Shown: positions 1-64,000 of the stretch, in pieces | Position numbering within the stretch: position 1 is the first letter of the stretch | Layout of the letters: every line of letters starts with the position of its first letter | Assembly: GCA_016204605.1 (NCBI GenBank) | Contig: JACQKK010000032.1 | Location: 1 to 64,000 of the forward strand | Direction: 5' to 3' | Length of the DNA: 64,000 nucleotides | Source of the DNA: Candidatus Lambdaproteobacteria bacterium | GTDB taxonomy: Bacteria; SAR324; JACQKK01 | Program-made: the position numbers and the translations under genes | The notes under the pieces: model-generated | Seen by the model: the letters and a program-made list of their open reading frames with translations, nothing else | Databases searched by the model: none | Told to the model about the DNA's origin: nothing

Positions 1-1
1 C

Positions 2-796
2 GCCCATCGGTATCTGGCCGGCTGGTGCGCGCGGGTGGCCGGCGAGATCGTGGCGGCCGGGGTGGACGACCTGCTGGCCCTGCCCCTCTATCCCCACTAC
101 AGCTACGCCACCACGGGCTCAGCGCTGCAGCAGCTCGCCGCGGCCCTGCGCGCTGCCGGATTCGCGGGGCGGCTGAGCGCCCTGCGCTCGTACCCCGATG
201 CGCCGGGCTATCTCGACGCCATGGCGGAGCGGCTGCGGGCCACGCTGAGCGCGGCGGCGCCGCAGCCCGCCGCGACCGTGATCCTGTGCTCGGCCCACGG
301 CCTGCCGGCGGTCTATGTCGAGCGGGGCGACCCCTACCGGCTGGAGCTGTACCGCACGCTGGAGGCGCTGCGCGGCCGTTTCCCCGGCTGGCGCTTCGCG
401 CTTTCGTTCCAGAGCCGGGTGGGTCCCGCCGAGTGGCTGCGCCCGTACACCGACGAGATGCTCAAGGAGCTGGCAGGGCAGGCCACCCGCACGGTGGTGT
501 TCGTGCCGCTGAGCTTCGTCAACGACCACCTGGAGACCCTGTACGAGGTGGAGCGGCTGTACTTCCCGATGTGCCGGGAACTCGGGATGACCCCCCACCG
601 CGTGGCCGCGATCGAGCATCATCCCGCGTTCATCGAGACCCTGGCCGCCTACGCCCGCGCCTGGGACGCGGGGCGGGCCGGCGTGCCCGCCGCCGAGTTG
701 CTGCCCCCGGATCAGCACTGGCGGCGCGTGGGGCGCTGGAGCTGGCTGGCCTGGGCGCTCGCCCTGCTGGGCGTGCTCTGGCTGGCCTTCTGCTGA
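2..796 (+). CDS. hemH: Ferrochelatase, C-terminal part (5' end outside window)
   Basis: Ferrochelatase inserts Fe2+ into protoporphyrin IX, the last step of heme synthesis. The frame is open from base 2, so the N-terminus lies outside the window; 264 residues are visible. Hallmarks are PLYPHYSYATTGS near the start, SAHGLP with the family's conserved His, SFQSRVGPAEWLRPYTDE, and VPLSFVNDHLETLYE, whose Glu is part of the active site. The last ~25 residues form a hydrophobic tail (WSWLAWALALLGVLWLAFC), a likely single membrane anchor beyond the usual enzyme core. The GTG at 35 is an internal codon, not the start. Family assignment is firm; the tail's role is inferred. Confidence 0.95.
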   Translation, partial: AHRYLAGWCARVAGEIVAAGVDDLLALPLYPHYSYATTGSALQQLAAALRAAGFAGRLSALRSYPDAPGYLDAMAERLRATLSAAAPQPAATVILCSAHGLPAVYVERGDPYRLELYRTLEALRGRFPGWRFALSFQSRVGPAEWLRPYTDEMLKELAGQATRTVVFVPLSFVNDHLETLYEVERLYFPMCRELGMTPHRVAAIEHHPAFIETLAAYARAWDAGRAGVPAAELLPPDQHWRRVGRWSWLAWALALLGVLWLAFC

Positions 797-932
797 GCCT
801 GGCGCGGCACCCTGGCGCCGAGCCGTCCGCGCCCTAGCTCCAGGCGGCCTGCTGGATGCGCCGTGCTGGATGCGCATTGCTGGATGCGCCGGGCGCCGGC
901 GCGCACAACCCCGATCGGACGGAATCGCGACC

Positions 933-1415
933 ATGCGCTACTGGCTGATGAAGACGGAGCCCGACGTGTTCTCCATCGACGACCTGATGCGGGCGCCCGG
1001 CCGCACCTCCGCCTGGGAGGGCGTGCGCAACTATCAGGCCCGCAACTTCATGCGCGATGGGATGAAGAAGGGCGATCGCGTGCTGTTCTACCACAGCAGC
1101 ACCGACCCCACGGCGGTCGCCGGCACCGCACGCGTTTCGCGCGAGGCCTACCCCGACGCCACCGCCTGGCAGCCGGGCCACGAGTATTTCGACCGGCGCA
1201 GCACGCCGGAGCAGCCGGTGTGGATGATGGTGGACGTGACCTTCGTGGAGAAGTTCCCCGTGCCGGTGACGCTGGCAGAGTTGCGCACCCTGCCCGAGCT
1301 GCGGGAGATGATGCTGCTGCGCAAGGGCATGCGCCTCTCCATCCAGCCGGTCACCGCGGCGGAGTTCAAGGCGGTACTCGCCCGCGCGCGGCGGCTGGCG
1401 AAGGCTGCCCGCTGA
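933..1415 (+). CDS. EVE domain-containing protein
   Basis: A 160-residue protein made almost entirely of one EVE domain, a PUA-like fold. It opens with MRYWLMKTEPDVFSIDDL, followed by WEGVRNYQARNFMRD and GDRVLFYHSS, the standard order of the family's conserved blocks. EVE proteins are thought to bind modified bases in nucleic acids, and stand-alone bacterial members have no settled substrate. The ATG at 933 is chosen because the family begins at this MRYW block; the frame extends upstream with no homology. It sits 34 bp before the MobA gene and may be co-transcribed with it. Confidence 0.9.
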   Translation: MRYWLMKTEPDVFSIDDLMRAPGRTSAWEGVRNYQARNFMRDGMKKGDRVLFYHSSTDPTAVAGTARVSREAYPDATAWQPGHEYFDRRSTPEQPVWMMVDVTFVEKFPVPVTLAELRTLPELREMMLLRKGMRLSIQPVTAAEFKAVLARARRLAKAAR

Positions 1416-1449
1416 GCCGCCGCCGCTCTCACCCCATCCGGAGGCGCCC

Positions 1450-2379
1450 GTGACCCCGCAGACGCCCGTGACGGAGCTGCCCGCCAGGCTGCCCGCCACC
1501 GCCGGCCTGATCCTGGCCGGGGGGCGCTCGAGCCGCATGGGGGTGGACAAGGCCGCGCTGCGCTTCGGCGGCGAGCCCCTGCTGCTGCGGGTGCTGGCCC
1601 GGCTGCGCCAGGTGGCCGCGCCGGTGGTCGTCGCCCTGGCGCCCGGCCAGGTGCCCCCGGCGCTGCCTCTGGACGTGATCGCCGTGCGCGATCCCGAGCA
1701 GGGGCGCGGGCCGCTCTGGGGCATGCTGGCAGGGTTTCGCGCCCTGCAGGGGCGGGCCCGGCGGGTGCTGCTGATGCCCGTGGACCTCCCCTTCTTCACG
1801 CCGCCCTGGATGGTGCGCCTGGTGGGCGGCCTGGAGGGCGTTTCGGCCTGCCTCTACAGCAGCGAGGGTTTCGTCAATGCGCTCACGGCCGCCTACGACC
1901 TGGCGCTGCTCCCCGAGCTGGAGCGGCTGGTGGCGGAGGGCAGGCAGCGGCCCATCGCCCTCAGCGAGGGGCGGCCCCGGCACGTGCTCGCCATCGAGGA
2001 GCTTTGGCACCCGGCGCTGGGCGCGCCGCCGCTGATGGACATGGACACCCCCGAAGCCTACCGCGAGGCGCTGGCGCTGGAAGGGATCGGCGCGCCGCGT
2101 GCCCCGGCCATCCTGCTGACGCTGCGCCTGGAGGCGCCCCTGCCGGGGCTGGGCGCATCGCCCGCGGTGCCTCTGCGCGCGGCGACGCCCGCGGCCGCGG
2201 TGGCAGCCGCCTGGCGGCTGTTTCCGGAGCTGGAGGCGCGCTTCCGGGAGCGGGGCGGCTGGTCCTGCGTGCGACGGGGACCGCCCGGGTCGCGGCAGGC
2301 CGGTCAGCCCTCCATTGACCCCGACGCGCCCCTGCGCGACGGTGAAGCGGTCACGATCGTCCTGGCCGGACGGTCGTGA
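1450..2379 (+). CDS. mobA: Molybdenum cofactor guanylyltransferase (MobA) with MoaD-like C-terminal domain
   Basis: MobA attaches GMP to molybdopterin to make the guanine-dinucleotide cofactor used by the FDH-type enzymes at the other end of this window. Residues ~17-215 carry the nucleotidyltransferase signature LILAGGRSSRMGVDKA, the metal-binding MPVDLPF, and the MDMDTPEAYREAL terminal block. Residues ~220-309 are extra: a beta-grasp-like stretch ending LRDGEAVTIVLAGRS. This resembles the end of MoaD (L-x-DGDEVAxxPP-x-GG) but lacks the terminal Gly-Gly that MoaD needs for thiocarboxylation. The start is GTG with CGGAGG upstream. MobA is certain from motifs; the MoaD-like reading of the tail is inference. 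Confidence 0.88.
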   Translation: MTPQTPVTELPARLPATAGLILAGGRSSRMGVDKAALRFGGEPLLLRVLARLRQVAAPVVVALAPGQVPPALPLDVIAVRDPEQGRGPLWGMLAGFRALQGRARRVLLMPVDLPFFTPPWMVRLVGGLEGVSACLYSSEGFVNALTAAYDLALLPELERLVAEGRQRPIALSEGRPRHVLAIEELWHPALGAPPLMDMDTPEAYREALALEGIGAPRAPAILLTLRLEAPLPGLGASPAVPLRAATPAAAVAAAWRLFPELEARFRERGGWSCVRRGPPGSRQAGQPSIDPDAPLRDGEAVTIVLAGRS

Positions 2380-2552
2380 GGAGTGGCAGACGGCAGAGGT
2401 CTTTCCCGGGGCCGTCGCCTTCGACGATCTGAATGACGGTCGCGGATTCTCCGAACGCGGCGCGACCGGCGCCGATGGCGGGACAAATCGCCCCACGCCT
2501 CGGGCCGGTCACGCCGAGAGGGCTTCCCGCAACCAGATGTGACTGGAATCCC

Positions 2553-3857
2553 ATGCGAAACCGTTGGCTGCGCCGTGTCTGTTGCGTTCTCGCTCCCATC
2601 GTCGCCGTTCGCCCCGGGCCGCCGAGGCCGTGGGCGGCGCTGCTTCTCGCCGTCGCGCTCGCGGCCTGCGCGGGGCGGGGGTCGCTCGAACGCGTGGGCG
2701 GCGGCCTCGCGGCCGAGGAGGCGAACCGGCTCTCGCTGATCGTGGCCCAGACCCGGGCGCAGTTCCCGGAGCTTTCGGCGGTAGGGCTGGCGTACACGCC
2801 CCGGCCGGCGCCCCGGCAGGCTCCCGGGGCGCCGGAGCTGGTGCTGCGCGGCGGCGGCACCAGCATCTCCCCCGGCGTGCAGGTGGAGCCCGGCTCGAGC
2901 GCCCAGGTGGCGCTGTACCTGCGCAAGCCGGGCTACGCGGAGGGCTACGCCGAGGTGGCGGTCGATGGCCGGCCGGCGCGGGCGTGGCGCATCGTCGCGT
3001 TCGATCAGCGCGGCCACCCCGACAAGTCCTTCGAGTTCCTATACGCCCTGGCGGATCCCGATGGCACGCTGCACTACCTGGCGGTGGTGGGCGGCCTCTA
3101 CCGGCAGGCGGAGGCCGAGGCGCTCGGCATCGAGGCCACGCTGGTCGATCCGGGGCCGGCGGCGCAACTGGATGACTGGAAGCGCGCCTTCCGGATCGAC
3201 TTCGGCAAGCGCTTCCCCGCGGTGCCCGTGTACCACGGCCTCGTGGAGGAAGCCGTCGCGCGGTTTCGCGACCTCGACCGCGACGTGCCGGCGCTCGAGG
3301 GGCTCCGGCAACCGATCGCCGAGGGCGACGACCGGCTCCGGCGGCTCAGGGAAGCGCCGCTGGCCGAAGGCGAAACCCAGGCCGCCCGCGACGCCGCCAC
3401 GGCCGAGGCGGCCGCCCGCGTGGCGGGGTTCAGGGAGCAACTTGCCGCCGGGGTCGCCGCTGCCGAGACGACCTTCCTGGGCTACTACGCGTTGCGCGCG
3501 AAGCTGGATGCCGAATACGCCGCGTTCCACGAAACCAACCACTACCGTTGGCTGAGCGCCGAACGGCAGCAGGGGTTTTACGACCACTGGAAGCAGGTGG
3601 AGCTGCACCACCCCGCCATCGACGAGCTGGTGGGCCGGTTTCTTCCTTATCTCAAGGACGCGGCGAAGCTGCTCGCTGCCCGCTCACAGGCGATGGAGCT
3701 GATCCGTCGCAACGACAACTGGGACAAGGACCCGAGCCGGCCCACGCCGGCGCGCCCTTCCGCCGAGACCGCGCCTGTCCCGGCGCCCGCCCCGGTCTCG
3801 CCCGCCGCAGTGCCCCCGGCGCCGCAGCCTCCCGGGCCGCCGCCCCCCGCCCCCTGA
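2553..3857 (+). CDS. Lipoprotein of unknown function with proline-rich C-terminus
   Basis: A 434-residue protein starting at ATG 2553. A long basic N-region (MRNRWLRR...) is followed by a hydrophobic stretch and the lipobox LAAC, so it is probably lipid-anchored after signal peptidase II cleavage. The body (residues ~45-390) has a beta-rich first half, then a helical, charged second half with a Trp/Tyr-rich block around HETNHYRWLSAERQQGFYDHW. The last ~45 residues are nearly pure Pro/Ala, a likely peptidoglycan-spanning linker or low-complexity tail. I do not recognise the family. It stands alone between mobA and the Hsp20 genes. An upstream extension of the frame to 2433 exists but would bury the signal peptide. 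Confidence 0.75.
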   Translation: MRNRWLRRVCCVLAPIVAVRPGPPRPWAALLLAVALAACAGRGSLERVGGGLAAEEANRLSLIVAQTRAQFPELSAVGLAYTPRPAPRQAPGAPELVLRGGGTSISPGVQVEPGSSAQVALYLRKPGYAEGYAEVAVDGRPARAWRIVAFDQRGHPDKSFEFLYALADPDGTLHYLAVVGGLYRQAEAEALGIEATLVDPGPAAQLDDWKRAFRIDFGKRFPAVPVYHGLVEEAVARFRDLDRDVPALEGLRQPIAEGDDRLRRLREAPLAEGETQAARDAATAEAAARVAGFREQLAAGVAAAETTFLGYYALRAKLDAEYAAFHETNHYRWLSAERQQGFYDHWKQVELHHPAIDELVGRFLPYLKDAAKLLAARSQAMELIRRNDNWDKDPSRPTPARPSAETAPVPAPAPVSPAAVPPAPQPPGPPPPAP

Positions 3858-4047
3858 GCCGTCCCGAGCTGCATCGCCGCGCGGCTCTGCGGGGGCCGGG
3901 ACAAATCGGCTGTCGCCGGTGGGCTTCAGGTCATTCCGCCCCGACCCTGGGGGCAATCTGACGCATCGGCCGCACAGTCGCATCTGCGCCCGCTTTGCAC
4001 CGGATTTCCAAGCACGCAGGAAGGCCGCATCGTGTCTCAGGGCCCCT

Positions 4048-4063
4048 TGGCAAGGCTCTTGCT
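4048..4063 (+). promoter_or_regulatory. Sigma-54 (-24/-12) promoter for the Hsp20 genes
   Basis: The sequence TGGCAAG-GCTC-TTGCT matches the RpoN consensus TGGCACG-N4-TTGCW at all but one position, with exactly 10 bp between the invariant GG and GC. It lies about 155 bp upstream of the first Hsp20 start in an otherwise empty 360-bp gap (3858-4217). No activator site was recognised upstream. E. coli ibpB also has a sigma-54 promoter, so RpoN control of small heat-shock proteins has precedent. Confidence 0.65.
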
Positions 4064-4217
4064 GCGGAGTGAAATGGTGACTGAACGGAGATTTCGACGA
4101 GGCGAGTGTCCGAATCGCGTTTGGCCGGAGTCGGGCGTTGGGCACGATCCGGGGCGGGCCTTCCGCCTGAACCGGGCGAGCATCCGGCCACTCTACGGGT
4201 AAGGAAGGAGCAGGGCC

Positions 4218-4715
4218 ATGGCGAGCAAAGACAGCAAGCCGGCGGAATCGACCGATCCGCGAGGGAGCGAGCCGCCGATGGTGCAGTTCCAGAAACGCAT
4301 GGGGGAGCTGTTCGACGAGTTTTTCAGGGGGCGGGATTTCTCCGCCTGGCCCGTCTGGGGTCGGGAGCCGATGGCGCTCGGCTCCTTCAGCCCACGCATG
4401 GACGTCAGCGAGGATGACAAAGCCGTGACGGTGACGCTGGAGCTGCCGGGGCTGGAGGAAAAGGAGCTCGAGGTCGCCCTCACCGATGATGCCCTGACGA
4501 TCAAGGGCGAAAAGAAGGAGGAACGGGAACAGACGGGCAAGGATTTCATCCGCCGCGAGCGCTCCTACGGGAGCTTTACCCGCGTCGTCACGCTGGATGC
4601 GGCGATCGAGCATGCGGAGGTGAAGGCAGCCTTCAAGAACGGGGTATTGACGGTACGCTTGCCGATGAGCCGCGCGGCCCAGAAATCCGTGCGGCGCATT
4701 CCGATTCAGGGTTGA
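4218..4715 (+). CDS. Small heat-shock protein, Hsp20 family (first of pair)
   Basis: A 165-residue ATP-independent holdase chaperone. The alpha-crystallin domain spans roughly residues 58-160: it begins at PRMDVSEDDKAVTVTLELPG, includes LTIKGEKKEE and the RRERSYGSFTRVVTL block, and ends with KNGVLTVRLPMS, followed by the short IPIQ C-terminal motif (I-x-I type) used in oligomer assembly. The N-terminal arm is charged. A strong ribosome site AAGGAAGGAG lies just upstream of ATG 4218. It is followed after 101 bp by a second Hsp20 gene, and both probably respond to the sigma-54-type promoter upstream. Confidence 0.95.
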   Translation: MASKDSKPAESTDPRGSEPPMVQFQKRMGELFDEFFRGRDFSAWPVWGREPMALGSFSPRMDVSEDDKAVTVTLELPGLEEKELEVALTDDALTIKGEKKEEREQTGKDFIRRERSYGSFTRVVTLDAAIEHAEVKAAFKNGVLTVRLPMSRAAQKSVRRIPIQG

Positions 4716-4816
4716 GGCGGCCCTGACCGGCACGATCGGTCCGGCGCGCCTGTTCATCGAACGCAGGCATCCCGCAGCACTCACTTTCACCCACCGTTGG
4801 CGCGAGGAGCAATATC

Positions 4817-5314
4817 ATGAACCACAAGGAGCTGGGGAGCCCGCCGAACGGGGACAGGGGGGTACGCCCGGAATTCAACCACCCGATGTACCGCCTGGAG
4901 AAGGAGCTGTCGGAGGTGATGCAAGGCTTCTTCAGCCGTTGGGACGTGCCGTTGTTCGATACGGAGGAGAAGGTCGTGGAGGGGTTTCATCCCCGGATGG
5001 ACATTTCAGAGGATGTCACGGCGCTCTACGTCGCCGTGGAATTGCCGGGCTTGGCCGATGACGAGTTCGAGGTGTCCCTCGGCGACCAGACATTGACGAT
5101 CGCCGGCGAAAAGAAACGCCGCAGCGCCCCGGTCGAGCGCCAGCTCCACCGCCGGGAACGGGCGTTCGGCTCGTTCCGGCGGGTGATTCCGCTGCGGGAC
5201 GATGTGGAGCTCGAAGGCATCCGGGCCGCGTACGAGAACGGCCTGCTGGAGATCGTGTTGCCGCGTCGCCGCGGCGCTCCGAAACCCGCGCAGCACATTC
5301 CCGTCCGCCGCTGA
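4817..5314 (+). CDS. Small heat-shock protein, Hsp20 family (second of pair)
   Basis: A 165-residue Hsp20, clearly paralogous to the preceding gene and of equal length. The alpha-crystallin domain runs from ~residue 58 (PRMDISEDVTALYVAVELPG) through LTIAGEKKRR, RRERAFGSFRRVIPL and ENGLLEIVLPRR, ending with HIPVRR, an I-x-V type C-terminal motif. It has its own ribosome site (GAGGAG at about 4804). The N-terminal arms of the two proteins differ much more than the core domains, so they may form hetero-oligomers as IbpA/IbpB do (inference). A GC-rich stem-loop follows the stop. Confidence 0.95.
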   Translation: MNHKELGSPPNGDRGVRPEFNHPMYRLEKELSEVMQGFFSRWDVPLFDTEEKVVEGFHPRMDISEDVTALYVAVELPGLADDEFEVSLGDQTLTIAGEKKRRSAPVERQLHRRERAFGSFRRVIPLRDDVELEGIRAAYENGLLEIVLPRRRGAPKPAQHIPVRR

Positions 5315-5321
5315 ATCGCCG

Positions 5322-5340
5322 GCGGGCCGTGCCGGCCCGC
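5322..5340 (+). terminator. GC-rich stem-loop after the Hsp20 pair
   Basis: A perfect 8-bp inverted repeat GCGGGCCG / CGGCCCGC with a 3-nt loop starts 8 nt after the second Hsp20 stop. No clear T-run follows, so it may only stabilise the mRNA end. Confidence 0.4.
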
Positions 5341-6000
5341 GCGTCCCGGGGGAGTGACCCTCCGTATCACCGCATCCGCGCGCCGAGGTGCTCCCACCCC
5401 GGCGCCGGTCGTCGCTGCGCAATTCCAAGTCGAGACTTCTGAAGAAAGCCCCCTTGTGGGACTTGCGGGCCGGTCGGCGGTTCCGGGCACCCTCCCGCTC
5501 CCCCGGGAGAGGGAGGGCCGGGGAGGGTGAGGTCGCCGGCCCAGGCGCCGGCAATCGGCCGGTGTTCGCCGGGGGCACTCCCGCGGCATGGGGTCCGACC
5601 TTCGCCGTTGACATCGCGCCCAATCTGTCGAAATGTTCCCCCACGTTGCCGGTGCAGCACATCCCGCGCCGCGGCTGGAGTCCGGCCCAGGGCTGGCCGG
5701 TGCTGTCGCGGAATCGGCGCCGGAGGGGGTGAACGCGGTGCGGCGCCGCATGCGCGGCTCCGGCGTGGCCTCCGCCGCGCACGCCCTCGGGCGGCGGTGC
5801 ACCGCCGCCGTCCGATCGCGGGCCCGGCACGGCGAACCGACGCGCGAGCGGGAGCTCCAGGGTGGAGGCGCGCAGGAGCGCGCCGTCCGCCGCTGCATGA
5901 GGGAAGTCGGGCTCCACGCGCGAGCCGAAGCCGGGGAGATCGAGCCGCGGCGCTCCCTGGGGATCACCCGCGGTGCTTCATTGAGCGAAGGATATCGAGC
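5341..6000. other. Long gene-free stretch upstream of the first solute-binding protein gene
   Basis: About 660 bp without a convincing gene. A palindromic dispersed repeat lies at 5489-5533. The remainder has open frames on both strands, but their translations are Arg/Ala/Gly/Pro-rich with no recognisable motif, as expected from GC-driven absence of stops. An AAGGA ribosome site at ~5988 belongs to the gene starting at 6001. A decayed gene cannot be excluded. Confidence 0.4.
5489..5533. repeat. Dispersed palindromic repeat (CACCCTCCC...GGGAGGGTG type)
   Basis: CACCCTCCC at 5489-5497 pairs with GGGAGGGTG at 5521-5529 around an inner CTCCC/GGGAG stem. The same design recurs in intergenic gaps near 7.6, 16.1, 31.6, 35.7, 41.0 and 41.3 kb. 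Confidence 0.6.
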
Positions 6001-7602
6001 ATGCTGAATACAAGTCGAAGGTCGCTGTGGGCCGGTTGTGCCCTGCTGGCGCTGTGGGTGGCGTTCCTGCCGCAGACCGGCCAGGCGCAGAAGTACGGCG
6101 GCGTGCTGCGCATGCTGCTCCGGGACCCGCCGCCGGATCTCTCTCTCCACGAGACGGCCACGACCGACACCGTGGTCGCGGCCTCGCCCCTCTATAACAA
6201 TCTGATCAAGTACGACTACTTCCAGCCGGTGGAAAGCCCCGCCACGCTCCGGCCGGATCTGGCCGAGAGCTGGCGCTGGAGCAGCGACGGCAGGGCGCTG
6301 ACCTTCAAGCTGCACCCGGGGGTGAAATGGCACGACGGCAAGCCGTTCGGCGCCCAGGACGTCAAGCACACCTGGGACGTGGTGCGGGGCGCCGTGCGGG
6401 GCGGACTCAAGCTCAACCCCCGCAAGACCTGGTACCAGAACGTCCAGGAGATCGAGACCAACGGCGACCGGGAGGTGACGTTCCGCCTCAAGCGCCCGCA
6501 GCCTTCGCTGCTGTCGATGTTCGCCTCCGGCAACTCGGCGGTCTATCCGGCCCATATCTCCCCTGCGGATTTGCGCGGCAAGCCGGTGGGCACGGGACCG
6601 TTCCGGCTGAAGACGTGGATCCGCGACCAGCGGATCACCCAGGAGCGGAACGCGGACTACTTCGTCAAGGGGCGTCCCTACCTGGACGGGGTGGACTTCA
6701 TCGTAATCCGGGGGGTTGCCTCGCAGACCGCGGCGATGATCGCGAATCAGGTGGACGCTGCGCCGCCGGTGTACACCGTCAAGCCCATCATGGAGCAGCT
6801 CAAGGCCGCCAACGTGGGGATCGTCTTCGCCGAACGCGTGACGAATGGCACGCAGAACATCATCGTCAACACCAAGAAGCCGCCCTTCAACAACCTGCGC
6901 CTGCGCCAGGCGGTGAACCTGGCCCTGGACCGCAACAGCCTGATCAAGACCGTATACAAGGGCGGGGCGGTGCGCGGGTCGGCCATGATCCCGCAACCCC
7001 ACGGACACTGGGGCCTGACGGACGAGCAGCTCGATAGCCTGCCCGGCTATGGGGACGCCCAGAAGAACAAGGCCGAGGCGCGCAGGATCCTGGCCGAAGA
7101 AGGCTACGGCCCGAACAATCCGCTCAGGATCGTCGTGTCCACCCGCTCCGTGCAGGCCTACATCGAATCGGCCAACTGGATGCTCGGGGAGATGAAGCAG
7201 GTCGGCATCGAGACCACACTCGAGCAGGTGGAGCTGGGAAACTGGTACGGCAAGGTGGCCCGCCGCGATTTCCTGATCGGCAGCAACCAGACGGCCGTGA
7301 CCATCGACGACCCCGACGCCCAGTTCTACGAGAACTTCACCTGCGGCTCCACGCGCAACTACTCCGACTACTGCAACCCGGAGATGGAGAAGAAGTACGC
7401 GGCACAGTCCATGGAAACCGACGACGCCAAGCGCGTCGAGATGGTGCACGAGATCGACATGCAGCTCCAGCGGGAGGTGGCGCGGCCTTACCTCGCGTAC
7501 CGCCTCAACTACTACGCCCACTATCCCTACGTGAAGAACTGGATCCCCCACGTCAGCTCGTACAACAGCTGGCGCTTCCAGGAGGTCTGGCTCGACAAGT
7601 AA
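6001..7602 (+). CDS. ABC transporter substrate-binding protein, family 5 (first paralog)
   Basis: A 533-residue periplasmic binding protein of the peptide/nickel/opine family (SBP_bac_5). The signal peptide (residues 1-30, hydrophobic core CALLALWVAFLP, ending AQA) is followed by KYGGVLRM. Family blocks include LRPDLAESWRWSSDGRALTF, HPGVKWHDGKPF with the D-V-K-x-T-W helix, GTGPFRLKTW, and FNNLRLRQAVNLALDR. ATG 6001 has AAGGA upstream; the frame is open further upstream but has no homology there. No permease follows directly. The only permease/ATPase set is at 24.9-29.2 kb beside a second, related binding protein, so both proteins may feed one transporter. Neighbouring genes (selenoprotein, ~355-aa family) suggest a dedicated substrate, identity unknown. 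Confidence 0.93.
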   Translation: MLNTSRRSLWAGCALLALWVAFLPQTGQAQKYGGVLRMLLRDPPPDLSLHETATTDTVVAASPLYNNLIKYDYFQPVESPATLRPDLAESWRWSSDGRALTFKLHPGVKWHDGKPFGAQDVKHTWDVVRGAVRGGLKLNPRKTWYQNVQEIETNGDREVTFRLKRPQPSLLSMFASGNSAVYPAHISPADLRGKPVGTGPFRLKTWIRDQRITQERNADYFVKGRPYLDGVDFIVIRGVASQTAAMIANQVDAAPPVYTVKPIMEQLKAANVGIVFAERVTNGTQNIIVNTKKPPFNNLRLRQAVNLALDRNSLIKTVYKGGAVRGSAMIPQPHGHWGLTDEQLDSLPGYGDAQKNKAEARRILAEEGYGPNNPLRIVVSTRSVQAYIESANWMLGEMKQVGIETTLEQVELGNWYGKVARRDFLIGSNQTAVTIDDPDAQFYENFTCGSTRNYSDYCNPEMEKKYAAQSMETDDAKRVEMVHEIDMQLQREVARPYLAYRLNYYAHYPYVKNWIPHVSSYNSWRFQEVWLDK

Positions 7603-7628
7603 CCGCCTGCCCCGCGCTGCGCCCGCTG

Positions 7629-7688
7629 TCCCCACACTGCCCTGCGGGCACCCCTCCCCACCAGAGGGGGAGGGGAAGGGGGAGAGGA
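7629..7688. repeat. Dispersed palindromic repeat
   Basis: A GTCCCCAC...GGGCACCCCTCCCCAC...GGGGAGGGGA...GGGGGAGAGGA element, a close match to the unit at 41012-41073, including the outer arms. It sits between a binding-protein gene and the selenoprotein gene and could fold as a strong hairpin in the message. Confidence 0.6.
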
Positions 7689-7726
7689 CGCGCGGGGCGG
7701 CACCACCGTTTGGGAAGGAGCATTCC

Positions 7727-8257
7727 ATGAGCGTGACGCTGCTGAGCCCCGTCGGGCTGAACAAGGTGGAGGCGCGCCCGATCACGCCCCGGCTGAAGAC
7801 GCTCGAGGGCATCCGGCTCGGGCTGCTCAACAACCGCAAGCCCAACTCCGATATTCTGCAGAACCGTATCGTCGAGCTGTTGCAAGCCAGGTACGGCCTG
7901 GCGGAGGTGGTGCGCAAGTTCAAGCCCGGCTCCTCCGTGGGCGCCGAAGGGCTCGATGTCTTCGCCCGGGAGGTGGGGGCGGTGATCACCGCCCTGGGCG
8001 ACTGAGGCTCGTGCACGTCGTGGTGTATCCACGACTCCTACGAGCTCGAGAAGCTGGGCATCCCCACGGTCACCGTGTGCACCGACGCCTTCGTGGGGCT
8101 GGCCAAGGAGGAATCGAAGAACCTCGGCATGCCCACCCTGCCCCTCGTCATCATTCCCCATCCCCTGGGGGGCGAGGCGAAGGACGTGGTGCACGAGCGC
8201 GCCCACTACGCCCTGGATCAGGTGATCCGGGCGCTCGTCCAGCATCCCGCGCAGTAG
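7727..8257 (+). CDS. UGSC-family selenoprotein (in-frame TGA = selenocysteine at codon 93)
   Basis: The frame runs 92 codons from ATG 7727 (ribosome site GGAAGGAG) to TGA 8003-8005, then continues in the same frame for 83 codons to TAG at 8255-8257. Reading TGA as selenocysteine gives a 176-residue protein with the signature U-G-S-C-T-S-W at residues 93-99, which defines the UGSC selenoprotein family. On both sides the translation is family-like: NRKPNSDILQNRIVELL before, and HDSYELEKLGIPTV and LPLVIIPHPLGG after. A stem-loop 11 nt after the TGA (8017-8035) has bacterial SECIS geometry. Function is unknown; the Sec and the nearby Cys suggest thiol/selenol redox or nucleophilic chemistry. It is followed after 39 bp by the ~355-aa partner gene. 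SelA/B/C/D are not in the window, so host Sec decoding is assumed. Confidence 0.88.
8017..8035 (+). promoter_or_regulatory. Bacterial SECIS-like stem-loop
   Basis: GTCGTGG (8017-8023) pairs perfectly with CCACGAC (8029-8035) around the 5-nt loop TGTAT, which carries a G at its second position. Exactly 11 nt separate the TGA (8003-8005) from the base of the stem, the spacing known for the minimal E. coli fdhF SECIS. The hairpin lies inside the coding sequence, as bacterial SECIS elements must, and would be bound by SelB. Confidence 0.8.
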
Positions 8258-8296
8258 CTCCTGCGCTTTCACCCTGACTCGGGAGAACCCCACCCC

Positions 8297-9361
8297 ATGA
8301 TGGCGCTCGACGAACTGGTGGCCGAACGGCTCACGTTCGAGAATGACGACGACGCGCGGGAGGCCTTCCACGCGCGCCGCTGGAGCGATGGCCTGCCGTT
8401 CGTGTTCCCCACCGAGCAGCGCGTGCGCGCCATGATCGCCGGCGCCGGCCGGCCGGCCGCCGAGCCGATCGGCGTGGTGCCCCCGCGCTGGGCCGAGGCC
8501 ACCGTGGAGAACATCGCCATCAACGCGGTGATGGCCGGCTGCAAGCCCGAGTACATGCCGCTGCTGATCGCCACGCTCCAGGCCGCGTGCGACCCCGCCT
8601 TCGGGCTGTACAGCGTCCAGGCCACCACCCACCCCTGCGCCGTGACCATGGTCGTCTCCGGCCCGGTCGTCGCGAGGCTGGGGCTCAACTTCAGCCACGG
8701 CGCGTTCGGGCCGGGCTTCCGGGCCAACGCCACGCTCGGCCGGGCGGTGCGGCTGGTGCTGATCAACGTGGGCGGCGGGCTGCCGGGCGATGGCGACCAG
8801 TCCACCCAGGGCAACCCCGGCAAGTTCAGCTACTGCATCGCCGAGCACGAGGCGGCCACCCCCTGGGAGCCCTTCCGCGTGGCGCGCGGGTTCGGCAAGG
8901 GCGAGAGCACGGTGACGGTCTTCTCCGGCGAGGCCCCGCACAACATCAACGACCACGTCTGCACCTCCGCCTACTCGACGCTCTCGGTGGTGGCCGACGT
9001 GATGGGTCACATCGGCCACAACAACGCGGGCTCGATCGGCCGGGGCGACGTGCTGGTGGTGCTGGGGCCGGAGCACGCCCACACCATCGCCTCGGGCGGT
9101 CTCTCCCGGCGGGACGTGCAGTGGTTCCTGTTCGAGCACGCCCGCAACGCCCTGGCCAAGGTGCGCATCCGGGCGCAGTACCGGCAGGCGCAGTGGCCGC
9201 GTTGGTTGAACCCGGAGAACGCCGAGGCGCTGCTGCCCATCGTCGAAGCGCCCGAGGATATCCACGTGCTCGTCGCGGGCGGACCGGGCAAGCATTCCGC
9301 CTTCATCCCCACCTTCGGCAACTACCGCTCCGTGAGCCGGCGCGTCGAGGAGGTCGGCTGA
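8297..9361 (+). CDS. Conserved ~355-aa protein next to UGSC selenoprotein (copy 1), function unknown
   Basis: A 354-residue soluble protein with no signal peptide or membrane segment. I do not recognise a named family. It is clearly homologous along its whole length to the product of 17811-18878. Shared blocks are NWSDGLPF/RWSDGLPF, VIGVVPPRWAEAT-type, NAVMAGCK, YSVQATTHPC, GDGDQSTQG or GNGDQSTQG, ESTVTV, PHNI, VGHNNA-type, and GGPG-H-SFIPTFG-type near the C-terminus. Two Cys residues (in MAGCK and THPC) and several His/Asp are conserved between the copies and are candidate catalytic or metal sites. The ribosome site GGGAG is upstream. It follows the selenoprotein by 39 bp and precedes MmgE/PrpD, so it probably acts with the selenoprotein (inference). 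Confidence 0.85.
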   Translation: MMALDELVAERLTFENDDDAREAFHARRWSDGLPFVFPTEQRVRAMIAGAGRPAAEPIGVVPPRWAEATVENIAINAVMAGCKPEYMPLLIATLQAACDPAFGLYSVQATTHPCAVTMVVSGPVVARLGLNFSHGAFGPGFRANATLGRAVRLVLINVGGGLPGDGDQSTQGNPGKFSYCIAEHEAATPWEPFRVARGFGKGESTVTVFSGEAPHNINDHVCTSAYSTLSVVADVMGHIGHNNAGSIGRGDVLVVLGPEHAHTIASGGLSRRDVQWFLFEHARNALAKVRIRAQYRQAQWPRWLNPENAEALLPIVEAPEDIHVLVAGGPGKHSAFIPTFGNYRSVSRRVEEVG

Positions 9362-9449
9362 CCCGAGCCGGGCGCCGCCCCTTTGCGGCTGACTGCCCGT
9401 GCGAACGGGAGCGATCCGCCACCGCATCACCCGTTTCGAGGTGCACCCC

Positions 9450-10838
9450 ATGCGCGCAGAAGCCAGCCTCACCGAACAGACCAATCCCCGCGGCCGCCGG
9501 CTCGCCGGCTACGTGGCGGCCACCGCCCGGCGCCGGTTCCCGCCGGAGGTGATCGAGGCGGCCAAGCAGGCGCTGGTCGACTTCATGGGCGTGGCCATCG
9601 GGGCGTACCGCGACGGCCCGGCCGTCTCCGTGCGCCGCGCCGCCGAGGCCTGGCAGGCCCGCGGCAACGCGCAGATGTTGCTGGGCCCCAGGACGGCTCC
9701 CGCCCTGGCCGCGCTGGTGAACGGCACGATGGCCCACTGCATGGACTACGACGACACGCACCCGGGCGGCGCGGGTCACCCCTCCGGCGCCTGCTGGTCC
9801 ACGGCCCTGGCCATGGCCGGCCACCACGGCCTCTCCGAGCACGACGCCCTGGCGGGCTTCATCACCGGCTTCGAGGTGATGACGCGCCTCGGCGGCGGCT
9901 TCGCGCCGGGGGTGGGCCGCAGCCTGCAACGGCGCGGCTTCCATCCCACCTCGGTGTTCGGGCGGGCCGGCGCCGCCGCGGCCGCCTGCGCCATGCTGCG
10001 GCTCGACGAGGCGCAGGTGGCCAACGCGCTAGGCGTGGCCGCCACCACGGCCGGCGGGCTGCTGGGCTCCTTCGGCACCTACTCCAAGCCGTTCCACCCC
10101 GGCAAGGCGGCGATGGACGGCATCCTCGCCGCGCAGCTCGCCGCCGAGGGCTTCGAGGCCGCCACCCACCTGTTCGAGCTGGAGCGGGGGCTGCTCGACG
10201 CCTTCATCCAGGACCGCCAGGTCGAGGTGCCGCCGCTCGATTTCGATGCGCGGTGGGAGCTGCTCCAGAACGGCTTCAAGCCGTTCGCCTGCTGCCGGGC
10301 CACCCAGCCCTCGACCCAGGCCGCGCGCAGCCTGGCCGCGCAGGTCGGCGCGCAGAAGGTGCTGCGCGTCGAGGCGAAGGTGCACCCGAACGCGCTGGTC
10401 ACGGCCGGGAAGCTGGCGCCCAAGACCCCGCTGGAAGGCAAGTTCAGCGTGCCCTTCTGCATCGCCATCGGCCTGAGCGGCTACCGGGCCGTGGCGCCCG
10501 ACTTCTCCGCGGCGACCCTGCGCGACCCCAGGGTGATGGCGATCGTGCCCGTGGTGAAGCTCCAGCCGGTGGAGGGGCAGCCGGGCCACGAGGCACATCT
10601 CGACGTGTACCTGGCGGACGGCACCCACCTCCATGCGGACACCGCGATCGTGATCGGCCACCCCGACAACCCGATGGGCTGGGACGACCTGCACACGAAG
10701 TTCATGGGCCTCGTCGAACCGATCCTCGGCCCGGCCCAGGGCGAACGGCTCTACGAGACCCTGCGCCGCTTCGAGCGGCCGGGCACGCTGGGCGAGGCGA
10801 TGGCGCTCGTCTCCGCATCGGCCGCGCCTCGCACTTGA
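9450..10838 (+). CDS. MmgE/PrpD family protein
   Basis: A 462-residue member of the MmgE/PrpD family, which includes 2-methylcitrate dehydratase and other lyases/isomerases. Typical features are an all-alpha N-terminal domain with HCMDYDDTH (~residues 97-105) and HPSGACWSTALAMA, the TAGGLLGSFGTYSKPFHPGKAA block, the NGFKPFACCRATQP segment, and a C-terminal alpha/beta domain. The start ATG 9450 has GAGGTG upstream. Family members next to catabolic genes often dehydrate or isomerise carboxylic acids; the substrate here cannot be read from sequence. It lies 88 bp after the ~355-aa gene in the same direction, so it is probably in the same operon as the selenoprotein. A 7-bp stem-loop follows the stop. 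Confidence 0.92.
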   Translation: MRAEASLTEQTNPRGRRLAGYVAATARRRFPPEVIEAAKQALVDFMGVAIGAYRDGPAVSVRRAAEAWQARGNAQMLLGPRTAPALAALVNGTMAHCMDYDDTHPGGAGHPSGACWSTALAMAGHHGLSEHDALAGFITGFEVMTRLGGGFAPGVGRSLQRRGFHPTSVFGRAGAAAAACAMLRLDEAQVANALGVAATTAGGLLGSFGTYSKPFHPGKAAMDGILAAQLAAEGFEAATHLFELERGLLDAFIQDRQVEVPPLDFDARWELLQNGFKPFACCRATQPSTQAARSLAAQVGAQKVLRVEAKVHPNALVTAGKLAPKTPLEGKFSVPFCIAIGLSGYRAVAPDFSAATLRDPRVMAIVPVVKLQPVEGQPGHEAHLDVYLADGTHLHADTAIVIGHPDNPMGWDDLHTKFMGLVEPILGPAQGERLYETLRRFERPGTLGEAMALVSASAAPRT

Positions 10839-10865
10839 GGCGCCGTTGAAGCGCACCCGGGGCGC

Positions 10866-10883
10866 GAGAGGGTCGGCCCTCTC
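10866..10883 (+). terminator. Stem-loop after MmgE/PrpD gene
   Basis: GAGAGGG / CCCTCTC with a TCGG loop, 28 bp past the stop codon at 10838. It may end or attenuate the selenoprotein operon before the crotonase gene; no T-run follows. Confidence 0.35.
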
Positions 10884-11045
10884 CGCGCGTCGTCACGCGG
10901 TGCGAGCGTGTCGGGATCGGCGGTGGCCCGCGGACGAGAGGCCGGGCGCCTCGCCTTCCCGCCCCGCGCCTCCGGGCGCGGGGCCGGCGAGGCGTCGAAG
11001 ATGTGGAAGCCGGAGCAGGAAACCGGAGCATAGGGGAGACGGATC

Positions 11046-11843
11046 ATGAGCGAGGTCACCTACAAGGACATCCTGTACGACGAGACGGACGGAGTCGCGA
11101 CGATCACCATCAACCGCCCCGAGCGCATGAACTCGTTCGGGCTCGCGACCTACGACGAGGTGATCGACGCCATCCTGCGGGCCGGCTGGAACAAAGAGAT
11201 CGGCGTGATCGTGCTCACCGGCGCCGGCAACCGCGCCTTCGGCACCGGCGGCGACACGGCCGACAAGAAGTACTCGCGGCAGAGGAGCGGCACGATCGGC
11301 GTGCCCGTGGAGCAACTGCACGCGGCCATCCGCGACGTGCCCAAGCCGGTCATCGCCAAGGTGCGCGGCTTCGCCATCGGCGGCGGGAACGTCATCGCCA
11401 CGCTCTGCGACCTGACCATCGCCAGCCAGAACGCGATCTTCGGCCAGGTCGGGCCCAAGGTGGGCTCCGTCGATCCGGGCTTCGGCACGGCGTACCTGGC
11501 CCGCATCGTCGGCGAGAAGAAGGCCCGGGAGATCTGGTACCTCTGCCGGCGCTACTCGGCGGAAGAGGCGCTGGCGATGGGGCTGGTCAACAAGGTCGTG
11601 CCCGACGAGGAACTCGACGCGGAGGTCGACCGCTGGTGCGCGGAGATCCTCGAACGCAGCCCCACGGCGATCGCCATCGCCAAGGCCTCGTTCAACGCCG
11701 ATTCGGACTCCGTGCGCGGCGTGGCCCGGATGGGCTTTCAGAGCGTGGCCCTGTATTACAACACGCCCGAGGCCAAGGAGGGCGGCGCCGCGTTTCGGGA
11801 GAAGCGCAAGCCGCGCTTCCGCGAACTCGCCGGCAAGGAATGA
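11046..11843 (+). CDS. Crotonase-family hydrolase, BadI/MenB clade
   Basis: A 265-residue enoyl-CoA hydratase/isomerase-superfamily protein. INRPERMNSFG, the oxyanion-hole blocks GNRAFGTGGD and GFAIGGGNVIATLCD, and especially FGQVGPKVGSVDPGFGTAYL, EKKAREIWYLCRRYS and RKPRFRE place it with BadI (2-ketocyclohexanecarboxyl-CoA hydrolase) and MenB rather than ordinary hydratases. BadI opens an alicyclic ring hydrolytically in anaerobic benzoate and cyclohexanecarboxylate breakdown; MenB closes a ring in menaquinone synthesis. No other men genes are nearby, and CoA-transferases are, so a catabolic ring- or beta-diketone-cleaving role is more likely (inference). A good ribosome site GGGGAG precedes ATG 11046. 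Confidence 0.85.
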   Translation: MSEVTYKDILYDETDGVATITINRPERMNSFGLATYDEVIDAILRAGWNKEIGVIVLTGAGNRAFGTGGDTADKKYSRQRSGTIGVPVEQLHAAIRDVPKPVIAKVRGFAIGGGNVIATLCDLTIASQNAIFGQVGPKVGSVDPGFGTAYLARIVGEKKAREIWYLCRRYSAEEALAMGLVNKVVPDEELDAEVDRWCAEILERSPTAIAIAKASFNADSDSVRGVARMGFQSVALYYNTPEAKEGGAAFREKRKPRFRELAGKE

Positions 11844-12043
11844 CCGCTTCTGTCGGCGAACGGCGGCCGGGGGCGCGGGCAGGGCATGTACAAAGTCGTC
11901 GCGGCCACGCGAGTCTGCGATTTACGCCGGCCATAGCGGCCGGAATCGCATCGACGGTCTGGATGATTGCGGACTTGTTGCCGAAGTCAGAATATTGATT
12001 CGCGCGTGAACCAAAGCAGTCCTCCTAAGAACCCGGAGGCTCC

Positions 12044-12589
12044 ATGCAACGGCAACCCTCACCGCCGCCGCAGACTGCGTACATATCGTTCTTGGCGGAA
12101 ATCAACGTGTCGACCGCCGAGCAGTTGCTCGGGGTCATATATCAGCAGGTTGCCAGAGGGGCACAGCGCATCTACTTGCTGTTCGCCACGCCGGGCGGCC
12201 TCATTGACCCCGGCATTGCGGTCTATAACCAGCTCAACGGCCTTAGCGTCGATCTGGTCATCCACAATGTCGGAAATGTGGACTCAGTTGGGAACGCAAT
12301 CTTCATGGCTGGAAAGACGCGTCTCGCGTGCAAACACTCGTCATTCCTTTTCCACGGAACGAAGTGGAACTTGCCGGGACCGACAGCACTCGCTCCGCGG
12401 GATGTAGATGAGATTCTGCAGAACCTAGGGGCTTTGGAACGGAAGATTGCCGGGCTCGTGAGCGAAAAGACCTCGCTGAAAATAGAGGAGGTCAATCGGT
12501 TCTTCGTCAGCTCTCAATCCGTAAATCCGAGCGAGGCCCTTGAGCGGGGCATCATTCACCGGATTGAGGACGTGAGCTTGCCGCCGTGA
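12044..12589 (+). CDS. ClpP/SppA-like serine peptidase, stand-alone
   Basis: A 181-residue member of the ClpP/crotonase-fold peptidases. FATPGGLIDPGIAVYNQL matches the ClpP N-SxGG region, GNVDSVGNAIFMAG places the nucleophile at Ser81 (as in ClpP GxxASMG), SSFLFHG places a His near 104, and NPSEALERGIIHRI matches the C-terminal ClpP block. It lacks ClpP's usual termini and no Clp ATPase is adjacent, so it may act without a chaperone or serve a mobile function. The region (about 11.95-12.78 kb) is visibly lower in GC and richer in A/T-ending codons than its surroundings, suggesting recent acquisition. The ribosome site CGGAGG lies just upstream of ATG 12044. Confidence 0.8.
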   Translation: MQRQPSPPPQTAYISFLAEINVSTAEQLLGVIYQQVARGAQRIYLLFATPGGLIDPGIAVYNQLNGLSVDLVIHNVGNVDSVGNAIFMAGKTRLACKHSSFLFHGTKWNLPGPTALAPRDVDEILQNLGALERKIAGLVSEKTSLKIEEVNRFFVSSQSVNPSEALERGIIHRIEDVSLPP

Positions 12590-12828
12590 TCTGTTCCGAT
12601 CCAGTTGGTATTCCCAAGATAGGCAGACAATGTGCCCCGAGAGCATGGCCTGTTCCTGTTCCAAGGTTAAGGCTTCTTGGCCGCCAGGATTCCCACTTCC
12701 AGCAGATCAACCCTAGTATCACAATTCTCCGGAAGAACGCAAAGGCCCAGTCACCACCCTCAATGCGGCTGTCAGATCAGATTGGGACACCACCCGCTGC
12801 CGCCGGGGCTCGCCCGCCTAGGAACGCC

Positions 12829-15066
12829 ATGCCACCGCCCCGCACGTGGGACGCCCCCGCCTTGCCCCGGCCGCTGGAGGGAGTGCTGGTGATCGAGCGC
12901 GCCGGACGGCTCGCCGGCGGCGTCTGCGCCATGCTGCTGCTCCAGTTCGGGGCGCGGGTGATCCGGGTCGAAGACCCGGCCGAGCCGCTCCCGCTCGCCC
13001 TCGCGGGGGAGGCGGCCGGCGCCCTGCACGCGTTTCTGGAGGCCGGGCGGGAGCGGGTGGCCTACGACCCCGCCACGTTCGCCCGGCTGCTCGACCACGC
13101 GCAGGTGGCCATCTGTGCGCCGCCTGCCCCCGGTGCGAACCCCGATCTGGAGGCGATCCGCGCCCGCCGGGATCGGCTGGTGGGCTGCGTCCTGACGCCC
13201 TACGGCCTGGCCGGCGGCGCGCCCGGGATGCCGCCCGCCGGCGACGAGCTCGCGCTCCAGGCGGCGAGCGGCCTCGCCGCCCTCACGGGGGAGGAGGGCG
13301 GGCTGCCCCTGCCGGCGGGCGTGCCGCTGGCCGAAATGCTGGCCGGGGTCAACGGGGCCACCGCCGTGCTGGCGGCGCTGCGGCTGCTGGAACGGGGCGC
13401 AGGGGGCCAACTGGCCGATATCGCGCTGTTCGATGGGCTGATCGGGCTGATGGGCACGCACATGACGCTGATCGTGGCCGGTCAGCGCGGCGGCTTCCGC
13501 AAAGGGTGCCGCAACCCGGTGACCGCCCCCTGGAACGTCTACCCCACCGCCGACGCGCGGATCGTCGTCTGCACCTCCACCGACGACCACTGGCACCGCA
13601 TCCTGAAGGTGGCGGGCCGGGCCGAGCTGATCGGCGACCCCCGCTTCGCCTCGCCGGGTCAGCGGGTCGCGCACGTGGAGGAGGTCGATCGCATCGTCGC
13701 GGCGTGGAGCGGCCCGCTCGGCACCCGCTCGGCGATCGCCCGGCTCACCGAGGCGGGCGTGCCCGTGGGCGCCGTCCGCACGATCCCCGAGCTGATGGCG
13801 GACGAGGGCTTCCGCGCCCGCGGCATGGTGCGCGCGGTGACGGACGGCCGGGGGCGGGAGATCACGCTCGCCGGCCCGGTGTTCCACTTCTCCCGGGCTA
13901 AGGCCCTGCACCCGGCGCGCGTCGAGCCCGTGCGCCCCGCCGGGTCGCTCGCGCTGCCCGCGCGGCCGGGGGATCGGGCCCTCCGCGCCCCGGGCGAAGC
14001 GCCAAGCGCATCGCCGCTGGCGGGGGTGAACGTCGTCGAGATCGCGCAGTTCACGGCCGGGCCCGTGGCGGCCCGGAACCTCGCGCACCTGGGCGCCTCC
14101 GTGGTCAAGGTCGAGGGGATCGAGGGCGAGCCGACCCGGCGCTGGAGCCCCGCCTTCGCCGGGATCGGCCACTACTTCGCCAACGGCAACTGCGACAAGC
14201 GCAGCCTGGCCGTGGACCTCAAGCAGGCCCGGGGGCGCGAGGTCGTCGCGCGCCTGTGCGCCCGGGCCGACGTGCTGGTGGAGAACCAGCGGCCGGGCGC
14301 GCTCGCTCGCCTGGGGCTCGGGTACGCGGAGCTGAGCCGCGCGAACCCGCGCCTGATCTACCTCGCGGTGTCGGGGTACGGCGTGACCGGCCCCGGCGCC
14401 GCCCGGGCCGCCTTCGATACCGTGATCCAGGCCGAAGCCGGCCTGATGAGCCTGCTCCGCTCGCGCGTGCCGGTGCGGATCGGGGTCGCCATCGCCGACA
14501 TGATGGGCGCGCAGCTCGCGCCGCTGGCCATCCTCGCGGCGCTGCGGCACAGGGAGATCGATGGGCTGGGCCAGCACGTGGACCTCTCGATGCAGGACTG
14601 CGCGGCCTGGCTGGGGCAGTTCTCCTGGCCCGGCGGAGCCGCCGCGCTCCCGCCCTGGCACACGGTGGAGGCGGCCGACGGCTTCCTGATCGCGGCCGCC
14701 GCGCCGGCGCGCGTCGATGCGGCCCTGGGCGGCGCCTCGACTCAAGCGCGGAGCTGCGACGAGATCGCGGGTTGCCTGCGCGCCGCCGGCATCGTCGCCG
14801 AGCCCGTGCGGGAGCTGGACGCGGTGCTGGACGGGGAGCAGGTGCGCCGGCGGGGGCTGCTGCCCGCGCTGCCCGACAGCCAGGGCACCCCCGTGGCGGT
14901 GCTGGACGCCCCCTATCGGCTCGAACGCACGCCGGCGCGGGTGGGCCGGCTGATCGGCGAGACGGGCGCCGACACCGGGGATATCCTCGGCGAGCTGGGT
15001 TACACGGCGCAGGAGCGGGATGCCTTGCGCGCGGCAGGCGTCGTGCGATCAGGCGGCGTGCGATAG
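12829..15066 (+). CDS. Double-domain CaiB/BaiF (family III) CoA-transferase
   Basis: A 745-residue fusion of two family III CoA-transferase modules. The first, residues ~18-385, starts at LEGVLVIERAGRLAGG; the second, ~400-745, starts at LAGVNVVEIAQFTAGPVAARNLAHLG. The second half has the usual catalytic block, GYGVTGP followed by AAFDTVIQAEAGL with the expected Asp. In the first half the matching position reads GDELALQAASGL, so the Asp is shifted or replaced and that half may be structural. These enzymes move CoA between carboxylic acids. ATG 12829 is chosen because homology starts just after it; the frame is open to 12586 through a low-GC stretch that looks non-coding. Partners are probably the neighbouring catabolic enzymes. 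Confidence 0.88.
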   Translation: MPPPRTWDAPALPRPLEGVLVIERAGRLAGGVCAMLLLQFGARVIRVEDPAEPLPLALAGEAAGALHAFLEAGRERVAYDPATFARLLDHAQVAICAPPAPGANPDLEAIRARRDRLVGCVLTPYGLAGGAPGMPPAGDELALQAASGLAALTGEEGGLPLPAGVPLAEMLAGVNGATAVLAALRLLERGAGGQLADIALFDGLIGLMGTHMTLIVAGQRGGFRKGCRNPVTAPWNVYPTADARIVVCTSTDDHWHRILKVAGRAELIGDPRFASPGQRVAHVEEVDRIVAAWSGPLGTRSAIARLTEAGVPVGAVRTIPELMADEGFRARGMVRAVTDGRGREITLAGPVFHFSRAKALHPARVEPVRPAGSLALPARPGDRALRAPGEAPSASPLAGVNVVEIAQFTAGPVAARNLAHLGASVVKVEGIEGEPTRRWSPAFAGIGHYFANGNCDKRSLAVDLKQARGREVVARLCARADVLVENQRPGALARLGLGYAELSRANPRLIYLAVSGYGVTGPGAARAAFDTVIQAEAGLMSLLRSRVPVRIGVAIADMMGAQLAPLAILAALRHREIDGLGQHVDLSMQDCAAWLGQFSWPGGAAALPPWHTVEAADGFLIAAAAPARVDAALGGASTQARSCDEIAGCLRAAGIVAEPVRELDAVLDGEQVRRRGLLPALPDSQGTPVAVLDAPYRLERTPARVGRLIGETGADTGDILGELGYTAQERDALRAAGVVRSGGVR

Positions 15067-15114
15067 CGCGGGCCTCGCCTCCCCTATCCGCGCCCTGACG
15101 ATGCGGTGGGTGCC

Positions 15115-16029
15115 ATGCCCGAGCTGCCCGACATCACGGTGTACATCGAGGCGCTGGCCGCGCGCATCGGGGGGCAGCCCCTGGAGCGGGTACGGCTGGC
15201 GAGCCCCTTCCTGCTGCGCTCCGTCGAGCCGCCGCTCAAGGCCGCGGAGGGCCGGCGCGTGGTCGGGCTGCGCCGGCTGGGCAAGCGCATCGTCTGGGCG
15301 ATGGAGGATGGGCTGTTCCTGGTGTTCCACCTGATGATCGCGGGGCGTTTCCGCTGGCGGCCGCCCGGCGCGAAGGTGCCCGGCAGGCTCGGCCTGGCCG
15401 CCTTCGACTTCCCCACCGGCGCGCTGCTGCTCACCGAGGCCGGCACGAAGAAGCGCGCCTCGCTCCACGTCGTGCAGGGCGAGGCGGCGCTGGCCGCCCA
15501 CGATCCGGGCGGACTGGAGGTGCTGGACGCCGGGCCGGCGGCGTTCGAGGCGGCCCTCACGCGGGAGAACCGCACCCTCAAGCGCGCCCTCACGGACCCG
15601 CGCCTGTTCAGCGGGATCGGCAACGCCTACTCGGACGAGATCCTGCACCGGGCGCGCCTCTCGCCGCTCCTGCGCACCAGCCAGCTCGACCCGACGCAGG
15701 TCGCGCGCCTGCGCACCGCCACGCACGACGTGTTGCACGAGTGGATCGACCGTCTGCGGGACGAAGCCGCGAGCGGCTTCCCCGAAAAGGTGACGGCGTT
15801 CCGCGAGGGCATGGCGGTGCACGGGCGCTACGGGCAGCCCTGCCCCGTCTGCGGCGCACCCGTCCAGCGCATCGTCTACGCGGAGAACGAGGCCAACTAC
15901 TGCGCCCCCTGCCAGACGGGCGGGAAGCTGCTGGCCGATCGCGCGCTCTCGCGGCTGCTCCGGGGCGACTGGCCCCGCACCCTCGAGGAGCTGGAGGCGC
16001 TGAAAGCCGGCGCGCGGGCGGGGAAGTGA
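15115..16029 (+). CDS. Fpg/Nei-family DNA glycosylase/AP lyase
   Basis: A 304-residue base-excision repair enzyme. It begins MPELPDITVYIEAL, so after Met removal the catalytic Pro1-Glu2 pair is present. LGKRIVWAMEDGLFLVFHLM supplies the conserved Lys region, and SGIGNAYSDEILHRARLSP is the helix-two-turn-helix. Residues ~246-269 form a zinc finger (CPVCGAPVQRIVYAENEANY followed by CAPC) with the C-x2-C...C-x2-C spacing. The finger's central Arg is followed by IVYAENEANY rather than the usual Fpg TxYCPxCQ pattern, so it may be a Nei-like or divergent member with another damage preference. It is a housekeeping gene sitting inside the catabolic region. ATG 15115 is preferred over 15106 because P-E must follow the Met. 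Confidence 0.9.
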   Translation: MPELPDITVYIEALAARIGGQPLERVRLASPFLLRSVEPPLKAAEGRRVVGLRRLGKRIVWAMEDGLFLVFHLMIAGRFRWRPPGAKVPGRLGLAAFDFPTGALLLTEAGTKKRASLHVVQGEAALAAHDPGGLEVLDAGPAAFEAALTRENRTLKRALTDPRLFSGIGNAYSDEILHRARLSPLLRTSQLDPTQVARLRTATHDVLHEWIDRLRDEAASGFPEKVTAFREGMAVHGRYGQPCPVCGAPVQRIVYAENEANYCAPCQTGGKLLADRALSRLLRGDWPRTLEELEALKAGARAGK

Positions 16030-16061
16030 CTCCGTTTGAAATCGGTCGCGTGTGACCTCGG

Positions 16062-16191
16062 CCTCACCCTCCCCCGACCCTCCCTCTCCAGGCGGAGAGG
16101 GAGGGAGCGCCTGATCAGCAAACGGGGCGGTCTGTAGATTGTCCCCTCTCCCCCAGGAGAGGGGGCAGCCGCGTCAGCGGCGGGGGTGAGG
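16062..16191. repeat. Pair of dispersed palindromic repeats in a 350-bp gap
   Basis: Two hairpin units (CCTCACCCTCCCCCG...CTCTCC-AGGC-GGAGAGGGAGGG at 16062-16105 and GTCCCCTCTCCCCC-AGGAGAGGGGGC...CGGGGGTGAGG at 16141-16191) lie head to tail. The outer ends CCTCACCC and GGGTGAGG form a larger inverted repeat. The rest of the gap (16030-16386) shows nothing else. Confidence 0.65.
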
Positions 16192-16386
16192 CTGCGGCGA
16201 TACCGGCAGAATTCCGGCAGACGGAGACACTACCGCGGGCGGGCGCCGGTTGACAGCGGCCGTGCCCCCGCCTTAGCGTGACCGGGGCCGAATTCCGAAG
16301 CGCCGGCCCCGCCGTCCCCGTGGCCCCCCGCGGCAAGCCGTCGGGCCGAAGCGCCGCTTGCGCCAACCCCGCTGCCGACGGTGCCC

Positions 16387-17721
16387 ATGACCAAGGACGA
16401 GCTGAAGCGCCGGGTCTGCGAGACCATCGACCGCCATCGCGACGAGATTCTCCGCATCGGCGAGACGATCCTCCACCAGCCGGAGACCGGGTTCAAGGAA
16501 ACCAGGACGGCGCGGCTGGTGGCCGAGACCATGGAGCGGCTGGGGCTCAGGCCCCAGACCGGGCTCGCCATCACGGGGGTCAAGGGCCGGCTGGCGGGCA
16601 AGGCCCCCGGCCCCACCCTGGCGATCCTGGGCGAGCTGGACGGCCTGACCGTCTCCGGCCACCCCCATGCCGACCCCGCCACCGGCGCCGCCCACGCCTG
16701 CGGCCACAACGCCCAGGTGGCCGCCATGCTCGGGGCGGCCATGGGCATCGCGGGGGCGGGAGCGATGGAGGAGCTGGCGGGGGCGCTGGTGTTCTTCGCC
16801 GTACCGGCCGAGGAGCTGATCGAGATCGAGGAGCGCCTGGAGCTGGTGCGCCAGAAAAAGCTCGGCTTCATGCTCGGCAAGCAGGAGCTGATCCGGCTCG
16901 GCCACTTCGACGACGTGGAGCTGGCCATGATGTTCCATGCGGCCAGCAGCGCCGAGTTCCCCACCGTGGGCCGCATGGTCGATTCCTCGAACGGCGCCGT
17001 GGTCAAGCGCATCCGCTTCCTGGGGCGGGCCGCCCATGCGGGCGGGCGGCCCCACATGGGCGTCAACGCGCTCAGCGCGGCCCTGCTGGCCATCGGCGCC
17101 ATCCACGCCCAGCGCGAGAGCTTCCGCGAGGCCGATACCGTCCGCATCCACCCCATCATCACCAAGGGCGGCGATGCGGTGAGCGTGGTGCCGGCGGAGG
17201 TGAAGATCGAGACGTTCGTGCGCGGTGCCACGCTGGAGGCGATCCTCGCCGCCAACCGCAAGGTGGACCGCTGCCTGCGCGCCGGGGCCATGGCGATGGG
17301 CGCCGAGGTCGAGATCGAGACCATCCCGGCCTACCTGCCCCAGCACAACGACCGGGAGCTGGGCGAGGTGTACGGGGCCAATCTCGCGGCGCTGTTCGGC
17401 GCGGGACAGTTCCCCATCGGCGGCCACAAGACCGGCTCGACCGACATGGGCGACCTGGGCCACCTGATGCCCGTGATCCACCCCTACCTCTCCGGCGGCG
17501 AGGGCTCCACCCATGCCGACGACTGGAAGATCGTGGACCGCGAGCGCATCTTCATCACATCGGCGAAGCTGCTCGCCATGACCGCCATCGACCTGCTGCA
17601 CGGCGATGCGGCGCCGGCCCGGCAGGTGCTCGCGCGCCACAAGCCCGCACTCTCGAAGGCCGCGTACCTGGAGATGCAGGCGCAGCTCTTCGCCACCGAG
17701 CGCTACCGCGCGGAAGGCTGA
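16387..17721 (+). CDS. M20-family amidohydrolase (AbgA/AbgB/HipO-like)
   Basis: A 444-residue di-zinc amidohydrolase of the M20D type, which cleaves N-acyl or N-aroyl amino acids. Seen motifs are GELDGL (catalytic Asp region), AHACGHNAQVAAMLG with metal-binding His residues, FFAVPAEEL (general-base Glu region), MFHAASS, the dimerisation-domain RFLGRAAHAGGRPHMGVNAL, and a C-terminal STDMGDLGHLMP. No signal peptide is seen, so it is probably cytoplasmic and acts on an imported conjugate, consistent with the peptide-type ABC transporter downstream (inference). The start may be ATG 16387 or GTG 16381; neither has a strong ribosome site. A homolog of the selenoprotein-partner family follows after 89 bp. 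Confidence 0.9.
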   Translation: MTKDELKRRVCETIDRHRDEILRIGETILHQPETGFKETRTARLVAETMERLGLRPQTGLAITGVKGRLAGKAPGPTLAILGELDGLTVSGHPHADPATGAAHACGHNAQVAAMLGAAMGIAGAGAMEELAGALVFFAVPAEELIEIEERLELVRQKKLGFMLGKQELIRLGHFDDVELAMMFHAASSAEFPTVGRMVDSSNGAVVKRIRFLGRAAHAGGRPHMGVNALSAALLAIGAIHAQRESFREADTVRIHPIITKGGDAVSVVPAEVKIETFVRGATLEAILAANRKVDRCLRAGAMAMGAEVEIETIPAYLPQHNDRELGEVYGANLAALFGAGQFPIGGHKTGSTDMGDLGHLMPVIHPYLSGGEGSTHADDWKIVDRERIFITSAKLLAMTAIDLLHGDAAPARQVLARHKPALSKAAYLEMQAQLFATERYRAEG

Positions 17722-17810
17722 CGTGTCCGCGGGCCTTCGCGAACGAAGGCCCGCTTCCTCCGCGTCGGCGCAGCCGGCGCGGAACCACCCCGACGAGAGT
17801 CCCGAGCGCC

Positions 17811-18878
17811 ATGCCGATGGAACACCTGACCGCCGAGCGCCTGACCTTCCGCAGCGAGGAGGAGGTGTTGGAGGCGTATCACACGCGCAACTGGAGCGAT
17901 GGCCTCCCCTTCATCCTCCCCACCGAGGCGCGGGTCGCGGCCATGCTCGCCGGCGCGGGGCGGCCGGGGCCGGAGGTGATCGGCGTCGTGCCGCCGCGCT
18001 GGGCCGAGGCCACCACGGAGCTGATCGCCGTCAATGCCGTGATGGCGGGCTGCAAGGCCGAGCAGATGCCGGTGCTGATCGCCGCCATCGAGGCCGCCTG
18101 CGACCCGGCCTTCTGCCTGTACAGCGTGCAGGCCACCACCCACCCCTGCGGGCTGCTGATGGTGGTCAGCGGCGCGGTCGCGACGCGCATCGGGATGAAC
18201 GCCGGCCACGGCGTGTTCGGGCCGCACCGGGTCAATTCGCCGCTGGGCCGCGCGCTGCGGCTGGTGCTGCTCAACATCGGCGGGGCCATCCCCGGCAACG
18301 GCGACCAATCCACCCAGGGCTCGCCGGGCAAGCACGCCTACTGCATCGCCGAGAACGAGGCGGGCACGCCCTGGGAGTCGTTCCGCGCGACCAAGGGCTT
18401 CACGCGCGAGGAGAGCACCGTCACCGTCTACGCGGCGGAGAGCCCCCACAACATCCACAACCAGGTGGTGCGCTCGCCGGGCAGCCTGCTGGCCTCGATC
18501 GCCAGCGTGATGGCGACCGTGGGCCACAACAACGCGCTGGCCGTGAAGCACGGCGACCTGCTGGTGGCGCTCTGCCCGGAGCACGCCCTGTTCCTGGCGC
18601 GGGCGGGCCTGACCCTGCGCGATGCGCAGGAGTATCTCTGGGATCACGCCCGCAGCCCCCTTCGCGCGGTGAAGCACACGTCGTCCCCCAACCGCTTCGC
18701 CAACTATCCCGGGTGGGTGGACCTGGACGACGACGACGCGCTGGTGCCCATCGCCGCGACCCCGGCCGACATCAACATCGTCGTCACCGGGGGGCCGGGG
18801 CTGCACTCGTCGTTCATCCCCACGTTCGGCTTCACCCGCTCCGTGACGCGCCGGATCGAAATCCCCACCGGCTGGTGA
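17811..18878 (+). CDS. Conserved ~355-aa protein (copy 2), function unknown
   Basis: A 355-residue paralog of the protein encoded at 8297-9361, similar from end to end: TAERLTF, TRNWSDGLPFILPTE, GVVPPRWAEATTE, NAVMAGCKAEQMP, YSVQATTHPCGLLMVVSG, GNGDQSTQGSPGKHAYC, ESTVTVYAAESPHNIHNQV, VTGGPGLHSSFIPTFG. It has no signal peptide or membrane segment. Unlike copy 1 it has no UGSC gene next to it; instead it is flanked by an M20 amidohydrolase and an LLM oxidoreductase. Two diverged copies within 10 kb suggest either related substrates or a heteromeric complex (inference). Start ATG 17811 leaves an N-terminus equal in length to copy 1. Confidence 0.85.
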   Translation: MPMEHLTAERLTFRSEEEVLEAYHTRNWSDGLPFILPTEARVAAMLAGAGRPGPEVIGVVPPRWAEATTELIAVNAVMAGCKAEQMPVLIAAIEAACDPAFCLYSVQATTHPCGLLMVVSGAVATRIGMNAGHGVFGPHRVNSPLGRALRLVLLNIGGAIPGNGDQSTQGSPGKHAYCIAENEAGTPWESFRATKGFTREESTVTVYAAESPHNIHNQVVRSPGSLLASIASVMATVGHNNALAVKHGDLLVALCPEHALFLARAGLTLRDAQEYLWDHARSPLRAVKHTSSPNRFANYPGWVDLDDDDALVPIAATPADINIVVTGGPGLHSSFIPTFGFTRSVTRRIEIPTGW

Positions 18879-19001
18879 CCGTCATCTGCGCGCGGCTGCC
18901 CGGCGTGTAACGGGGTCTCCCGCCCCTCGACCCGCGAGGCGGCCGTGCGCACGAGCGGCGGCGCCGCCCCTGCCCCAACCCACGACTTTCGGAGGGAACC
19001 C

Positions 19002-20063
19002 ATGGAGTTCGGCATCAGCGCCGGCCACATCACGGCCGTGGACTATATCCAGCACGCCGAGCGGCTCGGCTTCACCCGCTGCTGGATCACCGACACGCCG
19101 CTGCTGCGCTCGAACCTGTTCGCGATGTGGGCGGCGGCCGCGCTGCAAACGAAGACCATCAGGATCGGCTCGGGGGTGGCGGTATGCGGTCTGCGGCTGG
19201 CGCCGGAGGCGGCCAACGGCATCGCCACCATCAACGCGCTGGCGCCGGGCCGCACCTATGCCATCTTCGGGACGGGGAACACGGCCATGCGCATGCTGGG
19301 CCTGCCGGCCATGAGCGCCAAGGGGCTGCGCGAGTACGTGCGGGTGGTGCGTGGTCTGCTGCGCGGGGAGGAGGTGGCCTACTCGGCGGGGAGCGAATCC
19401 CATCCGGTGCGGTTCACCGCGCTCGAGCAGAAGCAGATCCGGCTGGAGCCGCCGGTGCCGATCCACATTGCGGCCAACGGCCCGCTCGGGCAGGCCGTGG
19501 CGGGCGAGATCGCCGACGGCCTCTGCACCGCCATCCCCCGCGGCGGCACGATCGGCCAGGCCATGGCCAACGTCCGCCGCGGCGCGGAACGCGCGGGCCG
19601 CAAGCTGCCGGCCGGCTTCCACACCGCGGCCCTGCTCAACGTGCTGATGCTGGAGCCGGGCGAGGCGCTCAACTCGCCGCGCGTGATCGCCGAGGTCGGG
19701 CCGGCCATCATGACCAACTTCCACTATCTGGTGGATTGGGTGCACCAGTTCGGTTTCGAGCCGCCGCCCTACGTGCGCCCCGTATGGAACGACTACATGG
19801 CGTTCCGCCGCGCCCGCGCCGCCGGCGATGCGCACCTGACCATGCACGCCAGCCACTACGCCGCGATCGACCCCGAGGAGGCGCGCTTCATCACGCCGGA
19901 GATCATCCGCGCCCTGTGCATCGTGGGCGAGCCGCCCGAGCTGGTCGAGCGACTGCGCCAGCTCGACCGCGACGGGCTGAACCAGGTCACCTTCCATCCG
20001 ACCTTCGAGCGGCGTTACGAGGTCATCGAGCGGTTCGCCCGACTGGTGATGGCCAGGATGTGA
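19002..20063 (+). CDS. LLM-class (luciferase-like) flavin oxidoreductase
   Basis: A 353-residue TIM-barrel protein of the bacterial luciferase-like family, whose members use F420H2 or FMNH2. The start MEFGISAGHITAVDYIQHAERLG, the TKTIRIGSGVAVCG strand, RTYAIFGTGNTAMR, and PVPIHIAANGPLGQAVAGEIADG match the family's order and resemble methylene-tetrahydromethanopterin reductase-like members. Cofactor type cannot be decided from sequence. The ribosome site GGAGGG lies 5 nt before ATG 19002. It sits between the second ~355-aa protein and a MATE-like exporter, in a probable operon with spacings of 65-125 bp. Confidence 0.88.
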   Translation: MEFGISAGHITAVDYIQHAERLGFTRCWITDTPLLRSNLFAMWAAAALQTKTIRIGSGVAVCGLRLAPEAANGIATINALAPGRTYAIFGTGNTAMRMLGLPAMSAKGLREYVRVVRGLLRGEEVAYSAGSESHPVRFTALEQKQIRLEPPVPIHIAANGPLGQAVAGEIADGLCTAIPRGGTIGQAMANVRRGAERAGRKLPAGFHTAALLNVLMLEPGEALNSPRVIAEVGPAIMTNFHYLVDWVHQFGFEPPPYVRPVWNDYMAFRRARAAGDAHLTMHASHYAAIDPEEARFITPEIIRALCIVGEPPELVERLRQLDRDGLNQVTFHPTFERRYEVIERFARLVMARM

Positions 20064-20128
20064 GGGCGGCCCGCCCCGCCACGGCCCGCCCCGCCACAGA
20101 AGAGCGCCGCAACCCCCGGAGCCGAGCC

Positions 20129-21487
20129 ATGCCGCAGCGCGCGACCACGCTGGCCGGTGCGTACTGGTTCTTCATGCCGCTGATCCTCGTGGCGGAGATG
20201 ATGACCATCACGCATTCGATCATCCTCGCCACGCTGGCGCGCGTGCCCAACCCGCAGACGGCGCTCGCCGCCTACAACATCGCCTTCTCGGTGCACAACA
20301 TCATCGGCAGCCCCGGCTGGGCCATGGCGTTCATCGCGCTGGCCTATGCGCGCGACCGGCGTTCGTCGCGCACGCTGCTCGCCGTCAACGCCTGGCTGCT
20401 GATCGCGTTGATGGCGGGGTACTTCTCCGTCGGCCTGACGCCGCTCGGCGACTGGGTGTACGGCACCCTGCTCGGGGGCAGTCCGGAGGTGGTGCGGCAG
20501 GCCCGCCGCTGCACGGTGATCCTGTTCTTCATCATGCCCGCGGTCGCCTTCCGCTCCTACATGCAGGCCCTGCTGATGATCCACCAGCAGACGCTGTTCG
20601 TCACGATGGGCACGGTGGCGCGCGTGCTCGGCGCGCTCGGCGCCTCGACGGTGCTGCCACTCTGGCTGGACGATGGCACGATCGGCGCCTTCACCCACCT
20701 CACCTGCGTCAACTTCGAGGCCCTGGTGATGACGGCCGCCGGCTGGCGCTTCTACCGCGCCCTGCCCGAGCGGCGGGAGGAGCCGGCGCCGCGCTACCGC
20801 GACCTCTGGAAGTTCGGCTGGCCGCTCGTCGTCAACCAGTACGCGGAGCACGGGGTGGTGATCGGGATCAGCTTCTACATCGGCCGGCTCAGCCAGGCGG
20901 ACCGGGGCCAGGCCGCGTTCGGCGTGGCCGCGGGACTGGCACGCCTGCTGCTCGGCCCGGTGCGGAACCTGACCTATACCACCCAGGCGCTGACGCGGGG
21001 CGCGGGCGACCGCAAGCTGATGCTGCGCTTCACCTGGCAGGTGGTGGCCATCTTCGCCGGCCTGATCGTGCTGCTGTTCTATACGCCGCTCGACCGGTGG
21101 GTGCTGCACACGGTGATGGGGCTGAAGCCGGAGATGGCGGACTACGTGGCGCCGGCCCTGCTGTATGCGCTGCTGATGGCACCCTCCTGGGGCTACGCCT
21201 CGACGTTCCGCGGGCTGCTTTCGGCCGCGCACCATACGGGCCCGATCGCCACCGCGAGCGCCGTACGCATCGCCGTGGTGCTGCTGATCGGGCTGGTGAC
21301 GCTGCTCCACCCCGGGATGAACGGCGCCGTGTTCGGGATCGTGGCCCTTGCCGTGGCCTACGCCTCGGAGGGGCTGGTGTTGGGCTGGCCGCTGCTGTTC
21401 GGGCGTCTGCGGGTGGCGGACGCCGGTGCCGTTCCGCCCGCCCAGCCCGCCAAGGCGGAGACCGCCGCCGGGCCTGCCTCCCGCTGA
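20129..21487 (+). CDS. MATE/MOP-superfamily multidrug-type exporter
   Basis: A 452-residue integral membrane protein with about 12 hydrophobic segments. The two-fold pattern of six-helix halves, the N-terminal LAGAYWFFMPLILVAEM segment and the mid-protein LWKFGWPLVVNQYAEHGVVI repeat of that segment fit the MATE/flippase superfamily. The cytoplasmic loop after helix 6 is charged (PERREEPAPRYRDL). The C-terminal ~30 residues are Ala/Pro-rich. Substrate is unknown; co-location with the catabolic genes may indicate export of a toxic intermediate. The start ATG 20129 has CCGGAG upstream; a longer open frame upstream overlaps the LLM gene and is a shadow. Confidence 0.75.
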   Translation: MPQRATTLAGAYWFFMPLILVAEMMTITHSIILATLARVPNPQTALAAYNIAFSVHNIIGSPGWAMAFIALAYARDRRSSRTLLAVNAWLLIALMAGYFSVGLTPLGDWVYGTLLGGSPEVVRQARRCTVILFFIMPAVAFRSYMQALLMIHQQTLFVTMGTVARVLGALGASTVLPLWLDDGTIGAFTHLTCVNFEALVMTAAGWRFYRALPERREEPAPRYRDLWKFGWPLVVNQYAEHGVVIGISFYIGRLSQADRGQAAFGVAAGLARLLLGPVRNLTYTTQALTRGAGDRKLMLRFTWQVVAIFAGLIVLLFYTPLDRWVLHTVMGLKPEMADYVAPALLYALLMAPSWGYASTFRGLLSAAHHTGPIATASAVRIAVVLLIGLVTLLHPGMNGAVFGIVALAVAYASEGLVLGWPLLFGRLRVADAGAVPPAQPAKAETAAGPASR

Positions 21488-21574
21488 GGCCCGCCCAGCG
21501 GGCGCCCAGCGGGGGTGTCGGGGGCGGAGTGCCTGCCGCCCCGCCAAAATTCGGCTTGCGAAACGGAAAAGGGA

Positions 21575-22573
21575 TCAAACCGTGTCATCGTAATCGGCCG
21601 CCGGCGGCGTGGCCGGGGGGCGGGCCTCGCCGAGCACGATGGCGGCGGCGGCGGCCAATGCCGTCGCCTGTGCGAGGCCGAGCCCCGTGCGCGCGATCAG
21701 CCACAAGGTGGAAGGGTAAGGCGGCTGGAGCATCAGCGGCACGAATTCGCCCAGGATGAACAGCTCGATTCCGAACACCAGCGCGAGTTGGGGCGGCGTG
21801 GCCCGCACCACCAGCGCCAGCGGCACCAGCGGCACCACAAGCGCCACCCCCCGCAGCGCCAGCAGCAGCAGCAGCGCCCCGGCACGGAGGGCGCCCGCCA
21901 GGGTCACGCCGGCCGCCGCCAGGGGCGCGACGCCATCGCTCGGCGCGCCGCCGCCGCCGAGCGCGACCTCCCGCAGGCGCAGCCAGGGGTTGGGGTGCAG
22001 CAGCGGGGCCAGCAACGGCTGGCTGTGGGCCACCAGCAGCGTATCGAGCCAGCCCGCCGCCAGCGCCAGTGCCGCGGCTGCAAGGCCGAGGCCGCCCAGC
22101 CAGCGCAGCCAGGTGCCGGGGCTGCGCATGCGCCAGCGCCCGACCAGGCTCGCCCAGCCGATGGTGCCGCCCGCGGGGCGCAGCAGCAGGCCCAGCGTGG
22201 CCGCGGCCAGCAGCGCCCCGAGCAGGTCGGGCCAGGCCGAGCGTGGCAGCGTGTAGGGCAGCGCCACGATGGCCAGCGCATCGGCCAGCTGCGCCAGCGC
22301 CCACGACGGCAGCGGGCCGATCCCCAGCAGCAGCGCGGCGGCCACCCCCACCGCGGCGGCCCGGCTCCAGGCGATCCGCGCCAGCGGCGGGCGGCAGGCG
22401 AACGAGATCAGCACGCCCGCCAGGAACGCCTGCACGAGCGGGCTCTGCAGTGCGATGCCCTGCCAATGCAGGCCCTGGGGCAGCTCACGCCCCAGCGCGA
22501 ACGCGAGCCCGGTGGCGATCGGCGCCAGCGTGACGGTCACGGCCGAGGGGCGCCGGGAAGCGGTGGTGGCCAT
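21575..22573 (-). CDS. Multi-spanning membrane protein of unknown function
   Basis: A 332-residue, strongly hydrophobic protein with about 9-10 predicted membrane helices rich in Ala, Leu and Gly, and short loops such as RSAWPDLL and HPNPWLRLREVALGG. No family motif was recognised. It is transcribed divergently from the second solute-binding-protein gene and convergently with the MATE-like gene (87 bp between stops). The last residues ADYDDTV are acidic and polar, probably cytoplasmic. Length and helix number would suit a permease or a polytopic respiratory or regulatory protein, but nothing in the sequence decides this. Confidence 0.7.
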   Translation of the reverse strand: MATTASRRPSAVTVTLAPIATGLAFALGRELPQGLHWQGIALQSPLVQAFLAGVLISFACRPPLARIAWSRAAAVGVAAALLLGIGPLPSWALAQLADALAIVALPYTLPRSAWPDLLGALLAAATLGLLLRPAGGTIGWASLVGRWRMRSPGTWLRWLGGLGLAAAALALAAGWLDTLLVAHSQPLLAPLLHPNPWLRLREVALGGGGAPSDGVAPLAAAGVTLAGALRAGALLLLLALRGVALVVPLVPLALVVRATPPQLALVFGIELFILGEFVPLMLQPPYPSTLWLIARTGLGLAQATALAAAAAIVLGEARPPATPPAADYDDTV

Positions 22574-22665
22574 GCGCTGCGCTGCGCTCGAGGTTCGCCC
22601 GGGGCGCGCCGGAGCGCGAGAGGCGCTCGCGGCAACGGTGCGGCTGCCCGCCCGGCCGTCACGGT

Positions 22666-22681
22666 GCCGGGTGCACCCGGC
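22666..22681. promoter_or_regulatory. 16-bp perfect palindrome in a divergent intergenic region
   Basis: GCCGGGTG/CACCCGGC lies in the 375-bp gap (22574-22948) between the divergent membrane-protein gene and the solute-binding-protein gene. A TATAGT hexamer follows at 22702-22707. The symmetry suits a dimeric repressor operator, but no regulator gene is nearby. No other feature is evident in the gap. Confidence 0.3.
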
Positions 22682-22948
22682 CGGAACAGGAGCCGGGCGA
22701 GTATAGTCCGATCGGGCCGTAGAGTGCTACGGGAGGCGGCGATCGGCCCCCGATGCCAATTGGCGACGCCGCGATTTCGAGCGGCGCCCGCCGATGGGCC
22801 TGGACATACGATCGCCAAGGTGTTGAGATAGGCGCGCCGTCGCCGGAGATACGCCGTGGGTCGAGCGGGGGCTCGGCCGGCCGTACCGACACGCGCGGCT
22901 TCCTTCGCCCGGACACCATCAACCCGAGCCACCACCGCAGGGGGATCC

Positions 22949-24538
22949 ATGACACGCAGGCCATCAATCCTGGTGGCGGTCGCGGCGATGCTGCTCTCGC
23001 TGATCAGCAGCGGCTCCGCGCTTGCCCAGCAGTATGGCGGTATCCTGAAATCGATGCAGCGGGCAAATCCCGGCAGCCTCTCGACGCACGAGGAAGCGAG
23101 TTTCGTGCCGAGCTGGGTGACCATGTCCATCTACGACCAACTGGTGGCATACGATCCGCTGAAGGTGGTGGAATCGGTCGATACCATCATCCCGGGGCTG
23201 GCGAAGAGCTGGCGCTGGAACGCCGATCACACCGCGCTGACCTTCACGCTGAACCAAGGCGTCAAGTGGCAGGATGGCAAGCCCTTCTCGGCGGCCGACG
23301 TCAAGTCCACCTACGACATCGTGCGCGGCGCCTCCAGGCAGCGCCTGAAGCTGAATCCGCGCAGGCTCTGGTATGCGAGCATCAAGGACATCACCACGAG
23401 CGGGGAGCACGAGGTCAGCTTTCACCTCAGCCGGCCGCAGCCTTCGCTGCTGATGATGCTGGGATCGGGCTACTCGCCGGTGCACGCGGCGCACGTGCCC
23501 GTGGCGAAATGGCGTACCGAGACGATGGGCACCGGGCCCTTCGCCCTGACGGAGTTCAAGCGCGACCAGATCATCAAGGTGCGCAAGAACCCGGAATACT
23601 TCGTCAAGGGCCGGCCGTACCTCGAGGGGATCGATTTCATCATCATCCGCAGCGGGGGCACCCGCATCGCCGCGATGATCGCCGGCCAGCTCGACGTCTC
23701 CCAACCCACCGAGACCGACCAGAAGGTCTACGACCGGCTGAAGGCGCAAGTGCCGACGATGGCGTTCAACAAGACGTACCTGGCCTCGAACGTGAACGTG
23801 ATCATCAACGCGGCCAGGCCGCCCTTCAACGATGCGCGCCTGCGGGCCGCGGTGAACCTGGCCGTCGACCGGGGGGCGTACACGAAGGCCGTGCAGCCCG
23901 GATACCTGGTGGGCGGCTTCCTGACGCCGGTGCCCCATGGCTCCTGGGGGTTGACCGCGGAGCAGCTGGGTGGCGTCCAGGGCTACGGCGATCCGGAGAA
24001 GAACAAGGAGCGGGCGCGCGGGATCATGCGGCAGCTCGGCTACAGCGAAGGCAAGCCGCTCAAGGTCACCGTCACCACCCGCCAGACTTCGAACTACGTG
24101 GACGCGGCCACCTGGATGCTCGGGGAGCTGAAGCTGGTCCATTTCGATCCCACCCTCGAGATCGTCGAGGACGGGGTGTGGCACCCGAAGGTCTCCCGGC
24201 GCGAATACGCGATCGGGCTCAACGCCACGGGCTCCGGCATCGACGACCCCGACGTGACGTTCGTCGAGAACTTCAGCTGCGACTCGATCCGGAACTACTC
24301 CGGATACTGCAACCGGGAGCTCGAGAAGGAGTTCAACCGCCAATCCGAAATCACCGACGTGCAGGAGCGGCTCAAACTGGCCAACGAGATCGAGCGCAAG
24401 CTGGTGGAGGATGTGGCCCGCATCTCGCTCGGGTTCCGGGTGAACTACAACGCCCGCTACCCGTATGTGAAGAACTTCGTCGGCCACAACACCAACTACA
24501 ATTGGCCCCTCTGGGCCGACGTCTGGCTGAGCAAGTGA
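22949..24538 (+). CDS. ABC transporter substrate-binding protein, family 5 (second paralog)
   Basis: A 529-residue periplasmic binding protein. The signal peptide (residues ~1-25, VAVAAMLLSLISSGSALAQ) is followed by QYGGILKSMQ. It shares the family blocks of the 6001-7602 product, including LTFTLNQGVKWQDGKPFSAADVKST, GTGPFALTEFKRDQIIKV, FNDARLRAAVNLAVDR, and the C-terminal CDSIRNYSGYCNRE, which parallels CGSTRNYSDYCNPE in the first paralog. That shared two-Cys loop is probably a disulfide and part of the ligand-pocket rim. The ribosome site AGGGGGA precedes ATG 22949. It is followed by the permeases and ATPases, so it is the cognate binding protein; the ligand is unknown (oligopeptide, opine or similar by family). 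Confidence 0.94.
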   Translation: MTRRPSILVAVAAMLLSLISSGSALAQQYGGILKSMQRANPGSLSTHEEASFVPSWVTMSIYDQLVAYDPLKVVESVDTIIPGLAKSWRWNADHTALTFTLNQGVKWQDGKPFSAADVKSTYDIVRGASRQRLKLNPRRLWYASIKDITTSGEHEVSFHLSRPQPSLLMMLGSGYSPVHAAHVPVAKWRTETMGTGPFALTEFKRDQIIKVRKNPEYFVKGRPYLEGIDFIIIRSGGTRIAAMIAGQLDVSQPTETDQKVYDRLKAQVPTMAFNKTYLASNVNVIINAARPPFNDARLRAAVNLAVDRGAYTKAVQPGYLVGGFLTPVPHGSWGLTAEQLGGVQGYGDPEKNKERARGIMRQLGYSEGKPLKVTVTTRQTSNYVDAATWMLGELKLVHFDPTLEIVEDGVWHPKVSRREYAIGLNATGSGIDDPDVTFVENFSCDSIRNYSGYCNRELEKEFNRQSEITDVQERLKLANEIERKLVEDVARISLGFRVNYNARYPYVKNFVGHNTNYNWPLWADVWLSK

Positions 24539-24548
24539 CCCACCCGGC

Positions 24549-24578
24549 TGCGCCGCCCCGAGTCCCGGCGGCGGCGCA
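24549..24578 (+). terminator. Stem-loop between binding-protein and permease genes
   Basis: TGCGCCGCC / GGCGGCGCA, a perfect 9-bp stem with a 12-nt loop, starts 10 nt after the stop at 24538. This position is typical for a partial terminator or stabilising hairpin that makes the binding protein more abundant than the membrane parts. It is followed by a separate promoter candidate. Confidence 0.45.
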
Positions 24579-24747
24579 AGGTTCCGGCGGGCGGCACTGC
24601 GCGCGGATATACCCCGGCGCGGCACCGCCCGGGGCGCGTCGCTGCGAGCGCCGTCCGCTGCGAATCCGCCGTACGCCCCCTCGCGCAAGCAAGAAGCGTC
24701 GCGCTTTGCGCCCCTGCGCGGCGGCCGCGGAAGCCTCGCGGCGGGGC

Positions 24748-24777
24748 TTGACTTTTGGGGTGCGGTGATGGTCTAAA
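24748..24777 (+). promoter_or_regulatory. Candidate sigma-70 promoter for the permease/ATPase genes
   Basis: TTGACT (24748-24753) and TCTAAA (24772-24777) are separated by 18 bp, within the 400-bp gap 24539-24938, about 160 bp before the permease start. The -35 matches 5 of 6 and the -10 matches 4 of 6. The rest of the gap shows no gene. Confidence 0.4.
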
Positions 24778-24938
24778 TGCACTCCTCTGGCAGTCTGGGG
24801 GAAGTCGCAGCGGTGTGGCTGGCAGGAGTGGGCTGGAGGAACGGGCCGCGAGCCGATCGGGGCGGGACCGGTCAACGGAAGATCCTGGCGTGGCGAGGCG
24901 TGCACGAGCCTCCTGCGCCGTGCGAGAGGAGTACCACC

Positions 24939-25892
24939 GTGAAAGCGTATCTCATCAACCGCACGCTGCTCGTGTTTCTGACGCTGTTCGGGATGTCGAT
25001 CGTGATCTTCATCCTGCTGCGTTTGGCGCCGGGCAATATCGTGGACATCCTGTTCGACTCCGCCGGCTACGTGGACCCCGCGGAGAAGAAGGTGCTCGAG
25101 GCCGAGCTGGGGCTGGACAAGCCCGTCTACGTGCAATATGGCGCGTGGATGGCCGAGCTGCTCTCGGGCAACCTGGGCAAGTCGTATCGGCTGGAGATCC
25201 CCGCCGGCGAAGTGATCCGGCCGCGCATCCCCGTCTCGCTGGAATTGGCCCTATTGGCTTTCTTCTTCTCGATCATCCTGGGGATTCCGCCCGGGGTCAT
25301 CAGCGCCGTGCGGCAGGACACGGCCATGGATTACACGCTGCGCGTGATCAGCCTGAGCGGGCTTTCCATGCCCGCGTTCTGGCTGGGGCTGCTCATCATC
25401 CTGGCGTTCGTGTACAACACGGACCTGTCGCCGATTTACATCAACGCGCCCACCACCTTCGGCGGCCACGTCTTGCTGTTCGGGGTGCCGGCGTTCGTGG
25501 TCGGATTCCGATCCTCGGCACTGCTGATGCGGCTGACGCGCTCCTCGATGCTCGAGGTGATGCGGCAGGATTACATCCGCACCGCCAAGTCGAAGGGGCT
25601 GGCGGAGCAGGTGGTCAACTATCGGCATGCGTTGAAGAACGCCATTCTGCCGGTCGTGACGCTGCTGGGCATCGAGGCGGCCTTCCTGATGGGCGGGCTG
25701 GTGGTGACGGAATCGGTGTTCAACATTCCGGGGGTCGCGCGCTTCCTGGTGCAGGCCATTCTCTGGCGCGATTATCCGATCGTGCAGAACCTGGTGATGT
25801 TCATCGCGATCATCGTGGTCGTCGTGAATTTCCTCACGGATCTGACGTACACTTGGCTCGATCCGCGCTTGCAGTTGACCGGCAAACTCTGA
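24939..25892 (+). CDS. ABC transporter permease, DppB/OppB type
   Basis: A 317-residue inner-membrane permease with six membrane helices. The first helix is LLVFLTLFGMSIVIFILLRLAPG; the TAKSKGLAEQVVNYRHALKNAILPVV segment contains the EAA-type cytoplasmic loop that docks the ATPases (here R-T-A-K-S-K-G-L-A). The N-terminal RLAPGN motif and ELGLDKPVYVQYG block are standard for DppB. The start is GTG 24939, preceded by GAGAGGA; an open frame further upstream is not homologous. It pairs with the DppC-type permease starting 153 bp downstream. Confidence 0.93.
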   Translation: MKAYLINRTLLVFLTLFGMSIVIFILLRLAPGNIVDILFDSAGYVDPAEKKVLEAELGLDKPVYVQYGAWMAELLSGNLGKSYRLEIPAGEVIRPRIPVSLELALLAFFFSIILGIPPGVISAVRQDTAMDYTLRVISLSGLSMPAFWLGLLIILAFVYNTDLSPIYINAPTTFGGHVLLFGVPAFVVGFRSSALLMRLTRSSMLEVMRQDYIRTAKSKGLAEQVVNYRHALKNAILPVVTLLGIEAAFLMGGLVVTESVFNIPGVARFLVQAILWRDYPIVQNLVMFIAIIVVVVNFLTDLTYTWLDPRLQLTGKL

Positions 25893-26045
25893 CAGACTCG
25901 CCGGCAGCGGTCGTCGCGCAGAGGGGCGGGCCGAGGCGCACAGGTCGGTAAACCGAGGAAGCAACACTGAAGACCGAGCCAGGCGCACGAACGTGACGGC
26001 GTCCGGCGAAGTTCCTTACCGCCCATCGGCGCAGCGACAGCCGGG

Positions 26046-26978
26046 GTGAAGGCGAAACCAACGATCTTCGTGGATGGGCATATGACCGAGACTGGAGCGC
26101 TGGGGGAGCAGATCCACTCCCAGTCGTTGTGGCATACGTTGGGAATCGAGCAGGCCTGGGAGTTCTGCAAGCGCAAGCCGCTGGGGGCCATCGGCGCGTT
26201 CATCATGATCGTGATGGTGGTATTGGCGCTGCTGGCGGACTTCGTGACCGCGATCGACCCGGTGACCACGAACGCCGACAAGACGCTGCAAGCGCCCAAT
26301 TCCGTCTACTGGATGGGCACCGACTACCTCGGCCGCGACATCTACAGCCGGATCATCTTCGGGACGCGCATCTCACTCACCGTAGGCATCCTCGCCACGC
26401 TGTTCGGCGGTCTCAGCGGGCTGGCGATCGGGCTCGTATCCGGGTACATGCTCGGGTGGATGGACCTGGTCGTGCAGCGGTTCATGGACGTCTTCCAGGC
26501 CCTGCCGCGGCTGGTGTTGGCGCTGGTGATGTCGGCCGCGCTGGGGCCCTCGATCCAGAACGTGGTGATCGCCATCGCCGTGCCCCTGATCCCGATCATT
26601 GCGCGGGTCGTGCGCTCCAGTACGCTGGCGGTGCGTGAGCTGCCGTTCGTGGAGGCCGCGCGGGCCGCCGGCATGGCAGAATGGCGCATCGCGCTGATCC
26701 ACGTGCTGCCCAACACCTTGGCGCCGTTCATCGTGCTGGTGACGGCCCAGCTCGGCGCCGCCATCCTGGTCGAGGCGTCGCTCTCGTTCCTCGGCTTGGG
26801 CGTGCCGGAACCGCATCCCTCTTGGGGCCGGATGCTCTCCGAATCGGCCGCGGAGTATGCGCAGCAGGCGCCATGGCTCGTCATCTTCCCCGGGCTGGCG
26901 ATCAGCGCGGCGGTGTTCGGAACGAACCTGCTCGGCGATGCCTTGCGCGACGAGCTGGATCCACGGCTGAAGCAGTAG
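26046..26978 (+). CDS. ABC transporter permease, DppC/OppC type
   Basis: A 310-residue permease. The cytosolic N-terminal ~45 residues are followed by a first helix (AIGAFIMIVMVVLALLADFV) and the DppC hallmark MGTDYLGRDIYSRIIFGTRISLTVG. The EAA-type loop is VEAARAAGMAEWRIALIHVLPNTLAP, and the C-terminal region has SFLGLGVPEPHPSWGRMLSE, both diagnostic of this subfamily. The start could be GTG 26046 or ATG 26082; neither has a convincing ribosome site. It forms the heterodimeric channel with the upstream permease. Confidence 0.92.
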   Translation: MKAKPTIFVDGHMTETGALGEQIHSQSLWHTLGIEQAWEFCKRKPLGAIGAFIMIVMVVLALLADFVTAIDPVTTNADKTLQAPNSVYWMGTDYLGRDIYSRIIFGTRISLTVGILATLFGGLSGLAIGLVSGYMLGWMDLVVQRFMDVFQALPRLVLALVMSAALGPSIQNVVIAIAVPLIPIIARVVRSSTLAVRELPFVEAARAAGMAEWRIALIHVLPNTLAPFIVLVTAQLGAAILVEASLSFLGLGVPEPHPSWGRMLSESAAEYAQQAPWLVIFPGLAISAAVFGTNLLGDALRDELDPRLKQ

Positions 26979-27058
26979 CTGCAAGCCCCATCGTCGCCGC
27001 CCCGCGCTTTCGGGCGGCGCCGCCCGGCCGCCCCGCCCGTTCGGGGCGCAGGCGCAGG

Positions 27059-27081
27059 GCGACACCGCTGGGCGGTGTCGC
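27059..27081 (+). promoter_or_regulatory. Strong hairpin between permease and ATPase genes
   Basis: GCGACACCGC and GCGGTGTCGC form a perfect 10-bp stem with a 3-nt loop in the 191-bp gap between the DppC-type and DppD-type genes. It could act as a partial terminator or an RNA-processing/stability element that sets subunit ratios. No T-run is present. Confidence 0.35.
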
Positions 27082-27169
27082 TTGCCGTGGCACCTGCCGG
27101 AAGCGGTCGGCGCGCGAGGGGGCGCCGGGTTCCCGCAGCGGAAATCAACATTCTTGACGTGAGTATCGG

Positions 27170-28219
27170 ATGACCGAGTCAGCACGCGCTCAAACGGCAT
27201 CGGCCAATCAGGCGGCCGAGGTCGTTCTCAAGATCGACGACCTCAAGACCTATTTCTACACGCGCGAAGGCACGGTGCGTGCCGTCGACGGTGTCTCCTG
27301 GGAACTCTATCGCGGCGAAACGCTGGGGGTGGTGGGAGAATCGGGCTGCGGCAAGAGCGTGACGGCCCTTTCCATCCTGCGGCTGGTGGCCGATCCTCCG
27401 GGGCGGATCGCCGGCGGCGCCATCACCTACGGCGGCCAGGACCTGCTCAAGCTCTCCGAGCAGCGCATGCAGCAGATTCGCGGCAACGACATTTCGATGA
27501 TCTTCCAGGAGCCGATGACGTCGCTCAACCCCGTGCTGACGATCGGCAACCAGATCGCCGAAACGATCATGCTGCACGAGGGTCTTACCAAGAAGGACGC
27601 GTGGGACAAATCGATCCAGATGCTGCGCCTGGTGCACATTCCGGAGCCCGTGCGGCGCGTGCAGGAGTATCCCCATCAGCTCTCCGGCGGGATGCGGCAG
27701 CGCGTGATGATCGCGATGGCGCTCTCGTGCAACCCGCAAATCCTCATCGCCGACGAGCCGACGACCGCGCTGGACGTGACGATCCAGGCGCAGATTCTCG
27801 ACCTGATGCTCGAGCTCAAGCAGGAGACGGGGTCGGCCGTCATCATCATCACCCACAACCTGGGCGTCGTCGCCGAAACGTGCCGGCGGGTGGTGGTGAT
27901 GTATGCGGGCAAGAAAGTGGAGGAGGGCTCCGCCGAGGAAATCTTCCACCATCCGCGGCACCCTTACACGTACGGTCTGCTGGGGTCGGTGCCCCGGCTC
28001 GACAAGATCATCCAGGAGGACTCCAACGGTCGCTCCCGGTTGACCGAGATTCCCGGTATTGTGCCTTCGCTGCGCAATCTTCCGCCGGGCTGCACGTTCG
28101 CACCCCGCTGCACCTACGCGACCGACGCATGCCGCGAAAAGTACCCGCCCCTCGAACAGAAATTACCGGGTCACTGGGCGGCGTGCTGGAACTCCGACAA
28201 ACTGCCCGGAGGACGGTAA
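27170..28219 (+). CDS. ABC transporter ATP-binding protein, DppD/OppD type
   Basis: A 349-residue ATPase. Walker A is [13 protein letters not shown], the signature [15 protein letters not shown], Walker [13 protein letters not shown], and the switch His lies in IIITHNLG. The C-terminal oligopeptide/dipeptide extension carries the Cys-rich block [20 protein letters not shown], which in some DppD/DppF proteins binds an iron-sulfur cluster. ATG 27170 gives a normal N-terminus with [12 protein letters not shown]. It partners with the next gene, whose start lies 3 bp after this stop. Confidence 0.95.
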
Positions 28220-28222
28220 CAC

Positions 28223-29212
28223 ATGGTTGAAACTGCACAGAAGACGAAAGGGCGCCTGCTCGAAGTCGAAGGGTTGAAGAAGCACTTCCCGATCAAGCAG
28301 GGCGTGCTCGGTCGCGCGGTGGGCAACGTCTACGCCGTGGACGGCATCTCGTTCTACATCAACGATGGGGAAACCCTCGGGATGGTGGGCGAGAGCGGCT
28401 GCGGCAAATCGACGGCGGGCAAGACCATCCTGAAGCTGATCGAGCCGACCGCCGGCAAGATCATGATGGAGGGATCGGACCTCGCGCCCATGAACAAGGC
28501 GGCGATGCGGCCGTTCCGCCGCGAGATGCAGATGATCTTCCAGGACCCCTATTCCTCCCTGAACCCCCGCATGTCGATCGGGAACATCGTGGGCGAGCCG
28601 CTCGTGATTCACGGCATCGCCAAGGGCAAGGAGAAGGTGGAACGCACGACCAAGCTGCTCGAAAAGGTGGGGATTCTCCCCGAGAAGATGGACAGCTTCC
28701 CGCACGAGTTCTCGGGCGGGCAGCGGCAGCGCATCAGCATCGCCCGGGCGCTCGCGCTCAACCCCAAGCTGATCATCTGCGACGAGCCGGTTTCGGCGCT
28801 GGATGTCTCGATCCAGGCGCAGGTGCTGAACCTGATGATGGACCTCCAGCAGGACTTGGGGCTGACCTATCTGTTCATCGCCCACGACCTGGCCGTGGTC
28901 GAGCACATCAGCCACCGTGTGGCCGTGATGTACCTCGGCAAGATCGTCGAGCTGACGGACAAGAAGACGCTGTTCAAGAATCCGCTCCATCCCTACACCG
29001 AGGCGCTGCTTTCGGCGGTGCCGATCCCCAACCCGAGCCTGAAGCGGGGCAAGCGCATCATCCTCAAGGGCGACGTGCCGAGCCCGATCAATCCGCCGTC
29101 GGGCTGCCACTTCCACACCCGCTGCCCGTACGTGATGGATCGGTGCAAGACGGAAGTGCCCCCCTTCAAGGAAGTCGAGCCCGGCCACTGGGCTTCCTGC
29201 CATCTGCGCTGA
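28223..29212 (+). CDS. ABC transporter ATP-binding protein, DppF/OppF type
   Basis: A 329-residue ATPase forming the second nucleotide-binding half of the transporter. Walker A is [13 protein letters not shown], the signature [15 protein letters not shown], Walker [13 protein letters not shown], the switch His in [11 protein letters not shown]. The Cys-rich tail [20 protein letters not shown] mirrors that of its partner. Its ribosome site GGAGG lies in the last codons of the upstream gene, so translation is coupled. A stem-loop directly after the stop marks the end of the transporter operon. Confidence 0.95.
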
Positions 29213-29213
29213 G

Positions 29214-29229
29214 CGGCTCGCCCGAGCCG
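29214..29229 (+). terminator. Stem-loop ending the ABC transporter operon
   Basis: CGGCTCG/CGAGCCG inverted repeat beginning 2 nt after the stop at 29212. There is no T-run, as is common in very GC-rich genomes. Confidence 0.4.
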
Positions 29230-29356
29230 GCCGCCGGCGCCTTGCCGCGCGGCGCAGCCTCCCGGCTCGCGCCGCGGGCAGCTTCGCCAAGCCTGATCGT
29301 AGGTGACCGCCGGAGGCGTCGCTTCCCCGGGGAGTGGCGCCGCGCGCGCACCACAC

Positions 29357-30316
29357 CTAATACCGGAGCTCCACGCCGAGCGTGTAAGCGGTCAGTTTCA
29401 GGTGCTCTTCGACATTGGGGACGACGAACGCGCGTTGTTCGTCGGAATGCGAGTAGCCGAGGCTGAAGCTCGTACGGGCCGTGAACGCGATCGCCAGGTC
29501 GGCCCCCCGCACGAGCTGCTGCACGGTCACGGCGTCGGTGAACCGGACTTCCGACGAGGTTTCGCTCAGCCGCAAGCGTGCGCGGGCCGTACTGAGCTCG
29601 AAGGCGAGGTACCGCTCGCGTCGCTCGTAGTCGATGCTTGCTCCGTGCACCAGGGGCGTCCGGGTCAGGTTGACCGACAGCGACAGCGTCAACGCCCGGA
29701 AAGGCAGCAGCAGCCCCGCATCCTGGGAGACCGCCGTGTAGCGGTAGGTTTCGCGGGAGGTGGGGTTCGCATCGTTGCGGAACCGGAAGCGCAGGGTTTC
29801 CTGCGAGAGCGAGTAGCCCAGCCGCAGCACCGAGACGGTGAAGAAGACCGAATGCGACGCGCCGGTGCGGCCGTAGGCATACTCCAGCTCGACGGGCAGC
29901 ACCGCGTCGACCACCTTGAACCCGCCCTGCTCGCCCTCCTGCGAATAGGCGTAGGCGAACCAGCGCAGCGTGAGTGCGGCGGCCGCCGCGGCGCCGCTGT
30001 CGTGGGACTCGCTCGTCTGCGTCGCCGACTTGCTGAAGATCTCCCGATCCTGCGCTAGCGCGCCGAAGCGCAGCAGGCGCAAGTCGAGCACGCCCAGGGC
30101 GCTCCCGCCCGTGGTGCGCGTGGTCTGCTCCCCGGCAGTGCCCTCGTTGATGATCAGGTCCTGGAACGCAATCCCGAGATTGAGCCGGGTCTCCGGCCGC
30201 AGCACCTCGCCGAGCAGCACCGCATTCTGCGCCCGCACCAGCCCGGCGGCGGCGAGGCACAGCGCCAGGGCCAGCGGAACCGGGGCGAGAAACGGCGTGG
30301 CGCGCATCGATCCCAT
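29357..30316 (-). CDS. Outer-membrane beta-barrel protein, unknown function
   Basis: A 319-residue exported protein. The signal peptide (residues ~1-30, LALALCLAAAGLVRAQ) is followed by alternating hydrophobic/polar strands such as LRFRFRNDANP, FFTVSVLRLGYSLS and LTLSLSVNLTRTP, typical of an outer-membrane barrel, ending in the aromatic terminus LGVELRY recognised by the BAM machinery. No named family was recognised. The start may be M1 or M4 (30307). It sits on the opposite strand to its neighbours, convergent with the transporter operon, and could be a porin for the same substrate (inference). Confidence 0.75.
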   Translation of the reverse strand: MGSMRATPFLAPVPLALALCLAAAGLVRAQNAVLLGEVLRPETRLNLGIAFQDLIINEGTAGEQTTRTTGGSALGVLDLRLLRFGALAQDREIFSKSATQTSESHDSGAAAAAALTLRWFAYAYSQEGEQGGFKVVDAVLPVELEYAYGRTGASHSVFFTVSVLRLGYSLSQETLRFRFRNDANPTSRETYRYTAVSQDAGLLLPFRALTLSLSVNLTRTPLVHGASIDYERRERYLAFELSTARARLRLSETSSEVRFTDAVTVQQLVRGADLAIAFTARTSFSLGYSHSDEQRAFVVPNVEEHLKLTAYTLGVELRY

Positions 30317-30571
30317 GGGTGCAGGCGGGCACCCCCGGCCCGATGCCAGGGAATCCCTACGGCGTTATCGGCAAATCCGCGCCAGGCTTGAGCGCCGCTG
30401 CCCTCACCACTGCCCGCACCGCTGCCCCCCGGCGGCGACGCATTCCGCTTGGCAGGCGCGTCCGGTCGTGATCCAATGCCCCGACCCGCCCGGCGGGGCG
30501 CAGGGGAGGGCTTGCGGGCTCCGCCGCGCCCGAAGCGGGGGACGGGCACTCGCGCCACAGGGAGGAACGTG

Positions 30572-31540
30572 ATGATCCGGACGGTGCTCACTGAGCGCTT
30601 CGACCTGCGGTACCCCGTGCTGCTGGCCCCGATGGGAACGTTCTCCGGCGGCAGCCTCGCCGCCGCCGTGACGGCGGCCGGGGGACTCGGGCTGATCGGC
30701 GTCGGCCTGCACGACCGCGCCCATCTCGAACGCGAGCTGAAGGCCGCGGGAGATGCCCGCGTGGGGCTCGGCTACATCTGCTGGCAACTGCCCGCCGCGC
30801 GCGAGCTGCTCGGGCTTGGGCTCGCCCGGCGGCCGCCCCTGGTGATGTTCGCCTTCGGCGATCCCGCCCCGTACGTCGAGCAGGTGCGGGCCGCGGGCGC
30901 GGCGGTGCTGTGGCAGGTGCACAGCGTGGCCGAGGCCAAGGCGGCCGCCGCCCTGGGCGTGGACGTGATCGTGGCGCAGGGCTCCGATTCGGGCGGCCAC
31001 GGCCAACCGATCCGCGCGGTGCTGGGGCTGGTGCCGGCCGTGGTGGACGCCGTGTCACCCATCCCCGTCGTGGCCGCGGGAGCCATCGCCGATGGCCGCG
31101 GGCTCGCCGCGGCGCTCATGCTGGGGGCGGCGGGCGTGCTGGTGGGTACCGCGTTCTGCACCGCCACCGAGTCGCTCGGCGGCGCCAAGGCCAAGCACCG
31201 GCTGATCGAGGCCACCGGCGACGATACGCTGCGCACGTCGGTCTACGATATCGTGCGCGAGCTGCCCTGGGAGAAGCCCTTCGATGGCCGCGCCATCCGC
31301 AACCGCTTCATCGAGGAGTGGCACGGGCGCGAGGGCGACCTGCGCCGCGCGGTGCCCGGCCTGCGGGCATCCTACGCGCGGGCGGTGCAGGAGGCCGACC
31401 TGGAGGTGGCGCCCGTCTGGGCCGGCGAGGGCGTGGACCTGGTGCGGGCCGAGGAGCCCGCGGCGGCGATCCTGGGGCGCATGGTGCGGCAGGCCGAGGC
31501 CCTGCTGCGCGGCGCCGGGGGCTGGGTCGTCGAGGGGTAA
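30572..31540 (+). CDS. Nitronate monooxygenase-family FMN enzyme
   Basis: A 322-residue TIM-barrel flavoprotein of the nitronate monooxygenase / 2-nitropropane dioxygenase family. Seen are LRYPVLLAPMGTFSGG at the start, AVTAAGGLGLIG, the VIVAQGSDSGGHGQ block with the family's conserved His, IPVVAAGAIADGRGLAAAL (FMN phosphate region), and GVLVGTAFCTATES. Family members oxidise nitronates, including propionate-3-nitronate, but some act as enoyl reductases, so the substrate is open. GGAGG at 30561 sets the start at ATG 30572. It lies alone on the plus strand between two minus-strand genes. Confidence 0.88.
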   Translation: MIRTVLTERFDLRYPVLLAPMGTFSGGSLAAAVTAAGGLGLIGVGLHDRAHLERELKAAGDARVGLGYICWQLPAARELLGLGLARRPPLVMFAFGDPAPYVEQVRAAGAAVLWQVHSVAEAKAAAALGVDVIVAQGSDSGGHGQPIRAVLGLVPAVVDAVSPIPVVAAGAIADGRGLAAALMLGAAGVLVGTAFCTATESLGGAKAKHRLIEATGDDTLRTSVYDIVRELPWEKPFDGRAIRNRFIEEWHGREGDLRRAVPGLRASYARAVQEADLEVAPVWAGEGVDLVRAEEPAAAILGRMVRQAEALLRGAGGWVVEG

Positions 31541-31552
31541 CCGCCGGCGCGG

Positions 31553-31600
31553 CCTCACCCCCTGCCCCCTCTCCTGGGGGAGAGGGGGTGGCTGCGATCC
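31553..31600. repeat. Dispersed palindromic repeat
   Basis: CCTCACCCCCTGCCCCCTCTCC-TGGG-GGAGAGGGGGTGG hairpin immediately after the nitronate monooxygenase-like gene and before the convergent CoA-transferase gene. It may serve as a two-way terminator. Confidence 0.6.
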
Positions 31601-31690
31601 GTGCGGACGGCCGATCCGAGACCCCCCCTTCTTCTATGAAGGCCCGCTCGCCAAGCCGACACTTGGTCACGCAGAGGCTTCGCCTGCGGC

Positions 31691-32878
31691 TCAGATCACG
31701 TCCTCCTTGCGTAACTGCGCGATCTGCTCCCGGGAGTAGCCCAGCGCGGCGAGCACCTCGTCCGTGTGCTGGCCGAGGCGCGGCGGCGGGGATTCGACGC
31801 TGGGGCCGTCGTGGGCGAACTTGAAGGCGGCGAGCGGCACCGTCACCGCGCCCTCAATGCCGTCGATCGCCGCGTGCTTGTGCAGCACCCGCCGGGAGCT
31901 GAGCTGCACATCGTCGAGCGACTCGGCGATGGGACGCACGCGGCCGGCGGGGACGTGCCGCGCCTGGAGGTAAGTTTCCCATTCGAGCCCGGTACGCTGG
32001 GCGATGATCCGTTGCAGCTCGTCGGTCTGCTCCTGGTACCGCCGCTCCCGCTCCTCGTGGCTCGATTGCGCCGCGATGTCGGGCCGGCCCAGGGCGTGGA
32101 AGAGCCGCTCGTGCTGGCCGCGGTTGCTGGCGCCGATGATCAGCAGCCCGTCCTTGGTCTCGTAGGTCTGGCTGCTGGCGTACTGCATGGCGTTGCCCTT
32201 GGGCTTGGGCTCGGCGCCGGTGCGCAGGTAGGAGGTGATGTGCGAGCCCATCAGCATCAGCGCCACGTCGAGCATGGCCGTGTCGATATACTGGCCGCGC
32301 CCGGTGCGCTCCCGCTGGAAGAGGGCGCTGGCGATGGCGAAGGCGGCCATGGTGCCGGTGGCGTAGTCGATCACGGGCGAGCCGGTCTTGATCGGGTTGA
32401 CCTCGCGCGTGCCCGTCGTGGCCATCATCCCCGAGAGCGCCTGAATGACGTGATCGTACCCGGTCTGCTCGCCCCGCGGGCCATCCTGCCCGAAGGCCGT
32501 CACCGAGCAGTAGACCAGGCGCGGATTGAGCGCCCGCAGCTCCTGATAGCCCAGCCCCAACGCCGGGAATGCCCCCGAGCGGAAGTTCTCGACGAACACG
32601 TCCGCATCCTTCACGAGTTGCTTGAGGATCTGCCGGCCCTGCTCGTGCTTGAGATTCAGCGTGATCGCGCGCTTGTTCGAGCCCTGGGTCATATACCCGG
32701 TGCCCATCTGCTGGTGGTTCAGGGCGCGGTCGCTGCCGGATTCGCGGCTCTGGTCGAAGTCCTGGGGATGCTCGACCTTGAGCACGTCGGCGCCGAGCAA
32801 GCCGAGCTGGTAGGCCGCGAACGGCCCCGCGAGCACGTGGGTGACGTCGATGATCTTGATGCCTTCGAATGGCCTCAT
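31691..32878 (-). CDS. CaiB/BaiF (family III) CoA-transferase
   Basis: A 395-residue single-domain CoA-transferase. It has the N-terminal FEGIKIIDVTHVLAGPFAAYQLGLLGADV, the VFVENFRSGAF strand, and the catalytic block FGQDGPRGEQTGYDHVIQALSG with the expected Asp in YDHVIQA. Unlike the double-domain enzyme at 12829-15066 it has the normal family length and presumably forms the interlocked dimer of this family. It would activate a carboxylic acid using another CoA ester. It is followed on the same strand by nothing for ~150 bp and preceded by four CMD-family genes, a likely minus-strand operon running 35404 to 31691. Confidence 0.92.
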   Translation of the reverse strand: MRPFEGIKIIDVTHVLAGPFAAYQLGLLGADVLKVEHPQDFDQSRESGSDRALNHQQMGTGYMTQGSNKRAITLNLKHEQGRQILKQLVKDADVFVENFRSGAFPALGLGYQELRALNPRLVYCSVTAFGQDGPRGEQTGYDHVIQALSGMMATTGTREVNPIKTGSPVIDYATGTMAAFAIASALFQRERTGRGQYIDTAMLDVALMLMGSHITSYLRTGAEPKPKGNAMQYASSQTYETKDGLLIIGASNRGQHERLFHALGRPDIAAQSSHEERERRYQEQTDELQRIIAQRTGLEWETYLQARHVPAGRVRPIAESLDDVQLSSRRVLHKHAAIDGIEGAVTVPLAAFKFAHDGPSVESPPPRLGQHTDEVLAALGYSREQIAQLRKEDVI

Positions 32879-33059
32879 GCGGTGTACCTGACCTGATGGG
32901 CGGCCGCGCGCGGTCGCCGGGAATGGGAGTACGTGCCGCGCAGTACCGGCCGGGCGATTGCCCGCCGCCGGTTCCGCGCAGGGGTTCCTGGTGCTTGTAT
33001 CGCGACTGACGCGGCGGCGCCACCCCCCGGGTGGAATGCGGCGGCGACGCTCCGCGCGC

Positions 33060-33434
33060 CTATATTCCCAGCTCCTTGAACACCTTGCGGGCTGCGCGGA
33101 AGGCGCCGACCCCGGCGGGCACGCCGGCGTATCCGGCGATCTGCATGAAGGTCGCCTTGAGCTGCTCCTTGGTGACGCCGTTCTTGATCGCGCCGCGGAC
33201 GTGCGCCTCGAACTCGCCAGTGCGGTTCAGCGCGGCGAGGATGCACAGGCAGTTGAGGCTGTGCTGCTGCTTCGTGAGCGCGCTGTCGCCCCAGACGCGG
33301 CCCCAAGCCGTTTCGGTGATGAAACGGCGGAACTCCCGCTCGAACTCCGGCAGCTCCGGGGCGTCGGCGTCTCCGGGGTTCCCGATCACCTCCTCGCGCA
33401 TCTTCATGCCGAGCTTGTAGTAGTCCACCGCCAT
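33060..33434 (-). CDS. Carboxymuconolactone decarboxylase family protein, short form
   Basis: A 124-residue protein of the PcaC-like CMD fold. LTKQQHSLNCLCILAALNRTGEFEAHVRGAIKNGVTKEQLK and MQIAGYAGVPAGVGAFRAARKVF are the family's core helices, covering residues ~54-118. In 4-carboxymuconolactone decarboxylases this fold removes CO2 in protocatechuate breakdown; many stand-alone members have other or unknown roles. The ribosome site AGAGGAG precedes the start. It is first in order before the CoA-transferase and last after three longer CMD-like paralogs. Confidence 0.9.
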   Translation of the reverse strand: MAVDYYKLGMKMREEVIGNPGDADAPELPEFEREFRRFITETAWGRVWGDSALTKQQHSLNCLCILAALNRTGEFEAHVRGAIKNGVTKEQLKATFMQIAGYAGVPAGVGAFRAARKVFKELGI

Positions 33435-33519
33435 GGCTCGCTCCTCTGCTGAATCGTGAAAGGCATGCCGGGGCGGGATTGCCCTCCCCGGCGCGGCGTC
33501 CTGGCCGCCCGGTTGCGCA

Positions 33520-34071
33520 TCAGCCCGCGAACGGATTCGCCACGCCCTCGGGCGGCTGAATCTGGAACGTCTTCAGGAACAGCCCAACCATCGTGTAGTA
33601 CCCCGCCACCCCCACCAGCTCGCAGGTGGCGGGGATGCCGAGCGCCTTGACGACCTTGTCGAAGGTCACGTCGCTGACCTGGTGGTTCTGCTGCAGCTCG
33701 GTGACAAGGTCGTAGACCGCCTCGTCCTCGGGACTGGCGAAGCGGGGGCGGCGGCGCTCCTTGAGCGCCTGGATCAGCTCTTCGCCCAGCCCCTGCTGCC
33801 GTGCGATCTCGGCATTGCCCACGAACGGGATGGCCGCGCCCACGTGGCGCCCCACGATCATCCCCACCAGCGCCGACGTGCGCGGCTTGAGCGAGTTGCC
33901 GAAGCGGATGAAGGTGCCCAGATTCTGCACGGCGTCGGCCAGCTTGGGACTGTGCAGCATCACCTTGAAAGGGCCGCGCAGGCCGCCGCGCGGGGTTCGG
34001 GTGATCGTATCGATGATCCGGCGCTGTTCCGGACTGGCGTTTTCGGGTGTCACTTCCGGTACGCGAGGCAT
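33520..34071 (-). CDS. CMD-like protein, tandem paralog 3 of 3
   Basis: A 183-residue protein of the carboxymuconolactone decarboxylase-like/AhpD-like superfamily. It starts MPRVPEVTPENASPEQRRII, followed by GPFKVMLHSPKLADAVQNLG, SLKPRTSALVGMIVGRHVGA, and CELVGVAGYYTMVGLFLKTFQI, a pattern shared with the two genes upstream. No CxxC peroxidatic pair is present, so AhpD-type reductase activity is unlikely. The start is the shared MPR-x-x-EVTPE motif, not the longer open frame. Confidence 0.88.
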   Translation of the reverse strand: MPRVPEVTPENASPEQRRIIDTITRTPRGGLRGPFKVMLHSPKLADAVQNLGTFIRFGNSLKPRTSALVGMIVGRHVGAAIPFVGNAEIARQQGLGEELIQALKERRRPRFASPEDEAVYDLVTELQQNHQVSDVTFDKVVKALGIPATCELVGVAGYYTMVGLFLKTFQIQPPEGVANPFAG

Positions 34072-34166
34072 GGCGTTCGCTCCAAACGGGTGGAAGGGAG
34101 GCGACCGCTCCGGCCCGGCGGGAAAGCCGGCGCCGGCGTGGTGGTCGCGGGGTTCGCCGGCGCGCT

Positions 34167-34718
34167 TCAATCCAGGAACGGCATCGGCACGTCGGCCGGC
34201 GGCTCGATCTGGAAGGCCTTGAGGAACAGCCCGACCATCGAGTAGTACCCGGTGACGCCCACCAGCTCGCAGGTGCCAGCGATGCCAAAGTGCTGCACGG
34301 CCTGCTGGAAGGTCGCGTCGCTCACCTGGTGGTTGTGGTGCAGTTCCGTGACCAGGTCGTAGCAGGCCTCCTCATCGGCATGCGTGAAGACGGGGCGCCG
34401 GCGCTCCAGCACGGCCTGGATCACGTCTTCCGGCAGCCCGCCCTTGCGCGCCAGCACGGAATGGCCCACCCACTCCACCCGGGCGCCGAGGAACCGGCCC
34501 GTGATGATGATCGCCAGCTCCGAAATGCGCGGCTGCAGCGAGGTGCCGAAGCGGAGGAAGCCGCCCAGCGCCTGCACGCCATCGGCCAGCTTGGGGCTGT
34601 GCAGCATCACCTTGAAGGGTCCCCGCAGCCCGCCGCGCGGTCCGCCGGTGATGGCAGCGATGATGCGGTGCTGCTCCGGGTTGGCGTTTTCAGGGGTCAC
34701 TTCGGGAACGCGGGGCAT
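34167..34718 (-). CDS. CMD-like protein, tandem paralog 2 of 3
   Basis: A 183-residue paralog with the same architecture: MPRVPEVTPENANPEQHRII, GPFKVMLHSPKLADGVQALG, SLQPRISELAIIITGRFLGA, and CELVGVTGYYSMVGLFLKAFQI. It is the closest of the three to its downstream neighbour, with 95 bp between them, which points to recent duplication. The ribosome site AGGAGA is close to the start. No membrane segment or signal peptide. Confidence 0.88.
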   Translation of the reverse strand: MPRVPEVTPENANPEQHRIIAAITGGPRGGLRGPFKVMLHSPKLADGVQALGGFLRFGTSLQPRISELAIIITGRFLGARVEWVGHSVLARKGGLPEDVIQAVLERRRPVFTHADEEACYDLVTELHHNHQVSDATFQQAVQHFGIAGTCELVGVTGYYSMVGLFLKAFQIEPPADVPMPFLD

Positions 34719-34849
34719 GGCTCGTCTCCTGGCAAGGGTTGGGGCCGCGGGATGCAGCGGGCCGCAGGGGCGGGCGCCCCCGCGGCGCAACGGGAGGGCG
34801 CGACGGAAACGCGCAACGCAGCCGCGCACCGGGGTCGCGCCACGATACG

Positions 34850-35404
34850 TCAGTCCTCGAACGGCCGGGGCGGGTTGCCGGGCGGTTCGATCTGGAACGC
34901 CTTCAGGAACAGGCCCAGCAGGGTGTAATACCCGGCCAGCCCCACCAGCTCGCAGGTGCCGGGGATGCCGAAATGCCGCACGGCCTGCTGGAACGAGGCG
35001 TCGCTCACCTGGTGGTGCTGGTGCAGCTCCATCAGCACGTCGTAGGCGGCCTCCTCATCGGCCTGGCTGAAGGCCGGCCGGCGGCGCTCCAGGATCGCCT
35101 GGATCACCTCCTCCGTCAGCCCCGCCTGGCGACACCACTGCTGGTGGCTGACCCACTCGTAGCGGCAGGCGAGGAAGCGCGCCGTGACCAGGGTCGCCAG
35201 CTCCGAAATGCGCTTGTTGAGCGTGCTGCCGAAGCGCAAGTAGGCACCCAGGGCCTGGACGCGGTCGGTCATCTGGGGGCTGTGCAGCATCACCTTGTAC
35301 AGGGAGCCGGCGCCGCCGCGCGGGCCGCCGGCGATCGCTTCGAACACGCGGCGCTGCTCGGCGGTCATCCCGGATTCGGGGGTCACTTCGGTCGCACGGG
35401 GCAT
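34850..35404 (-). CDS. CMD-like protein, tandem paralog 1 of 3
   Basis: A 184-residue paralog, first of the minus-strand tandem: MPRATEVTPESGMTAEQRRV, SLYKVMLHSPQMTDRVQALG, TLNKRISELATLVTARFLAC, CELVGLAGYYTLLGLFLKAF. It is more diverged than the other two. The ribosome site GAGGAG sits upstream of the start. Three copies in a row may build a hetero-oligomer or serve successive substrates; CMD-fold proteins are commonly hexameric. Confidence 0.88.
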   Translation of the reverse strand: MPRATEVTPESGMTAEQRRVFEAIAGGPRGGAGSLYKVMLHSPQMTDRVQALGAYLRFGSTLNKRISELATLVTARFLACRYEWVSHQQWCRQAGLTEEVIQAILERRRPAFSQADEEAAYDVLMELHQHHQVSDASFQQAVRHFGIPGTCELVGLAGYYTLLGLFLKAFQIEPPGNPPRPFED

Positions 35405-35681
35405 GGCGCTCTCCTCGGCAGTTCGGATGCGGCAGGCGTTGCGGTTGCACCCCGCGGGGGTCGCCGCGGGGCGATCGCCATGCCATAACACAACGCCGCT
35501 CCCAAGTGCGCGAAAATCCCGCGGGTATCGCCCGGGCGGCCCCGGATCGCGAGGGTCTGGGCGGCGACAGGGAGTGGGTCAGTCTAAAAGCAGGCGCTCG
35601 TGCCCGCGGCCTCACCCACCCCAGGTCTCCCTCACCCAGCCGAGATTGAGGGAGCCACGAACCAGCCACCGGCGCGGGATG

Positions 35682-35723
35682 TCATCACCCCTCCCCACCT
35701 GGTGGGGAGGGGCAGGGGTGGGG
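35682..35723. repeat. Dispersed palindromic repeat in a 510-bp gap
   Basis: CATCACCCCTCCCCACC-TGGTGGGGAGGGGCAGGGGTGGGG hairpin within the gap 35405-35916 between the divergent CMD and alpha-hydroxy-acid oxidase genes. A degenerate CTCACCC half-unit lies at ~35610-35640. Nothing else is seen in the gap. Confidence 0.6.
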
Positions 35724-35916
35724 ACGCTGCAGCCGCGCCCGCGGCAGGGGGTGGGGCTGCAGCGCGTGCCGGCTCGGTACCACCACGCGAACCCACCACC
35801 CGGCGCGCTTGCCGCTTGCGCCGGGCGGGGCGTTGCGCTTTACTCGCTCGCGACCTGCCCGCCGGCGGGCAGAGGCTCCTTAACGTCCCCCACTCCCCGA
35901 TCACCCGCGAGGCCCC

Positions 35917-37014
35917 ATGAGCGAAGATGTCACTGCCCGATTCCTGAACCTTCACGAGTTCGTCAAGCAGGCGCGCCTGAACCTCCCCCAGGGGCCCTGG
36001 GACTATCTGCGCGGCGGCGTCGAATCGGAGACGACCCTCCGGCGCAACCGGTTGGCGATCGATTCGATCGCCTTCCGCCCGCGCGTGCTGCGCGACGTCT
36101 CGAAGATCGACACCTCGACCACGTTCCTCGGCAAGAAGATCCGCATCCCGGTGTGCCTGGCACCGGTCGGCGCGATGGAGCAGTTCGTCGAGGGCGGCGC
36201 CGCCGCCGCGGGCAAAGCCTCGGAGCAGTTCAACATCCCGCAGATGCTCAGCTCCGTGTGCCAGCCCGGCCTGGAAGGGCTGGCCAAGGCCGCGAACAAC
36301 TTCCGCCTCTTCCAGCTCTACGTCAGGGGCGACCGGGCCTGGGTGGAGGATCACGTCAAGCGCGCCCAGGCCAACGGCTACACGGCGTTCTGCTTCACGG
36401 TGGATGTGGCCCACTACAGCCGCCGCGAGCGCGACATCGCCAAGCGCTGGGGCCACCCGGGGCGCCGCAACGTGGGGGGACGCCAGTTCCAGGCCGCGCT
36501 CAACTGGGACGACATGAAGCGCTTCAAGGATCAGCACCCCGATTACCCGCTGATCATCAAGGGCATCGCCACCGCCGAGGATGCGGCCATGGCCTGCGCC
36601 ATCGGCACCGAGGTGATCTACGTCTCGAATCATGGCGGACGGCAGCTCGACCACGGCCGCGGCTCCATCGACGTGCTGCCCGAGGTGGTGGCCGAGGTGA
36701 AGGGGCGCGCCGCCGTGATGGTCGACGGCGGCTTCATGCGCGGCGCCGACGTGCTCAAGGCCGTTGCGCTGGGCGCCACCATGGTCGCCATCGGCCGGCT
36801 GGAGTGCATCGCCCTCGCCGCGGCGGGCACCGAGGGACTCGTGCGCGCCATGGAGCTGATGCAGGAGGAGATGGAGTGCTCGATGGCGCTGCTCGGCGTC
36901 ACCACCCTCAAGGAGCTGAACCGGAACTACCTGCACCACCCGGTCGCCCCCGCCAACCCCCCCGCCGTGTTCAGCGCGTACCCGCTGCTGGACCTGACCG
37001 GCGAGGGGTATTGA
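35917..37014 (+). CDS. FMN-dependent alpha-hydroxy-acid oxidase/dehydrogenase
   Basis: A 365-residue TIM-barrel flavoenzyme of the glycolate oxidase / lactate dehydrogenase / mandelate dehydrogenase family. The catalytic His239 lies in SNHGGRQLDHGRGSID, the phosphate-binding region is VMVDGGFMRGADVLKAVALG, and WDYLRGGVESETTLRRNR is the usual N-terminal block. No signal peptide or cytochrome domain is present, so it is a soluble enzyme that oxidises a 2-hydroxy acid to the 2-oxo acid. Given its neighbours it may act in the same catabolic route. The start ATG 35917 is preceded by GCGAGG. Confidence 0.93.
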   Translation: MSEDVTARFLNLHEFVKQARLNLPQGPWDYLRGGVESETTLRRNRLAIDSIAFRPRVLRDVSKIDTSTTFLGKKIRIPVCLAPVGAMEQFVEGGAAAAGKASEQFNIPQMLSSVCQPGLEGLAKAANNFRLFQLYVRGDRAWVEDHVKRAQANGYTAFCFTVDVAHYSRRERDIAKRWGHPGRRNVGGRQFQAALNWDDMKRFKDQHPDYPLIIKGIATAEDAAMACAIGTEVIYVSNHGGRQLDHGRGSIDVLPEVVAEVKGRAAVMVDGGFMRGADVLKAVALGATMVAIGRLECIALAAAGTEGLVRAMELMQEEMECSMALLGVTTLKELNRNYLHHPVAPANPPAVFSAYPLLDLTGEGY

Positions 37015-37168
37015 CGACGCGCTCCCGGCCACCGCGCTTGACCCACGGTGCTTGACCCCCCGCGCGGGGCGGGGGGATACTGGGGCTCAGGCGCGAAGTA
37101 TACGCAGTGACCCATTGCTCCGGAATGCGACAATTCCGTGTATCCGGACACCCATCGAGATTGCGCCC

Positions 37169-37555
37169 ATGGCACCTCCGCAAGCACTTTTTGACACCGT
37201 CCAGACAGGATACCTGCCGGGGCTTTGGAAACACCCCGGCGAGGTGGATGGGAGGGCAGTCGTCAAGATGCTCTCGTTCACGGCTCCCGAGACGGCGAGG
37301 GCTGCAGGCGTGCCCCGCAAGAGCGTGAATTTGCAGCGTCCCCACAAGGAGCTTGAAGAACGCTTTCGTCAATGGGCTATGCTGATCGAGCAGGTCGCCA
37401 AATTCTTTGAAGGGGACGAAGACAAGACAATGCTTTGGTTTCGGACTGAGAATCCGATGCTGGGCGGTCTAAAACCAAGAGAGATGATTCAATTCGGACG
37501 CGCGGACAAGTTGAAGCGGATCATTGCCGATGCGGTTGCAGGCGAGCTTCCGTGA
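37169..37555 (+). CDS. Xre/MbcA/ParS-type antitoxin of a RES toxin-antitoxin pair
   Basis: A 128-residue protein with the C-terminal toxin-binding domain of the Xre/MbcA/ParS family. ENPMLGGLKPREMIQFGRAD followed by KLKRIIADAV is the diagnostic end segment, and a helical DNA-binding-like region precedes it. It lies just upstream of a RES-domain gene, the standard order for these pairs; the antitoxin binds the toxin and represses the operon. Base composition is visibly lower in GC than flanking genes. The start is taken as ATG 37169; an open frame continues upstream to 37052 without homology. Confidence 0.85.
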   Translation: MAPPQALFDTVQTGYLPGLWKHPGEVDGRAVVKMLSFTAPETARAAGVPRKSVNLQRPHKELEERFRQWAMLIEQVAKFFEGDEDKTMLWFRTENPMLGGLKPREMIQFGRADKLKRIIADAVAGELP

Positions 37556-37599
37556 GTGGCTGCGAGGAGAATTTCGTTGGGAAGCCGTGACCCATTGCG

Positions 37600-38472
37600 T
37601 TGCGACATGTGGCGAGAAGAATCCTTGAGACGGTATCGCTTAGATCCCTTCGGCAGCAGCTCTCTGCCGAAGCCAATCACCGCGCATTCCGGGCCGCAGT
37701 TCGAGCCGCATTCGCGACGATGCGGTCAGCAGCCAGGAGTGACCTGAATCGGGCGCTCTTCGAAGCGTCGCAACCCACGTCGTTCAGCCGGTGGCAAAGA
37801 CGTGTTTCGATCAAGTACTCGCTGTCCCCGCTCTCGGCTCGCGGTAGTCGGTTGAACGCAATCGGTGGGCGATTCAACATTGGTGAAATTGACTCGTCCC
37901 AATTCCATCCGTTTCCAGCCCTGTATCTCGGCTGCGACCTGGATACCGTCCTCCGGGAATCCATTGGAGACGCTGATCCTCCACCTGGACTAACCACATT
38001 GGATGTGGCTCTCCAAAGGCCAGAGTCGTTCTCCGTTTATTCCGTTGAAGGAAAGATTGACATTGTCTTGGATATAACCAATCGGAACAACCTCGTTCCA
38101 TATGTGAACTGTATCAAGGCCTTCAAATACCCAGTGGAAATCATACAGTGGGCAGCCAAGAAGGGATATCAGACTGGTGTTGTTGACAGTGTAGACAAGC
38201 TCGTGACGGAACTTCTCCATCCGCATTGGAGGCAATACGCAGCGTTGCACGGCATCCCTTCGAACCCGCAAGAATTCGGGCAGCAGGTGCGGGACGCGGG
38301 CATCGAGGCCATCAAGTACCCCTCCGTGAAGTCGGGCAAGCCCTGCCTTGCGATCTTTCCTGAAAACTTCCAGCATTCGGACTCGTATGTGGAGTTGTGC
38401 GAGGACCCTCCGGAAAACTCGAAGGACGTGATCCGGCGTCTGGATCGAGACACCTGGTCGAAGCTCATCTGA
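37600..38472 (+). CDS. RES-domain toxin (NAD+-degrading type), start uncertain, possible frameshift
   Basis: About 290 residues with the RES domain: GGRFN at ~89-93, [15 protein letters not shown], and [21 protein letters not shown] at the C-terminus. RES toxins degrade NAD+ and stop growth when the antitoxin is lost. No ATG start is available before residue 41; TTG 37600 or GTG 37609 would have to serve, because TGA at 37588 closes the frame. The adjacent frame upstream (about 37537-37604) reads [16 protein letters not shown], which would join smoothly to [12 protein letters not shown] if one base near 37605 were removed. So the gene may carry a one-base insertion, or the start is non-canonical. 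The low-GC pocket suggests transfer. Confidence 0.8.
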
Positions 38473-38494
38473 TACCCCCGAATACCAAGGCACC

Positions 38495-39904
38495 ATGGGC
38501 AAGACGCTGTTCGAGAAGATCTGGGAGCTGCACGCCGTGGGCGAGGAGAGCGGCCAGACGATCCTGTTCATCGACCGCCACCTGATCCACGAGGTGACGA
38601 CGCCCCAGGCCTTCGAGGGGCTGCGGCTGGAGGGCCGCGGCGTGCGTTCGGTCGAGCGCACGATCGCCGTGATCGACCACAACATCCCCACCATCCACCA
38701 GACGGCGCCCATCGAGGACCCCATCGCCGCCAAGCAGGTGGAGACCCTGCGGCAGAACGTGAAGGCCCACGGCATCACGCTGTTCGAGATCGGCGACCCC
38801 CGCAACGGGATCGTCCACATCGTGGGGCCGGAGCAGGGCATCACCCAGCCCGGCATGACCATCGTCTGCGGCGACTCGCACACGGCCACCCACGGCGCCT
38901 TCGGGGCGCTGGCCTTCGGCATCGGCACCAGCGAGGTCGAGCACGTGCTGGCTACGCAGACCCTGCTGCAGAAGAAGCCCAGGACGATGCAGGTGCAGGT
39001 TCAGGGGCGCGCCGCCTCGGGCACGGGCGCCAAGGACATCATCCTGGCCCTGATCGGCAAGATCGGCATCGCGGGGGGGATCGGCCACGTGATCGAGTAC
39101 AGCGGCGAGGCCGTCCGCGCCCTCTCGATGGAAGGGCGGATGACGCTCTGCAACATGTCCATCGAGGCCGGCGCCCGCGCGGGGATGGTCGCGCCCGACG
39201 AGACGACCTACGCCTACCTGAAGGGCCGCCCGTATGCGCCCCAGGGCGCCCAATGGGAGCATGCGCTCGCCTGGTGGAAGACGCTCCCCAGCGACCCCGA
39301 CGCCCGGTTCGACAAGGTCGTCACGCTGAACGCGGCGGAGCTGGTGCCGCAGGTGACCTGGGGCACCAACCCCGGCATGGTGACCACCATCGAGGGGCGC
39401 GTGCCCGATCCCAAGCAGGAACGCGACCCCGCCCGCCGCGAGGCCATCGAGCGCGCGCTCGCCTACATGGACCTGAAGCCGGGCACGCCGATGACGGAGA
39501 TCCGGCTGGACCGCGTATTCATCGGCTCCTGCACCAACAGCCGCATCGAGGACCTGCGCGAGGCCGCCCGCTACGTCAAGGGCAAGCAGGTGGCTCCGGG
39601 CGTGCGCGCGCTGGTGGTGCCCGGCAGCGGGCTCATCAAGCAGCAGGCCGAGCGCGAGGGGCTGGACAAGGTCTTCACCGCCGCCGGCTTCGAGTGGCGC
39701 GAGCCCGGCTGCTCGATGTGCCTGGGGATGAACCCCGATATCCTCGCCCCCGGCGAGCGCTGCGCCAGCACCAGCAACCGCAACTTCGAGGGTCGCCAGG
39801 GTCGCGGCGGCAGGACGCACCTTTGCAGCCCCGCCATGGCCGCCGCTGCCGCCATCGCCGGCCGGTTCGTGGACATCCGCACGCTCACGCCGGCGGCGGG
39901 GTAA
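38495..39904 (+). CDS. leuC: 3-isopropylmalate dehydratase large subunit
   Basis: A 469-residue aconitase-family subunit; with LeuD it isomerises 2- to 3-isopropylmalate in leucine synthesis. It begins [13 protein letters not shown], then [28 protein letters not shown], and [11 protein letters not shown] plus [10 protein letters not shown], which supply the three Cys ligands of the 4Fe-4S cluster. Length is normal. It starts 22 bp after the RES gene, but base composition returns to the genome's usual high GC. A small ORF and leuD follow. Confidence 0.97.
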
Positions 39905-39916
39905 CGTGGGCGACCG

Positions 39917-40198
39917 ATGGCGACTCCGGAGGCCGTGCAATGGCGTATCTTCTGGGTCGAAGGATTCCAGGTGGTCATCCGCCGACAAGGCGGGCGACCG
40001 ATGCCCCGCAACATGACGCGCTGGAACTACGGGTATCGGGAGGCCGCCCCCGGCGCAATGACGGTCCGCGAGTGGAAGCGCGAGCGGTTCGCGACCCGCT
40101 ATCCCGACTACGCCTGCGACGTGCTGGACGGCCGTGGCTTTCCGGCGGCGGACGACACGACCCTGATCCGCCTCCGCGACCGCGTGCTGGAAGAATAG
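39917..40198 (+). CDS. Small protein of unknown function between leuC and leuD
   Basis: A 93-residue (or 65-residue, from the in-frame ATG at 40001) basic protein fitting exactly between leuC (12 bp) and leuD (28 bp). Its translation is not the Arg/Gly/Pro-rich noise of shadow frames: [20 protein letters not shown] and [20 protein letters not shown] look like a real fold. No family was recognised. It could regulate or assemble isopropylmalate isomerase, or be unrelated. An internal start would be more usual. Confidence 0.5.
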
Positions 40199-40226
40199 CG
40201 TTGACCCTCAACCGATGGACGATGCC

Positions 40227-40838
40227 ATGCAGCCCTTCAAGACCCTGACCGCCCTGGCCGTGCCCTTGCGGCGCGACAACGTGGACACTGACGCCATCAT
40301 CCCCAAGCAGTACCTGAAGAGCATCCTGCGCACGGGGTACGGCCCGAACCTGTTCGACGAGTGGCGTTACCTGGAGTCGGACCCGAGCAAGCCCAACCCG
40401 GAGTTCGTGCTGAACTTCCCGCGCTACGCGGGGGCGCAGATTCTGGTGGTGGGGCAGAACTTCGGCTGCGGGTCGAGTCGCGAGCACGCCCCCTGGGCGC
40501 TGCGGGACTATGGCTTCCGCGCCATCGTCGGGGTGAGCTTCGCCGACATCTTCTACAACAACTCGCTCAAGAACGGGCTGCTGCCGGCCATCGTGGCGGC
40601 GGAGGGGGTGGCGAAGCTGATGGACGAGATCGAGGCCAACCCCGGCACCCGCATCACCGTGGACCTGGCCGCGCAGCGGGTCACCTCGCCCAAGGGGCTC
40701 TCGCTGCCGTTCCAGATCGCCCCCGACGCGAAGCGCCTGCTGCTGGAGGGGCTCGACGAGATCGGCCTCACCCTCCAGCACGCCGCCCGGATCGACGCCT
40801 ACGAGCAGGCCCGTCAGGCGAGGCTGCCCTGGCTGTAG
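40227..40838 (+). CDS. leuD: 3-isopropylmalate dehydratase small subunit
   Basis: A 203-residue swivel-domain subunit of isopropylmalate isomerase. [36 protein letters not shown] and [15 protein letters not shown] are the standard active-site loops, and the C-terminus RLPWL is the usual LeuD end. The start is taken as ATG 40227 (MQPFKTL), aligning with other LeuD proteins; ATG 40215 is also possible. It completes the leucine pathway pair with leuC. Confidence 0.96.
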
Positions 40839-41011
40839 CGTCGCGCCTGCGACCTCACCCTCCCCGGCCCCATGCATGTTAACCTGCCACCCCGCCGTTC
40901 GTGACTTCCGCGAGATCGCGATTCGTCGGCGCTCCATTTGTGATTCCGTTGTCGTGTTCCGGCTTCGTTGAGCGTCCCTGGCTGAAATGCGCATGGCTCG
41001 CGGCTTTCGGC

Positions 41012-41073
41012 GTCCCCACCCCGCCCTTCGGGCACCCCTCCCCACCTGGTGGGGAGGGGACGGGGGAGAGGAC
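41012..41073. repeat. Dispersed palindromic repeat (62-bp unit)
   Basis: GTCCCCACCCCGCCC...GGGCACCCCTCCCCACC-TGGTGGGGAGGGGACGGGGGAGAGGAC, almost the same unit as at 7629-7688. It lies in the 478-bp gap 40839-41316 after leuD. Confidence 0.65.
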
Positions 41074-41176
41074 ACGCACGTTGACAAGGCCGCGGCGCAT
41101 CTGTTCCCGTCACGGCCCGCAAACGAGCCACAGGGGCCGACGCTCGTCATAGGTTAACGCCTATGCCCGCCGGTTC

Positions 41177-41302
41177 CGTCTCCATGTGAATGGACAGGGA
41201 GGGGGCGCGCCACCGGAAGCACCACCGCGCATCCGGGCCGCCCGCACGGCCGCGAGCGATCGCCCCTCTCCATGTGAATGGAGAGGGGTCGGGGGTGAGG
41301 CC
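41177..41302. repeat. Two further hairpin repeats sharing a TCCATGTGAATGGA core
   Basis: CGTCTCCATGTGAATGGACAGGGAGGGGG (41177-41205) and CGCCCCTCTCCATGTGAATG plus GAGAGGGGTCGGGGGTGAGG (41261-41300) share the loop-proximal core TCCATGTGAATGGA. The second also has the GGGTGAGG end of the family. They precede the convergent GH84 gene end. Confidence 0.6.
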
Positions 41303-41316
41303 GCGCGAAGCGCCCC

Positions 41317-42639
41317 TTACGGCTTGAACCACGGTTCGAGCACGCGCGGGTGTTCCGCATGCCAGGCGACCAGCAGGGGCTCGCGCGCCCGCAGGTCGCC
41401 TTCGGCCACGTAGGAACCGAACAGGGCGCGAGCCTGGCGCAGGCGCAGCAGCCAGGGCTCGGCCTCGCAGAACATCTCGGGGGGCAGGGTGGCGTCCAGG
41501 GTCGCGAGCAGGTCCGCATACTCGCGCACCAATGACGCGGGGAGGGAGCCTTCCCCCTGTGCGCCCTGCCAGGCGGCTGCCAGCCGGGCGATCAGCCCCT
41601 CGACCGGGGCCGGGGCCAGCGGCTCGGCGGGCGGGGCCAGGCAGGAGCGGCGGGTGAGCGCCTCCAGCGCGGCGAAGGGCACCCGGGCGTCCGGCGGGAG
41701 CAGCGCCTCCAGCGCGCGCCGCCACGCCTCGCGCGGGCGGTAGCCGGCGGGGTCGGCGGCGTACTGGAGGCAGGTCGCGGCCGGGATCGCTCCCAGGGCG
41801 GGCTGGAGCATCGGGTTGAGCAGGTAGCCGCGGATGGCGCGGGGCAGGTCGGCGGCCCGACCGGAGAGCGGCCCCAGGTGCAAGTCGTTCACCATGGCGG
41901 CGTCGTTGACGGGGTAGTTGTCCCAGAGCAGCAGCGGCCGCTCCGCTGCCGTCGTGCCCTGGCCCCGCCACGCGGCGAGGTCGGCCAGCGTGATCGTCTG
42001 CGAGCACACGCTTGGGCCGGTCCAGAACCAGGCCACGTCGGGCGGGAGCCCCGCATGCAGGGTGGCCAGGTAGCCCGGCTCGAACGGCCCCCACTGCCGC
42101 GCGACCATGGGATCGAGCGAGTACAGGCTGGGGCAGACCCACCACAGCAGCCCCCCGGGCGCGGGTTCCACCCGCCGGCGGATCTCGGTCACCGCGTGGG
42201 CCTGGGCGCGCGCCAGCGAGCCGCCGAAGCGCGTGCCGCCCGGCGCGACGGCGCTGGTCGGCACGTCGTCGAACAGGATCGCGCAGCCGCCAAGCCCCAG
42301 GCCCGCCAGGGCGCGGCATTTCCCGGCGACCGCCTCCAGGTGCGCGTCGCGCGTGGGGTCGAAGGGCTGTTCGAGGTGGAGCCCGGCCAGCAGCCGGATG
42401 CCCCGCGCCGCGCAGGCGTGGGCCAGGTCGCGCAGGCGCTCCGCGTCGGCCCCCAAGAGCGGCTCCAGCAGCGCCTTGGCCAGCAGGGGATCGTGCTTGG
42501 GCGCATAGAGATACGCATCGAGCCCGAAGCGCCGCAGGTCGTCGATGAAGCGCAGGCGTGCCGCGGGTGCCCAGAGGGGGCCATAGAACCCTTCGACGAC
42601 CCCCGTGAACTGGAAGCGCGCCGTGTCGCGTTCAGTCAT
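41317..42639 (-). CDS. Glycoside hydrolase family 84 protein (beta-N-acetylglucosaminidase-like)
   Basis: A 440-residue protein with the GH84 core from the N-terminus: FTGVVEGFYGPLWAPAARL, AYLYAPKHDP, AILFDDVPTSA with the catalytic Asp124-Asp125 pair used for substrate-assisted hydrolysis, and LLLWDNYPVNDA. GH84 enzymes remove beta-linked GlcNAc (O-GlcNAcase or hyaluronidase type). No signal peptide is seen, so it is probably cytoplasmic and lacks the carbohydrate-binding modules of secreted members. The C-terminal ~150 residues are helical. Its substrate in a bacterium of this kind is unknown. It is convergent with leuD and stands alone. Confidence 0.88.
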   Translation of the reverse strand: MTERDTARFQFTGVVEGFYGPLWAPAARLRFIDDLRRFGLDAYLYAPKHDPLLAKALLEPLLGADAERLRDLAHACAARGIRLLAGLHLEQPFDPTRDAHLEAVAGKCRALAGLGLGGCAILFDDVPTSAVAPGGTRFGGSLARAQAHAVTEIRRRVEPAPGGLLWWVCPSLYSLDPMVARQWGPFEPGYLATLHAGLPPDVAWFWTGPSVCSQTITLADLAAWRGQGTTAAERPLLLWDNYPVNDAAMVNDLHLGPLSGRAADLPRAIRGYLLNPMLQPALGAIPAATCLQYAADPAGYRPREAWRRALEALLPPDARVPFAALEALTRRSCLAPPAEPLAPAPVEGLIARLAAAWQGAQGEGSLPASLVREYADLLATLDATLPPEMFCEAEPWLLRLRQARALFGSYVAEGDLRAREPLLVAWHAEHPRVLEPWFKP

Positions 42640-43013
42640 GAGAGGCGATCCTTGTCGATGTGCGCGTCAACGGGCGAAGGGTCGCCTCCGTCCGTGGGTG
42701 TTCGGCAGCCCCAATCGACCCCAGGTCGGCCGTAAAATCAACGGGGCCGTCCGGCCCGAGGGGGGGGTCCCGCCCTGCCGGTGCCGGGTGGGCACGGGGG
42801 ACGCAGCCGGCCGCGACCCGCCCTCGCGCCGGCGTTCCGGGCTCGCCCCCCGGGAAGCCTCACCCCCGGCGGCTCCGCGGTGAGCAGGGGATCGGAAATC
42901 GTCGGGGCGCGCCTTGCCAGCGGGGTGCGCGTTGCGTAGGATGACGGTTGGCTCACAGGACACGATGCCGCGCCGTGATTTCCGGCGGTTTGGCCAGAGC
43001 GGGGGTGCGGGTG
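42640..43013. other. 374-bp intergenic region between divergent GH84 and gpmI genes
   Basis: Very GC-rich; several short inverted repeats (for example GCCGGTGCCGGGTGGGCAC) but no clear promoter hexamers, tRNA or small gene. It must hold the start signals of both divergent genes. Confidence 0.3.
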
Positions 43014-44663
43014 ATGAACGTAACGTCGCTGGCCGAGCGGTTCAGGGGTCGCGGGCCGCTGATCATGATCGTGCTCGATGGCTGGGGCATCGGCGCCCAC
43101 GACGAGGGCGACGCCATCCACCACGCCCGCAAGCCCACCATGGATGCGCTGCTGGCGGGCAGCGCGCACTCGGCGATCTATACCCATGGGCTGTATGTCG
43201 GCCTGCCCGCGCCCAAGGACATCGGCGGGTCGGAGGTGGGCCACATGACGATGGGGGCCGGGCGGATCATGGCGCAGGGCCCCACGCGCATCGGCAGACT
43301 GCTGGCGAGCGGCGCGTTCTTCGAGAGCGAGGTGCTGCGCACGCTGATCGACAACTGCGTGCAGCGCAACGTGCCGCTGCACCTGATCGGGCTGCTCTCG
43401 GACGGCAACGTCCACAGCCACATCACCCACTTCGAGCGGATCATCGACCACGCCGCCGCGCGGGGCGTCCGGCGGCTGTATGTGCACGCCCTGCTCGACG
43501 GGCGCGACGTGCCCTACCAGTCGGCGCTGGATTACGTGGAGCCGCTCGAGGCCAAGCTGGCCGCGCTCTCCCGCGAGCGGCCGGGACGCGACTACGCCAT
43601 CGCCAGCGGCGGAGGTCGCGAGGTGATCACCATGGATCGCGACCAGAACTGGGAGAAGGTGCGGCGCGGCTGGGCGGTGCACGTGCACGGGCGCGAAGGC
43701 GAGCCGGTGGCTTCGGCCTCGGCGGCCATCCGCGCCGCGCGGGAGCGAGCGCCCGACATGGTGGATCAGGATCTGCCGCCCTTCGTGGTGGTACGCGCAG
43801 GCCGGCCGGTGGGGCCGATCCAGGACGGCCACTCGGTCGTGTTCATGAACTTCCGCGGCGACCGGGCGATCGAGTTCTCCCGGGCCATGGTCGAGGACGA
43901 TTTCGCCGGCTTCGACCGCAGCCCGCGCCCGCGCGTGCGCTATGCCGGCATGATGAAGTACGACGAGGACACGAACCTGCCGCCCGAGACGCTGGTCGAG
44001 ACGGCCGGGGTGGAGCGGCCCTTCGGGCGGCGCATCCTCGAGCTGGGCATGCACCAGTTCCGGCTGGCCGAGACGCAGAAGTACGCCCACGTCACCTTCT
44101 TCTTCAACGGCGGCTACCGCGAGCCCCTGGACCCCTCCCGCGAGACCTACGAGCTGATTCCCTCGGAGCGGGTGGATTCCTTCGCGAAGGCCCCCGCCAT
44201 GCGGGCGCGGGAGATCGGGCAGAAGGCGGAGGCCTTCATCCGCAGCAAGCGCTACCGGTTCGGGCTGATCAACTTCGCCAACACCGACATGGTGGGCCAC
44301 ACGGGCGACCTGGTCGCCGCCATCAAGGCCACGGAGGCGGTGGATCGCGCCCTGGCGGGCATCGTCAACGCCCTGCGCGAGGTGGGCGGGCTGGCGCTGG
44401 TGACCGCCGATCACGGAAACGCCGAGGAGATGATCGCGCTCAATCCCAAGACCGGCCGGCGCGAGCCGAGCACGCGCCACTCGCTCAACCCCGTGCCGGT
44501 GGTGCTGTTCGATCCGCTCTACCGGGGAGCGGGAGACTACCGGTTGCGGCCCCTCGACGATGGCAAGCCCAACACCCTGGCCAACGTGATGGCCACCCAC
44601 TACATCCTGCTCGGACTGAAACCGCCCGATGACGTGGACGCACCCCTGTTCGACCTCGCCTGA
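43014..44663 (+). CDS. gpmI: 2,3-bisphosphoglycerate-independent phosphoglycerate mutase
   Basis: A 549-residue di-manganese phosphoglycerate mutase of glycolysis. It has IMIVLDGWGIG (metal site), the catalytic Ser73 in GGSEVGHMTMGAG, LLSDGNVHSH, ALLDGRDVPYQSALDYVE, VFMNFRGDRA, GLINFANTDMVGHTGD and VTADHGNAEEM for the second metal. The usual Asn before the catalytic Ser (GNSEVGH) is Gly here. The start is ATG 43014; 22 extra codons upstream to 42948 lack homology. A PurO-like gene follows. Confidence 0.95.
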   Translation: MNVTSLAERFRGRGPLIMIVLDGWGIGAHDEGDAIHHARKPTMDALLAGSAHSAIYTHGLYVGLPAPKDIGGSEVGHMTMGAGRIMAQGPTRIGRLLASGAFFESEVLRTLIDNCVQRNVPLHLIGLLSDGNVHSHITHFERIIDHAAARGVRRLYVHALLDGRDVPYQSALDYVEPLEAKLAALSRERPGRDYAIASGGGREVITMDRDQNWEKVRRGWAVHVHGREGEPVASASAAIRAARERAPDMVDQDLPPFVVVRAGRPVGPIQDGHSVVFMNFRGDRAIEFSRAMVEDDFAGFDRSPRPRVRYAGMMKYDEDTNLPPETLVETAGVERPFGRRILELGMHQFRLAETQKYAHVTFFFNGGYREPLDPSRETYELIPSERVDSFAKAPAMRAREIGQKAEAFIRSKRYRFGLINFANTDMVGHTGDLVAAIKATEAVDRALAGIVNALREVGGLALVTADHGNAEEMIALNPKTGRREPSTRHSLNPVPVVLFDPLYRGAGDYRLRPLDDGKPNTLANVMATHYILLGLKPPDDVDAPLFDLA

Positions 44664-44813
44664 CCGGACGACGAACCTCGGGCCGGTCGCGGCGCAGCCG
44701 TGACGGAAAGCGGAAGATTCGGCGTTTACCAGCCACGATGACATGAACCGCAGCCTGGCGGCGGGAGCCGGGGATGAGCCCGGCCGGGGGCCCGCTCGGC
44801 GCGACTTGATGGC

Positions 44814-45578
44814 GTGCCCGTGCAGACGACACTCGAAAACATACGCCGCGAGGCGGCCGAAAACCTGCGGCGGCTCTCGGAAAATCCCTACCCCGGGCGC
44901 GGCATCATCCTGGGGCGCTCCGCCGATGGCGAGCGGCTGGTGCAGGTGTACTGGATCATGGGGCGGAGCGAGAACAGCCGCAACCGCGTGATCGTGGCGC
45001 GCGGAGGGCTGGTGCGCACCGAGCCGATCGACCTCGCCAAGGTGGAGCATCCGCGCCTGGTGATCTACACGGCCATGCGCGAGCTGCCGGGCCAGTACTT
45101 CGTCTCCAACGGCGACCAGACCGATATCATGGTCGAGGCGATCGAATCCGGCGGCACGTACCAGGAAGGGCTGCGGGAGTGCACGCACGAGCCCGACGAA
45201 CCCAACTGGACGCCGCGCATCGCGGGCGCCTTCCAGGTGGAGCCGGGGCGCGTGCGCGCCTTTCTGGCGATCATCCGGGCGGATCGCTTCGACACGGCGC
45301 GCTCCACGCGCTTCTTCTACGAATACGAGGAGCCGCCGCCGGGCTTCGGAGTGTGCATCACGACGTACCGGGGCAACGGCACGCCGCTGCCACCCTTCCA
45401 GGGGGAGCCGCTGCTGCTCCCGCTGGCGGGGGAGACCGGTGAGCTCGGCAACATGTTGTGGAACCGGCTCAACGAGAAGAACCGCATCTCCCTCGCGGTG
45501 AAGCTCATCAACCCGGCCGACGGCGAATCCACCGTCACCGTCATCAACAAGTTCGCCAAACGGCCCGGGTCGCGCTGA
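44814..45578 (+). CDS. IMP cyclohydrolase-like protein (PurO family)
   Basis: A 254-residue single-domain protein of the PurO-type IMP cyclohydrolase family. NPYPGRGIILGRSADGERLV, VYWIMGRSENSRNRVI and QTDIMVEAIESGGTYQEGL are the family's strong blocks, as is NWTPRIAGAF. PurO makes IMP from FAICAR in archaea that lack the PurH cyclohydrolase; bacterial homologs exist with untested roles. Whether this genome also has purH cannot be seen here. The start is GTG 44814 (or GTG 44820). No purine genes are nearby; gpmI precedes it by 150 bp. Confidence 0.82.
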   Translation: MPVQTTLENIRREAAENLRRLSENPYPGRGIILGRSADGERLVQVYWIMGRSENSRNRVIVARGGLVRTEPIDLAKVEHPRLVIYTAMRELPGQYFVSNGDQTDIMVEAIESGGTYQEGLRECTHEPDEPNWTPRIAGAFQVEPGRVRAFLAIIRADRFDTARSTRFFYEYEEPPPGFGVCITTYRGNGTPLPPFQGEPLLLPLAGETGELGNMLWNRLNEKNRISLAVKLINPADGESTVTVINKFAKRPGSR

Positions 45579-45742
45579 ACCGGCGAGGGCGGCCCGCGCA
45601 ACGGTCGGGGTCTGCCGCGCGGTGCGCCCGCTCAAGTTTTCGCCGCCCGGGCCGATAGCGGACCCAGAGAGCGTGTGGCGGCGCGGTCCGGGGTCGCTGG
45701 TGGGAAACCGGGTCGTCGGCATCCTCTAAACCGGAGCGGCCC

Positions 45743-46357
45743 ATGGGCACACGAGTCGGCGGGATACGGGCGGCGGCACTTCTCCTGGCGGGATTGGTGT
45801 CGGCGATCCCCGGCCTGGCATCGGCCTACGAAGCGGCCGATAGCGATGCGGTGTTCCTTGGCACGGGATCGTCCAACATCGAGGTCAGGGACAGCGACGA
45901 GCTCCTTTCGGGGTCCAACGTGTTCGGAGGCGCGCGCATCGGCCTGTTCTGGACCCTGTTCGTGGAGCTCGGCTACGGGGCCATCGACTTTTCCGACCGC
46001 GTGTTGGTCTCGGGTGTGAAGAAGCGCATCGACTTCCGCACCACCGGCGGATTCTATGGCGTCGGGATCATGCTGCCGATCCGCAACCTCGCGCTGGGCG
46101 TGAAGGCAACCCAGAGCTTCGACAACAAGTGGTCGCAGGAGATCACCGACGTGACGACCAATACCGTCGATTCGCGCACGTCGGGCAACATCGACTACAA
46201 CAGCTACTTCGCCTTCGTGCGCATCGGCCGGTTCTTCGAGCTCGGCGCCCGCCGCGACGAGATCAAGAACACGGATTCGGTCGTGACCAACGCCTTCGGC
46301 CCCTATGTCGCGCTGAACATCCCGCTCGGCTTCGGTCCGGGTCACATGATGCGGTAG
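45743..46357 (+). CDS. Small outer-membrane beta-barrel protein
   Basis: A 204-residue exported protein with a signal peptide (residues ~1-28, ending ASA) followed by alternating strand patterns such as FGGARIGLFWTLFVELGYG, TTGGFYGVGIMLPI and YFAFVRIGRFFELGARRD, which suggests an 8-stranded OmpW/OmpX-like barrel. It does not end in the usual aromatic residue (GHMMR). Function unknown. It stands alone, convergent with the molybdopterin oxidoreductase gene. Confidence 0.7.
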   Translation: MGTRVGGIRAAALLLAGLVSAIPGLASAYEAADSDAVFLGTGSSNIEVRDSDELLSGSNVFGGARIGLFWTLFVELGYGAIDFSDRVLVSGVKKRIDFRTTGGFYGVGIMLPIRNLALGVKATQSFDNKWSQEITDVTTNTVDSRTSGNIDYNSYFAFVRIGRFFELGARRDEIKNTDSVVTNAFGPYVALNIPLGFGPGHMMR

Positions 46358-46490
46358 AGTTCGCCCGCACGCAGAGGCCTGTGCGGCGCTTCGCTCCTCG
46401 CGTCGGCGACGCGGCGTTTCGTTCCCCGTTGTCTTCGAGAGCGAACAGGCGGCGTCGGCGCGTCCGCAGGTCCCGTGCTTGCGCCCCCCT

Positions 46491-49442
46491 TCACGCCCGC
46501 GATACCCGGCAGAGCAGCGTCTTGAGGTTGGTCTGATCCGAGACCGGGTCGCGCTGCGTCTTGTCCGTGAGGAAGTTGACGCTGCGCCAGGGGTGGTAGG
46601 GCTGGCGCTCGCCCCAGCCGATCGGGACGAACACCGTGGTCGGGCGCAGGCCGGCGTTGAGCCAGGCGCGCGCCTCGATGGCACCATGGGCCGTCGCGAC
46701 GCGGACGAGGTCGCCATCGGCGATGCCGAGCGCCCGGGCGCGGTCGGGGTGGATCTGCGCATACAGGTCGGGCCACATCTCCTGCGCCTGCCAGAGGTAG
46801 TGGGTCCACGAGTGGAAGTGGGGGGCGGGCGGGCGCCCGGTCACCAGCTCCAGGTCGTAGCCCCGGGCGCGCAGCTTCGCGCCGGGCCCGTCCGGAGCCG
46901 CGGCCACGAGGCGGGCAGGTGAGCTGGCCGTGGGCGTCTTGTGGAACGGCGAGAGCGTGCCCTGGGCCGCGTCGTCCTCCGTGAACGCCACGTGGGGCAG
47001 GTCCACGAGCTGCTCGCGCTCGCTGTAGAACTCGGGCAGCGCGGAAAGCCCGACCGCCCGGAACATGGCCTCCTGCGCCTCGCTCCAGAACTCGAGCTTG
47101 CCGCTCGGGGTGGGGAAGCGCCGGCCGGGGCCGGCCCCGAAGGCCGTGGTGCCTTCGAGATAGAGCGTCTCCTGCTCAGGGGCGTCCTCCGCTGCGACCG
47201 GGATGCGCACCCAGCGGTAGGGCACGCTGTGCAGGCGGCGCTGCGTGCAGCCGCGCAGTTGCGGGTTCCGGGTGAGCACCTCGTCCCAGAACACGGCGGG
47301 ATCCTTGTAGCGCTCCGGCAACACATCCTCGAAGCCGAAGCGGCGGGCCAGCTCGACCCAGATCCAGGCGTCGCCGCGGGCCTCGCCGGGCGGCTCGATC
47401 ATCTTGTCCACCCACACCACGCGGCGATCGTCGTTGGAGCGGCCGATATCGCCCTGCTCGATCCCCGTGGCCGCCGGCAGCACGTAGTCGGCATGGGCCG
47501 AGGTCTCGTTGGGGAACAGCTCGATGTGCACCAGCAGCTCCAGCGCCGCGAAAGCCCGGCGCGCTTCCGCCTGGCCGGGCCAGTTGGACATGGGGTTGTT
47601 GCAGGCGATCAGCGCCTTGAGCGGGTAAGGGCGGCCGTGCAGCATGGCCTCCGTCCAGCCGGTCGGGTTGCGGCGCACCTTGGGCTGCTGCGGGGTGCGC
47701 TGCCGCTCCGGCGGCGCGTCGGGGGCGATGGGCAGCCCGGCGGTCATGTTGAAGAAGGCGCCCCCGCGCCGGCCCCAGTTCCCCGTCACGGCCGCGAGGG
47801 CCATCAGCACGCGGTTGGTCTGCACCGCGTTGGTGTGCTGGTTGATGCCGCGGCTGGCGAAGATCACGCAACCCTCGGCCCGGGCCACCTCCTCCGCCAG
47901 GGCGCGCATCTCCGCCGCCGGGAGGTCCGTGATGGGCGCCGCCCACTCGGGCGTGTAGCCGCGCTCCGCGATGAACGCCCGCCAGCGCTCCCAGCCCAGC
48001 ACGTTGGCGCGGCAGAACGGCTCGTCGTGCAACCCCTGGGCGAAGATGTGGTGGAGCATGGCCAGCCCCAGCGCCAGGTCGGTGCCGGGGCGGATCGGCA
48101 GCCAGCGGTCGGCCTTGCCGGCGGTGACCGTCCTGCGCGGGTCCACCACCACCATGCGCGCGCCGTTGCGCAGGCGCCAGTCGTTGATCATGCCGAAGTA
48201 GACTGGGCGGGTCTCGGCCTGGTTGTCGCCGATGAACAGGTAGAGCGCCGCGCTGCCCAGGTCGCCCGGCGTGTAGCTGTTACCGCTCCCCACCCGCCCC
48301 TGCACCAGCTCGTAGGCGATGGTCTTGCCCGTGGCGCAGAAGGGGTCGGTGCCCTCGACGTTGGGCGTGCCCCAGAGCTGGCCGAACAGCCGGATGTAGC
48401 CCTGCTTGGTGATGACGCCCGTGCGCGTGCCGGCGAAGATGCCGAGCGCCTCGGGACCCCAGGTCTCGCGCACGGCGCCCAGGCGCTCCGCGATCTCCCC
48501 GAGCGCCTGCTCCCAGGAGATGGGCTCGAAGCGGCCGGCGCCGCGCTTCCCGACGCGCTTGAGCGGCGTGGTCAGGCGGTGGGGATTCCCATGCAGTTGC
48601 ACGCCGAGCTGGGATTTCGGGCAGACGCGGCCGCCCAGCACGGGGTCGTCCTCGTTGCCGGTGATCTGCACCACCCGGTCGCCCTGCAGGTGCACCATCG
48701 TCGTGCAGCAGTTGAAGCAGAAGGTGCAGCCGCCGGGCAGGATGCGGTCCGGCTGCCGCGCCTCGCGCGCAACCTGGTAGGGCGGACGCACCGCCTGCGC
48801 CGCGAAGGGCGCCCGTCCCAGCGCCCCATCCGAGACGGCCGGAGCACGCCGCTCCGGCGGCGCGAGCGGCACCGGCGTTGCCGCGGCCGGGCCGGCGCCG
48901 CGGGCGAGACGATCGAGATACACCGTCGCCGGATCGAGCAGGAACGGGTCGTGCTCGACCGGCCGGCGCCCCTCCGCCCGTGCCTCGGCCAGCAGCGGGT
49001 CGCGCTCACCGAAGCGGATGGCGCGCCCCGGGCAGACGGCCGCGCAGGCCGGCCCCCGCCCCGCAGCGCGACGGTCGGCGCACAGGTCGCACTTGACGGC
49101 GCGGTGCAGGGCGGGGTCGTAGCCCATCGCGCCATAGGGGCAGGCCAGCACGCACTCGCCGCAGCCCGTGCAGCGGCTCTCCGCCACCCGCACCACGCCG
49201 GTGGCCTCGTCCTTGGCAATGGCCTTGGGGTTGACCGGGCAGGCGCGCAGGCAGGCCGGTCGCTCGCACTGCTGGCAGGTCACGGTCAGGAAGTCGAGGC
49301 CGGGCCGGCCCGGCTCGCCCAGCCAGACCACCCGGTTGCGGTAGGCGCCGGGTCCGAGACCGTGCTCCTGCTTGCAAGCCACCTCGCAGCTCTTGCAGCC
49401 GGTGCAGCGCTCCAGGTCGATCATCAGCGCGAGGCGGCCCAT
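46491..49442 (-). CDS. Ferredoxin-molybdopterin oxidoreductase fusion
   Basis: A 983-residue fusion. Residues 1-150 are an NrfC/DmsB-like ferredoxin with four Cys clusters (Cys13/16/19/23, 56-68, 91/94/97/101, 118-137). Residues ~235-983 are a molybdopterin-bisPGD catalytic subunit, with a further FeS motif at Cys239/242/245/274 (GGCTFCFNCC...VCPKS) and the probable Mo ligand Cys369 in DPFCATGKT. The usual arrangement has these as two proteins. No Tat signal is present, so catalysis is cytoplasmic. The next gene on the strand encodes a b-type cytochrome that could pass electrons to or from quinone. Relatives include polysulfide/thiosulfate reductase and nitrate/formate-type enzymes; substrate is not decidable. 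Confidence 0.88.
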   Translation of the reverse strand: MGRLALMIDLERCTGCKSCEVACKQEHGLGPGAYRNRVVWLGEPGRPGLDFLTVTCQQCERPACLRACPVNPKAIAKDEATGVVRVAESRCTGCGECVLACPYGAMGYDPALHRAVKCDLCADRRAAGRGPACAAVCPGRAIRFGERDPLLAEARAEGRRPVEHDPFLLDPATVYLDRLARGAGPAAATPVPLAPPERRAPAVSDGALGRAPFAAQAVRPPYQVAREARQPDRILPGGCTFCFNCCTTMVHLQGDRVVQITGNEDDPVLGGRVCPKSQLGVQLHGNPHRLTTPLKRVGKRGAGRFEPISWEQALGEIAERLGAVRETWGPEALGIFAGTRTGVITKQGYIRLFGQLWGTPNVEGTDPFCATGKTIAYELVQGRVGSGNSYTPGDLGSAALYLFIGDNQAETRPVYFGMINDWRLRNGARMVVVDPRRTVTAGKADRWLPIRPGTDLALGLAMLHHIFAQGLHDEPFCRANVLGWERWRAFIAERGYTPEWAAPITDLPAAEMRALAEEVARAEGCVIFASRGINQHTNAVQTNRVLMALAAVTGNWGRRGGAFFNMTAGLPIAPDAPPERQRTPQQPKVRRNPTGWTEAMLHGRPYPLKALIACNNPMSNWPGQAEARRAFAALELLVHIELFPNETSAHADYVLPAATGIEQGDIGRSNDDRRVVWVDKMIEPPGEARGDAWIWVELARRFGFEDVLPERYKDPAVFWDEVLTRNPQLRGCTQRRLHSVPYRWVRIPVAAEDAPEQETLYLEGTTAFGAGPGRRFPTPSGKLEFWSEAQEAMFRAVGLSALPEFYSEREQLVDLPHVAFTEDDAAQGTLSPFHKTPTASSPARLVAAAPDGPGAKLRARGYDLELVTGRPPAPHFHSWTHYLWQAQEMWPDLYAQIHPDRARALGIADGDLVRVATAHGAIEARAWLNAGLRPTTVFVPIGWGERQPYHPWRSVNFLTDKTQRDPVSDQTNLKTLLCRVSRA

Positions 49443-49479
49443 GGCGGCTTCTCGGCAGGGTGGGGTGCGGACGCCGGGC

Positions 49480-50280
49480 TCACCACTCGGCGAGGTGCCA
49501 CCAGGAGATGGCCCGGCCGGCGGCGACGTATCCGGCGAAGAAGGTGACCGTCACCACGTGGGCGATCAGCCCGGCGAAGAACACCACCCCCAACGCGAGG
49601 TGCAGCCGGCGCCACCACGCCTCCGCCAGCGGCGCGGCCTGCCGCGTGCCGATCAGGCGGCTTTCCTCGCGCGCGAGCCGCGCGTAGGCGAACGACAGCC
49701 GGGGCCGGCGCAGCCAGTGGCCGAGCGTGGGCGAGAAGGTCGCCTCTCGCGCCCCGAGGTCGAGCCGCGCCAGCAGGCGGCGCTTCTCGTCGAGCAGCGC
49801 GCGCAGGCGCTCGGTGGCGGCGCTGCGCGGGGTGAAGAAGGCGGGGTGGCGCGAGCCGAACGTGGCCGACATGCCGCGGGCGATGCGCACCCGCGCCCAC
49901 ACCCCCACCGCGATCAGCCCCAGCAGCGCGAGGTAGAGCAGAGCCGGCGGCCGGCCGAGCCGCCCCGCCCCGTGCACGGCCACCAGCACGACGCCGAGGA
50001 AGCCGGTGCCGATATGGGCCAGGAACCAGCGCCGGGGCGAGCCGCCCCGGCCCGTGCGCTTGGCCCAGGAGAAGGCCGCCGGCACCAGCAGCAGCAGCGC
50101 CCCCGCCACGCCGGTCAGATAGAGCAGCGGCGTGCCCGGCGTGCGCCAGCCATGCGGCAGCAGCGGATGCAGGAGTGCATAGGCGGCCACGGCCGCGAGC
50201 GTGACCAGGGTCAGCGCCACCAGGCGCCGGTTGCCGATATCGGCGACGGGCGGCGGCGGAAGGGTTCGGCTGCGGAGCAT
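49480..50280 (-). CDS. Membrane b-type cytochrome subunit (partner of the fusion oxidoreductase)
   Basis: A 266-residue integral membrane protein with about five helices. Paired His residues occur in FLAHIGTGFLGVVLVAVHGAG and again in RLHLALGVVFFAGLIAHVV, the arrangement for two b hemes in a cytochrome-b561/FdnI-like anchor. A soluble loop (~residues 125-200) lies between. It starts at ATG 50280 and ends 37 bp before the fusion oxidoreductase start, so the two are translated together. Quinone linkage is inferred from the fold. Confidence 0.78.
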   Translation of the reverse strand: MLRSRTLPPPPVADIGNRRLVALTLVTLAAVAAYALLHPLLPHGWRTPGTPLLYLTGVAGALLLLVPAAFSWAKRTGRGGSPRRWFLAHIGTGFLGVVLVAVHGAGRLGRPPALLYLALLGLIAVGVWARVRIARGMSATFGSRHPAFFTPRSAATERLRALLDEKRRLLARLDLGAREATFSPTLGHWLRRPRLSFAYARLAREESRLIGTRQAAPLAEAWWRRLHLALGVVFFAGLIAHVVTVTFFAGYVAAGRAISWWHLAEW

Positions 50281-50464
50281 GGCGTTCCTCGGTCGAGCGC
50301 GCCCTCCCCCGGGCGGCGCCCCGCATCCTGCCCCGGAAGCCGGCCCGCGCGCAAGCGGCCGACCCGACGACGCGGGGCGGGTGCGAGGCTTCAGCGGCGC
50401 CACGTACCGCCCCGCTGCCGCGATCCTGGCCTCTCCACGGCGCGGGGGCCAGGGGCGCGCGAGG

Positions 50465-50977
50465 CTACGGGGCCGCGCTCAGGGCCACCGCGATCGGCGG
50501 GGCGCTGCGCAGGGTCTGGTACACGACGCAGTAGCGCTCGGTGAGCCGCTGGAGCACTTCCAGCTTCTCCGGGGGCACGTCGCCCTGGAGGTCGAAGCGG
50601 AGGCGGATCTCCCGGAACCCGACGGGCGCGTCCTTGGCCGTGCCGAGGGTGCCGCGGAAGTCGAGATCGCCCTCGGCGGTGACCGTTCCGCCGGCGAGAG
50701 GAAGCTCGAGGGCGGTCGCCACGGCCCGCAGCGTCACTCCGGCGCAGGCCACCAGCGCCTCGAGCAGCATGTCTCCCGAGCAGGCCTGGAGCCCGGTGCC
50801 GCCGGTGGCCGGGTGGAGCCCGGCCTCCACCACGGCCCGCCCGGTTTCCACCTTGCAGGTGAGCGCCTGGTCATCCAGCGCGCCCCGGGCGCGCAGCGTG
50901 ACGAGGGCGGCCCGGGGCTGTTCCTTGTAGCGGGCCTTGAGCGGGGCCTGCAGCGCGCGCAGTTCGTTGGCGTCCAT
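50465..50977 (-). CDS. OsmC/Ohr family protein
   Basis: A 170-residue OsmC-fold protein. The two redox-active Cys are seen at positions equivalent to Cys78 (LEALVACAGVTLRAV) and Cys150 (ERYCVVYQTL), giving thiol-dependent hydroperoxide reductase chemistry in tested relatives. GGTGLQACSGDMLL is the family's substrate-channel block. It lies with the LLM gene on the minus strand (123 bp apart), possibly transcribed with it. An extra Cys66 is present. Confidence 0.9.
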   Translation of the reverse strand: MDANELRALQAPLKARYKEQPRAALVTLRARGALDDQALTCKVETGRAVVEAGLHPATGGTGLQACSGDMLLEALVACAGVTLRAVATALELPLAGGTVTAEGDLDFRGTLGTAKDAPVGFREIRLRFDLQGDVPPEKLEVLQRLTERYCVVYQTLRSAPPIAVALSAAP

Positions 50978-51100
50978 TTGCGTGTCTCCGCAACAGGGTG
51001 GTTTCTGGCAGCGCAGCCGCGCGATCGACGTGGCGTCGGCACGGGCAGTATGGCCGCAGGCCGGGGTGGAGACGCGCGCACGCGCCCACCACGGGCAGGC

Positions 51101-51976
51101 TCACGCCTTCGGCGCGAGCGCTGCCAGCGCGTCCAGGTCCGGCAGGCGCGAGCCGGCCGGATGCAGGGTCTGGATGCAGACGTGGTTCGCCCCGGCATCC
51201 AGGTGGGCCTGGATGCGCCGCTTGACCGCCGCCACGTCGCCCCAGGCCACCATGGCGTCGAGAAACCGGTCGCTGCCGCCGTTCGCCAGCTCGTCCTCGC
51301 GGAAGCCGAGCCGGAGCCAGTTGTTGCGGTAGTTGGGCAGCAGCATGTAGTGGCCCAGTGCGTCCCGCGCCACCGCGCGGGCCTGCTTCGGCTCCTGGAC
51401 CAGCAGCACTTTCTGTTCGGCGCAGATCCAGGCTTTGGGGCCGACGATCTTCCGCGCCCAGGCGGTGTGCTCGGGGGTGATGTTGTAGGGATGGATGCCG
51501 GCCGTACGCTCCGCCGCCAGCCGGGTCATGCGGGGGCCGAGCGCCGCCAGCACGATCGGGGGCGGCTGATCCACCTGCGGGGCCACGGCCGCGGCGCGCT
51601 CCATGCCGTCGAGATAGGCGCGCATGGTGGCGACGGGCTTGCCGTAGCGGTGGCCGCGCAGGGTCTCGACCGTGGGCGCGTGCGAGACGCCCAGCCCCAG
51701 CAGGAACCTGCCCCCGGAAAGCTTGGCGAGGCTGTGCTGGCCCTGCTTCATGGTGGTGGGGTCGCGGCCGTAGATGTTGGCGATCCCGGTGGCGAGGATC
51801 AGCGTGTCGGTTCGTTCGAGCAGGAAGCTGCCCAGCGCGAAGGATTCATAGCCCCGCCCCTCCGGGTACCAGAGCACCGAGTATCCCAGCCGCTCCGTGC
51901 GCTGCGCTAGGTCGAGCAACTGCGCCCGGCTGAAGGTGTGGGTCGAGCACCACACGCCGAGTTTTCCGAAGTTCAT
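51101..51976 (-). CDS. LLM-class F420-dependent-type oxidoreductase (TIGR03620-like)
   Basis: A 291-residue luciferase-like TIM barrel. It begins MNFGKLGVWCSTHTFSRAQ, with RTERLGYSVLWYPEGRGYES, ATGIANIYGRDPTTMKQGQ, GRFLLGLGVSHAPTVE and the C-terminal AGANHVCIQTLHP; this order matches the TIGR03620 group thought to use F420. The ribosome site AGGAGAC lies upstream. It is unrelated in detail to the LLM enzyme at 19002. Substrate unknown. Confidence 0.87.
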   Translation of the reverse strand: MNFGKLGVWCSTHTFSRAQLLDLAQRTERLGYSVLWYPEGRGYESFALGSFLLERTDTLILATGIANIYGRDPTTMKQGQHSLAKLSGGRFLLGLGVSHAPTVETLRGHRYGKPVATMRAYLDGMERAAAVAPQVDQPPPIVLAALGPRMTRLAAERTAGIHPYNITPEHTAWARKIVGPKAWICAEQKVLLVQEPKQARAVARDALGHYMLLPNYRNNWLRLGFREDELANGGSDRFLDAMVAWGDVAAVKRRIQAHLDAGANHVCIQTLHPAGSRLPDLDALAALAPKA

Positions 51977-52092
51977 CGTTCCGTCTCCTCATGATCGCCA
52001 GTGGGTGCGAAGGCGTGCGTTCGGCGGCGGCTCCCACGGCGGGCGCCTGCGGCCGACCCGACGCTGCGGGGAGCGGCACGGCACGCGGTCGG

Positions 52093-52821
52093 TCAGGGCG
52101 CGCCGCCGCCCCCCGGATCGAAGGTGGGGCCGCGCCAGCCGACGTCGTGCACCTCGCGCCGGGCAGCCTCGAGGGATTTGACCTGGCCGAGCCCCTGGGC
52201 CTGGAGCAGCTCCCGCTCCGTATCGAGATAGCCGCGCAGGAGCAGGGCCACGCCCCGGTAGAAGGCGGCGCCCTCGGCCCCCTCGACGTCCTGACAGCAG
52301 GTGGGCACCCACACCAGCAGATGCTGGCCGACGAATTCGACCTGCAGGGCCAGCCAGCGGGCCTCGGCCTGGGTGCCCAGGGCCTCGGCCTGGCGCTCGA
52401 CCAGCCAGCGCATTACGTCCAGCTCGAAGGCGAGATGGTCCTCCGGCTCCGCGGAGGCCGCCTCGTCACGGGCGAGGCCGATCCGGGCGAGGAACCGCCG
52501 CACCTGCACCAGCGGCGCGCGGAACAGGTGCCCGGTGAGATAGTACGACTCGTACGGCTGCACCGCCGGGTGGAACGGGTCGAGGAACAGCCGGAAGAAC
52601 TCCTCGGCCGGGGCATCGTCGGGGCCGGCTGCGAGGGCCGCCTGCAATTCGCGCCAGCCCTCGCCCATCAGCGGATGCACCAGGGCGCCGCTCCGCACCC
52701 GGTCGGCGATGCCCTGCCGGAGCTGCCCGATCTGCCCGGCCGAGGGCTCGCGGGCGAGCAGCCCCGCCAGCAGGCGGTAGTGCTCCAGCCGGGCCCGCGT
52801 CAGTTCCGCATCGTCGAGCAT
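52093..52821 (-). CDS. TorD/DmsD-family molybdoenzyme chaperone
   Basis: A 242-residue all-helical chaperone of the TorD/DmsD/NarJ type. EFFRLFLDPFHPAVQPYESY and EPEDHLAFELDVMRWLVE are the family signatures. Such proteins hold the Tat signal or apo-form of a molybdopterin enzyme until the cofactor is inserted, so this one most likely serves the FdhA catalytic subunit encoded upstream on the same strand. It starts 6 bp after the preceding unknown gene, indicating co-translation. The C-terminal Gly/Pro tail is unusual. Confidence 0.9.
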   Translation of the reverse strand: MLDDAELTRARLEHYRLLAGLLAREPSAGQIGQLRQGIADRVRSGALVHPLMGEGWRELQAALAAGPDDAPAEEFFRLFLDPFHPAVQPYESYYLTGHLFRAPLVQVRRFLARIGLARDEAASAEPEDHLAFELDVMRWLVERQAEALGTQAEARWLALQVEFVGQHLLVWVPTCCQDVEGAEGAAFYRGVALLLRGYLDTERELLQAQGLGQVKSLEAARREVHDVGWRGPTFDPGGGGAP

Positions 52822-52827
52822 CGCCGC

Positions 52828-53283
52828 TCACTCCATGTGTTCGATTTCGCCCGCGGCCTCTTCGAACAACTGCTCGAGCGCCGCCGCCACGAACGCCTTG
52901 TAGTCGGGGGTGTCCTCGATGGGGAGGTCGTTGCGGGCGCGGCGCTGGTCGCTTTCCTCCCGCAGCGCGGCGCGCACGGCCGCTTCCATGCGGCCGAACG
53001 GATGGGGCGCGCCCGGCGGATCGGGCGGGAGCACGTGCTGTCTCCAGTGGGCGCGCCAGAGGCCGTCGTAGAGCCCGCGCTCGGGGAACTCGCCGAGCTC
53101 CGCCAGCGCCGCCGCGGGTGTGCGCGCGCCCCCTGCGACCAGTCCTTCATACTGCCGCCACTTGTCGAGGGCAACCTGGCGTACGAACGCGTCAAGGGCG
53201 GCGTCCATGAACTGCGACTCGCGATGGCGGCCGCCGCCGCCGCGCTTGCGGTCGCGACCCCGTCCTTTCCTGGTTTCGCTCAT
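52828..53283 (-). CDS. Basic protein of unknown function in the FDH operon
   Basis: A 151-residue soluble protein with a highly basic, Gly/Arg-rich N-terminus (ETRKGRGRDRKRGGGG) followed by a helical body (SQFMDAALDAFVRQVALDKW, EDTPDYKAFVAAALEQLFEE). No family was recognised. It lies between the multi-ferredoxin gene (63 bp) and torD (6 bp), so it is probably an accessory factor for FDH maturation. The charged tail suggests binding to an acidic protein or nucleic acid (inference). Confidence 0.65.
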   Translation of the reverse strand: MSETRKGRGRDRKRGGGGRHRESQFMDAALDAFVRQVALDKWRQYEGLVAGGARTPAAALAELGEFPERGLYDGLWRAHWRQHVLPPDPPGAPHPFGRMEAAVRAALREESDQRRARNDLPIEDTPDYKAFVAAALEQLFEEAAGEIEHME

Positions 53284-53346
53284 GGCGAGCCTTTCGGGAG
53301 AAACCCCCGGCGCTGTGGTCGCCAGCGCAGTGGTCTCATGGCGCCG

Positions 53347-55344
53347 TCAGGGCCTCCAGCCCGTGCCCACCTCGAGCATGGCCGCCGCCGCGCGGCAGTC
53401 GGGGCACATCCGCAGCAGGCGCCGCCGGTCGCCCCTGAACGCCTCAGGCCCGGCACCCCCCGCGAACAGGGTCGCCTCGACGCGCTCGAGGGAGCGCCGG
53501 TTGCCGAACGGCTTGCCGCACCGGGCGCAGGCCACGCTCTCGTCCTGCGCGACCGTCTGCGGTTCGAGGGCCGCGCGTTCGAGGTAGAGCTCCTGGCGCA
53601 GGGTGATGACCCGCTCCGGGCAGACCTGCTCGCACAGGCCACAGCCGATGCAGGTCAGGTGGCTGAAGGTCAGGCTCTGTGTGCCGGTGTCGAACACGAA
53701 GGCGTGGGTGGGGCAGACGTTGACGCAGGAGCGGCAGAGCGTGCAGCCCTGCTCCTCGACCTCCGCAAAGGCATAGGGCTGCCCCCGCTCGATGCGCACC
53801 CCGCCGGGCTCGCGTCCCGTGGCCGCGATCAGCGCCCGGATCGATTCGGCCACGCTCTCCCGGCTGGAGGCCGGGCTGAACCAGCGGCCGTCGTAGCGCA
53901 CCGGCGCGGGCGCGAGCCCATCGGCGAGCCCGCGCAGCGCGTCCAGGGCACCCCGTTCCTCCCCGCTGGCCGCGGTCACCAGGCGCTGCCGGCCTGCGCC
54001 CAGCCCGAAGGCATCCAGGATGGCGCCGGTCAGGCGGAGCTTGCCCAGCAGCAGCTCGCGCTCGCCATGGGGACACGCCTCGCAGCCGAGCAGGGCCACG
54101 CCCGCGCTCCCCAGCCGGAACGCCCCGAGCAGCTCCGCCTCCGAGACGAACCGCAGGCACGGCACCTCGACCGGAAGCACGGCGGCAGGGTAGGCGCTCC
54201 CCTCGGCGGCCGCCCGTTCCAGCACGCGGCGCCCCTGCTCCCCGCAGTGGAACACGGTGAGTGGCGGGCCGCTCTCGCCCGCGGCCCCGCGGTTGGCCAA
54301 GAGCGCGCCCAGTTGGCCGGCCAGCCCCGGCCGGGTCGGCCCGGTGAACTGGAGCGCCGAGGTGGGGCACGCCGCCACGCAGGCCCCGCACCCCTCGCAG
54401 GTCAGGTGATCCACGCGGATGCGCAGCGGGTTATCCTCCTGCCGCGCCACGGCGCCATAGGGGCAGTAATGGATGCAGAGCCCGCACGCCTCGTGTCCGG
54501 CCGCCCCGCCCGCGCAGATGGATTCCGTGTACGCGACGTGCTCCGGCTTCGAGAATGCGCCGATCAGATCGCGCACCCGGTCGGCGGCATCCGCACGGGA
54601 CGCCTCCGCCTCCGAGAGCAGGTGCAGCCCTGTGCGGCGCTTGAGCGGGGAGGGGGCGGCGGTCACCGTGACGACCTGGTCCGCCTCCAGTGTGCGCGCT
54701 GGGCCATCCGGCGCAGCAACCGGCACCGGCGCGGAGCCCGTTGCGGAGCTGGCCTTGCGCCAGGTGGCGTGGAAGGCCCCCAGCCGCCCCTCGACGCGTT
54801 CCAGGTGACCCCGCTCGACCTCGGCGGCCGGAGGCAGCACCGCGTCCCCCGGAACCTCATCGAGCAGGAGGGTCAGCCGGGAGGAGCCGGCCAGCTGCGC
54901 CGCCAGCGCGAGTCCGCCGGCACCCTCGCTGTGCAGCAGCACCCGATCGTCCACCGCCAGGTGATTCTCCGGCGGGACGACGCCGGCCTCGGCAGCCCGC
55001 TGGGCGGCCGCGATCAGGCGCCGCGCCTTGGCGCTTGCCGCCGCGGGATCGGGATGCACCCGATAGCTGAGCGCGCGCAGGTCCAGCTCGCACGCCGGCG
55101 GCAGGGCCACGGTCGCGGTCAGGTCGCCGCCGGCGTCCCCGGGGAGGCTGCAGCAGCAGAGCAGCACGCGCTCGATCCTGCGGGTCGCCGCATCCGCGGC
55201 GAACGCCGGCAGGGCCTCCGGCCCCTCGGCCACGCGCACCAGCGTCGCCTCGGACCCGGCCAGCCCCGGCTCGACCGGGAGCGTACCCCGGCAGGTGCAG
55301 AGGAACACCCCCCAGCGCGGTTGCAAGCCCGGGTTCCTGGCCAT
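53347..55344 (-). CDS. Multi-cluster ferredoxin with MvhD-like domain (HdrA-type accessory protein)
   Basis: A 665-residue iron-sulfur protein. Residues ~285-330 hold two 4Fe-4S motifs (CGLCIHYCPYGA, CEGCGACVAACPTSAL), residues ~545-600 two more (CTLCRSCVNVCPTHAF, CIGCGLCEQVCPE). Between them is an MvhD/FlpD-like stretch with VEVPCLRFVSEAELLGAF and LLGCEACPHGE. The N-terminal part has Cys-rich FLCTCRG and LLCCCSLPG, recalling HdrA. The end has a Cys4 zinc-ribbon-like motif (CARCGKPF...CPDC). It probably carries electrons between FDH and another partner; genes like this accompany FDH operons. No flavin-binding motif is evident. Confidence 0.85.
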   Translation of the reverse strand: MARNPGLQPRWGVFLCTCRGTLPVEPGLAGSEATLVRVAEGPEALPAFAADAATRRIERVLLCCCSLPGDAGGDLTATVALPPACELDLRALSYRVHPDPAAASAKARRLIAAAQRAAEAGVVPPENHLAVDDRVLLHSEGAGGLALAAQLAGSSRLTLLLDEVPGDAVLPPAAEVERGHLERVEGRLGAFHATWRKASSATGSAPVPVAAPDGPARTLEADQVVTVTAAPSPLKRRTGLHLLSEAEASRADAADRVRDLIGAFSKPEHVAYTESICAGGAAGHEACGLCIHYCPYGAVARQEDNPLRIRVDHLTCEGCGACVAACPTSALQFTGPTRPGLAGQLGALLANRGAAGESGPPLTVFHCGEQGRRVLERAAAEGSAYPAAVLPVEVPCLRFVSEAELLGAFRLGSAGVALLGCEACPHGERELLLGKLRLTGAILDAFGLGAGRQRLVTAASGEERGALDALRGLADGLAPAPVRYDGRWFSPASSRESVAESIRALIAATGREPGGVRIERGQPYAFAEVEEQGCTLCRSCVNVCPTHAFVFDTGTQSLTFSHLTCIGCGLCEQVCPERVITLRQELYLERAALEPQTVAQDESVACARCGKPFGNRRSLERVEATLFAGGAGPEAFRGDRRRLLRMCPDCRAAAAMLEVGTGWRP

Positions 55345-55392
55345 AGGTGTCGTCGCCGTGGTGGGCGGTGCAAGAGAGCCCTGCGGGCGAAG

Positions 55393-56667
55393 CTAGGGCG
55401 TATCATACCGGATGTCGAAGGTGCCGTCTCCCCTGCCCTTGCCGGTGAGCACGGCGTTTGCGCTGGCGGAGATCAGCACCAGCTCGGGCCGGCCATCGTG
55501 GTCGAGATCCGCTTGGTACAGGGTGATGATGTCGTGGCCGGTGGTTTCGGGCGGCAGAGCCCGGAATCCGCCGCGCCCGTCGCCCAGCAGCACGGTGAGC
55601 GTGCGGGAGGTGCGGGTGGAAGCGGCCAGATCCGGGATGCCGTCGCCGTTGAAGTCGCCCGCCACCAGCCCGTGCGGATTGGTGCCCAGCGGGTAGCGGG
55701 GCCCCGGAACCCAGCCGCCCTGGCCATCGCCCCGGAGGATTTCCACCGCCCCCTCGCCCGCCACGATGACCGCCAGATCGAGGCGCCCGTCGCCGTTCCA
55801 GTCGCCGTAGGCCCGGTAGTGCGGCTGGCGCCCCACCCCGATGGTCCGGACGGGCTCGAAGGTGCCGTCGCGCTTGCCCAGGTACACGTGCAGCCGGTTT
55901 TCGATCAGGCTGCCCACCACCAGGTCCGGCAGACGATCCCCGTTCAGATCGACCTGTTCCAGGATATGCGGGGCCTCGCCGACGGCCAGGGTGCCCGCCC
56001 GGACGAACGTGCCGTTCCCGCCGTTCCGCAGCAGGACGATGCGACGTTCGAGGGTCTCCAGCGCCGCCAGGTCGGGCCGGCCGTCGTGGTCGAAATCGAG
56101 CGCGACGGCGGAGGTGGCGGCACGGACGCCCGCGATGTCGCGGCGACCCGAGAAGCCGCCCTGGCCATCGCCGTGGTAGAGGCTGAGGCTGTCGGAGCCC
56201 GTGTTGGTGACCACCAGGTCCGGCCGTCCATCGCCATCGACGTCGGCGACGTCGATCCAGTTGGGTCCGATCGCCGTGGGATACCGGCGGATGGAAAGAA
56301 ACCCGCCCCGGCCGTCACCGAGCAGCACCGTGACCTGCCGCGAGGAGGCGTTCGGGATCGCCAGATCCAGATGACCATCGCGATTGAAGTCGGCGCCGAC
56401 GACATGGTGCGGGAAGCCGCCGACCTCCCAGGGCCCCGCCGCCACCTCCATGGCGGCGGGCACGCCATGCGCTCCCGACGCGGCCATGGGCCCAGCGGCG
56501 GAAAACGGGCTGGCGGAGGTCGGGGGGGCGGAGGAGGGTGCAGAGGTGGATTCGGCGGGCAGCTTGGCGGGTGCGACCAGCAGCCAAAGCACCGCCACCC
56601 CAGCCCCCCGTGCCGTGACCCTCATGGACGCTCGCGTTTTCGGGCGTGCTCCCGGGCGCCGGCGCAT
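55393..56667 (-). CDS. Secreted FG-GAP/VCBS beta-propeller protein
   Basis: A 424-residue protein (or 410 from ATG 56625) with a probable signal peptide (VAVLWLLVAPAKLPAES). The body contains seven Ca2+-binding-type repeats on the pattern D-x-N/D-x-D-G-x-x-D: DFNRDGHLD, DVDGDGRPD, DFDHDGRPD, DLNGDRLPD, DWNGDGRLD, DFNGDGIPD, DLDHDGRPE, that is, a seven-bladed propeller. Such proteins usually bind carbohydrates or surfaces. Its position between nrfD and the multi-ferredoxin gene, same strand and with short gaps (48 bp and ~90 bp), is odd for an FDH operon. Confidence 0.82.
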   Translation of the reverse strand: MRRRPGARPKTRASMRVTARGAGVAVLWLLVAPAKLPAESTSAPSSAPPTSASPFSAAGPMAASGAHGVPAAMEVAAGPWEVGGFPHHVVGADFNRDGHLDLAIPNASSRQVTVLLGDGRGGFLSIRRYPTAIGPNWIDVADVDGDGRPDLVVTNTGSDSLSLYHGDGQGGFSGRRDIAGVRAATSAVALDFDHDGRPDLAALETLERRIVLLRNGGNGTFVRAGTLAVGEAPHILEQVDLNGDRLPDLVVGSLIENRLHVYLGKRDGTFEPVRTIGVGRQPHYRAYGDWNGDGRLDLAVIVAGEGAVEILRGDGQGGWVPGPRYPLGTNPHGLVAGDFNGDGIPDLAASTRTSRTLTVLLGDGRGGFRALPPETTGHDIITLYQADLDHDGRPELVLISASANAVLTGKGRGDGTFDIRYDTP

Positions 56668-56757
56668 CCCGACCCCTCGGCCTGCCCCCCCGGTGCCGGG
56701 CGGGAGGTCGGGATGCGCCAGTCCGGCGGCCCGGGGCGGATGAGCGGCGGCCCGGCC

Positions 56758-57741
56758 CTATCCGAAGAGGGCCGGGTTAAGCAGACCGGAGAGCGGTGGC
56801 ATGATGGGCTTGACCTCGCCGCCCCACACGATGATGAAGCGCAGCAGCAGCCCCCCGACGATCAGCAGCGCGAACTTGACGCCGGCAAGCTGTTCCTCCC
56901 AACGGCGCACGATCAGCTCCACCACGCCCAATACCAGCGGGATCAGAATACCCGCGCCGACCAGCCCCACCCAGAACCATACCGCCAACGGGCCGCGCAC
57001 CAGGTAATCGAACACCACCGCGCTCATGTTGACGCCCATTCTCGAGGGCGTCGCCGCAAGCGCCGAGAGATAGTTCAGGAAGAACGCCAGGATGAGAATC
57101 TCGATCAGCTCGAACACGAGCACCGCAACGGTGCCGGCCAGAATGATCTGGCCCATGCTCTGCTTGAGCTCCGCGACGGCCGGGAGATAGCGGTAAGTCA
57201 GGAGCAACAGCAGCCCTGCGACAGCTACGCCGGTGAGGACGCCGGAGTTGACGAATAGTACCGGCAGGACGGACCGGGGCCAGAAGGGCACCGTTTGCGA
57301 CCCGCTCAGCAGCATGGCGGTATTGATCGCGAACCAGATCGCGAATGGTATTCCGATGATCCCGATCACGCGGCGCACTTTCGGGTAGATTCCGAAGTAC
57401 CAAAGCGCCGCGTACACCACGATGAAAGGTCCGGAGAGGAGAAGCGCCCAGCCCCCAAACACCATCCACGAGCCGTAGTTGGAAAAATACCAGGGGAAGA
57501 ACACGCCCCGCCAGGGTCTGCCCAGATGGATCGCGATGAACAGACCGGCCAGCGCCCAGGCAGGAATGGCGGTGTAAGCGGCGAGCTTCGCCACCGTTGC
57601 ATAGCCTTTGGACTTCGCCTGCGCGAAATCGGCGCACACGGCGACGATGAACAGACCGGCCGCCAATCCTCCCAGGAACAGGTACAGCGGAACGAATCCG
57701 TAATCGCTCCACTTCGATTGCATCACGATGATGGGTGTCAT
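56758..57741 (-). CDS. NrfD/PsrC-family membrane quinone subunit
   Basis: A 327-residue integral membrane protein with about nine helices, of the NrfD/PsrC family that exchanges electrons with the quinone pool without heme. PLYLFLGGLAAGLFIVAV and IHLGRPWRGVFFPWYFSNYG are the family's characteristic blocks. AAAGGAG before the start codon at 57741 favours that start over the internal Met at 57723. It presumably anchors the FdhA-FdhB complex on the periplasmic side of the membrane. It is separated from fdhB by 243 bp without a gene. Confidence 0.92.
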   Translation of the reverse strand: MTPIIVMQSKWSDYGFVPLYLFLGGLAAGLFIVAVCADFAQAKSKGYATVAKLAAYTAIPAWALAGLFIAIHLGRPWRGVFFPWYFSNYGSWMVFGGWALLLSGPFIVVYAALWYFGIYPKVRRVIGIIGIPFAIWFAINTAMLLSGSQTVPFWPRSVLPVLFVNSGVLTGVAVAGLLLLLTYRYLPAVAELKQSMGQIILAGTVAVLVFELIEILILAFFLNYLSALAATPSRMGVNMSAVVFDYLVRGPLAVWFWVGLVGAGILIPLVLGVVELIVRRWEEQLAGVKFALLIVGGLLLRFIIVWGGEVKPIMPPLSGLLNPALFG

Positions 57742-57984
57742 GACCCGCTCCTTTGCAGGGGTCGAATCTCACGTCTCTCGCGGCGTACACCCTCCGGCCG
57801 ATGCTTCCCCAGGCTCAGGTCGTGCACGCCGATGTTCGCAGCAGTCGCCTCTCCTGGCGCCAGTCCCCGCCACTCGCCCCGTCAGGGGTGAGAGCGGCCC
57901 GCCCGGCGCCCGGCGCACATCCCCGGAGCTGGGCGGCGTGCCGGGATTTGGCGCGCGTGCGGCACGGGCCGCCCCGCCATGGCG

Positions 57985-58632
57985 TCACCCGGTCGGATAG
58001 GCCGTGCTCCAGCCCCAGTTGGATTCTCCGTAGCCACGGGTGGCCACGCGCTGACGCACCACTTTCTCCACCTCGACCGCATCGCCGGCCACCAGGGCCT
58101 TGGTGGCGCAGACCGAGGCGCACAGCGGCAGCTTGCCTTCCGCCACGCGGTTGGAGCCGTACATCAGGCGTTCCCGATCCGACAGCGGCTTTTCAGGCCC
58201 ACCCGCGCAGAACGTGCACTTGTCCATCACCCCGCGCTGGCCGAACGCCAGGCCGGAAGGATACTGCGGCACCCCGAAGGGGCAGGCATAGCCGCAGTAT
58301 CCGCAGCCGATGCAGGTCTCCTTGTTGACGTGGACGATCCCGTCGGCCCGGGTGAACAGCGCGTCCACCGGGCACACCGAGATGCAAGGAGCGTTGGTGC
58401 AGTGCATGCACGGAATCGGCACGTTGGTCTCGCCCGTCTGGCCCTCGTTCACCGTCACCACCCGGATGCGGGCAATGCCCATGGGCACGTTGTTTTCGTT
58501 CTTGCACGCCACCTCGCAGCCGCCGCATTCGATGCAGCGCTTGACGTCGACGTAGAACTTCATCCGCGCCGCCTGCGCCTTGGCCGGTGCCGCGCCGGCC
58601 GAAGGATCGGTAACCATCAATGGCTTGGCCAT
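57985..58632 (-). CDS. fdhB: Formate dehydrogenase iron-sulfur subunit
   Basis: A 215-residue FdnH/NrfC-type electron-transfer subunit with four 4Fe-4S motifs: CIECGGCEVACKNENNVPMG, CMHCTNAPCISVCPVDAL, CIGCGYCGYACPFGVPQY, and CTFCAGG...CASVCATKAL. It has no membrane anchor and an N-terminal extension of ~23 residues before MKFYVDVKRC. It is encoded 10 bp after fdhA, and AGGGGGG lies before the start. It carries electrons from FdhA to the NrfD-type subunit. Confidence 0.93.
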   Translation of the reverse strand: MAKPLMVTDPSAGAAPAKAQAARMKFYVDVKRCIECGGCEVACKNENNVPMGIARIRVVTVNEGQTGETNVPIPCMHCTNAPCISVCPVDALFTRADGIVHVNKETCIGCGYCGYACPFGVPQYPSGLAFGQRGVMDKCTFCAGGPEKPLSDRERLMYGSNRVAEGKLPLCASVCATKALVAGDAVEVEKVVRQRVATRGYGESNWGWSTAYPTG

Positions 58633-58642
58633 GGTGCCCCCC

Positions 58643-61444
58643 TCATGCCTTCACGATACGACACAGCCCACCCTTGGTCTCCTGCATCTGGGTGATGCGG
58701 TCGTAGCCGTAGTTGGTGACGACGTTGGCCGATTCGCCGACCCCGAAAGGGATATGCCCCTCGGGAAACTTGGCGGCCAGGGACTTGCCTTCGAACGATC
58801 CTGCCCAGTGGAACGGGAGGAACACCATGTTCGGTGTCACGCGGCGGGAGACTCTGGCCTTGACCTTGACCCGGCTGGGCTTGTCATCCAGATCCTCCGG
58901 ACTTTCGATCCACATCCAGTCGCCGTGGCTGATGCCATACTTGGCGGCCATTTGCGGGTGTATCTCCGCGTACATCTCGGGCTGCAGCTCGACCAGCCAC
59001 CAGCAGTTGCGCTCGCTGTCGCCGTTCCCTTCGAACTCGACCTGCCGGCCGGAGTTGAGGATCACGGGATACTTCGCCGCCCAGTCGGCCTTCTGCAGGC
59101 TCTTGTAGAGCGTGGGCACCCGGTAGTGGTTCTTCACGTCGTCGTAGGTCGGCCACTTGACGATCAGGTCGGGCCGCGGGCTGTGGATCGGCTCGCGGTG
59201 CTTCGGCACCGGATCGTCCTTGAGGTTCCAGGCGTTGATGCGCGCCCGGCCGTTGCCCAAGGGGGCCAGCCCCTTGGCGAGGGCCTCGGCGATCGGCTTG
59301 CCGGTGAGGTCCGTACCGTACCCCGCCGCCGCATCGTAGCCGCCTTTGATGGAGCTGCCGACCGGAGCCGCGCCTTTGGCGGCGAGCATGGACTTGCCGT
59401 CCGGCGCCTCCTTGCCCCAGCGGGCGCGGAAGCCCAACCCGCCCTGGGCGACCGGGATGTCCATCCGGTAGAGGATGTGGCTGCCGGGGTGCTTGTCCGT
59501 CCAGCAGGGCCAGGGCAGGCCCCATTGCTCGCCCTTGACCGGCCCGGACTGGGCGATCTTGGTGCGGATGTCGAAGACGTGGGCCCACTCCTGCTGCCGC
59601 TTCATGCGGGCCACCGTCTGGCCGATCATGCCGATGGAGCGCATGCCGAGGCTCCATTCGGCTGCAATGTCTTCCACCAGCGTCTGGGGCGCCCAGGCCT
59701 TGTTCCGGTTCTTGGCGAACTCGGCCCCGAACCCCAGCCGCTTGGCGAAATCGACCATGATCTCCAGGTCGGTGCGGGCTTCGAAGACCGGCTTGACCAC
59801 CTCGTTGCGCCACTGCACGTCGCGGTTGGAGTTGGTGACCGAGCCCCGCTGCTCGTACGTGGTGGCCGCCGGAAGGACGTAGACCCCGTCCTGGCGGTCC
59901 GGCAGCACGGCGGTGTTGGGCACGAACGGATCGATGGTCACGACGAAGTCGGCCTTTTCCAGTCCCCGCTTCACGCGGTCCATCTGGGATTGGCTGCCCG
60001 TCGAGTGACCCCAGAAGATCACGCCGTGGAGATTGACCGATTGGCCGAGCTCCTTGGCGTCCATCAGGAAGCCCTCGTACCAGCGCGCCACCGTGAAGCC
60101 GGGCGACTCCATCATCTTCTTGTCCTTGAAGCGCGACTTGAGATAGTCGAGCTCCACCCCCCAGACGTTGGCCCAGTACTTGTGGGCGCCTTCGTCGATC
60201 CCGTAGTAGCCCGGCAGCGAATCGGAGGTGACGCCCAGATCCGTGGCGCCCTGGACGTTGTCGTGGCCGCGGAACACGTTGGTGCCCCCGCCCGGCCGCC
60301 CCATGTTGCCCAGCACGAGCTGCAGCACGCAGTAGCTGCGCACGATGGCGGTGCCGTTGCTGTGCTGCGTCCCGCCCATGGCCCAGATCACCGTGCCCGG
60401 GCGGTTCTCGGCCATGGTCTTGGCGAGCTGTCGGATCGTGGCTTCCGGCACGCCCGTGACATCGGCCACGGTGGCCACGTCGTACTTCTTCAGCTCCTCC
60501 TTGAGGAGATCGAACCCGTAGGTGCGCTCCTCGATCATCTTCTTGTCTTCCCAGCCGTTCTCGAGGATCACGTTGACCAGGCCATAGATCAGCGCGACGT
60601 CGGTGCCCTGGCGCAGGGCGACGTGCTGGTTGGCGAGCCCTGCTGTCTGGGTGAAGCGCGGGTCGGCCACGATCACCGGCGCGTGGTTGACCTCCTTGGC
60701 ATAGAGGATGTGCTGCATGGCGATCGGGTGCGAGGTGCACACGTTCTCCCCGATGATGAAGACACACTTGCTGTTCCTGATGTCGTTCATCGAGTTGGTC
60801 ATGGCCCCGTAGCCCCACACGTTCGCCAGCCCCGCCACGGTCGTCGAGTGGCAGATGCGCGCCTGGTGGTCGATGTTGTTCGACCCCCAGAACGTCGCGA
60901 ACTTGCGGATGGCGTAGGCAGTCTCGTTGCTGTGGTGCGCCGAGCCCAGGATCATCAGTGCATCGGGGCCATGCTTGGTGCGCAGCTCCTGCATCTTGGC
61001 CGAGATCTCGCCCATGGCCTGATCCCAGCTCAGCCGCTTCCACTTGCCGCCCTCGAGCTTCATGGGGTAGCGCAGTCGCTTCTCGCTGATGACGTGTTCG
61101 CGCGCAGCCGAGCCCTTGGAGCAGAGGCTGCCCTGGTTGATCGGGTGCTCGTACCAAGGCTCCTGGGAGATCCAGACGCCGTTCTGCACCTCGGCGATCA
61201 CGCCGCAACCGACCGCGCAGTTGCTGCAGATGGTCTTCACCTGCTCGACGGCCCCGCCCGCGGCCGGGGTCTCGGCGGCCTGCGCCTCCCGCACCAGCGC
61301 AGGCCCCAGGGTCAGTGCGCCCAGCCCCAGCCCCGCACCGCGCAGGAAACCGCGCCGGTCCAGCGAGGCGTTGAGGCCGCCCAAGGCAGGGGCCACGCTC
61401 CGCACGCTACCGCGATGGGTCGGGGAGATTCGTTTGAGCTTCAT
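58643..61444 (-). CDS. fdhA: Formate dehydrogenase catalytic subunit (Cys form)
   Basis: A 933-residue molybdopterin-bisPGD enzyme. The Tat signal is DRRGFLRGAG at residues 29-38, so the enzyme is exported folded. The N-terminal 4Fe-4S cluster uses Cys73, Cys76, Cys80 and Cys108 (TICSNCAVGCG...SLCSKGS). The Mo/W ligand is Cys198 in QARICHSTTVAGL with His199 next to it; many homologs have selenocysteine there. Later blocks GTQHSNGTAIVR and RPGGGTNVFRGHDNVQGATD are FDH-typical, as is WNLKDDPVPKHREPIHSPRP. It probably oxidises formate and feeds quinone through FdhB and the NrfD-type subunit; the metal (Mo or W) is not visible. Confidence 0.94.
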   Translation of the reverse strand: MKLKRISPTHRGSVRSVAPALGGLNASLDRRGFLRGAGLGLGALTLGPALVREAQAAETPAAGGAVEQVKTICSNCAVGCGVIAEVQNGVWISQEPWYEHPINQGSLCSKGSAAREHVISEKRLRYPMKLEGGKWKRLSWDQAMGEISAKMQELRTKHGPDALMILGSAHHSNETAYAIRKFATFWGSNNIDHQARICHSTTVAGLANVWGYGAMTNSMNDIRNSKCVFIIGENVCTSHPIAMQHILYAKEVNHAPVIVADPRFTQTAGLANQHVALRQGTDVALIYGLVNVILENGWEDKKMIEERTYGFDLLKEELKKYDVATVADVTGVPEATIRQLAKTMAENRPGTVIWAMGGTQHSNGTAIVRSYCVLQLVLGNMGRPGGGTNVFRGHDNVQGATDLGVTSDSLPGYYGIDEGAHKYWANVWGVELDYLKSRFKDKKMMESPGFTVARWYEGFLMDAKELGQSVNLHGVIFWGHSTGSQSQMDRVKRGLEKADFVVTIDPFVPNTAVLPDRQDGVYVLPAATTYEQRGSVTNSNRDVQWRNEVVKPVFEARTDLEIMVDFAKRLGFGAEFAKNRNKAWAPQTLVEDIAAEWSLGMRSIGMIGQTVARMKRQQEWAHVFDIRTKIAQSGPVKGEQWGLPWPCWTDKHPGSHILYRMDIPVAQGGLGFRARWGKEAPDGKSMLAAKGAAPVGSSIKGGYDAAAGYGTDLTGKPIAEALAKGLAPLGNGRARINAWNLKDDPVPKHREPIHSPRPDLIVKWPTYDDVKNHYRVPTLYKSLQKADWAAKYPVILNSGRQVEFEGNGDSERNCWWLVELQPEMYAEIHPQMAAKYGISHGDWMWIESPEDLDDKPSRVKVKARVSRRVTPNMVFLPFHWAGSFEGKSLAAKFPEGHIPFGVGESANVVTNYGYDRITQMQETKGGLCRIVKA

Positions 61445-61511
61445 GGTCTTGCCCCCTCTGGAAGGTCGGTTCCATCGAACGACGGGTCAACTCCGCCAGG
61501 TCGATCCGCCC

Positions 61512-61715
61512 CTACCGGTACAGCGTGCGGTAGTAGCGCTCCACCTCCGGGGTACGCCGATAGAGGATCGGTCCCTCCTCCGCCGGCGCCGCGGCTGCGC
61601 GACGCGGACCTCCCCTCCCGATACCCAGCGCGAGCGACGCGACGCCCAGCCCGGCCAGCAAGCCGGCCAGCAGGGTGCGTCTGGGCACGTTATATTTCTG
61701 GTGTTGGGATTCCAT
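61512..61715 (-). CDS. Formate dehydrogenase-region Tat mini-protein
   Basis: A 67-residue protein that is almost only a Tat signal: VPRRTLLAGLLAGLGVASLA, then a short polar tail ending EVERYYRTLYR. It matches the small "formate dehydrogenase region Tat target" proteins found directly before fdhA in many FDH operons (TIGR02811 type). The R-x-x-L-L core replaces the more common RRDFLK. The function is unknown but probably in assembly or export of FDH. It lies 67 bp upstream of fdhA. Confidence 0.85.
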   Translation of the reverse strand: MESQHQKYNVPRRTLLAGLLAGLGVASLALGIGRGGPRRAAAAPAEEGPILYRRTPEVERYYRTLYR

Positions 61716-61805
61716 GGCGTCTCTCCGGTGATCGTCGCCGCTGGCCCGACCCCTCGGGAACTACCCCCCGTTCCCCAGGACACGGGCGCGCCGCTTGAAG
61801 GCTGA

Positions 61806-62054
61806 CTAACTGATGCTTTCCAGCGTCGTGCAGGTGCGCGTCCCATCGCTGCAAATCTCGCCGATGCTGGCGCGGACCCAATACCCCACTTCCAGCTCCC
61901 CGAGCTCGCCCCCCTTCGTGCCCATGGTGCAGGGCTCGCAGACGGCGATCGAGGCGGCCTCGGGCACGGAGATGCTATACTCCTCGCCGCCCTCGGTGCG
62001 GATGACGGCGGTGCGGGACACCACATCCAATTTGCTGATCTTGCCGATGATCAT
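61806..62054 (-). CDS. 82-aa protein of unknown function, first gene of FDH operon
   Basis: A small, beta-rich protein: MIIGKISKLDVVSRTAVIRT, then four Cys in CEPCTMGTKGG and CSDGTRTC. The Cys pairs could bind a metal or a cluster. No family was recognised. The ribosome site AGGGGG lies close to its start codon at 62054, and it is followed by the Tat mini-protein after 90 bp. The layout (promoter, inverted repeat, then this gene) suggests it heads the FDH operon. Confidence 0.65.
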   Translation of the reverse strand: MIIGKISKLDVVSRTAVIRTEGGEEYSISVPEAASIAVCEPCTMGTKGGELGELEVGYWVRASIGEICSDGTRTCTTLESIS

Positions 62055-62078
62055 TGCGACCCCCTGGTATGGTGCGCC

Positions 62079-62100
62079 GGATCACTTCCCCAGGTGATCC
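62079..62100. promoter_or_regulatory. Inverted repeat GGATCAC-N8-GTGATCC in the FDH leader
   Basis: GGATCAC (62079-62085) and GTGATCC (62094-62100) flank an 8-nt spacer, 25 bp before the start of the 82-aa gene and downstream of the promoter candidate. It could be an operator or a leader hairpin near the ribosome site. Confidence 0.35.
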
Positions 62101-62149
62101 CGGCTCGGATGGAACGGCAGAAGCACCCCAGATGGTATCATGCCAAGTC

Positions 62150-62179
62150 TTTCTACCCACTTTCCCGATCGACAGTCAA
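62150..62179 (-). promoter_or_regulatory. Candidate sigma-70 promoter for the FDH operon
   Basis: Read on the minus strand: TTGACT (62174-62179), 18-bp spacer, TAGAAA (62150-62155). It is about 95 bp upstream of the 82-aa gene. The hexamers match 5 of 6 and 4 of 6 of the consensus. It lies in the 258-bp gap between the AOR gene and the FDH operon. Confidence 0.4.
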
Positions 62180-62312
62180 CATAGACCGGCGCGTGCGAAG
62201 GGATTCCGTCCCGCTCCACCACCGGCGTCGGCAGCATCCGCAGCGTGCACCCCCACTCCCCGGCCGCAGCGACGCGTGCGTGTCCCTGCCGTTCCCTTGC
62301 CCCGGGCGGGTC

Positions 62313-64000
62313 TCAGCGGCCCCAGCCGAGGGGGACACTGCGCTGCGCCGGCTGCGATCGGGCGGCCGGCGGCATCGCCGCGCTTGCGCCGGGTTCGGGC
62401 GGCAGGCGCCCTTCGGCATCCCAGCCGCGCAGCCGGTAGTACTCGGCGCGCGCCTGGCGGAACCGCTCCCGGTCGATCCCTGCCCGCCCGCCACCCTCCG
62501 GGCCGTCCGCCGCGCCATCCGGCCCCCGGAAGAAGCGGGCCGGCAGCGTGTCCTCCGCCTCGCTCCATCCCTGGCGCTGGTTGAATCGCTTCTTCAGACG
62601 CTGGATGCCCTCGGCGGTGCGGGCGATCTCCTCGGCGGTGAAGGGGTGGCCCGTCAGGGCGGTCAGCATCTCCGCCGCCTCCGCATAGAGGTCCCGCACG
62701 GCGCGCCGGATGAACCGGCACAGGATCAGGGAATCCATCACCGCGCCTTGGTTCTCGCGCTCGATCAGCAGCGGGATGCGCTCGGTATCCACCCGGAAGC
62801 GGTCTACGGCGCCGGTCAGATCGAGCTCGTAGGCCCCGCTGCGGTTGTGGTCGGCGCCGCGGGAGCCGACCGCCAGGCCGATCCCCAGGCTCTGCAGGCC
62901 GCGCGGATGGTAGCCCGGCATTTCGAGCCCCTTGACGTGGGCCGCGAAGGCCTCGCTGCCCTGGCCGATGCGGGCCGCGAGCGCCCGCGTCCCCAGAGCC
63001 AGCAGGGCGCCCTCGCCCTCCCGGCGCGCGATGCGCTCGACCGCATCGAGCACGGCGGGGCCGTTGCCGAAGCGGAGGTCGCCGAAGCGGGCCAGGCCGC
63101 GCTCGGCGCACTCCATGGCGAAGGCGAGCGTACCGCCGGTGCTGATCGTGTCCAGCCCCAGCGCATCGCAGCGGCGCGAGGCCTCCAGCACCACGGCCGG
63201 ATCGTGCAGGTCCAGCAGCGGGCCGAGCGCGAACAGGCTCTCGTACTCGAGGCGCACCTGGCCCCCGCCCTCCAGCTCCACCCGCCGGTCGCAGCCGATC
63301 TTGCAGTCGGCGCAGGTGGAGCGGTGGACGGCGCGCGTGGCCAGCAGGGTCTCGGCGGAGAGATCGGCGGCCAGCGCGTGGCTGGTCGCCTGGAAATTGC
63401 GGGTGGGCAGCACCTCCAGCCGGTTGAACACCAGCAGGTTTCCGATGGTGCCGGTGGTGCGGTACTTCTCGGTCGCCGCCCCCATGCTGCGCGCCTGCAG
63501 GCGGCGCCGGATGGCCTCGAACCGGGCCGGGTGGGCCGGCCGTACCTCCGGCCGACCCCGCACGGCGAGCGCCTTCAGCCGCTTCGAGCCCAGCACGGTG
63601 CCGGTGCCCCCCCGGCCGGCGTGGCGGCCCGCGTGGGTCAGCGTGGCGAAGGGCACGCCGTTCTCTCCGGCGGGCCCGATGGCGGCCACCTCGTGGTCAT
63701 CCCCGAAGCGTGCGCGCAAGGCGGACTCGGTCGCCTCGGCGCTAAGCCCGCGCCACTCGGCGGCCGGATGGAGCGACGCGCCCTCGGGCTCGACCCGCAG
63801 CACGCACCATTCCGGCGCCGCCCCCACCAGCACCAGCGCATCCGCCCGCAGCCCGCGCAGCGCCAGCGCGATGTGGGAGGAGATCATGGCGTCGTTCAGC
63901 CGCCCGGTGAGCGGCGAAAGGCACAGCACCGCGGCCTTGGCCGAGGTGTTGAGGCCCGTCCCCACCAGCGGCGCGCTGGCCAGCACCAGCGGGGCCTCGG
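62313..64000 (-). CDS. Aldehyde:ferredoxin oxidoreductase, N-terminus outside window
   Basis: A tungsten-dependent aldehyde oxidoreductase of the AOR family. The frame is open to the window's right edge, so the first ~60-70 residues (including the first pterin-binding loop) are missing; 561 residues are visible. It has LSPLTGRLNDAMISSHIAL, GGTGTVLGSKRLKALAV, and the 4Fe-4S ligands in CADCKIGCDRR plus a later Cys in SLILCRF. The enzyme oxidises aldehydes to acids with ferredoxin as acceptor; FDH and a ferredoxin gene lie alongside. The C-terminal ~40 residues are low complexity. Confidence 0.92.
   Translation of the reverse strand, partial: EAPLVLASAPLVGTGLNTSAKAAVLCLSPLTGRLNDAMISSHIALALRGLRADALVLVGAAPEWCVLRVEPEGASLHPAAEWRGLSAEATESALRARFGDDHEVAAIGPAGENGVPFATLTHAGRHAGRGGTGTVLGSKRLKALAVRGRPEVRPAHPARFEAIRRRLQARSMGAATEKYRTTGTIGNLLVFNRLEVLPTRNFQATSHALAADLSAETLLATRAVHRSTCADCKIGCDRRVELEGGGQVRLEYESLFALGPLLDLHDPAVVLEASRRCDALGLDTISTGGTLAFAMECAERGLARFGDLRFGNGPAVLDAVERIARREGEGALLALGTRALAARIGQGSEAFAAHVKGLEMPGYHPRGLQSLGIGLAVGSRGADHNRSGAYELDLTGAVDRFRVDTERIPLLIERENQGAVMDSLILCRFIRRAVRDLYAEAAEMLTALTGHPFTAEEIARTAEGIQRLKKRFNQRQGWSEAEDTLPARFFRGPDGAADGPEGGGRAGIDRERFRQARAEYYRLRGWDAEGRLPPEPGASAAMPPAARSQPAQRSVPLGWGR

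Follow-up and report, generated by a model that had tools for sequence, protein, structure and literature searches.

The UGSC gene and its surroundings

The window, i.e., the whole 64,000-nucleotide stretch of DNA that was analysed, carries a UGSC-family selenoprotein gene flanked on the same strand by a solute-binding protein gene, by a gene of an unnamed family and by an MmgE/PrpD-family gene (Table 1). The UGSC gene is preceded closely by AAGGAG, a ribosome-binding-like sequence, and ends at a TAG at 8255–8257. Its frame is interrupted solely by TGA 8003–8005, which is codon 93, and the signature U-G-S-C-T-S-W occupies residues 93–99 in the context GDUGSCTSWCIHD. The sequence-only reading had described this single frame, TGA and signature correctly, and was also right that ordinary gene calling splits the gene: ORF calling returned a 92-aa ORF and a second ORF in another frame. 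The full-length product scored above the cut-offs of both Pfam PF24696 (UGSC; 164.3 bits against 25, E-value 3.7e-48, residues 5–171) and NCBIfam NF041046 (UGSC_fam; 137.6 against 125), and shares with that family the U-G-S-C motif, an instance of the pattern U/C-G-[SAG]-C, as well as the length and the position of Sec. The UGSC family has been known since about 2008 (PMC2398784; see also the review PMC13188914), and by its sequence the product, taken singly, is an ordinary member. The host genome holds seven UGSC genes, six of them with the TGA.

Table 1. Features at and around the UGSC gene, in positions of the window
Feature	Position	Strand	Remarks
SBP_bac_5 solute-binding protein gene	6007..7602	+	directly upstream of the UGSC gene
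UGSC-family selenoprotein gene	7727..8257	+	176 aa; Sec at residue 93 via TGA readthrough
SECIS-like element	8006..8048	+	core stem 8017-8023/8029-8035; loop 8024-8028 UGUAU, G at loop position 2
Partner gene, unnamed family	8297..9361	+	354 aa; next gene after UGSC; in various phyla the family adjoins UGSC or is fused to it
MmgE/PrpD-family gene	9399..10838	+	directly downstream of the partner gene
Second partner-family copy	17811..18878	+	60% identical; no UGSC beside it

Further out in the window, two tandem Hsp20 genes (4218–5314) lie a short way ahead of the solute-binding protein gene, and an 826-aa reading frame (12586–15066) contains at least two CaiB-type CoA-transferase (family III) stretches.

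Selenocysteine insertion at codon 93

Bacterial SECIS elements are hairpins that lie just after the UGA, with the loop 16–37 nt away and a G at its first or second position. Applying this description by hand, we found the loop separated from the UGA triplet by 18 nt, and the perfect 7-bp stem with a 5-nt loop begins exactly 11 nt after the TGA, where the sequence-only reading had placed it. The folding energy of the region is –24.8 kcal/mol, with z = –3.46 relative to dinucleotide shuffles and z = –1.84 relative to synonymous-codon draws. In this GC-rich window, a perfect 7-bp hairpin starting 5–30 nt downstream is expected at 3.2% of positions, and one at exactly +11 at 0.19%; an Rfam search of the whole window gave no match. 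Since about 3% of window positions are expected to have such a hairpin, the single hairpin on its own is suggestive, and it is the comparative evidence that makes the case convincing.

We compared the locus with 112 full-length relatives, a set in which a few loci had been fetched twice, and used 95 distinct Sec sequences for the analysis of the stem. In the alignment with Sec- and Cys-containing members, which the sequence-only reading had suggested, 104 of the 112 have U in the Sec column and 6 have Cys, the remaining two being one Gly and one Met. Among the distinct Sec sequences the stem occurs in variants such as TCGTGG..CCACGA, TCGGGC..GCTCGA and TCATGC..GCATGA, and 88% of the 7-bp stem is paired in register, compared to 23–56% when the 3' arm is slid by 1–6 nt. 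The purely synonymous pair, which joins the third positions of codons +6 and +8 downstream of the TGA, is formed in 94% of sequences, against 54% on shuffling (maximum 68%). Codon usage at these positions covaries: Trp TGG goes mostly with a C-ending codon (GTC, ATC, CTC), and Cys TGC and Gly GGC go mostly with a G-ending codon (GTG, TTG, ATG). As judged from these aligned sequences, the hairpins of the relatives change in a compensatory way, synonymous third positions included. Excess stability relative to synonymous-codon draws is confined to the region just after the TGA in the Sec forms (mean z –0.99; –0.34 to +0.05 elsewhere), the value for the eight non-Sec forms being –0.11. Nine Sec sequences form fewer than 5 of the 7 stem pairs, several of these having an alternative stem, e.g., GCCCGC..GCGGGC.

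The machinery for Sec insertion was searched for in the host genome, a 3.84 Mb draft in 212 contigs that is 80% complete. Of the four genes that the sequence-only reading had proposed to look for, selB, selD and tRNA-Sec (selC) are present, the last confirmed by ARAGORN; selA was found only as a 55-residue C-terminal fragment (model positions 400–454) at the edge of contig C108. Because selA scores above cut-off in 43 of the 52 phylum genomes, the host selA is most simply read as a gene broken by the assembly. Among the relatives, selA was above cut-off in none of five genomes with a Cys form and in six of eight with a Sec form, these being drafts in which absences are soft. The sixth Cys-form locus (L079) carries a Sec form as well, and no selA was seen in its genome.

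Two other readings of the TGA were weighed. Reassignment of TGA to Trp was rejected, given the presence of tRNA-Sec and selB and the fact that other genes of the host, such as the UGSC genes on contigs C5 and C182, end in TGA. That TGA 8003 is an ordinary stop, whether it ends a 92-aa protein, marks a pseudogene or stems from an error in sequencing, would agree with standard ORF calling, which ends there, and with the lack of an intact selA in the host draft; it is contradicted by the same TGA in about 105 relatives from many phyla with the protein conserved on both sides, by the covarying hairpin, by the selB, selD and tRNA-Sec of the host and by the TGA in five more UGSC genes of the host, and we find it scarcely credible. 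Family scores above cut-off, the comparative hairpin and the Sec genes of the host thus support the proposal of a UGSC-family selenoprotein with a downstream SECIS element, and insertion of Sec at codon 93 is virtually certain.

Two related observations were made. The selD gene of the host (C180:16316–17239) itself has an in-frame TGA, as is common in many Sec-using bacteria. In the archaeon Natrialba asiatica, a Cys-form gene (L050, 4384–4893) carries all 7 pairs of a bacterial-type SECIS-like stem after its TGC. The stem may have been left behind by transfer of the gene from a bacterium that uses Sec, although constraint on the amino acids could account for some of the pairing.

An unnamed protein family paired with UGSC

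The gene downstream of UGSC, passed over in the sequence-only reading, is the more informative part of the locus. Its product has no sequence relative in Pfam, NCBIfam or the PDB. Across 125 partner sequences, Pfam and NCBIfam gave only sporadic weak matches, with no match to the Gly_reductase family, and sequence searches of solved structures with UGSC and the partner, singly and as profiles, returned nothing credible. The partner also lies outside the coverage of the two UGSC family models. The family is widespread: a scan of the collection gave at least 572 confirmed relatives, from at least 585 pattern matches, and the best 80 of these at least 572 come mainly from Betaproteobacteria, Chloroflexota (SAR202/Dehalococcoidia), Rokubacteria, Myxococcota, Nitrospinota, Entotheonella and Acidimicrobiia, with one haloarchaeon, Natrialba, among them; Natrialba asiatica has both UGSC and the partner.

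For 107 of the 112 full-length UGSC genes, the partner is encoded no more than 1.5 kb away in the same orientation, a rate that is biased by the loci from named genomes having been found via the partner; within this set it stands beside 23 of the 26 UGSC genes found by a UGSC-only search. Conversely, 81 of 90 partner copies in the best-80 loci have a UGSC gene at up to the same distance, again in the same orientation. To avoid circularity, we surveyed 52 genomes of the host phylum by searching for each protein separately, so that this count is free of the bias. UGSC was found in 20 of the 52 and the partner in 18, all 18 within the 20; the 32 genomes lacking UGSC had no partner, and the two with UGSC only have fragmentary UGSC matches. 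Were the genomes independent of one another, which is not the case, this nesting would have a chance of about 4e-12.

The two proteins are joined in one chain at 25 loci or more, with at most the one Sec TGA and with UGSC in every case ahead of the partner. A quick tree needs about 16 changes between fusion and separation to account for the fused state, of which at least 6 are forced by well-supported branches. The host genome has two such fusions, one with Sec (C81) and one with neither Sec nor Cys (C30). In the latter (L044, 8169–8684), GEGGNPT replaces GDUGSCT, and the protein is possibly a pseudoenzyme or one with changed chemistry.

These results make it very likely that UGSC and the partner are functionally paired. 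The host genome has 17 partner copies against its seven UGSC genes; besides the second copy in the window, six more partner copies stand without a nearby UGSC (two on C56 and one each on C73, C98, C121 and C150, the last cut by the contig end). In the open-licence literature we found no account of the gene pairing. A 2008 report on ocean metagenomes (PMC2398784) does describe fusion of UGSC to a conserved but uncharacterised domain, Unknown_1, said there to be limited to a few aquatic organisms. Unknown_1 may be the same family, being likewise an uncharacterised conserved domain joined to UGSC, whereas the partner found here spans many phyla and is mostly a separate adjacent gene.

Relation to glycine reductase

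Residues 78–159 of the UGSC protein match the C-terminal part of GrdB, selenoprotein B of glycine/sarcosine/betaine/D-proline reductase (TIGR01917, 2.8e-7), a match found in 18 of 107 UGSC members. Aligned with a full-length genuine GrdB from a relative (L160), the segment GDUGSCTSWCIHDSYELEKLGIP is set against VATUGTCNRCGATIAKEIERVGIP with Sec on Sec, which is weak alone. Both proteins have U-G-x-C at a helix start followed by an E-x-x-G-I-P strand. They differ in that only the C-terminal part of GrdB (PF07355, TIGR01917/TIGR01918) is common to UGSC, in the lack of GrdA from the host and in the partner having no Gly_reductase match. We rejected UGSC as a member of the GrdB family: its scores of 29.8 bits (TIGR01917) and 23.2 bits (TIGR01918) are below the cut-offs of 602.2 and 65.45, and GrdA was absent from the host genome. 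GrdA was also absent from 50 of 51 searched relatives of the phylum, these being drafts in which single absences are soft. Because GrdA is nearly absent, a hand-over of the glycine reductase type is unlikely in this phylum; at most, UGSC resembles GrdB in its mode of action, and here it does not belong to glycine reductase.

The host genome contains two more GrdB-like genes that have an in-frame TGA (C164:16331–16741 and C119:28379–28927). Across the phylum, 45 of the 52 genomes show GrdB-like matches, most of them with TGA, despite the near-absence of GrdA.

Predicted structures and a proposed two-part enzyme

The predicted UGSC model (pLDDT 94.3) alternates strand and helix in five units and places Sec93 directly ahead of its third long helix, and its best PDB matches, at TM of about 0.4–0.5, include lumazine synthase, WrbA and a flavodiiron protein. 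A thioredoxin-like fold was presumed in 2008 (PMC2398784); the predicted beta-alpha x5 domain gives it no support, the modelled fold being flavodoxin-like. The partner model is equally confident (pLDDT 94.8), and a comparison of its fold with the PDB and viral models gave no credible match, the best PDB hit being a class-I fumarase (E 7e-3, TM 0.27, rmsd 16 A). Near-invariant residues of the partner are D31, G32, N76, A80-G81-C82, R149, E183, W190 and G328, and C180 is kept in 87%; by their conservation C82, C180, R149, E183 and W190 look catalytic.

UGSC and the unnamed partner are probably the halves of one uncharacterised selenium enzyme. Our main reading, to which we give a probability of roughly 55%, is a two-part selenoenzyme in which the Sec-containing UGSC protein and the 354-aa partner act on an imported substrate, probably by nucleophilic attack of Sec. 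The partner would bind an imported small molecule and activate it for attack by the UGSC Sec, which sits at a helix start in an alpha/beta domain; this role of Sec as the nucleophile is inferred from the homology between the Sec motif and the C-terminal portion of GrdB. A carbon-heteroatom bond of the substrate would be cleaved, and the enzyme might be reset by the neighbouring Cys of U-G-S-C (C96) or by the conserved partner cysteines. One UGSC subunit could possibly be common to several partners in the host. As a specific chemistry this scheme is tentative, and by our analysis falls somewhat short of even odds.

The U-x-x-C motif in about 94% of UGSC members speaks for a second reading, that UGSC is a general thiol/selenol oxidoreductase, as was put forward in 2008 from the presumed fold, and the partner its dedicated substrate or electron acceptor, with no cleavage of a carbon-heteroatom bond. 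The two near-invariant cysteines of the partner, C82 and C180, and the thioredoxin-like fold suggested in print (PMC2398784) would fit it. However, the high-confidence UGSC model is flavodoxin-like, the second Cys is replaced by Ser in some members (6 of 107), and the neighbourhoods are variously catabolic with solute importers, and we consider the oxidoreductase reading rather unlikely. Because of these Ser replacements and of two fusions whose catalytic site contains neither Sec nor Cys, not every UGSC copy can share the same chemistry.

Gene neighbourhoods and implications

The catabolic operon of the sequence-only reading is plausible from the solute-binding protein gene upstream and the MmgE/PrpD gene downstream; the single operon is read from gene order. 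An SBP_bac_5 gene is likewise placed at three other partner copies of the host genome (C5, C98 and C121). Elsewhere, the commonest immediate neighbour is TctC, a tripartite transporter receptor, with 20 of 130 neighbour proteins from unrelated phyla; amidohydrolases, CoA-transferases, short-chain dehydrogenases and further enzymes of catabolism come next. The neighbours vary widely and do not converge on one pathway. This would also be expected if the pair were a detoxification or selenium/sulfur-handling device, not a catabolic one, and its solute-binding neighbours coincidental; yet solute-binding genes recur beside the unit in unrelated phyla, as TctC and, in the host, as SBP_bac_5, and we regard such a device as improbable. 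For the two-part selenoenzyme, the neighbourhoods suggest one step that is reused for various compounds after import, with the neighbouring solute-binding proteins hinting at candidate substrates.

For annotators, the locus is a warning that routine annotation cuts UGSC selenoprotein genes in two. The near-constant and repeatedly fused partner turns an unknown selenoprotein into a defined two-protein target, and flags a widespread protein family that has had no name. It is conceivable, though on balance doubtful, that the pair represents an undescribed class of modular, two-component, Sec-dependent enzymes that cleave carbon-heteroatom bonds, with a partner fold not found among solved structures. 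If so, one Sec subunit would serve several substrate-specific partners, as the seven UGSC genes and 17 partners of the host may indicate.
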